From assembly GCA_027577595.1 (NCBI GenBank), contig JANBRJ010000060.1, forward strand, positions 41,002 to 105,001: a DNA stretch of 64,000 bases, read 5' to 3'. A model generated the notes under the pieces. That model worked only from the letters and a program-made list of their open reading frames with translations. It was not told the origin of the DNA and made no database searches. Made by a program: the position numbers and the translations under genes. Below are positions 1 to 64,000 of this stretch, piece after piece (positions within the stretch are counted from its first letter, which is position 1; each line of letters opens with the position of its first letter). The stretch is from Coemansia sp. RSA 487 (taxonomy: Eukaryota > Kickxellomycota > Kickxellomycetes > Kickxellales > Kickxellaceae).

Positions 1-1343
1 GCCTGGGCGACGATGAGCTAGTTGCGAGCATGGATTCGCTGATGAAGAGCTCTGTGCGCTATCGCCACCGCACGTGGCCTGGCAACGACTGTTTGCTTGT
101 TCCACGGATGACGCGGCGGTTCCTGCAGTATCACTGGTCGTTCGAGCCTAATGCCCGCGCCGAATTTGAGTTTGTTGCAAACAAAATGGTTGCATTCGAC
201 CCATACGAGCGCCAGTGGTTCCGAACACGTCTGGTTACCCTTATCGACATTGCGCGCGGGGGCCTGCGTAAGCGCACTTGGCCTATTATGTTTGCACACC
301 TCATCTTTCCGTTTGTTGCACCAGCCGCGACATGCATGTTGTACCTCGAGATTGTAATTTCGCTGTTCGGTGACAACCCGGCTATTGTGGTGTCGGAGCT
401 GACTGCTGGCTTTGTTGCGGCAACATTGTTGCTGTTTTTAGTGTGTGGCAAATGGCGGCTGGCGATATACTTCACTGTGTATAGTGTCATTGCACTGCCA
501 TTCTACCATGTTTGGATACCGGTGACTTCCTTCTTTTCGATGAACCGCATATGGTATCCCCCCGAGCAGCTTGAGGCACAGGCAGTTGCTGCCGAGGCGC
601 AGATACAGCCTCCAGAGAACTTTGAGGCCATGAAAGACAGCTATATGCGGCGATTCAGTTCGGCAAGAGGCAACAGCCACAAGCGCAACAACAGCTCGCA
701 GAGCAGCACAGGCGTCGGCACGAACTCTCGCCAGAAGCAGCGCCCCACACCAGCAAACTACGCAGACAGACCTGGAATGGAGGACCACGACGGCTCATCG
801 GACTCCGAGCCCGAGCTCGTAGAATACCCACACGACCCACTGGGAAGGAGTTACCGGGCGTATGAAGGTACTGAGAACGGTTTGGGGCTTAGCATGGTTA
901 GTCCTAAGCAGCAGGAGGCGCCACCGATGCAGCCAATCAACCTGGCTAACGTCGTTGTTAGTGATGCGCTGATGGCCGAGACTCAGACGGTTCTTCAAAG
1001 AGTCTTACGCGACTACCCCCAGGGCATTGAGCCAGAATCAACAGAGTTCTACGTGGTCTGCGAACGCGTGCTAAAGGCGCTTATTCTGGCATATCCCAGC
1101 AGCAGCGTGGCAGAGCTTGCTGTTTCTGTCGACCGAGCAATAGACAAGGCGTTGAAAGGGACGGCGCGTGAGTCAACTGACCCCACTACAAGGGACGTAC
1201 GAAAACCGGCGCCTCCGGCTCCATTGGCAGCTGCTGGATATAATGGCATTTCTGGAATGCGCAAGTTTACCAAGAAAAACAGCTATGGATGGAACAGTGG
1301 CCGTCCTGTAAGCGTGATCATGGAGGAGTCGGATATCGAATAG
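1..1343 (+). CDS. GT2 / chitin-synthase-like membrane glycosyltransferase, C-terminal part (5' truncated)
   Basis: The frame is open to the left edge (first full codon at 3), so the gene begins outside the window; the ATG at 30 is internal. About 446 codons are visible. The first part resembles the region of processive family 2 glycosyltransferases after the catalytic core: a stretch with FDPYERQWFRTRLVTLID that could match the QxxRW-type acceptor region in divergent form, then about four hydrophobic segments (roughly residues 85-180 from the first ATG) ending in WIPVTSFFSMNRIWYPPEQL, which resembles the post-membrane segment of chitin synthases. The rest is a polar cytoplasmic tail of about 240 residues rich in Ser, Gln and Pro. 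The family assignment rests on this layout, not on catalytic residues, which lie off the window; another polytopic GT2 enzyme is possible. Confidence 0.5.
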   Translation, partial: LGDDELVASMDSLMKSSVRYRHRTWPGNDCLLVPRMTRRFLQYHWSFEPNARAEFEFVANKMVAFDPYERQWFRTRLVTLIDIARGGLRKRTWPIMFAHLIFPFVAPAATCMLYLEIVISLFGDNPAIVVSELTAGFVAATLLLFLVCGKWRLAIYFTVYSVIALPFYHVWIPVTSFFSMNRIWYPPEQLEAQAVAAEAQIQPPENFEAMKDSYMRRFSSARGNSHKRNNSSQSSTGVGTNSRQKQRPTPANYADRPGMEDHDGSSDSEPELVEYPHDPLGRSYRAYEGTENGLGLSMVSPKQQEAPPMQPINLANVVVSDALMAETQTVLQRVLRDYPQGIEPESTEFYVVCERVLKALILAYPSSSVAELAVSVDRAIDKALKGTARESTDPTTRDVRKPAPPAPLAAAGYNGISGMRKFTKKNSYGWNSGRPVSVIMEESDIE

Positions 1344-3379
1344 CAGATAGTTAGGCTATAAATGTATATGAGTTCCCTTTCTCAGAATTTGTGAGGGGCT
1401 GCTTTTTATTTCATACACTTTGTATTTAGTTTCTTTTTTGTATTATTGATGTTTCGTTGAAATGTAAAATGTGTTTATGATTTCTAAAAATTAAAAATAT
1501 ATCGTCACAGGTAGAATTTCAAGATGTGCGATCCAGGCTAAATAGATGGCTAATGCGCTCGATACATGGCTGAGTTGTTGGAATAAGGAAAACTAGAAAA
1601 AAAACAGATTCGGTACATGAAAAAAATCTTAAAAACATTTAAAAACCACCAGAATCCCAATGCACGTGTAAATAGCAAGATATTCATCTAGCTTGGCATG
1701 TTGTAAGCATAAGAGAGCATGCAAGTCTTTGCCTTAAGCACGATTTTTTCTCTGACTACACTGACTACTTCCACATATTGGTTGGTTATGCAAAAATGTT
1801 GTGTTGTTGGCCAATTTGACATACGACGTGTATTTTCCTGTACCGCTGCCCTTTCCGCTGTGCGCGACCAGAACCATTCTCGGATTTTCTGGTGAAGATA
1901 AATAGATAGGTGAACAGGCTGTTTTTTTTTTGGAAAAAAAATATGAAGAAAAGGAGGTTCCGGGGTTTGGGTTTACAAGGGCAAAACGTAAGAATTGCAA
2001 CAGCACGAAGCACCACTTTTTTTTTGCTCCATACCCTAAATTTTTCAGTCAGGGGATTTTCCATGCAGGGTTTTTTAATTTAACCACATCCGAAAAAGTA
2101 TGCGGTCCACCAAAATGGACCCCATCCAACCGTGCCAAAAAGCCTGAGGACATACTGGGCCGTATTTTTTTGGTGACTAGTTTTTTTGAAAAGCGTTATC
2201 ATAGAACACATATTTTTTTTACATTCCAACAAGTGAATCATGTTAATACACATATTAGACAGCTGAATACAGGCGATTGCTAATATGTTATTTAATAACT
2301 AGTCAACACTGAATGTATCTGTTCTGATGGATGGATTGTTGGCAACCAGGGCTGTGGCCAATGCCGTATAGCTGAAAGGTGAAGGAAAATCTAACTTCTA
2401 ACATTTCCTCTGCTAGGACCAAATCGAACCCACTGGTTGAGTACCCAAAGCTAACCCTTAGAGAAAGCGATCGACTTTGCTATCATAACAGGATATGGAG
2501 TCGTGAAGGAGCAAATGCTTCCCTTATCATGGCCATTCTTGATAAAAAGAAATATACCGGATCAGATCAGAGCGATCAAGGCTGCATTTGCACATTGTAA
2601 TCCATTCATTCTTCGGCTAGACAAGACAAGGTGAGGAGTCAGAGCAGACAACAAACGAGGGAGACAATAAAGGCAGCGCATAAAACGATAAACAAATAAA
2701 GTCGTATTTGGAGGCATGCATTGCATTTATTGAAGCGAGCAATGCATGGCATAGCTGTATTCGACGGGTATAGGGGAGAGGATTCGCGGACGCCATGCAG
2801 AGACTGAATGTTTTTTTTTGCACAAAAAGACAAAGGGAGGGCCAGGGGGAGCATCAGCGGCCATTCAGACGGTGTGCCAGACGGGCTGCGCCACCCGCCG
2901 GAGCAGCAGCTAGAGAGTGTTTTGAAGAAAGCGAGTATGTGTTGGCAATAGGGGTACAAAGGGGCTGGCAGCGCAGACAGACACATCTGCTCCTTTCCCC
3001 CAACAGCGCAACCCGAGCGTCTGTGCGGGGAAGATCGCATCACAAAACATGCAGCGTGCAGGGGAGAGGGGCGGCAATCCACCTCTCTTTTAGAGTTATA
3101 GAGCGATGGGAAGAGTGTGCATGGGAACAGCGTTGCAATAGCGTGGTGCAGCGTGATGCACAGAGATCAAGCAATAGCAGCGGGGTGTTTTTGGAGACCA
3201 AAGCGGTTTTTTATTCAAGCGAACTGAAAAATGTGATGAGGGATGTGGGGTATGGCTGATGGTAAACATATAAACATTTGAGGCATTGCGGGCGCCGCCA
3301 TTTGGGAATGCACGTGAGGATTTTGGTTGGCGCAGGTCTCGTGCTGCCACCAGGGCAGCGGAGGGAGAACCGGCGGGAC
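1344..3379. other. intergenic region, no gene seen
   Basis: About 2 kb with homopolymer A/T runs and no reading frame with coding character. It holds the 3' flanks of two convergent genes. A perfect 6-bp stem (GGTCCA, six-base loop, TGGACC) lies near 2103-2120. The only long frames (for example 2639-3082) have no recognisable content. Confidence 0.6.
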
Positions 3380-4213
3380 TCAATACGGCGTGAAGCGCAC
3401 GGCAGATGTGTGCAGGGCGCTGGTGCGCGGCGGCGGCAGGGCGCTCCTGCCATACAGCTGCGGCGACGGCGACGGGGTGGTCAGCGGCGCAAACATGGAC
3501 GGGAACAGCGGCGGGAGCCTGGAGTGCGTTGGCGCAGTTGGCAGTGGCAGACGCACAGACGCAGCCTTGGAGAGGACACCCAGGTACTCGTGCAAAGGCG
3601 GCAGGGTCTCTGGAGCGAGGGACGGCGACGGCGACTGCACGGCGGGGCTGGGCGACGCGCCGCTTGACATTGGCGGAGTGGCAGGGGCGGACGAGTAGGC
3701 GCTGTCAACCGACGACATGGAGTCGGATCTGGTTGCGCGGCACGGCAGCGCCAGCGCAGGAACGGCGGGCAGCCTGCTGCCGAGCGAGCCTGCGGGGCGG
3801 CTGAGCGAGTCCATGTGCCCGCGGTGGTGGCTGTTGTAGGCGCTCTTTGTGTAGAACTGCTTGTTGCAGCCAGCGAACGAGCAGAGATACGTGCGCTTGC
3901 CGCTGTGCGTGTGGCGATGGCGGGCAAGCGAAGATGAGTCGCTGAAGCGCTTGCCGCAGTTTGGCTCCTTGCAGCAGTGCGGCTTCTCGCCAGAGTGCGT
4001 GCGCAGGTGCACGGTTAGCGCTGACTTTTGCACAAAGCGCTTGGCGCACTCGGCGTACGTGCAGGCGTAGGGCTTCTCGTTGGTGTGGATCCGGTAGTGG
4101 CGCTTGAGATCGGACTTGCGCGTGAAGCCCTTGCGGCAGTCCGGCCACGAGCAGTGGTGCGAGCGGTGCTTGTCGCTGAGCAGCGAAGCGTCGGTTATTT
4201 CTCTGATATCCAT
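3380..4213 (-). CDS. C2H2 zinc-finger transcription factor (four fingers)
   Basis: A 277-residue protein. Four tandem TFIIIA-type C2H2 fingers occupy about residues 20-133, each with the C-x4-C-x12-H-x3-H layout and TGEKP-like linkers (HTNEKPY, HSGEKPH, HSGKRTY). This makes it a likely sequence-specific DNA-binding protein in the nucleus. The rest (about residues 140-277) is rich in Pro, Ser and Ala, typical of a disordered regulatory region. The start at 4213 is the first ATG of the frame, just ahead of the fingers. A TATA-like TTATATAA lies about 240 bp upstream on this strand. The target genes cannot be told from sequence, and the fingers are too generic for orthology. Confidence 0.85.
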   Translation of the reverse strand: MDIREITDASLLSDKHRSHHCSWPDCRKGFTRKSDLKRHYRIHTNEKPYACTYAECAKRFVQKSALTVHLRTHSGEKPHCCKEPNCGKRFSDSSSLARHRHTHSGKRTYLCSFAGCNKQFYTKSAYNSHHRGHMDSLSRPAGSLGSRLPAVPALALPCRATRSDSMSSVDSAYSSAPATPPMSSGASPSPAVQSPSPSLAPETLPPLHEYLGVLSKAASVRLPLPTAPTHSRLPPLFPSMFAPLTTPSPSPQLYGRSALPPPRTSALHTSAVRFTPY

Positions 4214-4454
4214 CGGCAGAGTTGCGTGTGGTATGTCGTGTTCTGGCGTGGTGGTTGTTGTTTGTCGTGTCCTTTTGCGTGGGGTGGGCGCTGAGCGCAG
4301 GCGAGACGGCTGGGTGCGTAATAGTCTTTGGGCGTGGTGCTTTACAAGTGCATAATAATCCGTGGAGTGGGGCGTTCGAGCCTGGGGCGTGAAGAAAAAG
4401 ATGTGCGTTGGAGAAGAAGGCTAGCAGCGCCCCAGCTCTCCTGCGCTGCTGGTG

Positions 4455-4462
4455 TTATATAA
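4455..4462 (-). promoter_or_regulatory. TATA-like element for the C2H2 gene
   Basis: Palindromic TTATATAA about 240 bp upstream of the ATG at 4213. No gene on the other strand is near enough to use it, so it is assigned to the zinc-finger gene by inference. Confidence 0.35.
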
Positions 4463-5960
4463 GGAGGCGGGGCAGCAGGCGCTGGGCAGCGCTGCGCGCC
4501 CTATTGCACGGCCGCCAGCACTCCCGGATTGTCATAACCCGATGTGCCTGCGGGTGCATCCTGCGTGCGCAATGCAAGCAAAGACTAAAAAGGCTTTTCC
4601 CCTTGGGCTCTGCCTTCAGCCCGCACCATCACCCTCAAAGCCACCCTCACTCGCCTGTTTGATTGTTGCGGCTGCCCAACGCACATTGTTGTCAAAGCCT
4701 CAATGCCGTTTTTGGTTTAATTGCAAGCCCGGCCAGGCTGCAGCCGCCCCCTTTGTAAAGTCCTGTTTTAGAGTCTTTAAACAAGACCAACAATGCTATT
4801 GACTTGCTCTACATCTTCCGGCTTGCTGGAGTTCCTCAATCCGTTGATCCCACCTGCTCTTCTTTGAATGATGGGCGCTGAATGTCCTCCCGCTCAGACC
4901 TGCTGTTCCATCTCGTCTTCACCACCAACAGCATCTCCTCCCCAAAATGCTGCTCTTGACATGTCCACGTATAACGGCCTACATTCGCGACCATCTTTCC
5001 ACGCACAAGGAGTGCATTTTGCGCAACAGACTCAGGGTGCATTTTGGAAAAACGACCCTCATCGACGCGCCTGCTCTTGTGTAGTAGTCCGTATACTGTC
5101 AAGTTCGCTGATCATCTCCTCAAATCCTTGGAAAAAAAATAAAACAAAAGCAAAGCCTCTTGTTTTTCTTTTTTGTAATCGAACCCGGCTGTGGAGAGCT
5201 GGTGCTTTCCAAGCCACAAGCTAACTTTAAGGGTCGTTTTCTCTGCCAAAGCTGGGTGTTTAACATTTTCTTTTAAAAAAATATAATTCGCATCAAGCGA
5301 CACGGTTTTCCAACATGCGGTTTCCAGAATGGCTTTGCAGGTACGGCAAATCGGGCACACGTGTCTTGCATTGCTCCCGCCACGAAGCATCTTTTAACAG
5401 TGCCAAGCCACGCCAATAAATGCGGGACTGCATCTCAAGAACCGCATGAACCAATTCCACACCGAAACCTGCTCAACTATTTTTCAATATCTGCACCCTA
5501 CATTTGCATTAGCGAGTAAGGCGTGCTTTGTGTTCACCTTAAAATTTGCTTCAGCATATTGCGTAAATAATTGCTCTGCTATAATGTGTCGCAGCGCCCA
5601 GTTCACGTATCCTCAGGGCATCCAAAACCCCAAAGCACTCGTGGCTGGCGCTTCACAACATTAACTTTAATTGGAAACAATTCGCAACATTGCTGTAGTC
5701 CCAACATATGACGTTTGATGATGACAGCTTTGTGGGCTTTGCTTTCCAAGGCCTGCCTGAATAGTTTGTTGCTTTCTTTTGTTGGGGGAGGGTGATTCAA
5801 AATTTGGAATCACCCATTTGATAGGTGTATGTCTGATCAAGCGTATAGAGCTTTTTTTTCCTTCAAATTTCTGCAGCGCCTTTCGCTAATTTATGCAATT
5901 TCCTTTCTTTTTTAAAATCGATAATAACCCACAGCAAAAATACAAGCTAAAGCAATAGAA
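4463..5960. other. intergenic region, no gene seen
   Basis: This is the divergent interval between the C2H2 gene and the RsfS-like gene. It has scattered short frames with no recognisable domain and no repeats of note. Confidence 0.6.
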
Positions 5961-6896
5961 ATGTGGCGGTGTTCGATAGCCTGCTACCGCATGTTAGCCG
6001 TGCAAAGACCAATTCCTAAAGCAATCAGCAAGAGCACATGTCTTTTCCGACAAAATGCGATACCCGTGTCACGAATCTCACGGGCGTTTTCAGCGGCATG
6101 TACGCTGGGCACAGAAAGCAAAATTGAACGAGAAAGGCGGAGGCAGCAGGTACAGGACGATGAGCGGGAGGATATCGCCGAGCATGGACGGCAAAGCATC
6201 GAGATCGATGAGCACAGGGAGGCAGAGGCGGCAGAGGACAATAAGGACGACGTGGCGCCAGAGATCGAGCGCCTGGATCCGCAAAGCATCCCTGAGCTGT
6301 ACCCCGAATTCAATGCGAGCGACCAGCAGCGGTTTTTAGAGAACGAGGACCACGAGCACCAGCTAGAGAGCGAGGAAATCGAGGGCGACGACTCGTGGTA
6401 TGTGGATCCGAACTTTGCGCAAGCAGAAGGGACCGACGAAGCGAACGTGCCTCTATGGCAGCGGCGTGCGGCTGAGAACCTGGGACGGCCGAGAGTAGAC
6501 GTCAGTGAGTTTATGAATGGCAGCATGTTTGACATGTGCTGCGCCGTACTCAGAGCAGACGCAGAGATAAAGGTGGTTGACGTTTCTGATCGCTGCGACT
6601 GGACGTCGCGCATGGTTGTTGCTGAGGCCAAGAGCACGCGCCATATGCGCGCGATGACGGAGTCTCTGTTCAAGGCGATCAAGGACCGCAATAGGCAAAG
6701 GGGCGCAGAGACTGACACTCGTGTAGATGGCAAGGAGAGCGATGACTGGGTCGTTGTTGACATGGGCCACTTTGTTGTCCACGTAATGACGCCAGAGGCA
6801 CGCAAGCTGTATGATTTGGAAAGCCTCTGGGAATCGGAACCGCTGTTTGAAGCGGATGAACAAACTGCTGCCGAGGAAGACGAAAAGAAGCAGTAG
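5961..6896 (+). CDS. mitochondrial ribosome silencing factor (RsfS/MALSU1/Atp25 N-domain family)
   Basis: A 311-residue protein. The N-terminus is basic and Ser/Arg-rich with few acids, as in a mitochondrial presequence (about residues 1-55). A long acidic, probably disordered stretch follows. The C-terminal part (about residues 185-290) carries the RsfS fold signature: VDVSDRCDWTSRMVVAEAKSTRHMRAM, then DDWVVVDMGHFVVHVMTPEARKLYDLESLW, the hallmark of the family. RsfS proteins bind uL14 on the large ribosomal subunit and keep subunits apart or aid large-subunit assembly; in mitochondria the relatives are MALSU1 and the N-terminal part of yeast Atp25. There is no sign of the Atp25 C-terminal mRNA-stabilising domain, so this is closer to the MALSU1 layout with a long acidic insert. 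The start at 5961 opens the presequence. Confidence 0.85.
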   Translation: MWRCSIACYRMLAVQRPIPKAISKSTCLFRQNAIPVSRISRAFSAACTLGTESKIERERRRQQVQDDEREDIAEHGRQSIEIDEHREAEAAEDNKDDVAPEIERLDPQSIPELYPEFNASDQQRFLENEDHEHQLESEEIEGDDSWYVDPNFAQAEGTDEANVPLWQRRAAENLGRPRVDVSEFMNGSMFDMCCAVLRADAEIKVVDVSDRCDWTSRMVVAEAKSTRHMRAMTESLFKAIKDRNRQRGAETDTRVDGKESDDWVVVDMGHFVVHVMTPEARKLYDLESLWESEPLFEADEQTAAEEDEKKQ

Positions 6897-7246
6897 CAGT
6901 ATCACCCATTTGCGCGTAATTTGAAGCCGATTCTCGGATGGAGAAACAGGACAATTGGAATTACTTTTATTTGTTTTCTATGGAAATGAATGGCTTGTTG
7001 AAATTTTTTTTAAGAAAATGCAAAGCATCATGGAGGCGGGAGAAGTACAGCTGAGACAAACACAAGCGATGGCAGGCAAGGGCTAGCCAAGAAGCACAGG
7101 TCTCAGACATGCCGTATCAACAGGTTCAGTTAAAAGCAACTAGTCTTTTTCTATACAGGATATATATGGCGTGCAATATACACAAAAGTAGCAAGGAATA
7201 TGCAGCGGTCGTTGGCGTTGGTTCCTTTTGCAAGTTTTTTTTTTTT
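6897..7246. other. intergenic, no gene seen
   Basis: A convergent interval between the RsfS-like gene and the small minus-strand gene. It is AT-rich, with a poly-T run near 7236-7247. Confidence 0.6.
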
Positions 7247-7555
7247 TCACAGGGCAATGTCCGAAAGGTCAACGTCTTCGAGAATATCATGCAAAGCGCT
7301 TAGCGATTTGTGGATCTGGCGCGTGCTTGGGTACATGACGTAGCCGGACGGCGGGCTAGTCTCGCGCAGCCACGTGCGGAACCCCCACTCTGCCTCGCTG
7401 ATCAGATGCTCGCGCTCCTCCGCAGTTAGCGGTTCGGTGCATGGTTCTGCTGCAGCAACAATTGTCGGTGCGGGTGTTTTGGATCGAACTGCGGTCGTAT
7501 CTGGCTTTTTCTGTGTCGGCGAAGTGACGACTAGCGATCCTCTGCTCATTTTCAC
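7247..7555 (-). CDS. small protein of unknown function
   Basis: A 102-residue frame; Met3 (7549) is an alternative start. Codon choice is GC-rich at third positions, like the known genes nearby, which supports real coding. The N-terminal half is a Thr/Pro/Ala-rich linker. The C-terminal half (about residues 42-102) looks folded and helical, with EEREHLISEAEWGFRTWLRE and a Tyr/Pro turn followed by an amphipathic helix ending in an acidic tail. No family is recognised and no signal peptide or membrane segment is seen. Confidence 0.55.
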   Translation of the reverse strand: MKMSRGSLVVTSPTQKKPDTTAVRSKTPAPTIVAAAEPCTEPLTAEEREHLISEAEWGFRTWLRETSPPSGYVMYPSTRQIHKSLSALHDILEDVDLSDIAL

Positions 7556-8575
7556 TCTCCTTCTCGATTGCCGTGTGTCCTTGGGCGTTGGTGGTATTTA
7601 GAAAGCTGGAGTGGTGATGGAGAAGAGAAAAGAGAGAGAGCTCAATGGGTGTGTTCCCCTTTACTCCTAGCTTGTTGCGGAAGGAGGGATGACGATGGCT
7701 TTTGTGCTTGCCTCTGTATCGGGTTCAGAGCGGTGTTCCGCCAAAAAAAAAGTTTTACAGTCGAGGCAAATGCAGTAGCGCTATTGGAGAGTCAAAGACG
7801 AGAAAGAAGTTAAAGGTGGATGGAGTGCGTTTGGATGTAAATTTTTAAGGTGACAGAAATCAAAACTTTGCGCAAAATATATTAATTAGTCTGAAACAGC
7901 GGAGGAAAAGCGAGAGTGAGCCAAAACGAAAATTAAAATCGCAGCCGCCATGTTCCAGGCATGTTGATGAAGGATCTCGCTTCTTTTTATATTCTTTCTA
8001 TGTGAAGCATATGTTCAGAAAAAAGACTCTCAAAGCTTGCCAAGTAAAAAAAAGTAAAAGATTTGTGGTCACCAATGGTGAGTGCGTTTTTCTCGAGAAG
8101 GCGTGGCGCGCATTTCTCCTTCCTGTACAATCGGAACGAGCACCAGACCTTCTCTCCTGCTTGCATACTTTCACCGGGAAGCTTGAAGTTTGTATTCTTA
8201 CGGCTGGAAATTTCGCAATGTTCTATTTGCTCCGTATTGTGCAATGGTAGAATTGTTCCTCAGCCTATCTCCCTCTTTTGCTTCTCTCTTCGTCTTTACT
8301 TCCCTTGGGAAGCAATGTCTGCTGATGATTTTTATATTGCTGTATTTGGGCAAAGCAACTCTGATTTTCCTTGACAATATAAAAGAGGCAGAACGATGCT
8401 GCAGCACGAGCTGCGACCAATGCACAAGGCGTACAGAAGTTGCATTTACTACCTATACACATATGTGGAAGATGTTGACCATTGAAGACTGTCTCTGCCA
8501 ATCGCTCACCACATGCTCTCCACATTATCCGCATTCAGTTTGACAGACATTTTTTAAAAAAAAAAAATGAGGGCT
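7556..8575. other. intergenic, no gene seen
   Basis: One kilobase upstream of the small gene and downstream of the MEMO1-like gene. AT-rich, with only short frames of no recognisable content; a run of ten A residues lies just before the MEMO1-like stop codon. Confidence 0.6.
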
Positions 8576-9604
8576 CTAGTTGTCTGGTAGATAGAGGTAT
8601 GCTGACGCATAGCTGACCGACGAATCCTTGGGGCTTTGCACCTTGCTGGACTGGTCGTACTTGACAAAGCGCAGGCGCGGACCGCCGGCTGCAGTTCCAG
8701 CCAAGGCGCCGTCGAGCTGGTCGCGCGAATACAGCGCATTAACCGCAGCCAGCAGAACGCCAATCGGATGCCGTCCACAGATAGTATTGCCCGTTTCCTC
8801 CAAGTACTGCGCAAACGCGCGATGGTCCAGTCTGGCGATCTCGCGCATCCCATCCCAGTCCAGGTTCTTAATGGACTTCCATATTGGCATTTCTCCAGAC
8901 ACATCGTTCCGCACCCGCGCGCCCAAGTGCACGGCACGGCTGTGCTCGGATTCCTTGTACAGCGTGAACCGGAAGCGGCTGCCCCAGTGGCAAAAGTCCG
9001 ACGAAATGACAAACAGGTTCTCCTCGTCGGCAAGATAGGGCGCCAGCATCTCGCCGTACTGCTGCTCCCTGGCAAACCGCAGGTTTCCAACCATGATAGG
9101 CACAATGCGTATCCGATCAATCGACGCTTCAAACGTCTTGTAAATGAACGGCAAATGCATCTCGAGACTGTGCTCATCCTCATCGGCCCCAATGCCCATC
9201 GTTTGCCACGCGTCGCCACTCGGCTTGCTGCGCAGCTCGTCGATGGTTTCGCGGTCCACTTGGATGTTTCCCATCGGCGTCTGGTACTCGGTGCATCCCG
9301 ACAGCGCGCATTTCTCCAAGTAAACGTGGTGCGATGGGCCAAGAAGAAACACGCGCCGCACCTTGCTTACATCAATACACCTGTACGCGTAGGCGGCCGT
9401 TGCCCCGCTGTAGCTGAGCCCTGCGTGTGGCCCGATTATAGCACGCGCCCCAGGAACGGGCGCCTGGCAGTGCGTACCCTCGGGCTCAATCTCGCGGACG
9501 CTGTCTGGTACGTCGTCAAGCCAACTTTGGAGCTCGTGGTCGAGCTGTGCGCCGTCTGCGGTGTACCAGCTCCCTGCATGCGTTGCCTGACGAACTCGTC
9601 CCAT
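8576..9604 (-). CDS. MEMO1 / AmmeMemoRadiSam-B family protein
   Basis: A 342-residue protein when started at the ATG at 9604, where the text begins MGRVRQATHAGSWYT, matching the family's own start. The open frame continues upstream to 9856, but that part is hydrophobic and unlike the family. Conserved motifs in order: SHAGSWY-type start (THAGSWY), IGPHAGLSYSG, LLGPSHHVYL, DEDEHSLEMHLPF, SSDFCHWGSRF and ICGRHPIGVLL. The clustered His, Asp and Cys residues correspond to the metal/active-site-like pocket of human MEMO1, which binds phosphotyrosine peptides and copper or iron; the fungal relative is yeast Mho1. The whole family length is present. An insert of about 20 residues near position 35-55, relative to human MEMO1, is seen. 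Confidence 0.93.
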   Translation of the reverse strand: MGRVRQATHAGSWYTADGAQLDHELQSWLDDVPDSVREIEPEGTHCQAPVPGARAIIGPHAGLSYSGATAAYAYRCIDVSKVRRVFLLGPSHHVYLEKCALSGCTEYQTPMGNIQVDRETIDELRSKPSGDAWQTMGIGADEDEHSLEMHLPFIYKTFEASIDRIRIVPIMVGNLRFAREQQYGEMLAPYLADEENLFVISSDFCHWGSRFRFTLYKESEHSRAVHLGARVRNDVSGEMPIWKSIKNLDWDGMREIARLDHRAFAQYLEETGNTICGRHPIGVLLAAVNALYSRDQLDGALAGTAAGGPRLRFVKYDQSSKVQSPKDSSVSYASAYLYLPDN

Positions 9605-9994
9605 CTTGGGTTTCCTAAACCAAAAGCCGGGTAAGAATACGGAAAGGTGTTTAAAGTGAGTGTATTCAAGATAATGGCACAAAATGTATATGTATTGTAT
9701 ATTGAGCAAAGAACAATAAAATGGATATCTGACGCAAAGAGAAAGCAAGGAAGAAGGGAGAGGAGGAGGGCGAGGGCGATTGAAAGAAGGCGCAGGTGAC
9801 GACATAGCAACATCCCAACCAAAATGGAAATGCGTCTTGATCAATCCAGACCACAAAATAAGCAGTCCATATCATCAATTCATCAGGCCAAGCCTCAGGA
9901 AGGCAAAAATGTTACTTTAACATTAATGTATTTCTCGTGTATCCAAGAAAAAAAAAGCAAGAGAAGGCAAAGAGCGGTCGCAGAACCCGATTTT
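9605..9994. other. short intergenic region
   Basis: Lies between the MEMO1-like start and the last exon of the ATP synthase subunit g gene. Purine-rich; no gene seen. Confidence 0.6.
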
Positions 9995-10902
9995 CTAGTG
10001 CGCGTAGCCGATGAGGTTTCCACGGCCAACGATCTCGCCGATAACAAACAGCGACGACAGCTCAAACGTCTTGATGGCGCCTCTCTTCCACTGGTCAAGA
10101 GGAATATCCTTGAGCGACTTTACGTTCTTGATCTTCACAAACTCAAGCACCTTGAACAGCTGGGTCTCGGCAGCAGCAAAATCGGCCTTCCTCGGAAGGG
10201 TAAAGCCCTGGCGCACAACAACCTGCTTGCCAAGATGGAATGCGACCTCGGAGTAGTAGACCAACGGCTCGAGAACGCCTAAAACATCGATGAATAATAA
10301 AAATGTTGGTTAGTAGGATGTGCCGTTTGTGGAAACATGAACCTAACGGACTGCGCGATGAGTAAAAAATAAATGTAAATAAACCTACCGATAGTCTTGT
10401 TGAGCGGGGTCTTGACGGAGGCAGGAAGTGGGCCTATGCTTTGTCAAACAGAAACCACAGAAAACAAATCCAAAGAGAATATCCACAGCGTTAGCAAAAG
10501 CATGGCTGGTTGTTATTAATGTGCGGAGCTCAGATCATTGTACTAGGGCAAAAAACTTACTGGTGGCGGTCTTGTACAGGTTGCAAAGGGTCTTGGTCAG
10601 GCCTTGGGCTACATATAAAGGAGGATCAGACGAAACACATTTGAATACCAATGTTTTTAGAGAGCACTATCAGCCAGCACAGATCAAGAAAGAGTGAAGA
10701 AACACCCAGTCCTTCTAAATAAATATGCAAAGCGATGCCAAATCACATCATGGATACCCCTTGTTCAGCAATACTTACACTTGACTGTGTTCGCGGCGTT
10801 GGAAACAGCCTGTCCGGCCTTCTGGGACGCAGAGTCCGTGCTGGCATAGCGAATGTAGGCCCGGGTAACCGGAGTGGTCTTGGAAAGAACGCGCATGGAC
10901 AT
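9995..10902 (-). CDS. ATP20: mitochondrial ATP synthase subunit g (four exons)
   Basis: Spliced model: exon 1 10779-10902, exon 2 10561-10608, exon 3 10389-10433, exon 4 9995-10278. All junctions are GT-AG (donors gtaagt, gtaagt, gtaggt), phases join cleanly, and intron 3 holds a TACTAAC branch site. The product is 166 residues. The N-terminus is a basic presequence-like stretch (MSMRVLSKTTP...), followed by helical repeats and a C-terminal hydrophobic segment with IGEIVGRGNLIGY, which carries the GxxxG-type motif used in ATP synthase dimer contacts. Subunit g sits with subunit e in the membrane part of F1Fo and helps form dimers and cristae. Two mini-exons of 48 and 45 nt make this gene easy to miss. 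Confidence 0.92.
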
Positions 10903-11600
10903 TTTGTTTTTGAGAGGCTGGTGTTTTTATACAAATCTAACCAAAGCGACAGTGAAGGCGGGTCAAGTGGGACAACGGTCTGAATTCAAGACAAGAAAGA
11001 AGGTCTGATTAGACAACAACAACAACGAGCGCTAAATGAACAGAACAAGAGGTAGAGATAAAAAGCTGATAGTAGAGATTATGAAATTGGTTCCTCATTT
11101 TTTTTGCAACTTCCCCCAAAAAAAATAAAGCAGATTGACTAACTGCCTTGTTTAGCAAATCACGCTGTGTTTTGGAGAATGGAGATGCTGAGCCGACTCA
11201 CAATGATAAGGGCAGAGTCCATGAGCCGTATGGATCTTGGTTGTCTTGTTTAAAACCGTTGCAATTTTATGCTGCATTTGCCATGGAATCCGCTGAGCTG
11301 AATGCCGTGGTTTCTGCTCGACTTTAGATGAGCTGTTTCTGACCACCCATCCCAGCTCATGGCATATGTGAGCTTGCGGGCTGGCTACTGTTTGGAGCGC
11401 TATTGGTTGCCTGTTTGGTTGGACCCAGAAGCCACACGTCCCCCCAAAAGTATTTATGCAAACTTTGGCCCGTTCTGGCAGAGAAAAGTCAGGGTTGGGT
11501 GAAGGAAAAAACTTTTACACCTTTTCTTGTCTTTTCGATATGTTGCAACCCAGCACTATTTTACTAACAACCACTATTTCACTAATAACATAGCTAGACA
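10903..11600. promoter_or_regulatory. divergent promoter interval between ATP20 and DAHP synthase
   Basis: About 700 bp shared by two outward-facing genes. A TATTTATG motif near 11451 lies about 150 bp before the DAHP synthase ATG and may be its TATA element. No other gene is seen. Confidence 0.4.
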
Positions 11601-12728
11601 ATGAGCGCCGAGAACCAGAACCAGCACCGCTACGTCCACGCGCTGAACGAACTGGACGACGTGAACATCCGGCGTATCCGGCCACTGATCCCGCCACAGA
11701 TCCTGATGGAGGACCTTCCACTGACCGAGGCAGCCGCCGCAACGATCATTCGTGGGCGCAAGGCGGCAGCGGACATTATCTCAGGCTCTGACGACCGGCT
11801 GCTTGTGGTGGTTGGTCCGTGCTCGATCCACCACCCGGCAGCGGCGCTCGAGTACGCTGACTCGCTCAAGGCGTACGCAGACACCGCGTCCGAGGATCTG
11901 TGCATCGTGATGCGCGTGTACTTTGAGAAGCCGCGCACCACGGTCGGATGGAAGGGCCTGATCAATGACCCGGACCTCAACGGCAACTTTGCCATCAACA
12001 AGGGGCTCCGCAAGGCGCGCACGCTGCTGCTGGATATCGCCGAAAAGGGGCTGCCTGCAGGCTGCGAGCTTCTGGACACGATCTCGCCACAGTACATCGG
12101 CGATCTGATCAGCTGGGGCGCCATCGGCGCACGCACCACCGAGTCACAGGTGCATCGCGAGCTGTCGTCCGGCATGTCTGTGCCCATCGGGTTCAAGAAC
12201 GGCACCGACGGTAACGTCAAGATTGCCATCGATGCAATCAAGTCTGCGCAGTCGCCGCACTCGTTCCTGTCAGTCACAAAGCAGGGCCTGAGCGCCATCG
12301 TCGAAACAGAGGGAAACGGCCACTGCCACGTAATCCTGCGCGGCGGCGCAGACGGCCCAAACTACGACGAGCCGCACGTGCGCAAGTGCTCGGAGCAGCT
12401 GGCCAAGGCTGGAGTCAACCCGGCGCTGATGGTTGACTGCAGCCATGGCAACTCAAGCAAGGACTTCCGCAAGCAGCCGATTGTCGCAGACAGCATCGCC
12501 CACCAGCTGAGCGCCACAGAGACCGGAAAGCACATCAGCGGTGTGATGATCGAGAGCAACCTGGTCGAGGGCAACCAGAGCATCCCTGCCGACGGCGACC
12601 TGTCCAAGCTGGTCTACGGAAAGAGCGTCACCGACGCCTGCGTCAACTGGGACGACACTGTCAAGATCCTCGATGCCCTGCGTGAGGGCGTCCGCAACCG
12701 TCGCAGAAGAGCTGCTGCCACTAATTAA
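11601..12728 (+). CDS. 3-deoxy-7-phosphoheptulonate (DAHP) synthase, type I
   Basis: A 375-residue cytosolic enzyme at the normal family length. It joins phosphoenolpyruvate and erythrose 4-phosphate in the first step of the shikimate pathway for aromatic amino acids. Motifs in order: an N-terminal regulatory extension (NIRRIRPLIPPQIL), VGPCSIHH, MRVYFEKPRTTVGWKGLINDP, GARTTESQVHRELSSG, GFKNGTDGN, CHVILRGG and MVDCSHGNSSKD, covering the metal- and substrate-binding residues. Fungi usually have two or more paralogues (Aro3 Phe-inhibited, Aro4 Tyr-inhibited in yeast); the sequence alone does not let me say which type this is. Single exon with strong G/C-ending codon bias, suggesting high expression. 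Confidence 0.96.
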   Translation: MSAENQNQHRYVHALNELDDVNIRRIRPLIPPQILMEDLPLTEAAAATIIRGRKAAADIISGSDDRLLVVVGPCSIHHPAAALEYADSLKAYADTASEDLCIVMRVYFEKPRTTVGWKGLINDPDLNGNFAINKGLRKARTLLLDIAEKGLPAGCELLDTISPQYIGDLISWGAIGARTTESQVHRELSSGMSVPIGFKNGTDGNVKIAIDAIKSAQSPHSFLSVTKQGLSAIVETEGNGHCHVILRGGADGPNYDEPHVRKCSEQLAKAGVNPALMVDCSHGNSSKDFRKQPIVADSIAHQLSATETGKHISGVMIESNLVEGNQSIPADGDLSKLVYGKSVTDACVNWDDTVKILDALREGVRNRRRRAAATN

Positions 12729-13285
12729 AGATACTACCCCCTCCCCAGCTATTGTGCGCTCATTTGCGCCTCTTTACTTTTTTTTTTTTCATCTTCATTG
12801 TTTTCTTGTTTGACCAAAGATCATATCGTCAACAAAGCTCCGTTTAGGGGTTATTGGCTGCGCAGAATCGCGTTCAAGCGAGATTTCTCGTTTCGAGCTG
12901 ATCTCAATTTCAAGCCAAACAGGCTGAAAGCTGTTGTGGGTGTGAGGGGAGAAGCCTTCCAGCGAATGAAAAATGAGCAATCATAAACAGATTTGCTCAA
13001 TTTTTTGTTTACGATAAAAATCCTGCCAAAACGTTTGCTGCAGAAAAAAAGCCTTTTTCCCATCCCCCACTCCAAGGAGGACCCGCACATCTCCCTCTTT
13101 TTCTTCTCCCTCCTTCCCTACTTGTTGATATACTTTGCTACCATATTAAACGCTAAGCTTTTGTTGCTTTATTTTTCTTGTGCAAACTAAACAGAACAAA
13201 CACCGCCTGCTCCATCTCGCTTTCCAACCTTATCTAACCAGTACATATAGGTTTGTCGTTATTATATATTTGGCTTTATACTCGA
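12729..13285. other. intergenic region
   Basis: DAHP synthase 3' flank and TOG gene 5' flank. AT-rich with poly-T tracts; no gene seen. Confidence 0.55.
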
Positions 13286-15581
13286 ATGGATTATACCAAG
13301 GTACGTCTTTTTAGACATTGTTTACAATAACGCGGACTTTTTGCCTCTGGATAGCAGGTGTGCTAACACAAACAATGCCATGACTGATGTGGATAAGCGT
13401 TATAAACGCATCTGTAGTGTGAAGGAGCAAGCGATTTCGAAGCAAAGTTCAAAACGTTGATAGTCAAGCTTGACGTCGTCGAGCATGAAGAGACATGGCA
13501 GCAGATCGATGACGCGCTCAAGAACCTGATATCGCTTGTCAAGGCCGGCGCAACAAAGCTTGATACGTTTGTCTCGCTGATGAAGCATGCGTCCAAGCAT
13601 CTCAACAATGCGGTAAGTGATATTCGTCCTTGGGGAAACGAAGCTGCGCGTTCTGTATAAAGCTCAACGAACACCACTATCTAATGGACAAGGGCATGGT
13701 GGTCACGCTGTGTATTATGTATTGGTTTTGTGTTGTAGATATCCAGCGAACGCACGCGGTTGAGCGGAACGGCGCTTGCGCTGGTGGAAGAGATGGCGCG
13801 GCAGATGGAGACGCGGTTCCACCCGGTATGCGAAATGGTGTTCCCCACAGTGCTAAAGACATGTGCGCGGGCCAACAAGGTGTTTGTGACACGCGGAATC
13901 AACTGCCTGACGACCGTCATCACGTATGCCCACGCCAGCGAGCAAGCGCCGCGCGTATGCATGGCGGCACACACAGACCCAAACAAGACGATGCGCGCCA
14001 GTGCGACGAAGCTGCTGATGTCCATGGTGTCCTGTTGCACGGTTCCGGAGCTGGCACCGCACATGGTGGCTGTCGAGAAGGCTATTGCCCTGGGCATCGT
14101 CGACGCCAACCCCGACGCGCGCACCACGTCGCGCCAGACCTATGAGATCTACATCAAGCGCTTCGCAAGCCGTGTCGATCAGTTCCACGCCGGCCTCTCG
14201 GCTACTGCTAAAAAGTACCTGAAAATCGTGGATAAGACGGCGGCGGCGGCTCAGAACGGTAAGAGCAGTGGAGCACGCCCGGTGAGCCGGTTTGCTGCGT
14301 TCCGCCAGCGCCTTCCGCTGACTGACCGCATGGGTTCTGCAAAGAATCAGGAGCCCGCAGCAACAGCAGCAGCAGCAGCACCCAATGGGCCATCTGTCCC
14401 ACAGCAGCGCCTCAAGCCCATGCGCCCGGCACCGGTCCGCAGAGACGTAAAGGCCACGCCGGTTCCTGTCAAGCCTGCGACGTCCGCCATTGTCGCTGCT
14501 TCGTCCGTTCCGCCCGTGCCCTTAAAGTTAGGCGATGCAGCTCAACAGCAACCGTCTCCTGCTTCCCAGGAGCCTGTAGTGCCAGCATCGGCACCACCAT
14601 CGGATGCACAGACGCAGCCGCAGCCGCAGCCACAGCCACAGACACAGAAAAAGCAACAACAACCACCGTCCCTTGCAAACGCCAAGGCTGGAAGTCTGGA
14701 TAGTGTGCTGCTTTCGCCACGCAGCGGCAAATCAACTCTGGCGCGTCTTTTTGGCGAGGACCAAGGAACACCCGAGCAACAGTCAGCGGCAAACAGCGAC
14801 AGCGAGGCAAAGAAGACGCCGCACGACTCGGCGCAAGCATCGGCAGCGCCGTCGGAGTCGGGAGCATCCACACGGGCGCCGTCGCCGTCACCAAACAATG
14901 ATGAGGACGGCAAGCCCGCTGCCACGCCCACATCGCTATCTGGCGACGATTCAGCTGCGACTACGGGACACGGCGAGAAGCCCAAAGACAAAGCCAAACG
15001 GCCTGCTGCGCGTGCTGCTCGGGGAAAAGGACTGTCATTTACGTCGCTTAGCAGCTCGGCGCATGCGCAGCGTCCGCAGTCGCGATCCACCGTAGCGTCG
15101 CGCGTCGAGGAGGCGCTCAGGGCTCGTCCGCCCAGACCAGCAGCCGCAGTCGAAGCCAGGCGCATGACGCTCCGATCAGATACGCGCACCTCCTCGTCTT
15201 CTACAGCCGCAGATAGCAAGGCGCCTGGGTACTTGCGTGCCACGGCTGCGTCGTCGAAAAGAGTAGCTGGTACGTATGATGACTTTTGAGTCAGTTGCTT
15301 TTTTGTCTGTCTGTCTGTCTGTCTGTTTTTGGCCATTTGCTCTAAACTCTCTTTGTGTCAAGAGCGCTCTGTCGATTTTGTGCTTTTGCTTATTCGTCTT
15401 CTTGTGTGTAGAGACAACAGCGACCACGACAGCTCGTGGAGGAACCAAGCGGCGAAGACAGGACGATACTGCTGACAGTGTGGATGCCGATACAACAGTA
15501 GCAAAGGCTGCTACAAAGGCTGCAAGAGCTGGTACCAGCGGTACCGGTGGTGCACGCCGCAGATCGACTAGGGCCAAATAA
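13286..15581 (+). CDS. CLASP/TOG-domain microtubule-associated protein (four exons)
   Basis: Spliced model: exons 13286-13300, 13418-13612, 13739-15269, 15412-15581; all introns GT-AG with consistent phases, giving 636 residues. Exon 1 codes for only five residues (MDYTK) and is the least certain part. Residues about 6-230 form one TOG-type HEAT-repeat domain of the CLASP N-terminal family (for example FEAKFKTLIVKLD, then SGTALALVEEMARQM, TRGINCLTTVITYAHA and RQTYEIYIKRFA). The remainder is a long basic, Ser/Pro/Gln/Ala-rich region with Arg-Ser patches, as used for microtubule lattice binding. CLASP/Stu1/Peg1 proteins bind tubulin and stabilise microtubules at the spindle and cortex. Family members usually carry two or more TOG domains plus a C-terminal binding domain; only one is present here. 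Confidence 0.8.
15305..15325 (+). repeat. tetranucleotide microsatellite in the last CLASP intron
   Basis: About five tandem GTCT units inside the intron between exons 3 and 4 of the TOG gene. Confidence 0.85.
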
Positions 15582-15784
15582 CATTTGTTTTGAGCAACTC
15601 TTTAATTTTCCACTTTTTTTTTTATCTTGATGTACAATCATACATTATCACATTAGTTTTTTTTTGAAGTAGATAGGTAGGTTTAAGCCAGGGCTGACAG
15701 TTGTTGCAGTCCAGGATAGCCCTTATCTTGAGTCAGTTAACCATATTAAAGGGTAATGAATGAATACTAGAAATAGAAATAAGT

Positions 15785-16792
15785 TCACAGGTTAAACAAG
15801 GATGAGCTTGGGCCTGCGCGAGCTGATCTGCGGAGCTTTGCTGTCAGAGAGGAGTACAGGCGGCGTGGGCCACGCATAACCAGCGACTTGAGCCGTGCAG
15901 CCGACGAGAATCCCGACGATCTACTTGCAAAGGCGCTCGCCCCGCCACTTTGCATCTGGTGCTTGTAGTGCAGATACACGCCTGGCGCATTGATACGCGT
16001 CGACCGCGTGCTAACTGTGGCTGCAGCTGCTACAGAGTGCGTATCATCGTAGTCGCTGGTGTCAGCACCATGGTCGCTGGCAGACCCGTCGCTCGCGCAT
16101 GTCTCCAGAACAGATGGCTCATCCGTAGGGACGACCGCCAGGGAACAACCGTCGCATCCACGGGCAACCACCACACTGCAGTCGGATTCTGAGTCGGATG
16201 CACCGATCGACCAGAGCGCCGAGCACTCTGCGTCTACCGTCTCCGCCGCGCAATGGTGGGCCATCAGTCCGGCGCCGTTCTCTAAATCCACCGCTGCTGA
16301 TCCTAAATGGCCTACTCCCGCACAGTCGGATGCCTCTGCAAACTGCCGCAACTCATGGCCACGCAAGCGGCTGCGCAAGGCACGCACCGTTGCACGGCTT
16401 TCGCGTAGCGCAATCTCAAGGTCGTCGATGTCGGTACGCTGCTCGGCCACCGTGAGCCGAAGGTCATCGACGGTTTGCGCAAGCGCTTCACGCTCGGACA
16501 GATTTTCATCCTTTGCGGTGCCTTCAATATCTGAATGAGCATCAACTAGCCCCAGGATTCTGTTTGTATCTGCACTGAGCGGCAGCGTGGTCAGCCCACC
16601 AGCCACCGAGAATATGTTGTGCAAATGTTGTTTTAGTTCGCCGATTACTTGCTCGTATGCATGGGTCTGGCTCCGCAGCGTTTTGAGCTCGGTATTCTCG
16701 ATGCGTAGCAGCTGCCCAAGCTCGCCGGCTCCCATCTCGTCAAGCAAGTCGAGCAGCTCTTCCATCGCTAACTGCCTATCGCTAGTGTCCAT
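15785..16792 (-). CDS. coiled-coil protein of unknown function
   Basis: The protein is 335 residues when started at the ATG at 16792 (MDTSDRQLAMEELLDLLDEMG). The frame has an earlier ATG at 16837, but a TATA-like CTATATAA lies only about 22 bp before that one, so transcription probably starts after it. Residues about 5-65 and 85-150 (EALAQTVDDLRLTVAEQRTDIDDLEIALRESRATVRALRSRL) have leucine heptads typical of coiled coils. The middle is acidic and Ser/Asp-rich. The tail is basic, Ser/Arg-rich. No known domain is recognised; a cytoskeletal or scaffold role is only a guess. Confidence 0.65.
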   Translation of the reverse strand: MDTSDRQLAMEELLDLLDEMGAGELGQLLRIENTELKTLRSQTHAYEQVIGELKQHLHNIFSVAGGLTTLPLSADTNRILGLVDAHSDIEGTAKDENLSEREALAQTVDDLRLTVAEQRTDIDDLEIALRESRATVRALRSRLRGHELRQFAEASDCAGVGHLGSAAVDLENGAGLMAHHCAAETVDAECSALWSIGASDSESDCSVVVARGCDGCSLAVVPTDEPSVLETCASDGSASDHGADTSDYDDTHSVAAAATVSTRSTRINAPGVYLHYKHQMQSGGASAFASRSSGFSSAARLKSLVMRGPRRLYSSLTAKLRRSARAGPSSSLFNL

Positions 16793-16858
16793 ATCGGTGC
16801 TCACTCTTTTTCGTCTATACCTTGCAATGCTGATCAATGTTGTGATCAGGCCACTTGG

Positions 16859-16866
16859 TTATATAG
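16859..16866 (-). promoter_or_regulatory. TATA-like element deciding the start of the coiled-coil gene
   Basis: CTATATAA on the minus strand, 22 bp upstream of the first ATG of the frame (16837) and 67 bp upstream of the second (16792). Normal TATA-to-transcript spacing favours the second. Confidence 0.45.
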
Positions 16867-17924
16867 TCTTTTGAGAAAAAAAAACAAATGGTGTCAAAAT
16901 GTTGACAGAGTTTAAATCGTGTAGAAATAATAAAATAAAAAAGTTGCAGAAACAGAAGCTGTAAGCACAGAGCAGCAACACAAAATGAAGGATCAAATGA
17001 AGGTTAAATGTAAACAATGTCGTTAATCGTTATGTAAACAAGAGGCAAAATAAGGTTCAAGGATTGTGGATTTTAGATAAAGAAAAGGGTCATATGAAAC
17101 ATGAAGAAAAAAGCAAATGTCTCGATAGCTTTTTTCCTTTAACGAAGCCATGTCGTTTATAAACCAACAAACTTGTATACCAAGGTAGACAGTGCAGTTT
17201 TTCTCAATGACATTTTATTCTATCTTTTTTGGCCCTTTTGTGTTCCACATTTGGCCTCGGTTCTATTGAAATGTTGTGGCTTTTTATTTCAACCATATAC
17301 ACAAAACATAACCCTTGCAAGCTGTTCGCTCCTTTTCCTCGTTTAGGTTCCCTGCATTACATTGCAAATATGACCTTTATAAGTCACATTGCTTGTCATT
17401 GTTTAAACCCCGTTCGTGAGTGGAAAAATGAGGAGGTATTCAAATATCATTGTCTCGTGCATCATGGCTCTTCAAAGCAAAGCAATCTATACAGCTCTAT
17501 TCCTTATAAAAATAGGAGCAGGGGCAGTTCGGTGCTGCAAAACAGGACATTAAAGCTCAATAAAGGCTTACAAAAAACAATGGAACATTCAATATTTGGA
17601 GTAGCTTATTGTTGGTAGCTGATGCAAGCGAGAATAAAATTGCACACCAACAACAACGAAAAGGAAGCCACCGATCTGCGACTGGTTTATTCATCTCAAG
17701 AAATGCATGACCACCGCCGAATTTGACCGCCGACAGAATCTCCTTGTCGCAAGCGCTTCCGTAAGAGAAGACCGATAGGTTATATACCAAGGAGGCATTA
17801 CTATTGTCCGTACACATGATAGCATTGCATTTTCTTTTCCATATATTTGGAAAGGCGTTTGAGCAAAACTCGACACAAAAGCACTTGGCCTGGCGTCAAT
17901 CAAACCAATAATATAGACGATATA
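16867..17924. other. intergenic region, no gene seen
   Basis: AT-rich, about 1 kb between the coiled-coil gene promoter and the MITE-like element. Short frames only. Confidence 0.55.
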
Positions 17925-18490
17925 CAGTGTTTTGCAAAACTAATTGCGTCGAATAAGAAGGATGTATATGCATCGAATGGTCAAAGGTTTGTGGTGGTGA
18001 CAATGCATTCTGCGTTCCAAGAAAAAGCCGTTTGCGTCGGCTGGCATGGCATATGCGTCAGCGCAAAATGGAAAAACACCAGAGAAAACACAAATGATTA
18101 GTACTGATGCTGATATAGCCAGGTTGTTGAATGCTTCACATAGACCCTTCTTGATGTGTGCCAGCACTGCAGTTGGATTTTTGTTCAAGGTAGTAGTGGT
18201 ATTTCTTTAGGTTGCTAGATTTCATTAGGATCAGTGTTAACTAGCCATATCAAAAGCACAGACAAAGACTGGAAGCCAATCAATTTTAGTATGGAATGAT
18301 AGGCGTGTAGCAAACAGCTCTCCCCACAAAGCTCAGTTTCCGCCTCTTGCTTCCAAGCGCAGATATGACGCCAACTGACGCAAACAACCTTTTCTTGGAG
18401 CGCAAAATGCGCTATCGCCACCACAAACTTTTCATCATTCGACGCGTATACACACCCCTTATTCGACGCAATTAGTTTTGCAAAACACTG
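17925..18490 (-). mobile_element. MITE-like non-autonomous relative of the Fanzor element
   Basis: A 566-bp element bounded by inverted CAGTGTTTTGCAAAAC. Its left arm (17925 to about 18110) matches the reverse complement of the 3' end of the Fanzor element (about 50600-50765), including an identical 20-nt block at 18087-18106. Its right arm (about 18235-18490), read in reverse, matches the Fanzor element's 5' end (47969 to about 48240), including the run CTTGGAAGxAAGAGGCG. It is therefore the same element type in the opposite orientation with the coding part deleted, diverged by scattered point changes. It carries no reading frame of its own. The flanking dinucleotides are TA on the left and CA on the right. 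Confidence 0.85.
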
Positions 18491-19049
18491 CATGTGTAAT
18501 GGGATGCATGTGACATTAAAGTCTTTTATAATATAATTCACAATTGCATGTTTAGCAGGCAATTAGCCCGTCTATTACAATTGTATAATCGAATATGACT
18601 ATTTGACAAAGTCCTACGCTTTCCGTGTGCTGGCAGGCAATCTATAGAATATTCTTGTAAGTTGTGTGGACTCGTGCCAAAGGAACGGCAATCGCCAGAT
18701 CCTAGCCGATTGGAACCACTCAGAACACACAAGGCCAGTTATCCCATCAGCTGGGAATCCAAGAAAAGCGAAATACACCAACTCTTTATTGGGGAGGTTT
18801 TGCCAGCGTTTCCCCAGTTTCTGATTGTGAAGACTTGACTGAATACAGATTTAGCTTTTCACGCAGGATAATTTCTATCTCAAAGATCACCCTCGCCATG
18901 GAGCCAACTTCTCAACTCTCTTTCTCTTCTATAAAGGCTTTTTTTATCCTCGATCCAATACATTTTTTTCCACAGCACATTAAGCTTTACACTTTTTTTT
19001 TGCATCCCAGCATCTTTTAGACATTTTTCATCCTCACTGGCAAGAACAG
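18491..19049. other. intergenic region, no gene seen
   Basis: Sequence between the MITE-like element and the PhnP-like hydrolase. The last 100 bases are pyrimidine-rich, as in a 5' leader. Confidence 0.5.
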
Positions 19050-19958
19050 ATGGTCCCCTCAGAATCGAATGCATCGGGAGCGCGTGTTCGCGAGGTGATG
19101 TTCCTAGGCACTGGTACGTCAGGGACTGTTCCGAATATTATGTGTCTGCTAGAGGACAACCCAACATGCAAGACATGCACTACGGCGGTGACAGCCAAGG
19201 GTCATAAGAACCGGCGGCGCAACACATCGATGCTAGTGCGCATTGATCATCCGGACGGACGCGAGCGCAACGTGGTGATCGACTGTGGAAAGGCGTTCTA
19301 CGAGTCAGCGCTTGACGTGTTTGTCAAGCACAAGGTCAAGACAATCGACGCGGTGCTTATCACGCACGGCCACGCAGACGCCATTCTGGGGTTGGACGAC
19401 CTGCAGCAGTGGACCATGTACCAGTGCATGCAGATCCCCATCTATGCCGACAGGCAGGCACTGGACACCATTTCGTCGACGTTCCCGTACCTTGTGGACA
19501 CAAAAAAGGCGACCGGCGGCGGTCAGGTCTCGGAACTTGACTTCCGCATCATCGAGGAGCCGTACAATGCGTTCGAATGCCAGGGCATTACGTTCCAGCC
19601 GCTGCGTGTTGAGCACGGCCGGTTCAGCGACGGGCGGCCGTTCTATTTCACCGGATTCCGCTTCGACAGCATTTCATACGTGTCGGACTGCTCGCGCATC
19701 CCCGACGAGACGGCTGCCCTGATGATGGACTCCAGGCTGCTGGTCCTCGATGCGCTCAAGTGGGAGCCGTACCCGTCACACTTTGGGTTCTGGCAGGCGC
19801 TCAACGAGGCCAGGCGCCTCAAACCCCGCCGCACACTGCTTACCGGTTTCTGCCACTTGCTGGAGCACTCAGAGATGGAGGAGAAGGGGCGCAAGATCGA
19901 GCGCGAGGAGAACATCGTCATTGGCCCAGCCTACGACGGAATGAAGATTGTACTCTAA
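19050..19958 (+). CDS. PhnP-like metallo-beta-lactamase-fold hydrolase
   Basis: A 302-residue single-exon gene. Motifs in order: an opening strand and loop FLGTGTSGTVPN, a CKTC Cys pair near residue 45, the KNRRRNTS segment, the metal-binding THGHADAILGLDDL (HxHxD), SYVSDCSRIP and a late LLTGFCHLLEH. This is the pattern of the PhnP/LipB-neighbour type of metallo-beta-lactamase proteins, which bind two metals and cleave phosphodiesters such as cyclic phosphates in bacteria. The cellular substrate in fungi is not known to me. Full family length. The start at 19050 comes 13 codons before the first conserved strand. Confidence 0.88.
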   Translation: MVPSESNASGARVREVMFLGTGTSGTVPNIMCLLEDNPTCKTCTTAVTAKGHKNRRRNTSMLVRIDHPDGRERNVVIDCGKAFYESALDVFVKHKVKTIDAVLITHGHADAILGLDDLQQWTMYQCMQIPIYADRQALDTISSTFPYLVDTKKATGGGQVSELDFRIIEEPYNAFECQGITFQPLRVEHGRFSDGRPFYFTGFRFDSISYVSDCSRIPDETAALMMDSRLLVLDALKWEPYPSHFGFWQALNEARRLKPRRTLLTGFCHLLEHSEMEEKGRKIEREENIVIGPAYDGMKIVL

Positions 19959-20139
19959 AAGCCCTACACATTTTTAGCACAATTCAACATTCACAAATAT
20001 AAACTTTTATGTGGATGCTTTTATGTATATTTCTGTCAGGGGGTTATGCTACGCCTTCCCCTAAAGTGAAACAGATACGCAGTTGCGCAACTTTAAATGA
20101 AAGTATAGGAAGGCATGGTAGTGACTAATACTGTCCAGC

Positions 20140-20910
20140 CTACTCTTTTTGGGCGTTATCAAAGCCCTTGTGCATGTCAGCGTTGCCGATTATCTCGTTG
20201 AGCGGCGTCGTCGCTGGGACAGTGAAGGCATTGTTGACCATCGCCCATGCCACCGTCGATGTAGGGATTGACAGCAGACTCGGTGCAACCATCGTCAGGA
20301 GCTTGAGCGGGACCGTGACGACCTTCTCCAGCAGCCGCGACTCGCCGCGGTCGCACAGCAGCATTCCCGGGCGGAACACCGACACGCGGGGGAAACCCAT
20401 GTTCTGGATCTCGTCGTCTGCCTGGCCCTTTGTCTTCATATACAGAAACATCGAGTTCTTATTAGCGCCGCTCGAGCTGCAAATCGAGTAGTGCTCGACA
20501 TTCGCCTGCTTACATGCCTTGGCCGAGTCCACAACATAGTCGTGGTCGACCTTGTAGAACCCGTCGGCGCCGCTCTTTGCGCGCGTCGTGCCCAGGCAGC
20601 AGAACGCGTGCGAATGCCCGGCAAAGTCGCGCTCCAACCGGGCGCTGTCCTCATAGTCAACAGGCTTTTGCACTAGCTTTTCGGCGTTTGCTCCCGTGTA
20701 CTCGATGGGCCGTCTGGTGAACACCGTCACTTTGTCGAACGCGTCCGATGCCATCAGGTGCTTTACCACTTCACGCCCAACCTCGCCCGTCCCGCCAAGA
20801 ACGAGCGCGCTCTTGCCAGGCGTCTTCTCCTTGAACTCGCCTGCTGCTTTGGTGAACTTATTGCCAAGGACAATCTTGTCCAGGGTTATCTTTAGCGTTG
20901 AGCCTTCCAT
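20140..20910 (-). CDS. FMP52/HTATIP2-like NAD(P)-binding protein
   Basis: A 256-residue atypical short-chain reductase. Glycine motif LVLGGTGEVGREVVKHL at about residues 36-52 binds the dinucleotide; RRPIEYTGANAEKLVQKPVDYED follows, then AFCCLGTTRAKSGADGFYKVDHDYV and the YSICSSSGANKNSMFLYMKTKGQADDE segment with the active-site Tyr/Lys pattern, then VSVFRPGMLLC. This order matches human HTATIP2 (TIP30) and fungal Fmp52, a mitochondrial outer membrane protein in yeast. An N-terminal extension of about 30 residues precedes the fold; it is not strongly presequence-like. Confidence 0.88.
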   Translation of the reverse strand: MEGSTLKITLDKIVLGNKFTKAAGEFKEKTPGKSALVLGGTGEVGREVVKHLMASDAFDKVTVFTRRPIEYTGANAEKLVQKPVDYEDSARLERDFAGHSHAFCCLGTTRAKSGADGFYKVDHDYVVDSAKACKQANVEHYSICSSSGANKNSMFLYMKTKGQADDEIQNMGFPRVSVFRPGMLLCDRGESRLLEKVVTVPLKLLTMVAPSLLSIPTSTVAWAMVNNAFTVPATTPLNEIIGNADMHKGFDNAQKE

Positions 20911-21921
20911 TATTTTCTCTTGTTACAGGTGAATATAAAGCTGGGATATAGTATATTGAAAAGTAGTTATCGATGAAAAATGTAAAGAAAAAAGTGGGAA
21001 ATACTCTTTTCTCCTTCCAGCTTTTTATTTATCATGTAAAACGCAACTCCCCACATGCCAAATATTAAAGTCTTGGCATCTTTTCTTCCCCGTTTTTGAT
21101 GCAACTGATGATGCATTGCAATAATCCCACGTCAGCAAGGTCATGCTTACGTCATCGCCATTCAAGTCTCCACGAAACACTCAAGCTATAATCCTCACCA
21201 ACTAATAGCCAGGGAAAAGGCTGGATAAGTGTATACTAGATGTAGTGAAGAGCAGAACAAATCTCAGGCTGTGCCAACGAAACGATGCCATATTGAAGTT
21301 GAGAAATCCAATAAATGCTAAAAAAAGAAAGGTGAAGAAATCTTATTCAGGACAAGAAACTGCTCAGCTAAATATTAGGGATGTCTTTCCCTTGACTGCC
21401 TTCCTTTTATAAGCTCAATATGCCTCGCTGAACAGGTGTGCATAGCCTGTGGTCCAAACAAGTTGCCTTCACGCACACTGGACCCAGTGGCATTGTTGTT
21501 TGTCTCAATTCAAGTGCTTGCTTGCTTTTTAGATTTAACTCAAACAATACCTAAAATATTACAGAACTATGATCTGTGCAGCTTTTTCCAATTGAATGCT
21601 ACAAATGGCAATAATCTGTAGTCCCTCCGGTCCCCCGAATAGATATGCTGGCTTTGTTTGCTGGGCGCAATATTGTCGGTTCTGGTTCCTAAAAAAACAA
21701 GCCGTCTTGCATATTTACACTAAACGCTGATCCTCTGATCTGGATTAGCCAAGATGTTGATCGCAAAGTGCTTTAGCAAATATTTCTGCAGCTTTTCCTT
21801 TTCACTTTATCTTTCCTTTTTTCTTCTTAAATTGTGCTTTTAATAACATACATTAGAACCACTTGCTTCGCATACAACTTTTCAATAACTCTACTTTTGC
21901 CGCCACATTGTATAACCGCAA
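20911..21921. other. divergent intergenic region
   Basis: About 1 kb between the FMP52-like gene and the COX14-like gene. No coding signal seen. Confidence 0.55.
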
Positions 21922-22248
21922 ATGAGCTTCAATCGGTACCGCATTTACGACATTGTGCAAAGAACAATCGCAGCCGGTCTCTTCGTAACAACAATATGCG
22001 GTGGTGCCTTTATCGGCCTAAACGTGTACAACAACTGGGTTGAGAAGCAAAAGCTGCAAGCAGAGGTGAGTCTAGAAGAAGAAAAGCAGAAAGCACAAGA
22101 ACAGCTTGCTTTTGAACCGATCGCAGATGCAGTTTTACTTACTAAAAAGCAATACAGCAACAACGTCTGTTTTTGTTCATTTATGTACCAATGTATGTAG
22201 ATTTCGTACAAGAAAATGGTCAAGGATGATCCAGAGAAAAAGAGCTAG
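21922..22248 (+). CDS. COX14-like cytochrome c oxidase assembly subunit (two exons)
   Basis: Spliced model: 21922-22065 and 22201-22248, intron gtgagt...tgtag, phase 0, giving 63 residues. Layout: a short N-terminus with RIYDIVQRT, one transmembrane segment (about residues 16-37, AAGLFVTTICGGAFIGLNVY), then a charged tail ending KKMVKDDPEKKS. Size and the D-x-x-x-R-T before a Gly-rich helix fit Cox14, an inner-membrane protein that binds newly made Cox1 during complex IV assembly. The unspliced frame would instead run on into intron sequence with no conserved feature. It is a very short protein, so the family call is tentative. Confidence 0.65.
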
Positions 22249-22646
22249 GCATAGAGTTATGCAGTTTTCATTTATTTGCAGCTCACTATTTTCATGTATC
22301 TACCAAATAAACCATGTGTATATGCGTGTCACAGTCTCTTTTGCCTTTTGTCTGGAGCATTTTTTGTCTGCCTTTATTTCGCAGTCGTGTATCATATTCC
22401 GGTCACATGATCGGGTAAATACCTGTTATTTTTGGACGAATTGCAATTTGCCTGCGCTCTTTGTATTTTCCTCTTCTTTTTCTCCATTTCCGAATTGCCC
22501 TTTTTCTGTACTTTTTTGCCATTTATATTTTAAAATCCTCCTTTGATTCCGCCTCGTTCCCCTTCTTTCCAACCACATCTATTTTGCGAACTCATTTATA
22601 TTTTTAGCTTTACGTTCGTTCGACGTTTAAATCTCACAAATTCAAA
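22249..22646. other. short intergenic region
   Basis: Pyrimidine-rich, leading into the BET1 start; no gene seen. Confidence 0.5.
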
Positions 22647-23024
22647 ATGGCCAGAAGAGCAAATCGAACACCTGTGGATAATGGAGTCGATGCTGGCCAA
22701 AGTGAAGCCTTTGAACTGGAGCAGCAAAACGACCGGCACCTCGAAAGTCTAGCAGCCAAGGTGACTGCGCTGCACAGTGTGAGCATCAACATCAACGACG
22801 ATGTCAACAGCCAAAACAGACTGCTAGAAAGGACTAACGACACATTCAACCGCTTTGGAAACATGTTTGGGCGGACACGGCGGCAGCTAAAGCACACGCT
22901 GGCTACCGCAAACTCTAGGTTCCTGTTCTACATGGTTTGCATCCTCGTGTTTGGCGTGATCGGGCTCTACTACATCGCAAAGCACGTTTTGGCAGGGATA
23001 CGGGATCCTTATGAGCTTCCGTAA
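22647..23024 (+). CDS. BET1: BET1-type Qc-SNARE
   Basis: A 125-residue tail-anchored protein. The SNARE motif spans about residues 24-84 (FELEQQNDRHLESLAAKVTAL, then VSININDDVNSQNRLLERTNDTF); the heptads include a central Gln (NSQN), as expected for the zero layer of a Qc-SNARE. A single C-terminal membrane anchor follows at about residues 92-115 (FLFYMVCILVFGVIGLYYIA) with a short lumenal tail. Bet1 works with Sec22, Bos1 and Sed5 in fusion of ER-derived vesicles with the Golgi. The related Sft1 is an alternative, but the QNDxHLExLxxKVxALxxVxxxI pattern is more like Bet1. Confidence 0.85.
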   Translation: MARRANRTPVDNGVDAGQSEAFELEQQNDRHLESLAAKVTALHSVSININDDVNSQNRLLERTNDTFNRFGNMFGRTRRQLKHTLATANSRFLFYMVCILVFGVIGLYYIAKHVLAGIRDPYELP

Positions 23025-24779
23025 CACGGAGATACTTGTTCTTTTTGGTATTTTAATGTAACTTTTTTGATCCTTACTGTATTCGATATTAAAATCTGAC
23101 TAGATTGTAAACACTTGATTATTCGCAGATTATCGGCTTTGTCAAATGGTGTATATCATCCCTAAACGATGTTTCAGAATATCGTGCTTAGCGTGTCTTG
23201 TGTAGTTGCGCTTTGCAGCAAAATTTTATGCGTAGAAGGTGAATGGTAGCGGTCCATATGGACATTGGGAACATGAATGTTGAACGTGTATTCGACCTGC
23301 ATGTATCAAATCAAACAAAACATGTCTTTCTCTCTCTTTCTCTGGCGGTTGAATTTATTGTTGTGGTTGTCTTTAAAGACAAAAATATGGATAAACATAT
23401 TCGTGTCAACATTCTTAATTGTTTTTGTTGCATGTGTATTGAATTCGCTATGCTCAAAACACGTATGTTTGCCAATTTATGTGAATCTCCAGTGTTCGAT
23501 ATAATGGCGATCATTTTGATTTGTCAGAAAACAAGGCCTATCAATGAGAACTTTGCTGAAGGGGAATTCATTTTCTTTATGTCTGTTGACAATGTTGAAC
23601 ACATATCATGGCACGCGCAAATGATACTGCTTGCAAGGAAGAAAAAAAAGGGGCAGTTCAGGCTTGAATTTAGACAAAAGCAACATCTTCCTCAAATTGA
23701 CTTGCGCTGCTTCTTGTGGGATAAATGCGAACCCAAGATATAAAGCCAAAGACATGCAATGTGTACATGCATTGCATTGATTACAAGCCCTATACTGTTA
23801 TATAAAGCTCGCGAGGATAAATAAGACCACTTATAAATTCACGTATCTGCATTCAGTCTGCAAGAGCTGAAAAGGCCACATCTTTTACACACGCATTCTT
23901 ATTACAACAAAAAGGAAAATTACCCATCATTTATGTAATGCTCTGCCATAGTACTCCTTACTTTTAGAATACACAGACTTCTGTCTTTTTTTACTGGTTT
24001 CAATGCAATTAAACATGCTTGAATCCGACTTTCACCACTTAAAAGTATTTCTTTTTGGTGCTTTTTTTTCTTGGAAATGTCTCCCACCCTCTCTCATATG
24101 GAAACCTTGAATTGCTTCTGCTCAAAAGGAAAGAGAACATGCCTTTTCTAGGGCTATGCATGGCTCTGTAAACAATCGGCCCCACCCATTCTGCATGTGG
24201 TGAATATGATGTCTTTTTCTCTTTTTCCTTTTGGGCTTTCTGTCTTTTTTTATGTGTTTACACATATGCATCAGCAATTGCGAACACCGCTAAAGCGTCT
24301 CCTTTTGACAATTTCTCGATGATGAACTGTATAGGAAATACTATCTCACTGGTTTGTCTTACACTAAATAATGTGAATGAATTGTTAATAAGATCGGCCT
24401 GTTGAACAAAAATGACATGTTCGACAAAGGCTGTCGTCTTTGTATATAATAAAGGGAGTCGCCTCCTATATTCTCCCGGCGTCTGGTCCTTACAACTTTA
24501 AACAAAACAAAAAACACCAGTTACTACTCGCAAACCCTTCTCTCGCTTATGTTTATGCTTTGAGCAGGCCACAAAGCCTTAGTCTTAACATTTAACGAAT
24601 GGTCCAACGAATCCACGAAACCATCCTCAAGTAATCACTATATCGATCCTACTCTATTAGCCAATTTCCAAGTTCCAATCACTCTGATTCTATATACCGC
24701 TTTACGTCAAAACAATAACGTCTATTCCTCGCGACTGCGCATACCCGTATTATCAACACCTTATCGTCAATTCTCAAAA
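23025..24779. other. intergenic region, no convincing gene
   Basis: AT-rich, 1.75 kb. A 166-codon frame at 23243-23743 lacks any domain and has non-coding composition. A short imperfect palindrome (TGCAATG, loop, CATTGCA) sits near 23757-23777. The final part is the leader of the secreted protein gene. Confidence 0.5.
24443..24450 (+). promoter_or_regulatory. TATA-like element upstream of the secreted protein gene
   Basis: TATATAAT followed by AAAGGG, about 330 bp before the ATG at 24780. The implied 5' leader is long, so an unseen leader intron is possible. Confidence 0.3.
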
Positions 24780-25034
24780 ATGCTCCTTAAATCCCTTGTT
24801 ATTAGCCTCGCTATGCTAGTCTTCTTTGTTACCAGCCTTGCATATCCTGTTCAAATTCCTAATGAAGTGCGGGAAACCATTGGACCAGTAAACGGAACCG
24901 TGAATGACGTGCCAGCAGTCACAAATACAGTACCTCAGAAAAATAAAGCAAAGGACACCATTAGCAACGAAAAAATAGACTCATTGAATGGGAGGGGTAT
25001 ATCTGATGGGACTACTTATAAAAAATCTACTTAA
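24780..25034 (+). CDS. small secreted protein of unknown function
   Basis: An 84-residue protein. It has a clear signal peptide: a short basic start, a hydrophobic core (residues about 5-18) and a likely cleavage after SLA before YPVQIP. The mature part is about 64 residues, polar, with one N-glycosylation sequon (NGTV) and no cysteines. No family is recognised. Third positions are AT-rich, unlike the housekeeping genes in the window but like the receptor gene beside it. Its tail ends in a Lys/Ser-rich stretch; a further exon cannot be excluded. Confidence 0.5.
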   Translation: MLLKSLVISLAMLVFFVTSLAYPVQIPNEVRETIGPVNGTVNDVPAVTNTVPQKNKAKDTISNEKIDSLNGRGISDGTTYKKST

Positions 25035-25225
25035 ATTAGTCGTGCTTTATAAAGTCTAATCACATATTTGCTAAAAAAAAATAAATGGTTCCATTGTGGG
25101 TTGCCTCTGATTTACTTGTTTTTCATGTATCTAGGGCAAATATTTCCGTACTTATTTCTAGACCTCGAAATAGAATGATACTGATGTTAAAACTAACTTT
25201 AAAAATGAAATATAACAATAGACGA

Positions 25226-26572
25226 TCAGAGTGTATTCATAAAGCTATCAGCATCCCCACCAGCCCGAATACGCCTAACAACCTTATCATTGTACATATC
25301 CAGAATCGACGTGCTAATCGACTGGCCATCTTCAAGCGAGCTAAAGTTGTCTGCTGAAGTATTGCTTCCCAAATACTGCTTTTCAGCGCTAGCTGTGCTA
25401 GCATTGTCATGTGTTGTACCGGATCCAAAGGACTCTGAGAGTACCATTTTTGGAAGCTTTGTAATACTGTACTCTGAGCCATCCAAGGTATCGTGGCTGC
25501 TTGTAGCGTGTATCTGTCTTGCTGCCAGTTCCCTCCTGATCCCCTTACGCACTTCAGATATAACCTTGGTTACAGCAGGATCAGTAACAAATACAAGAAA
25601 GTTGATGAATGCCATAGCTGGATAGGCGAACCAAGTTAAGTATGTGATCCTAACCATCTTCTGGATGTCCGACTTGTAAGTCATTGTAACTGGATACTGG
25701 ACAATATAGAAGGTCGCAATGAAAATCCACCAGACTATTGGCGCCAAAGGATATAGGGCAATCCGAATACATGCTCTATATACCATTTGGGCTGCCTTGA
25801 GCTGTTCCGCTTCTTTGGCTGATATGGTACGGGGGATAGGACCCTGAGAATCATTTTTTGTGATCAGAAACTCGCGAGTGCTGCTAGATGCTGATTCCAA
25901 TGCCTCTCTGACCTTCCGTTGTTTGCGATAAAGCGTGATTATGACGGATGTCGATGCAATAATGTTGTAAAAAACAAAGATGCTCGGGATAAGCAAGCAT
26001 TGAAAAATGACGTAAACAATGTAGGCAGTTGTCCCATTTGGAACAAGGTTGAACATATCACATACACCTTTAGAGGAGGAAATAGCAACGTAAACCAACG
26101 TGTGGATAGATGCAACTGTGAAGGGAATAATATAGTACAAATATTCTACGTAGCGTGGTAATGGTGTCTGGGACTTGCGATGGAAAACCATTTGCAAGTT
26201 AAACGCAACTGCAGAAGATAAATATATACCAGTTCTGTACGAAGTATAAATAAAAAATGCTGAGGCCAGACACGCTTCTAAAGATTGGGATGTTCTACTC
26301 GCTGCTGATGCTAGACACTGAGCAAAATCACAAACACTAATCGCAAATATAAGTCTTAGCGAGACACGATTGACAAGAGAGCGGCGCCAAAAGAAAACGG
26401 AAACCAAAAAAAGGGCCATCAATAGACTGAGGATTCCAGTAAGTGCTTGTGCCACCGACAACATCCACTTCTTTTCTCCAAGTATTGTTATGATATCGTT
26501 GAGTATTACCTCCGGATCTTCCGGACCCAATGTTATCTCTCTCTTTGCAAAAGTATAAGACTCGAACGACAT
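25226..26572 (-). CDS. seven-transmembrane receptor-like protein (intact copy)
   Basis: A 448-residue protein with seven hydrophobic segments at about residues 38-64, 72-94, 99-133, 140-167, 183-217, 276-302 and 315-342. The loop between segments 5 and 6 is long and basic, and the cytoplasmic tail is about 100 residues, Ser/Thr-rich. This topology fits a fungal GPCR of the cAMP-receptor-like or Git3-like kind, at the cell surface; the ligand is unknown. No signal peptide. Third positions are much more AT-rich than in the housekeeping genes here. A second, broken copy lies inverted at 32831-34173 and the similarity includes the promoter region, so this is a recent duplication. Confidence 0.75.
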   Translation of the reverse strand: MSFESYTFAKREITLGPEDPEVILNDIITILGEKKWMLSVAQALTGILSLLMALFLVSVFFWRRSLVNRVSLRLIFAISVCDFAQCLASAASRTSQSLEACLASAFFIYTSYRTGIYLSSAVAFNLQMVFHRKSQTPLPRYVEYLYYIIPFTVASIHTLVYVAISSSKGVCDMFNLVPNGTTAYIVYVIFQCLLIPSIFVFYNIIASTSVIITLYRKQRKVREALESASSSTREFLITKNDSQGPIPRTISAKEAEQLKAAQMVYRACIRIALYPLAPIVWWIFIATFYIVQYPVTMTYKSDIQKMVRITYLTWFAYPAMAFINFLVFVTDPAVTKVISEVRKGIRRELAARQIHATSSHDTLDGSEYSITKLPKMVLSESFGSGTTHDNASTASAEKQYLGSNTSADNFSSLEDGQSISTSILDMYNDKVVRRIRAGGDADSFMNTL

Positions 26573-27050
26573 TTTTAAGAAGAAAATAATATACTTATAA
26601 TGAAAGCAAACGTATAAAGCCGTAATAGAGTGTATACAGTGCTAATATTCAACATAAAAGTTTGGATAACAAAATAAGTAACAAGCCGTCAACAACAGAA
26701 CTGATGAAGAGAAACAGGATAGTGGGACAGATATAAATGTACGAGCGTTGTCAACATTATTCAATTCTTTCACTTTGTTTAGAGTTTTTGCACAATTAGC
26801 TCTTCGTTGGCATAATTGGGCATTTTTCATTGAGTATAATAATTCTAGCATGTAAGTACCACAATGGAAAATACTTTCTGGTTCATTTGCGATAACAATA
26901 ATTTCACGCCTATTGCACAATATGTCATGTGTACTATTGTTACCATATACATTTTCATATAAAGTAGAGATCACCAGCATAAAAAGGGAGGATCGAGTCA
27001 AAGAAGTGCATTTTCAATTATACAATAAAATGGGTGCTATCGTCAGCTGA
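25226..27050 (-). repeat. arm 1 of a 1.8-kb inverted duplication
   Basis: Covers the intact receptor gene plus about 480 bp upstream. Reverse-complemented, it lines up with 32366-34173 from the receptor stop codon out to about 27050. Beyond the stop codon the copies diverge at once. The non-coding part has many matched blocks (for example around 26573-26660 and 26985-27040). Confidence 0.85.
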
Positions 27051-27519
27051 ACATGTCGTGGTGCATTAAAATACAATAGATCTATGGCTACTTACACAAA
27101 TGTACACTCTATTACGCCAAATCGCGTCTGCATTGTTAGTAGCAGGCATATTACATTAATTTGGCAAACGAGGAATAGTTTCATCACAATTAGTACATAT
27201 ATTCTTAATTTGATTTACACCTCACCGAAAGGGTGCCACTGTACTTTCACTCTTTGCGTCATGTCTATTACATTGATTGTTGTTACTTAAATATACTAGA
27301 ATTACTGGCCCCAAAATGTCTGATTCGAATAAGAGATCTATCCGATAAGCAATCACAAACAAAGCCTCAATATACTTTGTGGAATGAGTAGTAGGCAAGG
27401 CTACTTGACACATCGTGGGTATTTACATTTATAATCCAAGTATTAGTATTAAATCATGGATACTGTGCAGGTATTGTGGTTATTTGTGTAATTAAAACAC
27501 AGAAATAGCTGTAAAAATG
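27051..27519. other. intergenic region, no gene seen
   Basis: AT-rich sequence between the duplication arm and the ATP synthase subunit k gene. Confidence 0.5.
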
Positions 27520-27925
27520 TTAATGAGCTGTCTTCTTCTCCTCGGCCTCGAACGACTTTAGGAACTCTTGGACAAACTTGCCCTCGTCCTCGTTCGCTGC
27601 GTTGATTGGAGGATTCTGCGTCTTGTCGGTCTTGGGAAGAGCTGCCTTGATACCGAGTCCGTACAGCCCAAGCATACCGAGAACCATCTACGTTATACAG
27701 TCAAAGGTCAACCGATATAATAAAGATTAGTATAATTAAACACAAGTGCATAGTGGCAATTTTTTGCCTTTCATGGTCGAAGGGGGAGGGAACACCAGAG
27801 GCAATCTGGCCCAGTTTCTCGTAAATTGCTCGAATCCTGTATGAACCCCTGCGTTGCTTTTTTTTTCAATTCCTTACATGGTGAGTAGCGACTTTGCGTC
27901 CGGCAATTGTATAGAATCCGCCCAT
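27520..27925 (-). CDS. ATP19: mitochondrial ATP synthase subunit k (two exons)
   Basis: Spliced model: exon 1 27878-27925, exon 2 27520-27687, phase 0, donor gtaagg, acceptor acgtag; 71 residues. Exon 1 gives MGGFYTIAGRKVATHH, with the GRxVxxH signature of Atp19; exon 2 gives a hydrophobic segment (MVLGMLGLYGLGIKAA) and a charged tail (NEDEGKFVQEFLKSFEAEEKK) matching the DEEKFIxxxL end of the family. Subunit k is a small inner-membrane protein associated with F1Fo dimers. Too short and split to show in simple frame scans. It faces away from DIS3, sharing a 320-bp promoter interval. Confidence 0.88.
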
Positions 27926-28244
27926 CGTTTTTATTTAAGTACTCGCTTTAATAAAAGTTTAAAAAGTAAAAAAAAAAATTGAACACAAAAGAATAGAAAA
28001 GGAATTGAGTGACTGGATTTGGCTTGAATTTGTTGGACCAAAATCCCTAATGATAACAGGTCAAGCGATAAGTACTGATTTGATCGTTGTTGATTAGTCA
28101 AATCTTTTCTCTTTTTTTGCTTTGATTTGAGCTTTTCGACAGTTCTTTTTTACTTTGTGCTCCCTTCATCAGTGTCAATAGTTTCTTTCTCCTCTTTAAT
28201 TGTGGTTCTTACAAATCCTCTTTTATTATTTTTCATTCTTGCTC
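27926..28244. promoter_or_regulatory. divergent promoter interval between ATP19 and DIS3
   Basis: A 319-bp AT-rich stretch between the two start codons. No clear TATA box is seen. Confidence 0.45.
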
Positions 28245-31200
28245 ATGCTCCGCAACAAGTCATTTGTAAAGCGCACGCGCAAGGGCAACGTTGTCCGCAC
28301 CGTCAAAGAGCACTACCTGCGCGACGATATCTCCTGCGGCTATGAAAAGTGCACCACTGGAGTATGTGAGAATGCACGAGCGGATGCAGAGGAGCAAGGG
28401 AGGATAAGCGGTAATGCGATCAATCCTGCGGCGCCACTTAGTTCAGCTCCGCGTAATTCGGTCGAATGGGGGCCACACTACTTGGTGCCAGACACTAATG
28501 CGTTTGTCAACCAAATCGATATATTCGAACGGCCGATCATCAACAATGTGATTGTTCTTAGCACTGTTCTGGATGAGCTGCGCGGCCTAAGCATTGCTGT
28601 GTACAACCGCGTCCGCACGATCGTTAAGGACTCAGAGCGTCGGTGGTTTGTGTTTTCAAACGAGCACCACAGGGAGACGTTTGTGGACAGACAGCCAAAC
28701 GAGTCGCCGAATGACCGCAACGATAGGGCTATTCGTACCGCTGTTAAGTGGCTAGGCAAGCATCTCGATGGCACATCGATTGCACCAGTGATGGTTACAA
28801 ACGACGAAGACAACCTGCGCAAGGCGTGTGGAGATGGTATACGTGCTTGCAGAATGGATGAGTGTCTGCAGGTTTACGGCGAACATCCAGAGCTTCTCGA
28901 CATGATGGGCAGCGTTAACATCCAGGATCGCAACTCAAGCGATTCAAGCTGGAGCGGATATTCGGACTACATGTCGTCCGTGCAGGTGCAGGCGGGGCTG
29001 AAGTCTGGCGTTCTTCTTCAGGGAACACTGCAGATTGCCCCATATAACTATCTTGAGGGCTCCATATACGCAACTTTCCCCGATGGCAAGGAGCGGCGTG
29101 TTCTTATTGTTGGGCGCGAAAATATGAACCGTGCGATCCAGGGCGATAAAGTCGTTATCCAAATATTGCCAAAGTCAAAGTGGCGCGTGTCTCCAAGCGC
29201 AGCGTTGGTTGATGAAGATGAGGACGTTGTTCCTGACATTAGCACCAAATCCACATCAACTGATTCCAGTTCTGTTGTTCCCAACGCAAGTGTTGAGGAT
29301 GGAAATACTCGTAAACGCGCTCGTACAGCTGGCGGTAATAAAATAAATACAACTAGAAACACTGATGGTGCCACTCCAGCTGTGAACTCTAATGGACCGA
29401 CTCGGGATGAAAACAACTCCGAACCAGAGTTCATTAATCCGGCCAGTGTAGGTGACGATTTATCAGAAGGGGAGCCCACTGGTCGAGTTGTTGGCATTGT
29501 TCGGCGCAACTGGAGATCCTACTGCGCCTTTCTTGATCCAAATTTCTCACACAAGGGCACACGAGCTTCGAATGCACCTATAAATATCAGCGTTTTAGCC
29601 ATGGACCGCAGGATCCCAAAGATCAAAATCCGTACTAGGCAGCTGGACGTTTTGTCAGGCCAACGGTTTGTGGTTGCCATTGATTCATGGCCCAAGGAGT
29701 CGCGCTATCCGCTGGGTCATTTTGTACGGGCGCTGGGCGATGCTGGCGACAAAGCCACCGAGACAGAAGTTCTTTTGCTCGAGCATGACGTACCCTTCCA
29801 ACCATTTACCCAGAACGTGCGTGCTGACTTGCCCACCGAAGGAGCCAAATGGCTTTTCGATCCTATCCGCGATCAATTGGCCTGTGGAAAGCGCCGAGAC
29901 CTGCGCGACCTTGACGTCTGCAGCATCGATCCTCCCGGTTGTACCGATATTGATGATGCGCTCCATGCGTTTGTGCTGCCTAACGGAAACTTCCAAGTCG
30001 GTGTTCATATTGCCGATGTGACAAACTTTGTAAAGCCAAACACTGCGATGGACAAAGAAGCCGCATACCGGTCCACCACTGTTTATTTGGTTGACAAGCG
30101 CATCGACATGCTTCCCGAGCTTTTGGGCACAAATCTCTGTTCGCTTATGTCAAATGTGGATCGGCTGGCATTCTCGTGTATTTGGGAGCTTGATTCGGAG
30201 GCAAACATTGTGGATGTGACATTCCATAAGAGTGTTATCCACTCAAAGGCTTCGCTGTCATATGAGGAAGCACAAAACCGTATTGACGACCCAGCCATGA
30301 AGGACTCGATAACGAACAACATTCGTCTGCTGAACTCGCTTGCCAAGAAGCTGCGTAAGCGCAGAATGGATGCGGGTGCTTTGACGCTGTCCTCACCCGA
30401 AGTGCGCTTCCGACTGGAGAATGACTCACAAGATCCGGTAGATGTAGAGATGAAAGCGCTCAAGGAAACCAATGCGCTGGTCGAAGAATTTATGCTTCTT
30501 GCAAATATCAGCGTTGCACAAAAGATCTATGAGCATTTTCCCGATTCGGCACTTTTGCGGCGTCATCCTGAACCACCGGCGCAGAATTTCGATAACCTTC
30601 AGCATGCGCTCAAGCCCTTGGACATCCAGCTGGAGACAGGGAGCAGTCTGGCGCTGGCTCAGTCGCTTGACAGGGCTGTTTTGCCGACGGACCCTTACTT
30701 TAACAATCTTTTGCGGATCCTGACGACTCGCTGCATGATGCAGGCTCAGTACTTTTGTTCGGGCCTATTCACACCTGAAGAGTTCCGTCACTACGGCTTG
30801 GCATCTCCTATATATACACATTTTACTAGTCCAATCCGTCGCTACGCCGATGTGATGGTTCACCGTCTTTTACATGCGTCCATCGATCGCGACGCTGTGT
30901 ACGGGTCCGAGCTGACCGATAAGGCCAAAATGAACGAGCAATGCGACATTCTTAACCACCGGCACAGAATGGCGCAGCAAGCTGGCAGGTCATCTGTTGA
31001 GCTCTACACGAATCTCTTTTTCAAGGGAAAGACCGTAGAGGAGCCTGGATATGTGACGCAGATACTGCAAAATGGATTCAGTGTGCTTATTCCCAGCTAT
31101 GGCATCGAAGGTATTGTCTATACCACGTCAAAAGATGCCGAGAATGTCGCTGCTGTAATGGATTATGAAAAGGAGTCGCATACACTTGTTTCACTGGACA

Positions 31201-31460
31201 AGCAGTCGATTATTGGTCTGTTCCAACGCGTGCATGTTGTTCTTCAGGTTGACGATAAGCCTGTCAGTGCAAACGTCAGTTCCATGCGTCGCAAGCTCTC
31301 GTTGCAGCTGATTGAACCCCAGATCTCGGGGCTTTCACTAACTGCTGACCAGCTTAAAGCCTTGAGAGCTGCAGCGAACTCTAATGCACAGAGCAACCAG
31401 GATGATGAGAAAATCGTTGAAATGGTTACAAAACACCCTGAGCAGATTCGTAACGTTTGA
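28245..31460 (+). CDS. DIS3: exosome ribonuclease DIS3/RRP44
   Basis: A 1071-residue protein from the ATG at 28245; the open frame starts earlier only at a TTG. It is the catalytic subunit of the RNA exosome, with 3'-5' exonuclease and endonuclease activity in nucleus and cytoplasm. Layout: the CR3 cysteine motif (LRDDISCGYEKCTTGVC, residues about 25-43), PIN domain with VPDTNAFVNQIDIFE (Asp83) to about residue 210, cold-shock domains with a low-complexity insert (about 330-410), the RNB domain with SIDPPGCTDIDDALHA (Asp562, Asp568, Asp570, Asp571), FTSPIRRYADVMVHRLLHA, and a C-terminal S1 domain. All four RNB acidic residues are kept. Length is slightly above yeast Rrp44 (1001) because of the acidic insert. 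Single exon. Confidence 0.96.
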   Translation: MLRNKSFVKRTRKGNVVRTVKEHYLRDDISCGYEKCTTGVCENARADAEEQGRISGNAINPAAPLSSAPRNSVEWGPHYLVPDTNAFVNQIDIFERPIINNVIVLSTVLDELRGLSIAVYNRVRTIVKDSERRWFVFSNEHHRETFVDRQPNESPNDRNDRAIRTAVKWLGKHLDGTSIAPVMVTNDEDNLRKACGDGIRACRMDECLQVYGEHPELLDMMGSVNIQDRNSSDSSWSGYSDYMSSVQVQAGLKSGVLLQGTLQIAPYNYLEGSIYATFPDGKERRVLIVGRENMNRAIQGDKVVIQILPKSKWRVSPSAALVDEDEDVVPDISTKSTSTDSSSVVPNASVEDGNTRKRARTAGGNKINTTRNTDGATPAVNSNGPTRDENNSEPEFINPASVGDDLSEGEPTGRVVGIVRRNWRSYCAFLDPNFSHKGTRASNAPINISVLAMDRRIPKIKIRTRQLDVLSGQRFVVAIDSWPKESRYPLGHFVRALGDAGDKATETEVLLLEHDVPFQPFTQNVRADLPTEGAKWLFDPIRDQLACGKRRDLRDLDVCSIDPPGCTDIDDALHAFVLPNGNFQVGVHIADVTNFVKPNTAMDKEAAYRSTTVYLVDKRIDMLPELLGTNLCSLMSNVDRLAFSCIWELDSEANIVDVTFHKSVIHSKASLSYEEAQNRIDDPAMKDSITNNIRLLNSLAKKLRKRRMDAGALTLSSPEVRFRLENDSQDPVDVEMKALKETNALVEEFMLLANISVAQKIYEHFPDSALLRRHPEPPAQNFDNLQHALKPLDIQLETGSSLALAQSLDRAVLPTDPYFNNLLRILTTRCMMQAQYFCSGLFTPEEFRHYGLASPIYTHFTSPIRRYADVMVHRLLHASIDRDAVYGSELTDKAKMNEQCDILNHRHRMAQQAGRSSVELYTNLFFKGKTVEEPGYVTQILQNGFSVLIPSYGIEGIVYTTSKDAENVAAVMDYEKESHTLVSLDKQSIIGLFQRVHVVLQVDDKPVSANVSSMRRKLSLQLIEPQISGLSLTADQLKALRAAANSNAQSNQDDEKIVEMVTKHPEQIRNV

Positions 31461-31671
31461 GCTTGTCTTTATGAGTATATATATATTTTCCCTGTTTCGA
31501 ACTCAATACTTGTAAGAGCTGAATCCTGAATGACAAAACTGTTCTCGCTTTCAATCATCTATGGCCCCCATAAGGTGTGAATCGTATGCGGAAGGGCGGC
31601 TACCAGCTATCAAATGGGGCTTGAGCTAGCCAATTTGATAATATTTGAATGTGTATTTACATGTCCGATTT

Positions 31672-31678
31672 TATATAG
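31672..31678 (+). promoter_or_regulatory. TATA-like element for the mitochondrial unknown gene
   Basis: TATATAG, 60 bp before the ATG at 31732. It lies inside the longer open frame (from 31645), so it argues for the later start. Confidence 0.4.
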
Positions 31679-31731
31679 TATTGTTTTTCCGTTGCAGTAG
31701 AGGCCACATAATTAAGAACCAGAATCAGAAT

Positions 31732-32196
31732 ATGTTAAGTATTGCTGCATCTACACACACAGGTTTACAAGCTGCAGCAAAACATGGACAGCGGCAACTA
31801 CGGCATTCTGTTCAACAGGTGTCCAGCGCAAATTCATGCTTTTCTGCGAAAATGTATGGCATAAACCACACAATTTATGCAACTGCGAAACGGCTCTATT
31901 CCAACGACAGCACAAATAAGGGGAATGAAAACAAAGTGTCTGACAATAAGCACGAAACCCTTGCAAAGCACTTTGTAAACATCATTCGCACCACCGACGC
32001 AAAATCCCCAGAGAATAATCTACGGAAAATTGAAACGGCTGAAGCTACAGAAGAGCATTTAATTGTAGCATTGGAAGAGTTTTTTTCACAAAACAAACCG
32101 ACTACAACACCAGAGCTGTTGAAAATGCGCGAAAAGCTACGCAGCAAACACCCGAAAATGTTTGAAAATATCACTGACGCGGAGCTGGAATCGTAG
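31732..32196 (+). CDS. putative mitochondrial protein of unknown function
   Basis: 154 residues from the ATG at 31732 (MLSIAASTHTG). The first about 60 residues are rich in Ala, Ser, Arg, His and Gln with almost no acids, ending in AKRLYSND, which fits a presequence with an R-containing cleavage site. The rest is a helical, charged part with EEHLIVALEEFFSQNKPTTTPELLKMREKLRSKHPKMF near the end. No known domain is recognised. Third positions are AT-rich like its neighbours in this stretch. Confidence 0.6.
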   Translation: MLSIAASTHTGLQAAAKHGQRQLRHSVQQVSSANSCFSAKMYGINHTIYATAKRLYSNDSTNKGNENKVSDNKHETLAKHFVNIIRTTDAKSPENNLRKIETAEATEEHLIVALEEFFSQNKPTTTPELLKMREKLRSKHPKMFENITDAELES

Positions 32197-32365
32197 TTTT
32201 TGTGGTCTGTAAGTTATCCAAGCTGAAATTACGTAAATAAATGTGTTTATTCTGATTAGCTTAAATGCTAAACAAGGACAATTACAATGCCGTCACAAAA
32301 TCATAAATACAGCTGTACGTGTAGCCCTTTGTTCTATTCTACAGTTTAATTCAATATTGCAATAT
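32197..32365. other. short intergenic spacer
   Basis: AT-rich; no feature seen before the second duplication arm begins. Confidence 0.5.
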
Positions 32366-34173
32366 GCAGCTGGCAATAGCACCAATTTTATTGTATAATT
32401 GAAAATGCACTTCTTTGATTCGATTCTCCCTTTTATGCTGGTAATCTACTTTATATGCAAATGTAAATTGTATCAATAGTGCACATGATATATTGTGCAA
32501 TAAATATGAAAGCATTGTTATCGCAAATAAATTATTGCGTTTTTAACCATTCACTAGTATTCGATTCAAAGAAAAAGACTCAACTATGCCAATAAAGAGC
32601 TAATTGTGTAAGAAACCCCTTTAAACAAACAAGGTAAAGCTTGAGTACTGTTGACAACGCTCGTACATTTATATCCGTCCCGCTAACCTATCTCTTTGCC
32701 AATGCTGTTATTAACGTTGTGCTACTTATTTTGTCACCCAAACTTTTCTGCTGAATATTAGCACTGTATACGCTCTATTACGGCTTTATATATTTGCTTT
32801 CATTATAAGTATATTATTTTCTTCTTAAAAATGTCGTTCGAGTCTTATACTTTTGCAAAGAGGAAGATAGCGTTGGGTCCGGAAGATCCGGGGGTAATAT
32901 TCGACGATGTCATAACAATACTTGGAGAAAAGAAGTGGATGTTGTCGGTGGCACAAGCACTTACTGGAATCCTTAGTCTATTGATGGCCCTTTTTTGGTT
33001 TCCGTTTTCTTTTGGTGTCGCTCTCTTGTCAATCGTGTCTCGCTAAGACTTATATTTGCAATTAGTGTTTGTGATTTTGCTCAGTGTCTAGCATCAGCAG
33101 CGAGTAGAACATCCCAATCTTTAGAAGCATGTCTGACAGCACAATTTTTTCTTTACACTTCGTACAGATTTGGCATATATTTATCTTCTGCAGTTGCGTT
33201 TAACTTGCAAATGATTTTCCATTGCAAGTCCCAGACACCATTACCACGCTATATTGAATATATGTACTATATTATTCCCTTCGCAGTTGCATCTATCCAT
33301 ACGTTAGTTTACGTTGCTATTTCCCCCTCTAAAGGTGTATGTGATTTGTTTTACCTTGTTCTAACTGGAACGACTACTTATATTGTTTACGCTATTTGTG
33401 TATACATGCTTATTCCGAGCATCTTTATATTCTACAATATTATTGCATCGACATCCGTCATTATCACGCTTTATCGCAAACAACGGAAGATCAGAGAGGC
33501 ATTGGAATCAGCATCGAGCAACACTCGCGAGTTTCTGGTCACACAAAAGGATACTCAGGGGCCTATTTCCTGTGCCATATCAATCAAAGAAGCGGAACAG
33601 CTCAAGGCAGCCCAAATGGTATATAGAGCATGTATTCGAATTGCCCTATATCCTTTGGCGCCAATAATCTGGTGGATTTTTATTGCGACCTTCTATATTG
33701 TCCAGTATCCAGTTACAATGACTTACAAGTCGGACATCCAGAAGATGGTTAGGATCACATACTTAACTTGGTTCGCCTATCCAGCTATGGCATTCATCAA
33801 CTTTCTTGTATTTGTTACTGATCCTGCTGTAACCAAGGTTATATCTGAAGTGCGTAAGGAGATCAGGAGGAAACTGGCAGCAAGACGGATACATGCTACA
33901 AGCAGCCACGATACCTTGGATGGTTCAGAGTACAGCATCACAAAGCTTCCAAAAGTGGCACTCTCAGAGACCTTTGGATCCGGTACGACACATGACAATA
34001 CTGGCGCAGCTAGCACTGAAAAGCAACATTTGGGAAGCAATACTTCAGCAGATAACTTTAGTTCGCTTGAGGATGGCCAGTCGATTAGCACGTCGATTCT
34101 AGATATGTACAATAAGGTTATTAGGCGTATTCGGGCTGGTGGGGATACTGATAGCTTTATGGATACACTTTAG
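32366..34173 (+). repeat. arm 2 of the 1.8-kb inverted duplication
   Basis: The reverse-orientation partner of 25226-27050. It includes about 465 bp upstream of the receptor copy and the whole frameshifted gene. The spacer between the arms is about 5.3 kb with three genes. Confidence 0.85.
32831..34173 (+). pseudogene. frameshifted second copy of the seven-transmembrane receptor gene
   Basis: Aligns end to end with the intact copy at 25226-26572. The first 55 or so codons (from ATG 32831) are in one frame; the frame then shifts at a run of T residues (32991-32996), which has six T where the intact copy has seven. Downstream, the other frame is open to the stop at 34171-34173 and keeps all remaining membrane segments and the tail, with many amino-acid changes and one deleted codon near the end (MYNKV versus MYNDKV). 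There is only this one break, so it is either a very young pseudogene or a sequencing/assembly slip at a homopolymer. A TATATA-like element precedes it near 32788. Confidence 0.75.
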
Positions 34174-34430
34174 TAGCGTTTTCTAATTTTTTTTTATCTA
34201 AACAGGTAAAAGTGCTAGATATTCATTAATTTATTGACCATTAACAATCTTACACTTTTGATTACTAACGATCAGTTAGTGAAAATATTCAACTGGATGC
34301 ACAAAAGCAGTAAGGCGCAGTGGCAAACATTCACAAGCTAATTGTATGGATTTTTATGCTCTTAGGAAAGCTACATTCAGTGGTTTTATTATGTATAATT
34401 TCATACTCATTTTCCCTAATCTGCGATTCT

Positions 34431-35472
34431 TCAACCAAACGTAGTACGGGAGGTTGTACCCATACAAACATCCCCTAACAAAAGCTGCCGTGCGCCATGG
34501 TACACATGGAGCAGCATATCCAGCCTGGGCAGCAACTGCGGGAACATGATAACCACGCTGTCCTTGCGCTCTCTAGGCAGGATAGCCATATAGTACCTGT
34601 ACTCAAAGAGCAGGATTGCCTCGTGGACAAAAAGGTCCTCGATCTGAGGTAGTTCAAAGCTGCAAACAGTGCGCAGGCCGGCCAGCGTGGTTGTCTCTGT
34701 CTGTATGCCGACGTTACGGATAACGACCAGCGACTCCTGGTACACGCGGGTGCTTGACCACAGCAAGTATACGACCATCGGCACGAATGCAAGTAGCGTG
34801 GGGCCGCCAAAGAATATATGCGCAGCCCATGATACCAGGGCGATTGCCAGAATATCACTTAGTCGCAGACCAACAGAGTCTCTCCGAACCGTGTATTCAC
34901 AAATATCAGGCGATTTCTGTTCGCACAGGAGCACAAGCCCGTCGTCGCTCTCGACCTCCATGCCGCCGGGCGGATACCCGATGAATCCAGTTGTCTCGTG
35001 CGGAATGTATGGCGTGGCGTCAGTAAGCGACCGCCGCAGCCGGCCCGAGATCGTAGGGGATGTTTGGGCACCCGGATTTCCTGCCTGCTGTGCGCCAGAA
35101 CTACCACCCTTGTTTCCCGACGAGAAAAGGCCACCTGTAAACGAAAGCTTTTGCGGCAGTTTTGACGGAAGCACTGAAGACGACGACGTGCGCTTATGTT
35201 TGCTTGCGTCGCGCAGAATACGCCAGTCCCGCGGTGGCGTAGTTGTTGTTGCTGCTATTGTTGAATCGGAGGTAAATGGCATGGAGAACGACTGCGACGA
35301 CCTATGGTGCATCGACTGGCGCGTACGCTTATCGGACGCTGGCTGCGTGCTGGTGTTCATATTGATGGTTGGTGTGTCGGTTTCGCGGCGCCGCAGAGAC
35401 GACCGCCCGATTATTGGCCACCGGTCGATGCCCAGGAACGAAGGCGATTCTTTGCTGTAATCGCTCGAAGAC

Positions 35473-35507
<35 letters not shown>

Positions 35508-35648
35508 TGGGACTGCTGCCTCCGATGATATTACTGTTGCTCGTTCTTCGCCTCTGTCTCCGCTCCACCCTGCATTCCCGTCCGTGGCCACTGGTGAGCT
35601 TTGTGGCGACGTCGATTGCTTGCTAATTACTCGCCGAAGTCTGCGCAT
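34431..35648 (-). CDS. GPI-GlcNAc transferase subunit PIG-H (Gpi15)
   Basis: 405 residues from the ATG at 35648 (MRRLRRVISKQ); the frame is open far upstream but that part is antisense to the TMEM94-like gene. The C-terminal third is the PIG-H domain: a hydrophobic hairpin (about residues 265-300, LSDILAIALVSWAAHIFFGG, then LLAFVPMVVYLLW) followed by ESLVVIRNVGIQTETTTLAG, IEDLFVHEAILLFEYRYYMAIL and a region with LPRLDMLLHVYHGARQLL. PIG-H is part of the ER complex that adds GlcNAc to phosphatidylinositol, the first step of GPI anchor synthesis. Usual PIG-H proteins are about 190-230 residues; here a disordered Ser/Arg-rich N-terminal extension of about 240 residues is added, including a run of about 12 glycines. 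Confidence 0.88.
35473..35507 (-). repeat. trinucleotide repeat encoding poly-Gly in PIG-H
   Basis: About nine CCG/GCC units on the plus strand, then CCACCACC; read on the minus strand it encodes about 12 Gly. Confidence 0.85.
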
Positions 35649-35839
35649 TCCCTTAATTTTTGAATTTGCTGGAAAATAATAAACAAGTGTACATACAAAG
35701 AGGAACCGGAAGGTGCTAAAGCGGTAAAAGAAGGGAGTGCGGAGAAGCAAGAGAGTTTTCTCTCGCACTTTCATCGGGCGATCAAGCGAGCACAAAAGTC
35801 GCTGCTTCCGCAAAAAGTTTGGCAGTAAAAAAAAGGCTA

Positions 35840-38800
35840 TTAGAGCGGAGAATGGAGCCCAAGCTTTGTTTTGAACTCGAGCTTGGCGAGCTTCTGGAGC
35901 CGCGTCCATTTCTTTTTGTCGTGGAGCTTGCACAGGTCCTGCAGAGGCAGAAGTACCACGGGTCCTGCAAACGCCAGCACATACGTGTACCAACGCACGT
36001 GCGCAACAGCGGCATCGCCAAAAGCCAGAAGCAGCGCAGCTAGCGCAAAGGTCAGAACCAGGCTGACCGCCGACCCCACCACCCACGCAACATTGCGCAC
36101 AGGCACGAACTCCAGCCATGTGCGCGTGCGGAACATCAGCGTCGACGATACGCATGCGCAGTGGAACGCAAAAGCTACCATTGCGTACGTTTGCGCGGCC
36201 AGCACCGCCCACTGGTCGCGGGGGCTCAGCAGCAGCCAGTCCTTGCGGCCCAGCACTGACGACAGATGGCCCACCTCGGGCGACCCGTCCAGCAGCTTCG
36301 CCAGCGCCGTCACGTAAACGACCAGCGTGAGAGCCACCGGCGGGAGCATGCGGATCGCCGCGTACACAGAGAACCGCGGCAAGTCGCTCATATGCGCGTG
36401 GTTCCTGAGCGGCATCGTCGACATGATGTTCTCGTCGTGCGGCGCAAACAGCAGCGTGATACCCAGCAGCGGCGCAACCACCCACAAGATCCACAGAACC
36501 ATGTATCCGGGCAGCACTGGCGGAAGCAGACACAGCGCCGCCACAAAGTTCACCCCCGCAAGCGCCAAGCACGTGCACGCAAGGAAGATCGCCGTCTGCT
36601 GCACGCACCCGACCAGCCGCCGTGCCTCGCTGATCACTTGCATCAGCATGTATAGGCTGGTGTCGTGCTGCAGGAACAGCGGGCACGGGATGCACGTGAG
36701 CGCTGCGCCCAGAGCGTACTGTGTGACAAGCGCCCCCGACGTCGAGATCGATCCGTCGTTGGCCATGTCGTGCCCCGACAGCACCGCCGACCGGAGCGCT
36801 ACGGCGCTGGCCTCGGCCGAATCGATGGCCGCCGCCGCATCGTCGCCTGGAACTGCATCCACTGGGTGCTGGGCCATTGCTGCGCCCAACGAGCCCTGCC
36901 CGCCGCCGTAGAACACGCGGTTGAAGTGCGGGATCGGCTCCACGCCAACCGCCAGGTCTGCCGCCGCAAACGTCAGCGTGTTCGAGTCCTTCAGCGCGCT
37001 GCCGATGCAGCACACCACGTCGCCATACTCCTGCGATATCTTGATCATCTCACGAGTCGACGCAGGCGTGCACTCAGCAAACAGCGAGATCTGCAGCGGA
37101 ATGTCGTCAACCTCCTCCAGGTGCTGCCGAATGTTCTCTATTCCGCGCGGCAACCGTGCTTTGATGTCATGGTCCTCGATATACCCGTCGCCTCGGATCC
37201 CATCGGTGGCAGAGCTCAGCAGGATGCACGTGTTCCAGTCCGTCTCCAGTCCAAGTCGCTCGGCAAACGCCTTGCTTTGTCGCCCGCTTGCTCTTGAAAA
37301 GTACACGAACCGGATCCCCGCAATGTCCAGATCCTCGATAAAGTCGCACACATCGGTCTTTGGGTCGTATGCAAACGTGGCCAGCCCAAGGAATATCTGC
37401 TCCGAGACCGCGTCGCGCAGCATATCTTCTTCGGAATACAGGTGCTCCAATTGTGCTTTCGAGTAGTCGAGTCCCAGCGTCTCGTCAGACCGCATGGGGC
37501 GCGAGAACTTTGCCTTGGACCGCAGCAGAGCCTTGCGCGCTTCCTCGGTCAGGTGGTCAGGCAGATCGTCCAATGAGCTGGAATGGGTCGCAGCATCCTG
37601 GCTGTCACCATCGCTGAATCCGAATCTTTCGTGACCTCCATCGGGATCGTACTGGGCAGTTTGCTCGTTAGCATCGTTTTCGTTGTTGTTGCTGCGGCTG
37701 CTGTTTACGCTGTCGGCTGTCTGGCTCTTTGAGGCAGAACGGTCTTTTACATCTGGCTCTTCGCTTAAAGTAGGCTTGTCCATTGCCACAACGAGATCTT
37801 TGTCCTTGATACCAACGGTTGTTTCTACTGGAGCAGTTTTCGATAAAACAGATGTCCCGGCGTCCTCCACGCTGCCTGTACTCTCTGCCCATACAAGGCT
37901 AGCCGAGCTCTGCTCATCCAAAGCAGCCTGGAGAGCGGCTTTGCTCAGATGCAGATCGATGAACCTGCCCTGTGCATTCGGTGTGTCCGCTGTGCTGGCT
38001 TCCCAGCCAGGCCATTTGATGGCATCGGTGTCGACGGACAGCGGGCGGTATGAGAACGCCAGACACTGGAGGTCCTGCTGCAGCGCGTTCAAGTACAGCG
38101 AGTAGTACATTGCTATCGTGTGGTCGTCGAGCGGCCGAATAGCAGATCCGTCAAAGTAGTCCAGACACATGCCCAGCACAAGATCCACGTTGCCGTCGGT
38201 CAGCATCTGTAGCGTTCCCGGCCCGTCTTCCGTCTGCATCACTGTCGACGTGAAGCTCGCTGCGCAAAACACATCCTTGGCAACCAGCGCATCGGTGGCC
38301 TCGTGGAACGGCGCAAACACGTCGATCTCTTTCAGCTTCGAGTAGCGGCTCAGATCCTCGTTGGTGAAGCCAATGGCCTTTCCGATCCGGCACAGACACG
38401 TGTCCTGCGATGGCAATACCTTCCCGTGGCGGTGCATGTGGTTGTGCCTCCGGTGCGTGACGTTCATGTTGCCCTTGCCGAGTTTGTGCGCCGACGTGCT
38501 GAGACTGCAGTCCAGCCCCAGGGGTCGCAGGCTCGGCAGGAACTTCTCCCACCCCTCGTCGATGATAAACGTCCTGATCTCTGTGCCCACCTGCTGCTCG
38601 CCCACATCAAGGATGGCATAGTCATCGCCTGCATCGGGAACCACGATTTGCTCGGGCGTGCAAAACGGCTCTGCTATCGTGCCCTCCTTGTCGATGCTGC
38701 AAATAACTGTGATGTTTCCCAGCGTCTCGGTCAAGTTGCTCGACCGCGACAGGGTGCGGAAGTCGCAGTTCCACCACAGCCACCGCATGCGGTCGATGAT

Positions 38801-40166
38801 CGCGCCAATGCCAACCGTCACGTCCTTGGTCGGCGGCAGCGCCTCCACGTCAAACTCGTCAATATTGTCCGTGTCCTCATACTCTGTTTTGCTGCGCTGC
38901 AGCGTGTCGAACAGAACCACCTCGCACGAGTTGGTGAAGATCCGCGAAACGATCCACAGCACTGGCCACAGCACTGTGCACGCAAACGGAAACATCACAT
39001 ACACGGTTTTGCCGATAATAACCTCAACACCCATTCCGTAGTGCGACTCTTGCTTGGCGCTCACCACGCCGTATATTACAATGTTGGCAATCAGCGCGGT
39101 TATGCAGAGCGCCGGCATAATACGTAGGGCGCATAGCCGGATGACCACGCGCATCTGGTTCTGCAGCACAGACCGTCCGGTACGCTGGTGATGGAGCGAG
39201 ATCTGCACTAGATGGTTGCTCAGCGGCGTGGCCCGGACGTGGAACAGTATCCTGCCGGTCAGCGTGGAATGGCCGGCCACAGACGGATCCCACGCGTTGC
39301 GGTCGCCTGATCCGCCGCTTCTCTTGGGAATGCACGCCGACGGGTGCCATGTGCGCATAGTCTCGGATGTGAACTTTTGTCCGCGGTCCAGCGTGAATTT
39401 GGTCTCCCCGTTTAGTGCCTTGTCTACCGTGCGCAGCGATATCAGGCAGGGTGCTGCCTCCCCGTACGCAAGAGCAATCGTGTCTCCCTCGACAAGCAGT
39501 AGCGTGGGCACGTCTCGCCATACGCCGTCGCGCAGCACGGTGTACGTTGTCACGGTTGGTAGTTGCGGCGTCCGAAGATCGGCGTATATGCCAGTCCATC
39601 CGCGGATCTCCTGCGAGATCGCACGCAGCCGCATGTCCAGCTCCCGCATCTCCAGCTTTGACTCGTGCACTATGACCCAGTACGTCACTAGGACCGATAC
39701 CAGAAGCAGTGCTGCCTCAACCACCGATCCAATCCCACGCGTCTGCTTCGGATCTCCTTTGGCGAGCGTGTACCCGCCATCTACCAGAAGAAGAGCAATC
39801 GTGGCGATTGTCACTCCTAGAATCGCCCACAATGACCGCGATCGTCGGTCAAAGTGCGGCGGAATCAGAACTCTTGTGTGGTCTGAGTCAAGAAGCTCCA
39901 ACAATTGACTACAGCAGACTGGATCACAATATAACCCCTGCGCACTTTAATACCTTGTAGCCTCAAGGAACCAATGCGTTCACAAGCAACGTTATCACAA
40001 CATATTGAACTTACTTTTTGGCTGCGGCTGTTGATAGACCAACCGCTGGCTTTATACTCACTGACTGTGTTTCTACATTGTCATTGTGTGCTGACGGCTT
40101 ATTAGACTCCTTTTCTTCTGCTTTGGCCGTATGCAACCTATCGTTCAGTGGTTGTGTGTCAGCCAT
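35840..40166 (-). CDS. TMEM94-like P-type ATPase-related membrane protein (two exons)
   Basis: Spliced model: exon 1 40015-40166, exon 2 35840-39908, intron gtaagt...tgtag, phase 2, giving 1406 residues. Exon 1 (MADTQPLNDRLHTAKAEEKE...) is not visible as a long frame; without it exon 2 has no ATG at its start. Layout: paired membrane segments near residues 75-145, an actuator-like domain with LLVEGDTIALAYGE, two more membrane segments (about 320-400), then NITVICSIDKEGTIAEP in the place of the P-type DKTGT motif, a long nucleotide-domain-like region and a C-terminal block of about six membrane segments. The motif keeps the Asp and Lys but not Thr-Gly-Thr in order, and the late hinge reads CCIGSALKDSNTLTFAAADLAVG, as in the animal TMEM94 (ER Mg2+ ATPase-like) family. 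An acidic, Ser-rich insert is at about 700-800. Transport activity is not shown by sequence. Confidence 0.82.
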
Positions 40167-40441
40167 GGCTTGCTTTTGAAACGAGTCGGCCTCAACGTGC
40201 TTCCTCTCAGGAATTTGTTATATTCCAATTTGGTTTAAAGTAAAAATTAGTGACAAGAGGTATCGCGGAAGAATACAAAGTAGTAAAATACAAATTGAAA
40301 TATAAAGAAAAGAAATAGCACATCAGCAATTCAGAAATCCCAAAAAAAAAAAAACAAAGCGCAAAAGACAAGATGCAAAGAAATTATCCTTCACTGGCAA
40401 AAAGTGATCTGAGATTTGTGCCACAAAAAGAAAGTCTGGTT

Positions 40442-42466
40442 TCACTTGTAATATTTTTTGACGAGTTTTTGCAAATGCTTGATACCGGCCGGCTTCTTTT
40501 TGTGGATATTTACAAGTGAGCTTTTGTTGGAGCTGCCGGTTCCCTTTGCCGATCCTGCCCCACCATGTTCTTGCTTTTGCCTCTTCCCTCTGCCGGCCTG
40601 TGTCGGCTGGTACTTGTCAGCAACAAGCTTCTCGATGTCCTCTGCGCGTAAATCGTCCATGTTTTCAGCAGTCGCAACGCTGTTGGGGCCAGGTGTTTCA
40701 TTGCCTCGCTCTATATTATTGTGCTCAGAACCCTGCGGCTGCTGTTCCTCGGCCGCGGTATCACCAGTCTGACCCTGAGGACGACCAAACTCGTCACGCG
40801 GGATTACAACTCCGTGGAAGGGACACTTGACGAGATCTCTTCGTGGACAGAGCTTTCCGCTCTTGAGTGGGGCACGACATGCCTTGATCTCACGCTTGTC
40901 TGAATCGGTCTTTGCACTGCCGGTGTGTGAATGCAAATCTTTGAAGTAAACCGTGCGCATCCGCATTCGCCTTGCAGCAGCTTCTGACACAATCGGCTCC
41001 TCGTGCGCACTTCCCAAAAAGCGGTGTCTGATTTCTAGCCCTGACGTGTTTGCGCTAATGTCGCCGCTGTTCCAGTACATCAGATCTGTGTCGTAGCTGA
41101 CGACAGGTGCAGTTTCGCGCAGCTTGTCCTCGATTGGGTTGCTGCTCTCTGGCTTTTGTTCGCTTCCGCTATTATCGCTGTTGTTATTGGAGGCAATTCC
41201 CTTTCTGGGGTGAAGCTTTGCTGGTCGGTGGCGCAGGATCTTTGGATCAACAACAGTCGGGTCAGATGCTAATCCAGACTCGCCAAGAAGTGCAAACACA
41301 GAGTTCCGTTTGCGCTTGTTTTGGACTGCGTTTGCCTTTTGATCTTTTCTGCCATTCTTTTGTCGAATGTCGGTAAATGGCACGTCCTCGAATTCGTCGT
41401 CGCTGGATTCTTCGTGCTCTTTCGGCTCCATGTACGAAAAATCAACCCCCAGATCCTTGCACTTGGAGACTATACCAGATAATCTACTGTTCAGGTGACG
41501 CACGTTTGCCTTCAGCTCGGATACACCAATGTCAATATCGTTGTCAATCTGATCCAGCCTGGCCATCCATGTATAGACCAGGGGCTGGTGAATCTGAAGA
41601 CATACTTTCAGATGATCACGGACTACATCATAAATGGCTGCGTTCTCCTCAGTCTCTTCAACGTCAAGGACCTTTTCCGGGTCAAACTCGATATGAATGG
41701 CATGCCTGTTGGCTGCCATTACAGCCATTATCTCGTCCAAATCGTCATCGTTATTATCGGTCTCATTGCGACCAATTTGAGGTTCATCCAAGTTTTGTTC
41801 AACAGGCTTGCTTTCAATGCCAAACATTTCTGCAAGATCCGGAACAAGCGCTTCGAAGCAGCTGTTCAAGCACACAAGTGTCATCTCCATCCCTCGCCTC
41901 TTGTCCAGGAAATCTGCCAAAACGGCTACCAGCGTTCGCCGCATATATTCCCGCCGATTAGCGACAAACGTCTCGTGTCTGCGCTTAATTCGCTCCGGGT
42001 CTTTCATCCTGTATGCCTTTGCGGCTGCTCTGAAATCAACATGTTCTGTGAATCTAAGGTACCTAAGCGCATAAACCAAGCGCTGGTACGCAAAGCCAAA
42101 CCGCTCAACCCACGCATACAGATACTCTGCAGTCAAAGCCTTGAGCCTCTTGGCATGGGTACTGGGCGGTGGCAGCTTTTTTTGGTAGGCGCCCATAGTC
42201 AGTGTAATAAACTGCGGCAGCTCTTCGATTACAAGCAGCCGGAACTGGTGTGACCGTTTGAATAGCTCGTTCATCGCCTGTAGCGCAGACACGCGGACCT
42301 GCGAATGGCCCTTGTGCAGTGCCTTAAAAAGCTGTGCAAACGCTTCAACTATGGTTGCCCCGCTGCGGTCGTCCCGGCACATCTGCTTGAGCTCGCTGAG
42401 CTTGTCCGTATCCAAGGACTCTAGCCCAGACGTGGTAAGCTCGGTCACAAGCGTTTCGAGCGCCAT
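40442..42466 (-). CDS. UVSSA: UV-stimulated scaffold protein A (UVSSA) homologue
   Basis: 674 residues from the ATG at 42466 (MALETLVTELTTSGLESL). The open frame continues upstream through the U1 snRNA, which is not coding. UVSSA acts in transcription-coupled nucleotide excision repair, bringing TFIIH to stalled RNA polymerase II. Features: an N-terminal VHS-like helical domain (about residues 1-150, with VSALQAMNELFKRSHQFRLLV), a middle coiled region, an acidic stretch with EHEESSDDEFEDVPF, which resembles the TFIIH-p62-binding acidic segment of human UVSSA, and the C-terminal conserved domain with a Zn-binding pattern CRAPLKSGKLCPRRDLVKCPFHG and IPRDEFGRP. The very end is Lys-rich (KHLQKLVKKYYK). 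Full-length family layout; yeasts such as S. cerevisiae lack this gene. Confidence 0.92.
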   Translation of the reverse strand: MALETLVTELTTSGLESLDTDKLSELKQMCRDDRSGATIVEAFAQLFKALHKGHSQVRVSALQAMNELFKRSHQFRLLVIEELPQFITLTMGAYQKKLPPPSTHAKRLKALTAEYLYAWVERFGFAYQRLVYALRYLRFTEHVDFRAAAKAYRMKDPERIKRRHETFVANRREYMRRTLVAVLADFLDKRRGMEMTLVCLNSCFEALVPDLAEMFGIESKPVEQNLDEPQIGRNETDNNDDDLDEIMAVMAANRHAIHIEFDPEKVLDVEETEENAAIYDVVRDHLKVCLQIHQPLVYTWMARLDQIDNDIDIGVSELKANVRHLNSRLSGIVSKCKDLGVDFSYMEPKEHEESSDDEFEDVPFTDIRQKNGRKDQKANAVQNKRKRNSVFALLGESGLASDPTVVDPKILRHRPAKLHPRKGIASNNNSDNSGSEQKPESSNPIEDKLRETAPVVSYDTDLMYWNSGDISANTSGLEIRHRFLGSAHEEPIVSEAAARRMRMRTVYFKDLHSHTGSAKTDSDKREIKACRAPLKSGKLCPRRDLVKCPFHGVVIPRDEFGRPQGQTGDTAAEEQQPQGSEHNNIERGNETPGPNSVATAENMDDLRAEDIEKLVADKYQPTQAGRGKRQKQEHGGAGSAKGTGSSNKSSLVNIHKKKPAGIKHLQKLVKKYYK

Positions 42467-42644
42467 TATTAATTCATAATGCTCATAGAATATAATAGAG
42501 TATTTTAAAAGAAGAAAAACACAGAAAAGAAAAAAAGGTGGGGGAAAGAGAACACCGCAGCTAACAGAAAGCATATGTAGCATCACGTGATCATATAATG
42601 CATAGCCCACAATACCTTGTACAACCGAGCGTAACGCCATAGGG

Positions 42645-42652
42645 TATAAATA
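42645..42652 (+). promoter_or_regulatory. TATA box of the U1 snRNA gene
   Basis: TATAAATA, 44 bp before the RNA start at 42689. This is somewhat further than in a typical protein gene, as in several fungal snRNA genes. Confidence 0.55.
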
Positions 42653-42688
42653 GCCGGACCTGGCCTGCAACCAGAGACGAGAAACCTC

Positions 42689-42847
42689 ATACTTACCTAG
42701 GCTTGGGGGCATGTGATCAAGAAGGCGTGCTCTCCAGTCGGACTGCCGGGCATTGCACAAGGTCCTGGCGGGCCTTCTGGGAATGGGTTTTTAAAACCCA
42801 TCTCCGGGCTGTAATTTTTTGATGTGGAGCCAATTCTTTTTGGCTCC
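42689..42847 (+). ncRNA. U1 spliceosomal snRNA
   Basis: About 159 nt, close to the 164 nt of human U1. The first ten bases are ATACTTACCT, the invariant 5' splice-site pairing sequence. Next comes stem-loop I with the loop TGATCAAGAAGGC (human TGATCACGAAGG, bound by U1-70K), then stem-loop II with CATTGCAC in its loop (bound by U1A), a third hairpin (ATGGGTTTT/AAAACCCAT) near 42784-42801, a Sm-type site AATTTTTTG at 42813-42821, and a final perfect hairpin GGAGCCAA/TTGGCTCC at 42826-42847. The TATA box and lack of any coding frame on this strand agree. It starts 223 bp from the UVSSA start codon, in the opposite direction. It is noteworthy because no tRNA or rRNA lies nearby. Confidence 0.95.
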
Positions 42848-43063
42848 GAAAACCATCCACACACCACCAAAACAAACCGAAAGCACACACTGGCTAGAGC
42901 TAGCACTGTAGCACATCCATCGCTAACTTATTTGCGAGAGGAGTATCTATCAAAGGATGTGCTCGCTTGGACCTGTGTTACTTCAAACTCGATGTGCCAA
43001 TTTAGATGCATTGTATGAGAGTGCTAAAAGTAAATACAAGGACTGCTATTTCTAAAAAAAGCG

Positions 43064-44014
43064 TCAATTAAGACGGAGCTTTTTGGTTTCTGCATTATAA
43101 TGAAAACGGGAGTCTTCAGCCAAAGTAGCATCCCTAGCCAGAGCTTCTTCTTCGGTATCATTGGAGAGCAAGAACATGTGGCGTCGGAGCCGACGCCATG
43201 GCGCACGCTTGGCAGGGTCGCGCTGAAGCAGGCCGTCCAGGAACGACTTTAACTGCGACGGGATAGTCTTTGGCCAGATAATGTCCTCCTCTATGATATT
43301 GTGTTTTAGATCAGCGAGGCTGTCGGTGCGGAATGGCGTCCGGCCAACGTAGAGCTCGTAGACGACCACGCCCAGGGACCACAGGTCGGCCTTGTTCGTG
43401 TACCGGGCCCTGAGCAGCATTTCCGGAGCCATGTAGAGGGGCGTTCCTTTGAGCGCATGGACGTAGGTGGGGCTGCCATCTTTGGTAAGCTGCGTGGCCA
43501 GCCCGAGGTCGCACAGCTTGATGCGCCCATCGAGGCTGATCAACGCGTTGGGCAGCTTGATGTCGTGGTGGACCACACCCAGGCTGTGCAAGTATTGCAG
43601 AGCTGCAACCAGTTGCAGTGCAATGTTACGCACAGTCTCGAGCTTCAGGTACCCGCCGCTTCGTTTCAGATGGACAGCGAGGTCGCATTTGCACAGCTCG
43701 GTGACAATGTAGATGTCCGAGTCTGTTTCAAAGTACTCGATGAGATTGATAATGTGTGGATGGTCGAGCTGCTGTAGCAGCCGCATTTCCTCGCGATACG
43801 TCTCGATCTCGACGCGCTTGCGCCCGATTTTCGATATTATCTTCATTGCGACCATCACACCAGACCGTCGGTGGACTGCCTTGTACACTTTGCCATACTG
43901 CCCTTCGCCGATTATTTGCAGCAGAATGTATCGTTCAATTAGCAGAGTCGCGTCTTTTGTTGGCGGCGCAGAAACCAGCTGCTGAAGTAAGCTAGACCGT
44001 GTGGTTTGCGACAT
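43064..44014 (-). CDS. Ser/Thr protein kinase, Fused/STK36-like
   Basis: 316 residues from the ATG at 44014. Nearly the whole protein is one kinase domain: glycine loop IGEGQYGKVY (about residue 35), VAMKII lysine, catalytic loop VVHHDIKLPNALI, DLG in place of DFG, activation segment ending GTPLYMAPEML, and the WSLGVVVYELYVGRTPF helix. Residues after about 290 form a short tail. The best match from memory is the Fused/STK36 or ULK-like group (ETDSDIYIVTELCKCDLAVHL, LHSLGVVHHDIKLPNAL). The catalytic Asp is kept, but the usual HRD Arg is His, so it is a non-RD kinase, and the loop reads IKLPN rather than IKPxN. Activity is likely but unproven. The long regulatory tail of animal STK36 is absent. 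Confidence 0.8.
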   Translation of the reverse strand: MSQTTRSSLLQQLVSAPPTKDATLLIERYILLQIIGEGQYGKVYKAVHRRSGVMVAMKIISKIGRKRVEIETYREEMRLLQQLDHPHIINLIEYFETDSDIYIVTELCKCDLAVHLKRSGGYLKLETVRNIALQLVAALQYLHSLGVVHHDIKLPNALISLDGRIKLCDLGLATQLTKDGSPTYVHALKGTPLYMAPEMLLRARYTNKADLWSLGVVVYELYVGRTPFRTDSLADLKHNIIEEDIIWPKTIPSQLKSFLDGLLQRDPAKRAPWRRLRRHMFLLSNDTEEEALARDATLAEDSRFHYNAETKKLRLN

Positions 44015-44372
44015 TAAAGTTGCTGAATGAAAATTATGGAATCTCCTTTTGAAAATGTAAACAAAAAATATAAAGAGCGAGAAAAGAAGTTCAATAATTA
44101 TTGCATCAACACAAAACCACCTTTTGGCCATTTGTAGTACCATTTCTAAACACTTTTAAAATCACCCTTTTCCCATAGATGCTGGGATGTGCGGCTTCAA
44201 AATGTGGCTGCCAAAAGCCTTTCCAAGCAAGATGGAAGAGGCTTCATCCCTGTCACTTTTAAGTGGGTGTTTAAATAGTTGTTATAATTATCATTCATCG
44301 TCAAAAGAGAAGGAATAACTCAAGAGAAAAGTGAGGCAAAGAACAAAAAAGCTCTTGAAAACTGCGTTGTCA
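44015..44372. other. intergenic region
   Basis: A 358-bp stretch between the kinase promoter side and the 3' end of the GPI protein gene. Nothing else seen. Confidence 0.5.
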
Positions 44373-44792
44373 TTAGAATAGAGCAACCATGCCAGCGATC
44401 ATAGCGCCGACAGCAATAAAGGCTCCAGCTTCACGGCCAAAGCCCTTGGCGCCGCTAGATGAGGAGGTATCAGCCTTCGTCGACTCTGGCGAGGTGGTTT
44501 CCATGCTCTGCATAGAACTGGTGGATGTTGGTGTCGCTGAGCTGCTGTCCGCATTATCACCGTCGGCATCCAGCATGCAGTGAGTCATTGCACCCATCGT
44601 CATGCAGGTACTTGAAGCACCGCACTGATTGGTTACCCATGATCCGCCGGAGCAGGTCATTATCATGTTGTCTGTGTTCGAGACACACTGGGTAGCTGAT
44701 GCCTGGCACTGTTGCGCGTTGACAGTGGAAGAAAGGCTGGCAGCGGCAAGGGCTCCAAGAAGAGCAATGTTGTTGGCACCAAAAGAACGCAT
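44373..44792 (-). CDS. GPI-anchored Cys-rich secreted protein, CBM19-like
   Basis: 139 residues from the ATG at 44792 (the frame has an extra upstream ATG at 44804). Layout: signal peptide (about residues 1-26, cleaved near VNA-QQC), a Cys-rich domain of about 48 residues with six Cys (QCQASATQC, MTCSGGSWVTNQC, STCMTMGAMTHC), a Ser/Thr-rich stalk, and a C-terminal hydrophobic tail after SSSSGAKG, as in GPI-anchored cell-surface proteins. The Cys spacing with C-x-GGxW resembles family 19 chitin-binding modules. It probably sits in the wall or plasma membrane; PIG-H in this same window is part of the GPI pathway it would need. The domain call is by pattern only. Confidence 0.72.
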   Translation of the reverse strand: MRSFGANNIALLGALAAASLSSTVNAQQCQASATQCVSNTDNMIMTCSGGSWVTNQCGASSTCMTMGAMTHCMLDADGDNADSSSATPTSTSSMQSMETTSPESTKADTSSSSGAKGFGREAGAFIAVGAMIAGMVALF

Positions 44793-44804
44793 TGTTAGAA
44801 TCAA

Positions 44805-46527
44805 AAAAAGCTTAAAGGTCTTATCAGGCTATTTAAAAGGGAGGCGGTTTTACTTTAAAATAGAAAAAGAATAATAGTGGAACTTTAAAAAGAGAGGAGA
44901 GAGAGAAAGAAAGAAAGCTTTTTCGTCATGGAGCGATAATGGAATGTGCGAATTCCGCCTGTGGAAGACGAAAAGAAAATCCGAGGAACATTGAGGAAGA
45001 TACAATTGTTGATGCAGCCAAGATTTTCGCTCTTGCAGTTTTCAGGGGGGGAAGAGTGTGTGCGGCTCAGCCAGTAATATTTGGAGATGGCAAGCACAGC
45101 CAAAAAAGCGTTTTCAGGGAAAAGTTTGCTTTTTTCTGTCAGCATTCCCGAAAAAACGCATGCACTCGGTGTTTGACAAGGTACCAGGACTTTCCTTTGT
45201 CTGCGCCTCAATGAATTTTCTTTTGGCAAAGCAGACTCATATTTGTACGCCAACTCGTGTGTAGAAAGATACACTAAAAAGCAGAGTATTTTATGTGAAA
45301 ACCACATACATTTGGCTGCATTTTTTGTAATTTATGTGGTTTTAGTCACGGATAACCGCTTTAGCCTTCGTATTTCTTTTTTTCTTGGCGCGCCTAATGC
45401 CACCCTCGCAAATAAAACAAAAAAACAAATGAGCCAATTTACAGTGGTCTTTCTCTTATGTTTTGTAGTGTGGGGGATAATATGGGCTGTTGATAGCTAG
45501 CGGCTTTTGCAAGAACAAAACAAATACATTCTGCAGAATTAGGTTTGTCTTGTATCCAAGCAGTTTAAATGGCGAGGAACTACCAACTCCAAGGAAAATT
45601 TCCTCACTGAAAAGTATTCCTGTCGGCTACCTCCTATCACAATAATTCCGTACATGTTTTTATTTTATTTACCCTCACAACATTGCCAATGTAACCCTTC
45701 AACTCGCCTTTATGGCTACTACTTTTCAAGTCATACCTGTGTCTCCCTTTGTTCTCTGTTGCCACACAATCCCTCGAGTTTCTAAGTTAATCGCAAAGTA
45801 TAATACACGTTGGAGCCAGTGGGTTGTGGCCACTGACAATAGGGCCACACATGAATCACAGCCATGGTGCTTCTGTACGGCAGATATTTTTTATTTTTAT
45901 GTCTCTTAGACGGCTTAAGCTGTCTACAATCGGATTGCCCTAAGGACTTTTCTGACACAGTGACGAGGGGAGCCGTGGATGCCATTGTTATGTATCTTTG
46001 CTTTTGCGGACATACTGATTTTTACATGCTTTTGGTTTTTATTTGGACTTTGGTTGGTGGAAGAGGTATTTCTACGAATTGGGGTTGAAAAATACTTTTG
46101 TCTGTATGCATTGTCAAACAACATTTCCATATAGGTGAACCTTTGCAAACATGTCTTTACCGATTAAGCTGTCGTATAATTAGGACGTTGACAAGCTGTG
46201 ATTCAAACAATTAATACTCAATGCATGTGTGCTGTATGCTTTGCAGACAAAGGTAATTAAAGCACAGATACAACCATTAAACAGTTGCTACAGAAGACCT
46301 GCATCATGCTTTGAATTGTCAACAGTAAGGGGGGGTCTTTAGGGAATTTTTCATAAACAATGGATACCACAACCATTATTACTGTTTCGTAATATACTGT
46401 GATTAGTTTTGCCTGCTTGCCTGGCTTATATTCTTTAATCGGTGTTGTTTAGGATTCTGCAGGTAAAAAAAGCGCTTGCAAATGCCATGGCTCAATTTTA
46501 ATGAGAACAAAGGGAGCCTTTTATTGT
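44805..46527. other. intergenic region, no gene seen
   Basis: About 1.7 kb of AT-rich sequence between the GPI-anchored protein gene and glyoxalase I. Frames on both strands have no recognisable content. Confidence 0.55.
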
Positions 46528-47055
46528 TTATTTGCGGAGCATCGGGTTTTCCAGAATCTCAACGCGGTAGCCATCGGGGTCGGCAATAAAGGCAATATGC
46601 TTCATACGACCGTCCTCAGGCCTCTTGATAAACTTGACGCCCAAAGTATCAAAGCGCGCACACGCAGCCTGCAGATTGTCTACAGTGACAGCAATGTGGC
46701 CGTAGCCGCCGGTATCGCCATTACCAGTGGTGTACGAGAAATTTGCGTCGTTCTCGGTACCGTGGTTGTGGGTGAGCTCGAGAAGGCCCTGGCGAGCAAG
46801 CCTGACAAGCCCGTTGGAAGCTGGGTCCTCATAGCCAAGGAAGTAGAGCGAGAACTTGGACTCGGGGCTGTGATGCTCTTCAAGAAGCCTCATCCCAAGG
46901 ACCTCTTTGTAGAATTGGATCGACGCCTTGGGGTCCTTGATGCGGTACATCGTGTGGTTGTACCTATAGGTCGAAACGTCGGTGGTCATTTTGCGGATAT
47001 GTTGAAGAGTAGACGAGGTAAATGCGGGTTTACGAGTTATAAAAGAACGTAGCAT
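46528..47055 (-). CDS. GLO1: glyoxalase I (lactoylglutathione lyase)
   Basis: 175 residues from the ATG at 47055, or 153 from the ATG at 46989. The enzyme isomerises the hemithioacetal of methylglyoxal and glutathione to S-lactoylglutathione. Motifs: HTMYRIKDPKASIQFYKEVLGM (metal His near the start), LARQGLLELTHNHGTE (Glu), GYGHIAVTVDN (His) and ADPDGYRVEILE (Glu): the four metal ligands are present. The N-terminal 22 residues (MLRSFITRKPAFTSST...) are basic and Ser/Thr-rich, like a mitochondrial presequence, and a second ATG begins MTTDVSTYRYNHT, so the gene may make both mitochondrial and cytosolic forms. It is a single-domain enzyme, like the human one and unlike the two-domain yeast enzyme. 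Confidence 0.94.
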   Translation of the reverse strand: MLRSFITRKPAFTSSTLQHIRKMTTDVSTYRYNHTMYRIKDPKASIQFYKEVLGMRLLEEHHSPESKFSLYFLGYEDPASNGLVRLARQGLLELTHNHGTENDANFSYTTGNGDTGGYGHIAVTVDNLQAACARFDTLGVKFIKRPEDGRMKHIAFIADPDGYRVEILENPMLRK

Positions 47056-47968
47056 AGAGTGTATTCCCTTGTTGTGCAAGAAAAGGAAGAAAAGAAAAAG
47101 AGATAAGATAGATGAAAACCCGCACAAAAAGTGGATTTGGTCGGCCTTGAAAAAAGCAAACACCCTAAACCCAGAAAATCCACACAATCATTTGTCATCC
47201 CAATTCGGGGAATTTACCATACAATCGCTGTCGGTAATCTGATCGGAAAGCATGCATGAGTGGTGATCTCGCACGTAGCAATTCATGCAGAAAGACTGCT
47301 GGATGCAATGGTTCTTGCTAAAAAAAAGTTAGGAGGATGGTGTGCTATCTGATCAGACTCGGTCTTCATCATTATTGCGACCTCAAAGCTCAAGCCAGTC
47401 CAAAGGAAAAACAATTGCAGTCTAAATGTTTCAAACAAACAAAGGAGTTGGTGGAGCGCACACGCAGTGCATCGGCTAAGAAAAACGTATTTCAGATTGG
47501 AAGCAAAACACCAGCACAAAATCATACTGTTTGTTTACATTTATACCAGACCAACGGAGTTTTCTTGAAAGCCACAGAAAAAAATCAATTGTTTCACTTT
47601 CGTATTAGAACCTGTTTATGTCTAATTCAATGTCTAAATATAAATTCTTGTCAGAATCATGCATGATGTATAGCCCATGCTTTCTTTTTATTTGTTAATT
47701 CAGCAAAAGACTGCCTGGAAATGCTTCATTGGCAGCAAGCCCGTGGGCTGTTCAGGGATTACAATGTTTTTGTTTCGACATTCCAAAAATAAACACGTCG
47801 AACCCACTGCAGTGTTTGCAGTCGATTGATTGACTGATGGGGCGAAATGAGTGAGAGGGCCGAAAGTCTGGAACCCCGAGCTGAAATGGGCTGTGCTGCT
47901 GATCCTTTTTTTCTTCTTTCATTCGTCTTCCTTTCTCCCTCCCCCATCTTCTCACTTGAAACAAGATA
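47056..47968. other. intergenic region up to the Fanzor element
   Basis: No gene seen. Short frames only. The last bases before the element are ACAAGATA. Confidence 0.5.
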
Positions 47969-48110
47969 CTATATTTTGCAAAACTAATTGCGTTGAATGA
48001 GGATGTATACGTGTCGAATGGTGAAAGGTTTGCGGTAGTGATAACGCATTTTGCGTTTCAAGAAAAAGTCATTTGCGCAGGCGTGGCAAGTCGTTTGCGT
48101 CGGTTGGCAT
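47969..48110 (+). repeat. left terminal inverted repeat of the Fanzor element
   Basis: Starts CTATATTTTGCAAAACTAAT. It is related over its whole length to the right end, and continues as 5'-specific sequence (to about 48240) that is shared with the MITE-like copy. Confidence 0.82.
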
Positions 48111-48300
48111 TACATTTTTGCTTGGAAGAAAGAGGCGCAAACTGAGCTTTGTGAAGAAAACTGTTCGCTACACACCTATTATTTCACACTAACATGGATT
48201 GGCTTTCCTTTGACATTTTATTTCTGCTAGTAACACCAAATACACCTTTCAACGCATATACTATATTAGTTATCTGCTCTTGTATTCTTACCCATTCTCA

Positions 48301-50460
48301 ATGGACAATGAGAATATGTCAGATAAAGGGATTCGTGTTATAAAGTGTCCCCTAAAATCCCTGGTAAATGACAGAAATGACATTACCAAGGTAAACGACT
48401 ATGTCGTAGTGGCCAACACAGCCTCTGCACACATGTATGGGCTGGCTACTCACAAGCAGTTCGATCCCTCTGTGTACCTGGCGAAGAGGTTTTTTGGTGA
48501 GGTATTCCTGCACCTCACCAAGCGGAAAGCCAGGCCAAATGTCAAGGCTGAAATCCAGGAGTACAGGAGGATCATACGCAAGCACCTGGATGCGTACAAG
48601 GAGGCTGCTGGCATCACAGAGTTTGCTATAGCCAACCCAAACCAGACAGCACAGTTTGAGGCAGCAAGAATTTACACTGCATACGCGAATAATATACAGA
48701 CCAGGTTTGGTCAGTATCTTCGGCGTGCAATAAATGCTCTGCTGAAAACTCGGGAGCGTAAGAGGGACCTTGAGGAGGCAATGAAGGGCAGAACAGCAGA
48801 TGAGATAAAGGAAGCGTATAAAGACCAGATTTGGAAACCCGGACGAGAGTTGAAAGAGGCGATAAAGCACCGCGACACTGTTCTTCCAGTTATTACTGTG
48901 GGCGACAAGAACATTGGGGACATGCTTGAACCTGTGTTGACAGCATACGACAATGGCTACAAGTTTGAGGAGAAAGGCATTTATTACGATATAAAAGCTC
49001 ATCCGGAAAAGCATTTCAAAGCATTCTATCGCTTGGCAGTGTTTTTTGAGACAAATAACTACAGGTCTTTCCAGTGTTTCCCGTTGCGGAAGTCATTTGT
49101 GCCAATGGACATCGAGATTGATACCAAGATATTATGTCGAAGTGTAATGGACTGGGATTACAATTCGAAGTCTCCCATTGAAATCTATTGGTATAGGCTG
49201 TTCAATGAACAGTTGAAGGTGCTACGGATAAGACACGGCTTCAGGTTCTACGGCACGATACAAACCGATGGTGTGTCAGTGTCTGTGATCAAAAAGACTG
49301 CAATAGCCAAAGAAAAAGGCGGCTGGAAAGCAGAGAAAAGGGACGCTGAAGCAAATGCTGCTATAGAGGCCAGCAGAGGTGGACCGACCGCCCCAGTCGG
49401 GAGCGCAGCTACCGACTCATTGCCGGAGGACCATCCCAAGAAGTCCAGGAGGCCCAGGAAGCGAGAAAAGCTAGAAGAAAAGAAGTCAGGCGAGTTCACA
49501 TATATCCACGAGCTCTCACCAGAGCAGCTGGCCAACATGGAAAATCCGATTTTCATGGATCCAGGTCGCCAGGATATTGTCTTTGGCATGACGTATGAGA
49601 GCACCTCTGAGGAGAAAGCTCTTTTCCGATACACACGGAGCCAGAAGGCCAAAGAAACCCGGACAACCCGTTACCGCAAGCTAAGGGAAGATGCCAAGAA
49701 AGAGCACCCAGACAGCAACGAGATCAAGGCTGCCGAGGCTAGATTGGCTACTTTTTCGTGCACATCGATATTGCCAGGTAAATATGAGCAATATGTCAGG
49801 ACGCGTGCTGCTGTTTGGCCAGTGCTGAGTAAATTCTACACGAACACCATGACCACCAGCAAAGATCGGAACAGCCATCAGCCAATTCATCGAAAGCTTC
49901 GGCAATCTGCCCACATCAAGCAGCAACAAGCCGATGAGCAGCTAGCAAAAAGCATTCGGGTGACATGCGACGATGAAAAACCCACTGTGATCCTAGGCAA
50001 TTGGAGTGCGCCAATGGCTCGCTACCATGAGCCTATACGGGGGGTCGGATTCCGGCGAATGCTGAGGAAGAAAGGGTGCCAAGTCTATCTTATTGACGAA
50101 TTCAGAACATCAAAGACTTGCCCGAACTGCCTCACCGGCACTCTCAAGACGTTCCTGAAAGTGCCCAACCCCCGCCCCTATCAACGAAAGAAGACGAAAG
50201 AAGTCCTCTGCCACGGTCTCCTTAAGTGCACCAACGAACTATGTATGGGGCCCGTGGAAGTGGATAGTGTTTTGACTCCTCGTTCACGCATGTACAATCG
50301 AGATCTCGCAGCCGTTCTCAACTTCAGGCATATTTTCCATGGCCTTCGCGACCACGGTAAGACTCCAGAGCGCTTTTGTTGCAGTCAGCTTGCTGCCGTT
50401 GCTACCACCGATGAACAGCAGCCCAAGAAGAAAAGGAAGACGGCGAGAACGAAAAAATAA
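48301..50460 (+). CDS. Fanzor RNA-guided nuclease-like protein (eukaryotic TnpB homologue)
   Basis: 719 residues from the ATG at 48301; the frame upstream starts only at a TTG. Layout: an N-terminal helical region (about 1-260), a wedge-like middle, a basic disordered linker (about 355-405, KKSRRPRKREKLEEKK), then a split RuvC nuclease. RuvC-I: FMDPGRQDIVFGM with Asp420 and Asp425. The RuvC-II strand reads VILGNWSAP (Asn567-Trp568), where bacterial TnpB has Glu; instead LIDEFRTSKTC places Asp599-Glu600 just before the zinc ribbon. Zinc ribbon: Cys607, Cys610, Cys643, Cys648. RuvC-III: YNRDLAAVLN with Asp668 and Asn674. The C-terminus ends in PKKKRKTARTKK, a classical nuclear localisation signal. 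By family knowledge, Fanzors use a guide RNA from the element's 3' end to cut DNA; activity here is inference. The gene is intact. Confidence 0.92.
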   Translation: MDNENMSDKGIRVIKCPLKSLVNDRNDITKVNDYVVVANTASAHMYGLATHKQFDPSVYLAKRFFGEVFLHLTKRKARPNVKAEIQEYRRIIRKHLDAYKEAAGITEFAIANPNQTAQFEAARIYTAYANNIQTRFGQYLRRAINALLKTRERKRDLEEAMKGRTADEIKEAYKDQIWKPGRELKEAIKHRDTVLPVITVGDKNIGDMLEPVLTAYDNGYKFEEKGIYYDIKAHPEKHFKAFYRLAVFFETNNYRSFQCFPLRKSFVPMDIEIDTKILCRSVMDWDYNSKSPIEIYWYRLFNEQLKVLRIRHGFRFYGTIQTDGVSVSVIKKTAIAKEKGGWKAEKRDAEANAAIEASRGGPTAPVGSAATDSLPEDHPKKSRRPRKREKLEEKKSGEFTYIHELSPEQLANMENPIFMDPGRQDIVFGMTYESTSEEKALFRYTRSQKAKETRTTRYRKLREDAKKEHPDSNEIKAAEARLATFSCTSILPGKYEQYVRTRAAVWPVLSKFYTNTMTTSKDRNSHQPIHRKLRQSAHIKQQQADEQLAKSIRVTCDDEKPTVILGNWSAPMARYHEPIRGVGFRRMLRKKGCQVYLIDEFRTSKTCPNCLTGTLKTFLKVPNPRPYQRKKTKEVLCHGLLKCTNELCMGPVEVDSVLTPRSRMYNRDLAAVLNFRHIFHGLRDHGKTPERFCCSQLAAVATTDEQQPKKKRKTARTKK

Positions 50461-50765
50461 CAGCTACCACAAAATTCAGCCAAGGTTATAGCCGCGGCAA
50501 ATCCTAGTTCTAGGAATCCTAGTTCTAGGACAGAATGCTGTCTCTTTTGCAGGTAGGTGCTCGAATGAGAGCCGAGGATATAAACATCTGTGACTGCTTC
50601 TAGACAACAGTACTAATCATTTGTGTTCTCTCTTGTGTATTTTCCTGTTTTGCACCGACGCATATGCCACGCCAACCGACGCAAACAACTTTTTCTTGGA
50701 ACTCAATCCATTATCACCACCGTAAACTTTTCACCATTCGACGCAACTAGTTTTGCAAAATACAG
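50461..50765 (+). ncRNA. candidate guide (omega) RNA locus at the 3' end of the Fanzor element
   Basis: 305 bp between the Fanzor stop codon and the right terminus. It holds two exact tandem copies of a 15-nt unit (50501-50515, 50516-50530), each folding into TCCTAG-TT-CTAGGA. Further on, a 20-nt block (50608-50627) is identical in the MITE-like copy despite divergence around it. In known Fanzor and TnpB elements the guide RNA is transcribed from this position and runs across the right end into flanking DNA; the exact ends cannot be set from sequence alone. Confidence 0.4.
50652..50765 (-). repeat. right terminal inverted repeat of the Fanzor element
   Basis: Inverted partner of 47969-48110. 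It lacks about 20 bp after GCGTCGAAT and keeps the shared GTTTGCGTCGGTTGGC block. Confidence 0.82.
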
Positions 50766-52169
50766 CAATTGATGTTCAATGCTTGCTTTTTGCGAAAGCA
50801 CACGCAAATGCCAAGTCCGCAAAAACGCGGAAAACTCATGTCTATCGTATGAGCACTGTGCTCTTCGGAGACTTTTAGGCAGCAATGGAACGCTGCAAAA
50901 TCACAGTCTGATTCTGCAATTGCACAAGCGAATGCGAACAAACGAAAGGAAAAATACGTTACGGGCGTTGGAAGTAAACGTGTTGCAACTGGGGGAAGAG
51001 GGAGTGCAACAGAAGACAGGGCATATCGCGATGCGTTGTGCATTGATACGATTGCGACATGTATATTGTTTCTAATGGCCGAAAGCACGCAAGTGCTGTT
51101 ATGTTTTCTTCTTCACAATTGCAGCATGTATGCAGCAAGGGGCGGTGAGGCGAAGTGTAATTGTGGCAGCAGACATCTAAATTTGAGAAAAGAAAAGAAG
51201 GACACCAATCCATTCCTCTGCAAAGGATTTGTGGCATCAAACCCAGTACGCGAGATGTGAACCGAACGAGTGCAGAGGTGCACAACATCCTCTTCCAGAT
51301 CCAGCAATTCAGCACAGAAAAGCACAGACAGCATTTGTCTATGAAGAAGGCACATCGCATCATCCTATCGACATCACTGACATCAGCAACCAACATGCGG
51401 AGCCTGTTCATGCATCCAATCCTGGGTGCCATTTCCACAAGCGTTGCTAGCGCACTGTTTTGCCTTGTGCGGCAGCGGGGCTTCCTCCATATTTAAATGG
51501 CAACCGAAAAAAACAACAATCCCTTTTCCACTTTCTTTTCTCTATTATTCTTCGCCACTCTTGGGATCAATGCCTTCCAGCAACAGAATTATAGCCTTCC
51601 CTCCCTTTCCTTTCGCCTATTCTCTAGTATCTGGCACCGAGCCTTTTCTGTTTATCCGTGTTATACAAAAATATAATAAAGCAAGGTCCGCAAGTGTCTT
51701 TCTACCTTTTCTGTTGCAAACCACCCAAATCGCAATTACGTTAAACCTGTCCATTCTTCTTTGTAGTTTCATATCCGTTTTTTCTTAGGCAAGTCTCTGC
51801 TGACAAGTGCACCATACATTTGCGCAGGGCTTAGTTTATATTTGAGAAGCCGCCGACTCCCTTTTCTCTCAACAATTCCTGGTTGAAAGGCTGTCATATT
51901 TCAATTTCATTGTGTGCATCCTTAATAATTTTCCTTTTTAAACTGCTGTTGCCACAAAGTACCAGCATCCCAAGCGACATTTCACAAACTAAAAGCTCCG
52001 CCCGCTCATCCTCCTTTTTCGCTTCTTGCTTGTTGCGGCATCATCATCACCGTGCTCCAAACTCTCCCCCAACCACTGGGAGCCAGTCTTCCTCCCATCC
52101 ATCCTTGTTGTGCCACTTTCTTTCTTTTGCTTTTCTGTTTGCCATTCCCTTTTCTTATTCGAGTGTGCA
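50766..52169. other. intergenic region, no convincing gene
   Basis: About 1.4 kb between the element and the SWIRM gene. Overlapping frames of 80-160 codons at 50959-51496 on both strands have no recognisable content. The last 600 bp are C/T-rich. Confidence 0.45.
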
Positions 52170-54437
52170 ATGCTTTACTCGCAATCTACGCCCGTCTTCC
52201 TATCATCCCCCACCACCACCACAATGCCGCATTCCCTTGCCTCATCCGACAGCCGCCGGTTTCTCAAGACCTCCCACTGGATTGCCCCGTCAATGCCTGC
52301 AAAGCCATCCCCGCCATACAATTCCAAATCTAGAAGCCATACCACCACTACTGCCACCAAACGAGGCAGCAGCACTGACTCGACAAGCCGTGTCGACAAG
52401 CGCAAGCGTCGTCGTCCAATCCGCTCTCTGCCAGCTCCAGACGATGCCCCCAGCGCGTTTTCGCGCACAGGCGAATCCACACCGCGCACATCTTGCACAT
52501 TGAAGATGTCGTATCTGGACGACTACCAGCGCAATCCCACAGCATATTCGCGCGCACTGATGGGGACTGCGTGTCTTCCAGACTATACTGCTAGCTGTCC
52601 GAACACGGCATCAATTTTCATCACTGATTCCAAGCCCCATCACATCAGACGGGTCCAGTCATCGACCACTCTCTCCTCTCGGTCAATGTCGATGTCGATG
52701 TCTTTGGCATCATCGCCGACTCCAACATCTGAAACCAGTGTATCCGAGCCTCCGACGCAGCATCACCAGCTGCAGCGTAGAAGATCAGTCGTGCGCAGAC
52801 TGTTCCCTGCACTCAATGATGATGCTCTTGCTGCATTTGCAGCCACAGCTGCCGCCCAGCGGCCGTCGTCGCCGCGACCAAAAAAGAAAAGAAACATGGC
52901 TGCAAGCTCTCCCGGCAACAGCATGGCCGGAGCTTTACATTCAGCCGATTCAGCACAGGTAGCAGACCCTGGATCCAATGGCAACACTGCTGACGACAGT
53001 GGAGCCGATGTGCATACACCACAGACTATCAACAATGGCAGCATCGCTATGTTTGTTGGCGACAAGCTTGGGCGTGAGATATTCCGCTTGCATCCACAGG
53101 CCAATTCGTGCCCCATCAAATGGACAAAAGGTAAATACTTGCAGACATGTCTTTTTTGTTTCTCGTATGTGTGGTTAACTAAACATCTCTTTGTCCCATG
53201 CCATACCTCTTCCTTATTCTTTCTGGTTTGCATGTGTTGCATGTGTTTTTCTGCTCTGCTTCTCTTTGTTTCCCTTTGCGTATTCGTGTATACGAGAACA
53301 GAAAAAGAAAAGCACTCTTTACACCGATTTCTGATGATAGCAGAGTGACGCATCTCATGCGCAACAGCCCTTTGACAAAATGTGTTATCCGTCGTCTATT
53401 CCTGCATCTACAAGCCGAATTCCAATTTCCTATGTGCTAGGGCTCTATACGTTTGCAAATTTATGCATGGCTATTTGAATCGGATGGATTATTGGGATTC
53501 AGGGGTTTTGTTTCTCTGCGCTATGACATTTCATATTGCAATTGCTTTCAAGGATATTGCTGCTTTCTCTTCTGTTGCCCTTCTCCCCCTCCCCAATTTT
53601 TTTATTTATATCACGGAGGCACTGCGATGTCGAGATAGGCTTGCCGTATAATCGAGTATTACATGCCATCCACCCATTGTTCCCGATAATTTGCAAATGT
53701 ACGCTCATGTTCAATGCGCATTGACAATTGTCCTGTTTGGGGGAGTGGCATGTGTTTGGGTTTTTTTACAAAGTTTGCTTTTTTAAAATGAGTCTGTTTC
53801 CTCACTTTCATGCACACTTTAACATGGTTTTTTTCGCATACAATTATGATGCTTCATATATGTATGAATTGCAAATCCCACTCTTTAGTGCATATTTTAC
53901 ATTTGCTCTAAAAAGACTGGTGTTGTCGCCCCAGTCATCCATGCGCACATCTCTTTCTGGGAGGATTGTACGCCTTTAACCACACGATAGCTTTGTAGCA
54001 TCTATTTTTTGTGTATGTAAACAGATCCTGTGCTATTTATACATTTTGCTCACGTCATTTATTTCCATTCTTGCCGTTTTGGCTGGATTTCACACTTGCT
54101 GCTGATCATTTTTTCTGTAGCCTCGCCGATGGATGTGCGAGGGTACCCGCTGGCCGAATTCTTGGCATCGGGCGAGCTCGACTGCTGTTCTATTCTGCGC
54201 CTGCAGCCGGAACAGTACCTTGCAATCAAGCACTCGCTGGTTCGCGCAGGACGCACCATGCCAGCCGGTACATTCAAAAAGCGGGATGCACAAAAACTCT
54301 GCCGTGTCGATGTGAACAAGACCAGCAAGGTGTTTGAGTGGTTCTGCAAGCTTGGATGGATTCCTCAGGCAGTTCCTAAATTTGGCGGTTACGACCACAA
54401 CAGCAACGAGCCGCATGGCATACCTATCGACTATTGA
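52170..54437 (+). CDS. SWIRM-domain chromatin protein (two exons)
   Basis: Spliced model: 52170-53130 and 54121-54437; donor gtaaat, acceptor ctgtag, phase 1, giving 425 residues. Exon 1 codes for a disordered, basic, Ser/Thr-rich region (about 1-300) ending in FRLHPQANSCPIKWTK. Exon 2 carries the SWIRM domain: LAEFLASGELDCCSILRLQPEQYLAIKHSLVRAG, then AQKLCRVDVNKTSKVFEWFCKLGWI. SWIRM domains bind DNA or nucleosome-linked partners in histone-modifying complexes. The layout of a disordered head with a C-terminal SWIRM resembles the fungal Fun19/Laf1 type (Rpd3L-associated in fission yeast). The intron is 990 bp, about ten times longer than others here, so extra exons could be hidden in it. The exact N-terminal start is uncertain. 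Confidence 0.75.
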
Positions 54438-54795
54438 CTGCGATTCAACAGTAACTGGCACCGCCAAGATTAATGCCACATCTCAATCCCCCTCCCTCAA
54501 AATGTGCCAGGCATATCTGAAACAACAAAACTATAAACAAAGCCACCAAAAATGAAAGGGTTTCGATGCCTTGTATATTCAAATCTTTCCTTATTCTCCT
54601 TGGTTTGTATGTCCGTGCTTGGTCTGCTGATGAGGGGCCGAACAACATGATTCAATTTTTCTCTTCTTCTTTTGGCTTTTGCCAATTTTGGTACAATGTA
54701 TGTAATTTTATATGGAGTAGAATACATGGGAAAAGAAAAAATGAAAGGAAAAAGGAAAAAAAAAGCAACAACGCAATACATGCCAGAGGAGAGAA
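54438..54795. other. convergent 3' intergenic region
   Basis: A 358-bp AT-rich stretch between two genes that face each other. Nothing else is seen. Confidence 0.5.
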
Positions 54796-57597
54796 TCATT
54801 CGTCAGTCGGCGCAGGAGCGAGACCGGTCACCTTGGCGTACCAGATCGAGCATACCTGCCAGTTGAACGAGCCCAGCCGACTCAGCCTCATCAGCAAATC
54901 GCACACGTTGCGGGCCACAACATCCAGACCAAACTTTCTCAGATGAGCATCGATAGTCTGCTTGTGCACATCGATTCTACGGCCTAGCTGGGTGGGCGTC
55001 TCGTCGCTGCACAGCTCTTGCAGAAGGAACATGCGTAGCTGGCGCTCCAGCGCGACGTAGACGGGATCGTCCTTTGCCAGCGTCTTACGCACAAGACGAT
55101 CTATCGACTTGTGGAGGGCCGCGTCGCCGTTTGCCATAGGATCGTGCGTATCTGATGATTGGGAAGTAGCCGTTGCTGGTGCTGAATTCACAGCGTTATT
55201 CACCAGCGCGATTACTCGCTGCATCGTGACATTGCGGTCTGTAAGCAAGCCATGGATATCTGTGGCTAGTTTAGTTATATGTGCATCGGCCAATGAAGCG
55301 CCTGTGTTGGTACGTGCAATCGAACGGGCCAGTATGCATAGGGCGCCAGTGCTCAGAACAACCTGGATATCGTTCTGTATAGCGCTTATACGATCGGCGT
55401 CCATCGCAAGCGTGAGTGGCACGCAAGATGTATTGGCAGCGGTTGGTTCAAAGCACAAGTCGAGAAGCGATTCCCAGAATATGTGCTTGGCAGTGATTGC
55501 ACGTGTGGTGTTTTGCAGCACAATGCACCGATCGGCGAGATCACGATCGACAGCCGTGCGCATCCATCCAGTGGTTGCTTCGAGGACCTGGTCACCACGG
55601 CCACCGTATAGGTTCTCTAGATACTGGTCAAGCTTCGATCTCTCGTATTCAGCAGCATGGGCGCGTAGCCATGGCCGCACCACGGTGTCCAGCTGGTGGT
55701 TCAAAGCGTCGGCTCGTGCTCTGTGGATTAGGTCAATAGTATCGCGTGCAGCGCCTAAAAGGCTGCTGACGCACTCCTTGGCATTTTCAGATACGCTGTG
55801 GGCGAAACTTGCTGCCGCAGAATCTGTAGTGGAACTAGCAAGCTCAGTTATTAGAGCACTGGTGTCCAGAGACTCGAGCTTATCCACCACAGCATCGATC
55901 TCAGGGTCACGCACAGGCGCACAGACCTCACGAATCAACCGCACAGCAGTCGTTAATCTATGCACTATCTCCCTGTGTGCGCCAGCGCCCAACAAAGTAC
56001 CGATCCAGTCGGGATCGAGCTCTCTATCCACCGCCTTGCGTGCATCTCCAGCAGGGGGTATAATCGTGCGCAATTCTCTTTGCAGATATGCAAACAGATC
56101 AGCCACGTGTTCGCGTGCCTTCCGTGTGTCGCCGGCCATTTCGCGGCCAATATGGTCGAAGAATGCGCGTGCAACAGTGTGCTGCACAGAGCCGACCGGG
56201 GTGGTCTGGTCAATTGGCTGAAGTCGCATCTCGGGATCCAAGACCAGCTCGTGCGCAAGGGAGGCGTTCTCCAGAGCAGCTGATGCTGTTAGGTCAAAAT
56301 TGCCCAGGATGCGATCTACTTGGGCGGCGGATGGATCGGCCACCGCTCTGGCCACCACGGCGTCCGTGGCAGACGCGCTGTCCTGGTGGGAATCCACGCG
56401 CATCGAGTCAACACCGCCGACAACTGCCTCGGCGTCCTGTTCCTCTGGCTGGCATTGTGGTGGTGGTGGCGGCGGCGGCAGCGACGGTGTGCGCGACGGC
56501 TGTACGTCAGCGTAGGTGAGGCGCAGGTGCCGCTGTCTGCGTACCAGCTGGTCGACGGCGCGCTGACCGCCCAGGGTGCGCACCCTGTCGACCAGCGCGG
56601 CCCGCTGCTCGTGTATGCTCACCCGCCAAGCTTCGTCGCCCTGGCCGAGTGTCCTGCGCTGCACCGATTGCCACAGCCGGTCGAGCTCCAAGTAGTGGCG
56701 CTCCATGGCCGCCAGCAGCTTCTTCGAGTCAGCACGCTTCCACGAGTCCAGCGCAACGGCGAATGCGTGGAAGCTGGACGCAAACGAATGTAGTCTGGCC
56801 AGCCAGTAGCAGTAGCCGCCCGGTGCTTGAGCTTCGGCGGCTGTGCTGGCGTGGGATTCGAGGAAGCGAGCCGCAAACTGCTCGTACGCCTGCGTCATTG
56901 TCGACGCTGCTGCCTCAACCATGGCGTCCTGGGCTGTGTCCCCCGTGGCAAGAAGCTCCGGATGTGCGGCAAACAGGTGCGCCGCAACAAAGGTCCTCCC
57001 AGGCGCAGGGCATGGCGTCGCTTCGATTTCGGCAGCCTGCTCTGGTTTGCCTGGCACTGAATCGCGCGCCACTTGCGCCAGAAGCGTCTCGAGCAGCTGC
57101 ACCGAGCCACGCACAACTGCGGGCCGCTGCATCAGTTCCGTGGCGTCGTCGAAGCTCAGCCCGCGCAGCCGCTCCACAGTTACCCCGCTCTTCTGCCACG
57201 CCTCGATCGCTGAGCGCAGCACATGTATGCGCCATGCGCGCTGAATCCGCACCGCCGCCATCTCCGACGCCACTGCTGTTGGCAAGTCTGCTGGTCTGTC
57301 AGCTGCCTGCGGGCTGGACGTCCCTTCGGCGTCGGAACCGGTGCTCGATTCAGAGTACCCTGACTCGGGCACCACCGCTTGGACCTCATTTGTTGCATTA
57401 CAGCTGCTCTCGTGGCTGTTGCTGCTTCTGCGGCGCCTCCAAAACTGAAGCACGTTGCGCCGCTTTGACGCCTGTCGGTCGCTGCTTGACGCTCGCTCCA
57501 TCTTGTCTGGCTCTTCTCCCTCCGAGCTCGATGATGGCCGCCGCTTTTGCAGCGCTTCTCTATGTGTGGTCTTGTCTGTACTCCGCCTTGCACTCAT
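54796..57597 (-). CDS. TCP11/SOK1-family protein
   Basis: 933 residues, single exon. Features: a basic, Ser-rich N-terminus, an IQ calmodulin-binding motif (about residues 113-126, AAVRIQRAWRIHVLRSAIEAW), helical regions, a Pro-rich stretch (PSLPPPPPPP near 380) and a C-terminal TCP11 domain (about residues 450-930) with TTAVRLIREVCAPVRDPEIDAVVDKLESLD and a helical end including LGRRIDVHKQTIDAHLRKFGLDVVARNVCDLLMRLSRL. Fungal relatives include yeast Sok1, a suppressor of cAMP-kinase loss; the mammalian relative is TCP11. The biochemical activity of the family is unclear. The family match is by domain pattern from memory. Confidence 0.82.
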   Translation of the reverse strand: MSARRSTDKTTHREALQKRRPSSSSEGEEPDKMERASSSDRQASKRRNVLQFWRRRRSSNSHESSCNATNEVQAVVPESGYSESSTGSDAEGTSSPQAADRPADLPTAVASEMAAVRIQRAWRIHVLRSAIEAWQKSGVTVERLRGLSFDDATELMQRPAVVRGSVQLLETLLAQVARDSVPGKPEQAAEIEATPCPAPGRTFVAAHLFAAHPELLATGDTAQDAMVEAAASTMTQAYEQFAARFLESHASTAAEAQAPGGYCYWLARLHSFASSFHAFAVALDSWKRADSKKLLAAMERHYLELDRLWQSVQRRTLGQGDEAWRVSIHEQRAALVDRVRTLGGQRAVDQLVRRQRHLRLTYADVQPSRTPSLPPPPPPPQCQPEEQDAEAVVGGVDSMRVDSHQDSASATDAVVARAVADPSAAQVDRILGNFDLTASAALENASLAHELVLDPEMRLQPIDQTTPVGSVQHTVARAFFDHIGREMAGDTRKAREHVADLFAYLQRELRTIIPPAGDARKAVDRELDPDWIGTLLGAGAHREIVHRLTTAVRLIREVCAPVRDPEIDAVVDKLESLDTSALITELASSTTDSAAASFAHSVSENAKECVSSLLGAARDTIDLIHRARADALNHQLDTVVRPWLRAHAAEYERSKLDQYLENLYGGRGDQVLEATTGWMRTAVDRDLADRCIVLQNTTRAITAKHIFWESLLDLCFEPTAANTSCVPLTLAMDADRISAIQNDIQVVLSTGALCILARSIARTNTGASLADAHITKLATDIHGLLTDRNVTMQRVIALVNNAVNSAPATATSQSSDTHDPMANGDAALHKSIDRLVRKTLAKDDPVYVALERQLRMFLLQELCSDETPTQLGRRIDVHKQTIDAHLRKFGLDVVARNVCDLLMRLSRLGSFNWQVCSIWYAKVTGLAPAPTDE

Positions 57598-58186
57598 TAT
57601 TTATGTATATGCGGAACACGCTGGGTGAAGTGTACAAAAGTCTCAATAAAAGGGAAAAAAGAAAAGTAAAAAAAGGTACTTCCAATAAGAGAAAGATTAA
57701 AATGTGCTCTTGTGCAAGTGCACTATAATCATTATGCCCGACCAGCTGAAACATTATCGTCTTTTCCTTCCCGACTTTTGACTTTTCTCTTGCAACTTTG
57801 AAGGAAAAAAGCTTATGCATTTTGCTTGAAAACTGGCGTCATCCGCCACATCGACCGTGATCTGGACAATATGTGCTTTATATTGCCACCAGATATCACG
57901 CACCTAGCCCCCCTCACTTGGTCGTCATGCTTTTCATTCACAGTACCTGCGCACAAAACGTCACGCTTGCCTTTTTTTCTCTGCATATTTTATAATTGTA
58001 GCATGCTTTCAAAACACCGACCCTGTCGGCGCAAGCAGCGAAATGCACTGCAGCGATTACATCCTGGGAAGTTTTGTAATGCAGTAAAACGAAATAAAGT
58101 AATTAGAAATGTTTCATGTAAAAAAGAGCTAATGCAACACCACTGAAGGTCGTTTTCCCACGTGTAAAAGCACACGCCACGATGTC
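57598..58186. other. intergenic region
   Basis: 589 bp between the TCP11-like gene start and the transporter stop. AT-rich; nothing recognised. Confidence 0.5.
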
Positions 58187-59877
58187 TCAGTCGCTTGTGC
58201 TTGAAATATCAGCTGCGATTTCCTCCAGCGCTCTGCCTTTGGTCTCGGGGATCATCCAGTACACGGACGCCAAAATGGTGACAAGAAGGACGGCATAGAG
58301 CCAGAATATAGCCGGCAGCGTAATCACAAATGCAAGCTGCAAAAAGGAAACTGTCCATATATACGAAAACATCCAGTTGGCAATGGCGGCCACGCTCCCT
58401 GCGTTGCTTCGCAGCGCCTGGCTAAACATCTCTGCCTGGATAACCCATGGAATGCTCCCGAGCCCCAGGGCAAACGATCCAAGAGAGAATATAAGCGACA
58501 CCACCGCCATCCAGCTCCCCACATGGTCTCTTGTTGACTGCAGATGGCATGTGCCAGACAGAGCCACACTGGCATCTGCCATGTTGTCAAGTTTTCGCGA
58601 CATGCACTGGCCGGCCACATTGGCCCACCCGCACTTTGTATCTAGTACACATGAGCCGCATCGAGAGTAGCCTTCGCATCGCGACTTGTTGATCTGCTCA
58701 AACCCTGTCAATGCCACAAACGAGCCGCCGAGCACAATGAGTCCAAGCGCCATTGCTATGGTGGATATGAGAAGCAGTCGCCGACGTCCAAGATGGTCAA
58801 TCGTCAAAAGTGACCCGACTGCCATTATAAATTGCACAAGCCCGAGAAGCAGGTTGGGAAGCTGCTTTACCCCGCTCTCTGGCAATAGCCCTGAGAGCCT
58901 GAACAAGTACCCTGAAAAATACTGCAGTGCACTGAATCCCGACGACTGCTTGGCTATCTGGAGCACGCATGCGATGCCTAGAGCTTTGAGATTGCCTGCC
59001 GAAAACATATCCATGAACCGAGACTCCCTGTTTTCGTCGAATGCCTTAATAAGCGCGTTGATCTCCTCGACCATTTCGTCCTGCGATATTATGTCTGGGT
59101 AGTTAAGCTTTTTGATCACCTCTTGCGCCTTCTCCAATCTTCCGTGGTAGACCAGATCGCGAGGCGAGTTTGGGACAAATAGAGCTACAAGTGATACAAG
59201 TACTAGACTTATTGCTCCATTGGAAATGAACACCCATCTGCCTATATCCACCACGTGCGGCTCCAGCGCCATTGCAAGACCAAACCCCAGCGGCAGTCCC
59301 AAGTTTAGCGCCGCTGTATTGAATGCTATAAATAATCCACGGTATTCCTTTGGCGATATTTCACCAATGTAAACAGGCACAATCATCGTAGATACTCCGT
59401 GCGCTATACCAAGGATTGTTCTTCCGGCTATGCAAACCGTGTAGTCTGTGGCCACGCCGACTAGAACGAATCCGAGGACATAGACAATCGAATCGGTAAG
59501 GAGTAGCGTCTTCCTGCTGCACTTTGTTCCTCCAAATGTAATGATGATTAACAGTCCTAGTATAGCGCCTAATGACGTGCTTGCACCAATGTACTCGGTC
59601 TGCATTGGATCCATATTAAACTGACTCTTTAATCGCGGCAGCGTTGCTGCAGTTGACTAGCATAGAAGCAAATTAATGATATTATGCACGCTTTGGGATT
59701 AGAGGGTGGGTTTTTACACATACAAAGGCATAGACAACTAGTAATGTCATTGTGTCATTTGTATCTTTAACATACCGCTGTATCCAAGCCGTACAACAGA
59801 CCATACGATGTAATCAGCAGTACATAGTATGTGGTATGGAGGCGAAGGAGTTTGGATATGCCTTTTGCAAGAGCCAT
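58187..59877 (-). CDS. MFS sugar/inositol transporter with an extracellular PSI-like loop (two exons)
   Basis: Spliced model: exon 1 59776-59877, exon 2 58187-59656, intron gtatgt...ctag, phase 0, giving 523 residues with 12 predicted membrane segments. Exon 1 gives the first segment with YGLLYGLDTA, the equivalent of the GYDxG motif. Sugar-transporter signatures: GRTILGIAHGVSTMIVPVYIGEISPKEYRG, DHLGRRRLLL and the C-terminal PETKGRALEEIA. Between segments 9 and 10 is a Cys-rich loop (CEGYSRCGSCVLDTKCGWANVAGQC) of PSI type, known from plant INT and animal HMIT inositol transporters. The likely job is proton-coupled uptake of myo-inositol or another polyol or sugar at the plasma membrane. Without exon 1 the first membrane segment is missing. 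Confidence 0.88.
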
Positions 59878-60950
59878 TAGATGAAAGTTAGTACTTTAAT
59901 AGCAAATATATTGAGTCTGAAATAAAATTGATGCACGCGTTTGTAAAGCAGAAATCCATTAAATAAAGGAACTATAAAAAGATATAGCAAAAAAGCTCTA
60001 GAGTCAAGAAAGTAATATTGGAACATTGTCCTGGGCCAGATGTTTTGGAACTATATCTGTAGATATTAGACGAAGAAAAAAAGCCGAAATGGCCTTCCCA
60101 GGCAGTGCTATTTTCCAGATGTGCAAAGCTTGGCTGGGCTGTAACCAATGCCATTAATAGACCAAGAGGTTTGCTTCTATGTGTAGCATCACTCGCTGCG
60201 CATAGTATATCCCATATATTGGTCATATGCCACTATTTTAAACTAGCGCATCGAACGCTATTAGCTAAAATGCAAACAAAGTTCAATGCATCGATAAACG
60301 AAAAGCCATTGATACTTTGAAAGTATAATTAAATAGAATTATTAAGCGTGCTTATTGTTTCGTTGTTGTCTGGGGGCCAAAATCTGGCCCGGATGACTTT
60401 TTTTTTGGTCAATGTTCCATAAAACAACCTAAGCGTGGCTTTATTTAATAAATTGCATTTCTCGTGAAAAGGGATTGGGATTTTAGGATCTTTTCAATGG
60501 TTTTTCTAGCACAAAAAGTCTATAACTATAATTTTATACAACTAGCACTCTTTTTTTTTTTGCTTTTATTTCACTGACACTTGCTATTTGTACGGAAGAC
60601 GTCAATTGTGTAGCAGCTGAGCAATGGATTCTGCACATTGATCATTGCTCAATGGAAACGTTCATTTTTTAAAAAAAATACGCCACGTTGTTCTACACCA
60701 TGTCTGACCTTTTTCTCCCTTTTACGCAGCTGCTCATATTCGACACTCACAGCCAGTATATCTTTATTTGTGTAGTTTAATAATTCTTTACGTAGAGCAG
60801 CAGAAAGTTTAGGGTGTAATAGCTGTAAAGCTAGGCCTCCATTGCCTAGCAGATGGTTTGGCCTTTAGAAAGTGGAAATCATGAAATTACATTTATAGCC
60901 AGGCTTAAATGTCAGCCACAAGAAAGACTAAAACACATACATGCTATTGT
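59878..60950. other. intergenic region, no gene seen
   Basis: About 1.07 kb, AT-rich, between the transporter start and the 5-hydroxyisourate hydrolase stop. No conserved frame. Confidence 0.55.
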
Positions 60951-61316
60951 TTAGCTGCCACGGTAGGTGGTGTAGGAGAAAGGTGCCAGGTTGAGCGGGA
61001 TGTGGTAGTGGGGAGCGGGCTGGTCGATCTCGAAAGTCACATCAACAAACGGATAGAAGCTCTTCTCACCGTGCAGAGCAAAATACGTTTTTGTGTCAAA
61101 ACGCACGGTGTAGACGCCGGACTTGAGAACATAGCTCGGCTCAAGAAGCGCCGGGCAGCGGCCATCGCTGTTGGTGACTCCGCTCGCAATGACTCCGCTC
61201 TGGCCAGCAGCCGCCGACTGGGAGCTGGGTGCGTAGCTGATCGTGACTGGCACGCCCTGGGCCGGTTGGCCGCGGGCGGCGTCAAGGACGTGCGATGTAA
61301 TAGGGCTGACTCCCAT
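60951..61316 (-). CDS. 5-hydroxyisourate hydrolase (transthyretin-related protein)
   Basis: 121 residues from the ATG at 61316 (MGVSPITSHVLDAARGQPA); the open frame continues upstream only through non-conserved sequence. The enzyme cleaves 5-hydroxyisourate to OHCU, the second step of urate breakdown. Motifs: SHVLDAARGQPAQGVPV (catalytic His), TNSDGRCPALL, YTVRFDTKTYF, FYPFVDVTFEI, HYHIPLNLAPFSYTTYRGS, ending in the diagnostic YRGS tetrapeptide. There is no obvious peroxisomal SKL tail. The middle contains a short Ala/Ser/Gln insert (PSSQSAAAGQSG). Confidence 0.95.
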   Translation of the reverse strand: MGVSPITSHVLDAARGQPAQGVPVTISYAPSSQSAAAGQSGVIASGVTNSDGRCPALLEPSYVLKSGVYTVRFDTKTYFALHGEKSFYPFVDVTFEIDQPAPHYHIPLNLAPFSYTTYRGS

Positions 61317-61708
61317 GGCTTTTGTGTGTGGTGGGGGTTTTTTTACAATCCAACCGCTGGATATGTTAAAAAGAAATGAAATGAAATAATGGTTGAGAAT
61401 ATAAGAAGACAGAATAATACGATAAAGAAGGAAGAGACCATACAAGCTGCGTCTCTTTTAACAACGTATCACTAGCATTTTTTTTATCCGTTACAGATTG
61501 TGGAGAACTACCAAGTTTGAGAAAGTGCGGTGAATTTTGCCTGTAATTTGCGCTCCATTTAATGTGGTTCATCGAGCCGATAAATATAGATGGCTCGGAC
61601 CGCAGGTAGTAACAAAACAACGAGAAAATGGCCAGAGCTGACTTGTCTATTTCGAAACATTGCATTTGTTTACTTTTTTTTGCCTTTTCATTCAAACAGC
61701 TATACTTT
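61317..61708. other. divergent interval with a probable leader intron of the borealin gene
   Basis: 391 bp between two outward-facing genes. A likely intron in the leader of the borealin-like gene runs 61606-61699 (CAG|gtagta ... ttcaaacag) with a long T run before the acceptor. A TAAATATAG-like TATA element is near 61580. Confidence 0.4.
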
Positions 61709-62179
61709 ATGAAAATGAGCACTACAGCTAGCTCGCGTAGCGAATTACACAACCGCCAGCAGCAGCAGCAGCAGCAGCGGAGCGAGCCCATGAGCCCAGG
61801 TGCGCTTTCGACAAAGACAATCCGGTCGTTCAATCGACATGCACAGCGCCAATTAGCTGAAGAGCAAAGGCTGGCAATGCTGGAGAATTTTGACATGGAA
61901 GTAGAAGACAAAATCCGGTCGATGAGAACACAGCTAGAGTCCGACAAGATGGACCTGCGGCTAAAGGCCGAGTGCGAGATAGCCCAGCTTCCACGATGCG
62001 TGCGTGAGATGCCACTAAAGACGTTTATGCATGAGTACGGAGGCGATGTTACGGCCGCTGTTCGTGGCATGCTCAGGATGGAGGATGAGGAGAGCAGTGT
62101 GCTAGCATCGCTTCCTGAGGCACCGCTGGCCATTCGCATGCGGCGCAAAAAGGCAGCACTGAACCAGAAGAACCAGTAA
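61709..62179 (+). CDS. borealin/Nbl1-like chromosomal passenger subunit
   Basis: 156 residues from the ATG at 61709 (or 154 from the ATG at 61715). An earlier in-frame ATG at 61628 would add a hydrophobic stretch encoded by what looks like a polypyrimidine tract and intron end, so it is disfavoured. Features: a Gln repeat (7 Gln, CAG units near 61760-61780), then the Nbl1/borealin N-terminal helix (about residues 44-105: NFDMEVEDKIRSMRTQL, then LRLKAECEIAQLPRCVREMPLKTF), the part that binds INCENP and Survivin. The protein works in the Aurora B complex at centromeres. The C-terminal part ends in basic residues. The long C-terminal dimerisation domain of animal borealin is absent, as in fungal Nbl1. 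Confidence 0.8.
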   Translation: MKMSTTASSRSELHNRQQQQQQQRSEPMSPGALSTKTIRSFNRHAQRQLAEEQRLAMLENFDMEVEDKIRSMRTQLESDKMDLRLKAECEIAQLPRCVREMPLKTFMHEYGGDVTAAVRGMLRMEDEESSVLASLPEAPLAIRMRRKKAALNQKNQ

Positions 62180-62415
62180 CATGCATACGTTTTACCAGGC
62201 TCCACCTTTTTGGAAGCATCCTTCTTACTATACCATTTATATACGCATACACATTGTTGCATGCTGAACTGTGCGCCGAATCAGACCAGCGCACCAGCTC
62301 TATGCCCCTACTTGATTCATAACAAGCCCATAAAAGCGGAACTAAGAGAAAATTAAGCACTGGACGTGCATTTAAGAGGAGCATTAGAAAAACGACAGGC
62401 GTAGCAAGCACAGGC
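62180..62415. other. convergent 3' spacer
   Basis: Short spacer between borealin and CSN7, which face each other. Nothing seen. Confidence 0.5.
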
Positions 62416-63426
62416 TCAAGTACCACCAGTCCTCTGCTCCTCACGCTGGTACTCGTTGCTTAGGAACTGGGAATCGTTGCGTGCAAGCGAACCCGATCCG
62501 GATACAAACTCGGTCGCATGCTCGGTACGCAGCGCTTGCTGTGCTTTGGTGAACTCAAAGTCCAGCGTTTTCTTCGCAGATGCATTGTTATTTGCAGTGT
62601 CTATTTCGGTGGATATGTCGCCTAGTGCCTCATCGCATGCCTCCGCCCACAGTTCGAGCTTGGAGTATATATCCTCAAGATCCTCCCTGCGCACGTCGCG
62701 ACCAATGACGTGGTTTATCTCGACAACGCGGCGCTTCTGATCGAGCTTTGCAGATATCAGCTTCTTGTATGTACTTTCAATGACTAGGCCCTCCACCTGC
62801 TGGTCGTTGCTGAAGCCCAGCTCCTTCTTCACATCGTCGTAAGCAAGCAGCTTGTTCTCGGATGCAAGGCTTACAAGCGTGAGGTGCTTTAGCTTCTCCA
62901 GCTGAGGCTCGGTGAGCTGTGGAAGTGTATTGTCGGCTATAGTACAGGATGATCAAACGATAATAATATGGATTTAGTTACCGCATATGCATATATGGCT
63001 TGTGGGTGGGGGAGGGGACTTGAGTATCAAATTGCTATAAATAAAGAAATTCTGCTTACCATTGTATTCGTTAAAGGTGCCATAGCAAAACACCTCGACC
63101 TGACGGAGGATCGATGCATGCTGCTCTGCCTGAGCCAACTACATAGCTGTTAGACAAGGGACAAGACAATTTTGTTGTTGTTTTTGCAAAGTAAAACCTG
63201 TAAGTAGAATGGCATTTTCTATTATGTGTATGTACATTTCAAATAAATAAGATTCAGAACAAACAAATATCTGTCAAAAGGGGCACAGGCGTCATACCTC
63301 CTCTAGCTTTGGTGAAATTAGCAAGCGGCCGTAATGGAAAATACTCTCATCACTAAGTGCGTTTTGAATTATAGGAATTCTGTCTGCCAGTGCGGCGGAA
63401 TTGAGCTGAAGTAGGTAAGCGTCCAT
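62416..63426 (-). CDS. CSN7: COP9 signalosome subunit 7 (three exons)
   Basis: Spliced model: exon 1 63298-63426, exon 2 63060-63138, exon 3 62416-62936; junctions GT-AG, phases 0 and 1, giving 242 residues. The PCI domain runs over all three exons: FHYGRLLISPKLEE in exon 1, QVEVFCYGTFNEYN in exon 2, LPQLTEPQLEKLKHLTLVSLASENKLLAYDDVKKELG then EGLVIESTYKKLISAKLDQKRRVVEINHVIGRDVRREDLEDI in exon 3. These match human CSN7 almost in register. The subunit is part of the complex that removes NEDD8 from cullins and so tunes cullin-RING ubiquitin ligases. The C-terminal tail is short and acidic/Gln-rich. Introns are 137-159 nt. Confidence 0.92.
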
Positions 63427-63935
63427 TTGCACTACAAATGGCCTCTATGTGGTAAGAAAATATGTTTTTGAAAAGAGTAACTGAAAAAGATAGACAGAAG
63501 AAGCCAAAACACAGAAAAGCTCTACAAACAGGCAAGAAGCGAAAAGAAAAAATCATCCCTAAATGCTGCATACACTTGTAAAGATGATGACAAAACCGCA
63601 AACCTTGGGAATGGCTTTTTTGTGACGTAATGCACTGTTTTGGTTTTTGATACTGCAGCATCTGTTTTCCAAGTTTTGACAAGGTTGTGCATTCAAGGCA
63701 ATAGCAATTGTACACATTTTACGATCAGATGTGATTGCAAGGCAGTTCTGTATTTGCACAAATATATACCTGTTATGTGTAAACTTTGAAGGAAATGTAT
63801 ATGATTAAATAGTGGGTTCCAAACTTTATAGAGCCACCATTTCTCGAGAAATGCGTGTCCCTGATGTTATCAGACCAGTATTAAAATGCGTTTGATGATG
63901 CATGATATTCAATTTGCAGCGTTTTAGGATCGTGT
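63427..63935. other. intergenic region
   Basis: About 500 bp AT-rich upstream of CSN7. No gene seen. Confidence 0.5.
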
Positions 63936-64000
63936 CTATGACGTTTGTTGGTGCATCATCATTTGCAGCAAATACTCCTTTTCGCGCTGGAGCTCGATGA
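63936..64000 (-). CDS. C-terminal end of an unknown gene (runs off the right edge)
   Basis: On the minus strand the last 65 bases read as an open frame ending in a TAG at 63936-63938. The visible tail, IELQREKEYLLQMMMHQQTS, looks helical and possibly coiled-coil. It is too short for any assignment; the call as coding rests on the open frame and amphipathic pattern only. Confidence 0.35.
   Translation of the reverse strand, partial: IELQREKEYLLQMMMHQQTS

Follow-up and report, generated by a model that had tools for sequence, protein, structure and literature searches.

An intact Fanzor1 gene between inverted repeats, with a gene-less relative nearby, in Coemansia sp. RSA 487

Among the closest described systems is that of Spizellomyces punctatus, in which the element Spu-1 holds a single Fanzor1 open reading frame, encoding SpuFz1 (PDB 8gkh), between inverted repeats of 30 bp. 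The published account (PMC10432273) reports 42 full or partial Fanzor loci in this organism together with 134 gene-less 'ghosts' of about 550 nt that have the same ends, and describes the Fanzor and ghost ends as similar but distinct, the omega-RNA as running through the right repeat, and the TAM of SpuFz1 as CATA. A second system is PpFz1 of Parasitella parasitica, a Fanzor1 with solved structures (PDB 9cf0-9cf3) and shown activity, for which DNA cutting in vitro with an ATN TAM is reported (PMC11423790). The same report describes an insertion in RuvC, termed FRI, which binds cyclophilin and is given there as found only in Parasitella and Rhizopus. Finally, Fanzor1-only elements of Rhizopus, Phycomyces, and Mucor are described with MuDR-like ends and 9-bp duplications, and the mucoralean elements ROr-4, PBl-3, and MCi-4 are reported to carry Fanzor1 without a transposase of their own between inverted ends, presumably being moved in trans (PMC3627910).

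We analyzed a stretch of 64,000 nt from Coemansia sp. RSA 487 (hereafter the window) and found in it one Fanzor1 gene within an element with inverted ends and, about 30 kb away, a shorter relative of that element lacking the gene (Table 1). In S. punctatus, too, Fanzor elements are described as accompanied by gene-less ghosts (PMC10432273). We consider it very probable that the larger element is a non-autonomous DNA transposon whose single cargo gene encodes an RNA-guided DNA endonuclease, a Fanzor1 of the same type as PpFz1 and SpuFz1.

Table 1. Features of the Fanzor1 element and its ghost copy (window coordinates)
Feature	Position	Strand	Basis or remark
Fanzor1 element, tip to tip	47969..50765	+	2,797 bp; inverted arms, tip-motif count, alignment with ghost copy
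Left terminal inverted repeat	47969..48115	+	inverted arms, alignments with ghost
Fanzor1 gene, single open frame, 719 aa	48301..50460	+	ORF list, translation, PDB matches
Asp420 codon, RuvC-I, equivalent to SpuFz1 D383	49558..49560	+	alignment
Glu600 codon, displaced RuvC-II glutamate, equivalent to SpuFz1 E541	50098..50100	+	alignment
Zinc ribbon, Cys607/Cys610/Cys643/Cys648 codons	50119..50244	+	invariant alignment columns
Asp668 codon, RuvC-III, equivalent to SpuFz1 D606	50302..50304	+	alignment
C-terminal basic tail PKKKRKTARTKK, residues 708-719	50422..50457	+	SV40-type NLS by sequence
Right-end segment common with ghost	50606..50765	+	sharp start at about 50606; candidate omega-RNA region
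Right terminal inverted repeat	50664..50765	+	inverted arms, alignments with ghost
Gene-less ghost copy, 566 bp	17925..18490	-	BLAST, alignments, tips

An initial annotation had described the gene as a single intact frame encoding a Fanzor. The frame was indeed unbroken: the element contains a stop-free run of 748 codons, whereas the longest runs in 300 base shuffles averaged 117 codons and did not exceed 209. When the protein was searched with phmmer against 177,635 distinct PDB sequences, three passed E 10, the best being PpFz1 (1.2e-93), followed by SpuFz1 (1.6e-40) and by an unrelated splicing factor (0.31), so that the family call held and could be narrowed to Fanzor1. Moreover, a profile of the query, PpFz1, and SpuFz1, which recovers the latter two by construction, also reached in the PDB the Fanzor1 of Guillardia theta, itself not part of the profile, at 3.7e-18. 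PpFz1 and SpuFz1, the two nearest relatives of solved structure, both come from fungi. The phmmer match to PpFz1 took in query residues 40-336, 380-518, and 530-692. Identity to PpFz1 was 33% by BLASTP against its printed partial sequence (218 of 661 positions) and 37% by MAFFT over the parts printed by HMMER, over which identity to SpuFz1 was 28%. The long homology to Fanzor1 ranked above any to Fanzor2, TnpB, or Cas12 among the solved-structure sequences that formed the comparison and, on sequence, the protein is a Fanzor1 of the PpFz1 and SpuFz1 kind.

The alignment placed Asp420 and Asp668, the two RuvC aspartates of the initial annotation, opposite D383 and D606 of SpuFz1, and added a third metal-binding acid that had been overlooked, Glu600, opposite E541. 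In SpuFz1 these three acids, together with N385, are reported to hold magnesium ions (PMC10432273); the position of N385 is taken by Gly422 in the query and by glycine in PpFz1 as well. The active-site motifs DPGR, LIDEFRTS, and NRD are the same as in PpFz1. The zinc ribbon, likewise noted previously, is of the C4 type; its four cysteines follow Glu600, precede Asp668, and are invariant in the three sequences, as is T322-D323-G324, the TDG motif that Fanzor1s are described as having in their WED domain (PMC10711439). According to the same source, a displaced RuvC glutamate is common to Fanzor1, Fanzor2, and some TnpBs, and its combination with a DPG motif to Fanzor2 and some TnpBs; the DPG-type RuvC-I motif and displaced glutamate seen here therefore do not separate Fanzor1 from these.

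The sole Pfam match was to the Cas12f1-like TNB zinc ribbon, below threshold (20.8 bits versus a cut-off of 26.3), and could be read in favor of a TnpB, Fanzor2, or Cas12-like protein rather than a Fanzor1. We regard this as scarcely credible, given that the Fanzors matched in the PDB are Fanzor1s, with long matched stretches in the case of PpFz1, that the TDG motif of the Fanzor1 WED domain is present (PMC10711439), and that no TnpB or Cas12 chain in the PDB was recovered at E 10 with the sequence or at E 1 with the profile. The NCBIfam scan of the protein gave no match, and an AlphaFold2 model predicted from the single sequence, without an alignment, had a mean pLDDT of 35.8 and was unusable.

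The query and PpFz1 differ in several regions. Between two of the matched blocks, 11 query residues (519-529) stood against 109 unmatched residues of the PpFz1 chain (987-1095), and we infer that this stretch of about 110 residues in PpFz1, which the query lacks, is the FRI insertion. Because FRI is reported only from Parasitella and Rhizopus (PMC11423790), its absence would be the usual state. Also distinguishing the query from PpFz1 are a low-complexity, charged insert of about 46 residues ahead of RuvC-I and a basic tail that continues past the aligned region. The tail is the segment that had been annotated as a classical nuclear localization signal, a description that its sequence supports, at least in appearance. 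The core of the SV40 nuclear signal is PKKKRK, and by the NLS consensus the tail is a putative signal of this type.

The gene adds to the known Fanzor1s an intact relative of PpFz1 that has its own basic tail and apparently lacks the FRI insertion. Nothing tested sets the element apart as a new kind, and it leaves the knowledge of Fanzors unchanged; the protein is nonetheless a sensible choice for assay as an RNA-guided nuclease.

We also searched for relatives of the protein in other collections. A protein-pattern search of viral contigs, which hangs on a few short peptides, returned no pattern matches, while a three-row alignment run against viral contigs returned 40 pattern matches with no relatives among them. 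The search of genome contigs returned 374 pattern matches, again with no relatives, and tblastn of the Fanzor protein against phages gave no match. These scans used a few short peptides or collections of prokaryotes and viruses, and therefore say little about fungi.

The gene had been placed in a 2.8-kb element with matching inverted ends. The element starts with CTATATTTTGCAAAAC and finishes with GTTTTGCAAAATACAG, with ...GATA preceding it and CAATTG... following it. Its ends form inverted repeats, with four paired arms (I1-I4; 27-38 nt, 85-90%). The 19-base tip motif, with up to three mismatches, occurred at four sites in the window versus 0.08 expected, a count that none of 100 shuffles reached; these four sites are the two ends of the Fanzor1 element and the two ends of the ghost copy. 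The inverted ends are thus real, and their matching is imperfect, 89 of 104 positions being identical (86%) with 45 gap columns. Two stretches of the left end, of 21 and 22 bp, are missing from the right end. The first is present in both ghost ends and was therefore lost from the right end of the Fanzor1 element, where 21-24 bp common to the other three ends are absent. The second, of about 22 bp near 48069-48090, is in none of the other three ends, and so was either gained by the left end or kept there alone. The site of the loss lies at 50736-50745 and, in the right end of the ghost, the counterpart of the lost segment is flanked by the short direct repeats ATTCGATGCA and ATTCGACGCA.

Within the element, the Fanzor frame leaves 332 bp before it and 305 bp after it, which is too little room for a transposase gene, and the other frames of at least 80 aa that lie wholly inside are antisense to the Fanzor gene. 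With inverted ends and a second copy, the carrier is a eukaryotic transposon of the inverted-end type, not an IS607 element. Two matches to the tip pattern in viral contigs (L001 and L002) were set aside as chance, the common part extending little beyond the 21-23 base tip and no Fanzor being present in the 7 kb of each.

The ghost copy, which the initial annotation did not include, was exposed by BLAST of the element against the window, in which a relative appeared in inverted orientation at about 17922-18493, with E values of 2e-44 for the left end and 2e-37 for the right. In the orientation of the Fanzor1 element, it runs from a left end at 18490 to a right end at 17925. No stop-free run in it exceeds 91 codons, and the Fanzor1 element is the single coding Fanzor copy in the window. 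In length and lack of a gene, it resembles the ghosts of S. punctatus and, as there, the ends of Fanzor element and ghost are similar but distinct, although the ends here exceed 100 bp, compared with 30 bp in Spu-1 (PMC10432273).

Alignment of the two copies showed 179 of 218 positions identical at the left end and 138 of 158 at the right, with nine indel events over both ends. In total, 59 of 376 sites differ (15.7%), 46 of them by transitions; for these counts the shared regions on each side were set by hand from BLAST and the alignments, with boundaries one base short of the tips for the Fanzor element and one to two bases beyond them for the ghost, allowing an error of a few bases.

The ends and flanks of both copies were then considered with respect to the class of the carrier. 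The outer tips of all four ends share the consensus C(A/T)(A/G)T(A/G)TTTTGC, and each end has T at the second base beyond the tip, followed by A or G. On the forward strand, the dinucleotides bordering each copy are TA at one end and CA at the opposite end, which makes a TA target of the Tc1/mariner type, with one changed base each, possible. Target duplications of 2-12 bp, with shifts of up to 8 bases, did not rise above chance at either copy, 61% of 500 random place pairs equalling the result for each element, in a scan that has no power for duplications of 2-3 bp, the length of a TA target included. The carrier might instead be of the MuDR type, with a 9-bp target duplication. Ends of more than 100 bp would suit such a carrier, as would the mucoralean origin of the nearest solved relative and the published mucoralean Fanzor1-only elements with MuDR-like ends (PMC3627910), to which we liken the element by description. 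However, the 9-bp duplications reported for ROr-4, PBl-3, and MCi-4 have no counterpart at either copy here, in a search that would miss a strongly decayed duplication with several changed bases, and all four ends have the TA-like T followed by A or G outside the tip. On balance, we regard a MuDR-type carrier as possible but less likely than not.

By analogy with SpuFz1 as described (PMC10432273), the right terminal inverted repeat most likely supplies the 3′ portion of the omega-RNA, which probably overlaps the right end. RNA folds predicted for four right-end stretches did not stand out from shuffled sequences (z of -0.64, 0.56, 1.52, and -0.13). Nor was the right end significantly better conserved between the two copies than the left (138/158 versus 179/218; Fisher p 0.20), which an omega-RNA under selection might have led one to expect. 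On the other side of the element, the left flanks, in Fanzor orientation, read ATA at the Fanzor1 element and ATG at the ghost. Both fit the ATN TAM of PpFz1 (PMC11423790), and suggest ATN as the candidate TAM here, as distinct from the CATA of SpuFz1 (PMC10432273), from two flanks and a pattern noticed post hoc. Under a chance model, AT at both left flanks has a probability of 0.4%, for places chosen after they had been seen. The 15 bases beyond the dinucleotide at each right end, taken as candidate guides, had no second match in the window with up to two mismatches.

The loss of 21-24 bp from the right end falls within the presumed omega-RNA, and the segment persists at the other three ends of the two copies. 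One reading would therefore have the Fanzor1 copy stranded or decaying, its frame still open and its working RNP gone because the right end, and with it the omega-RNA, is damaged; the lack of a stable predicted RNA fold and of a clean target duplication at the element point the same way. We find this reading somewhat doubtful, since all catalytic and zinc residues are kept, since a difference between Fanzor and ghost ends is likewise described in S. punctatus, for which omega-RNA production is reported (PMC10432273), and since 719 codons are free of stops and frameshifts in spite of a non-coding end divergence of 15.7%, which predicts several if the gene is unselected.

That prediction was quantified for an unselected frame. 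With half of the divergence assigned to this branch, the mean was 4.6 stops and 1.25% of 2,000 runs had none, and with a quarter of the divergence the mean was 2.3 stops and 10% of runs had none. The frame-shifting indels expected without selection numbered about 17 and 9, respectively; these forecasts draw on one ghost, an assumed split of the divergence, and two thirds of indels taken as frame-shifting. The open frame, beside ends whose divergence predicts stops, thus indicates either that selection kept the gene or that it was copied recently from a maintained gene. The initial annotation had inferred a recent copy from the unbroken frame. The suggestion that accompanied it, of a possibly active copy, is compatible with these forecasts. 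The ends do not support recency, because they have diverged with indels, no target duplication rises above chance in the scan described above, and they differ from those of the ghost at the level given above; altogether, end differences within and between the two copies amount to about 13-18%, with indels.

An open frame beside diverged ends, and a single coding copy in the window, might also be expected of a Fanzor domesticated by the host, with the gene retained for host use and the element immobile. Yet both ends are still recognizable, a ghost sharing those ends is present at a distance of 30 kb, and a transposon can hold an open frame without being domesticated, so that we regard it as very unlikely.

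Under the favored reading, that of a non-autonomous transposon with a Fanzor1 nuclease as cargo, the omega-RNA would be transcribed through the right end, with a guide of the last 15 or so bases derived from the flank just beyond 50765. The RNP would enter the nucleus by means of the C-terminal basic tail and cut guide-matched DNA adjoining a short TAM. Cutting of an empty site, or of an allele without the element, followed by repair, could then allow the element to persist or spread, while the transposase needed for movement itself would have to come from a gene elsewhere and might have a TA-like target site.

Because the right end is retained in ghosts, these may make guide RNAs of their own. 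This leads to a more speculative and rather unlikely extension, in which the Fanzor1 RNP serves gene-less ghosts in trans: their right ends would give rise to guide RNAs for their own insertion sites, such that dispersed guides share one nuclease, here a PpFz1 relative that lacks the cyclophilin-binding domain and brings an SV40-like nuclear signal of its own. The presence of a ghost near the Fanzor1 element makes the question of guides in trans testable.

Elsewhere in the window, the only Rfam match at gathering score was a U1 spliceosomal RNA at 42689-42849 (+), which covered model positions 1-166 of 166 of RF00003 with 74.2 bits (gathering 69.5). Two genes for receptor-like multi-helix proteins, at 25226-26641 (-) and 32977-34173 (+), were in inverted orientation and appeared very similar by eye in their translations, and the former had no Pfam match at 1e-5. 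Between them was a Dis3/Rrp44-like gene (28200-31460; RNB domain, 1.5e-106). An open frame of 1,368 aa at 35840-39946 (-) had no Pfam match at 1e-5, and may be a relative of P-type ATPases or TMEM94. Finally, a gene at 40442-42790 (-) resembled UVSSA, a transcription-coupled repair factor, with matches to UVSSA_N (8e-32) and DUF2043 (1.2e-25).
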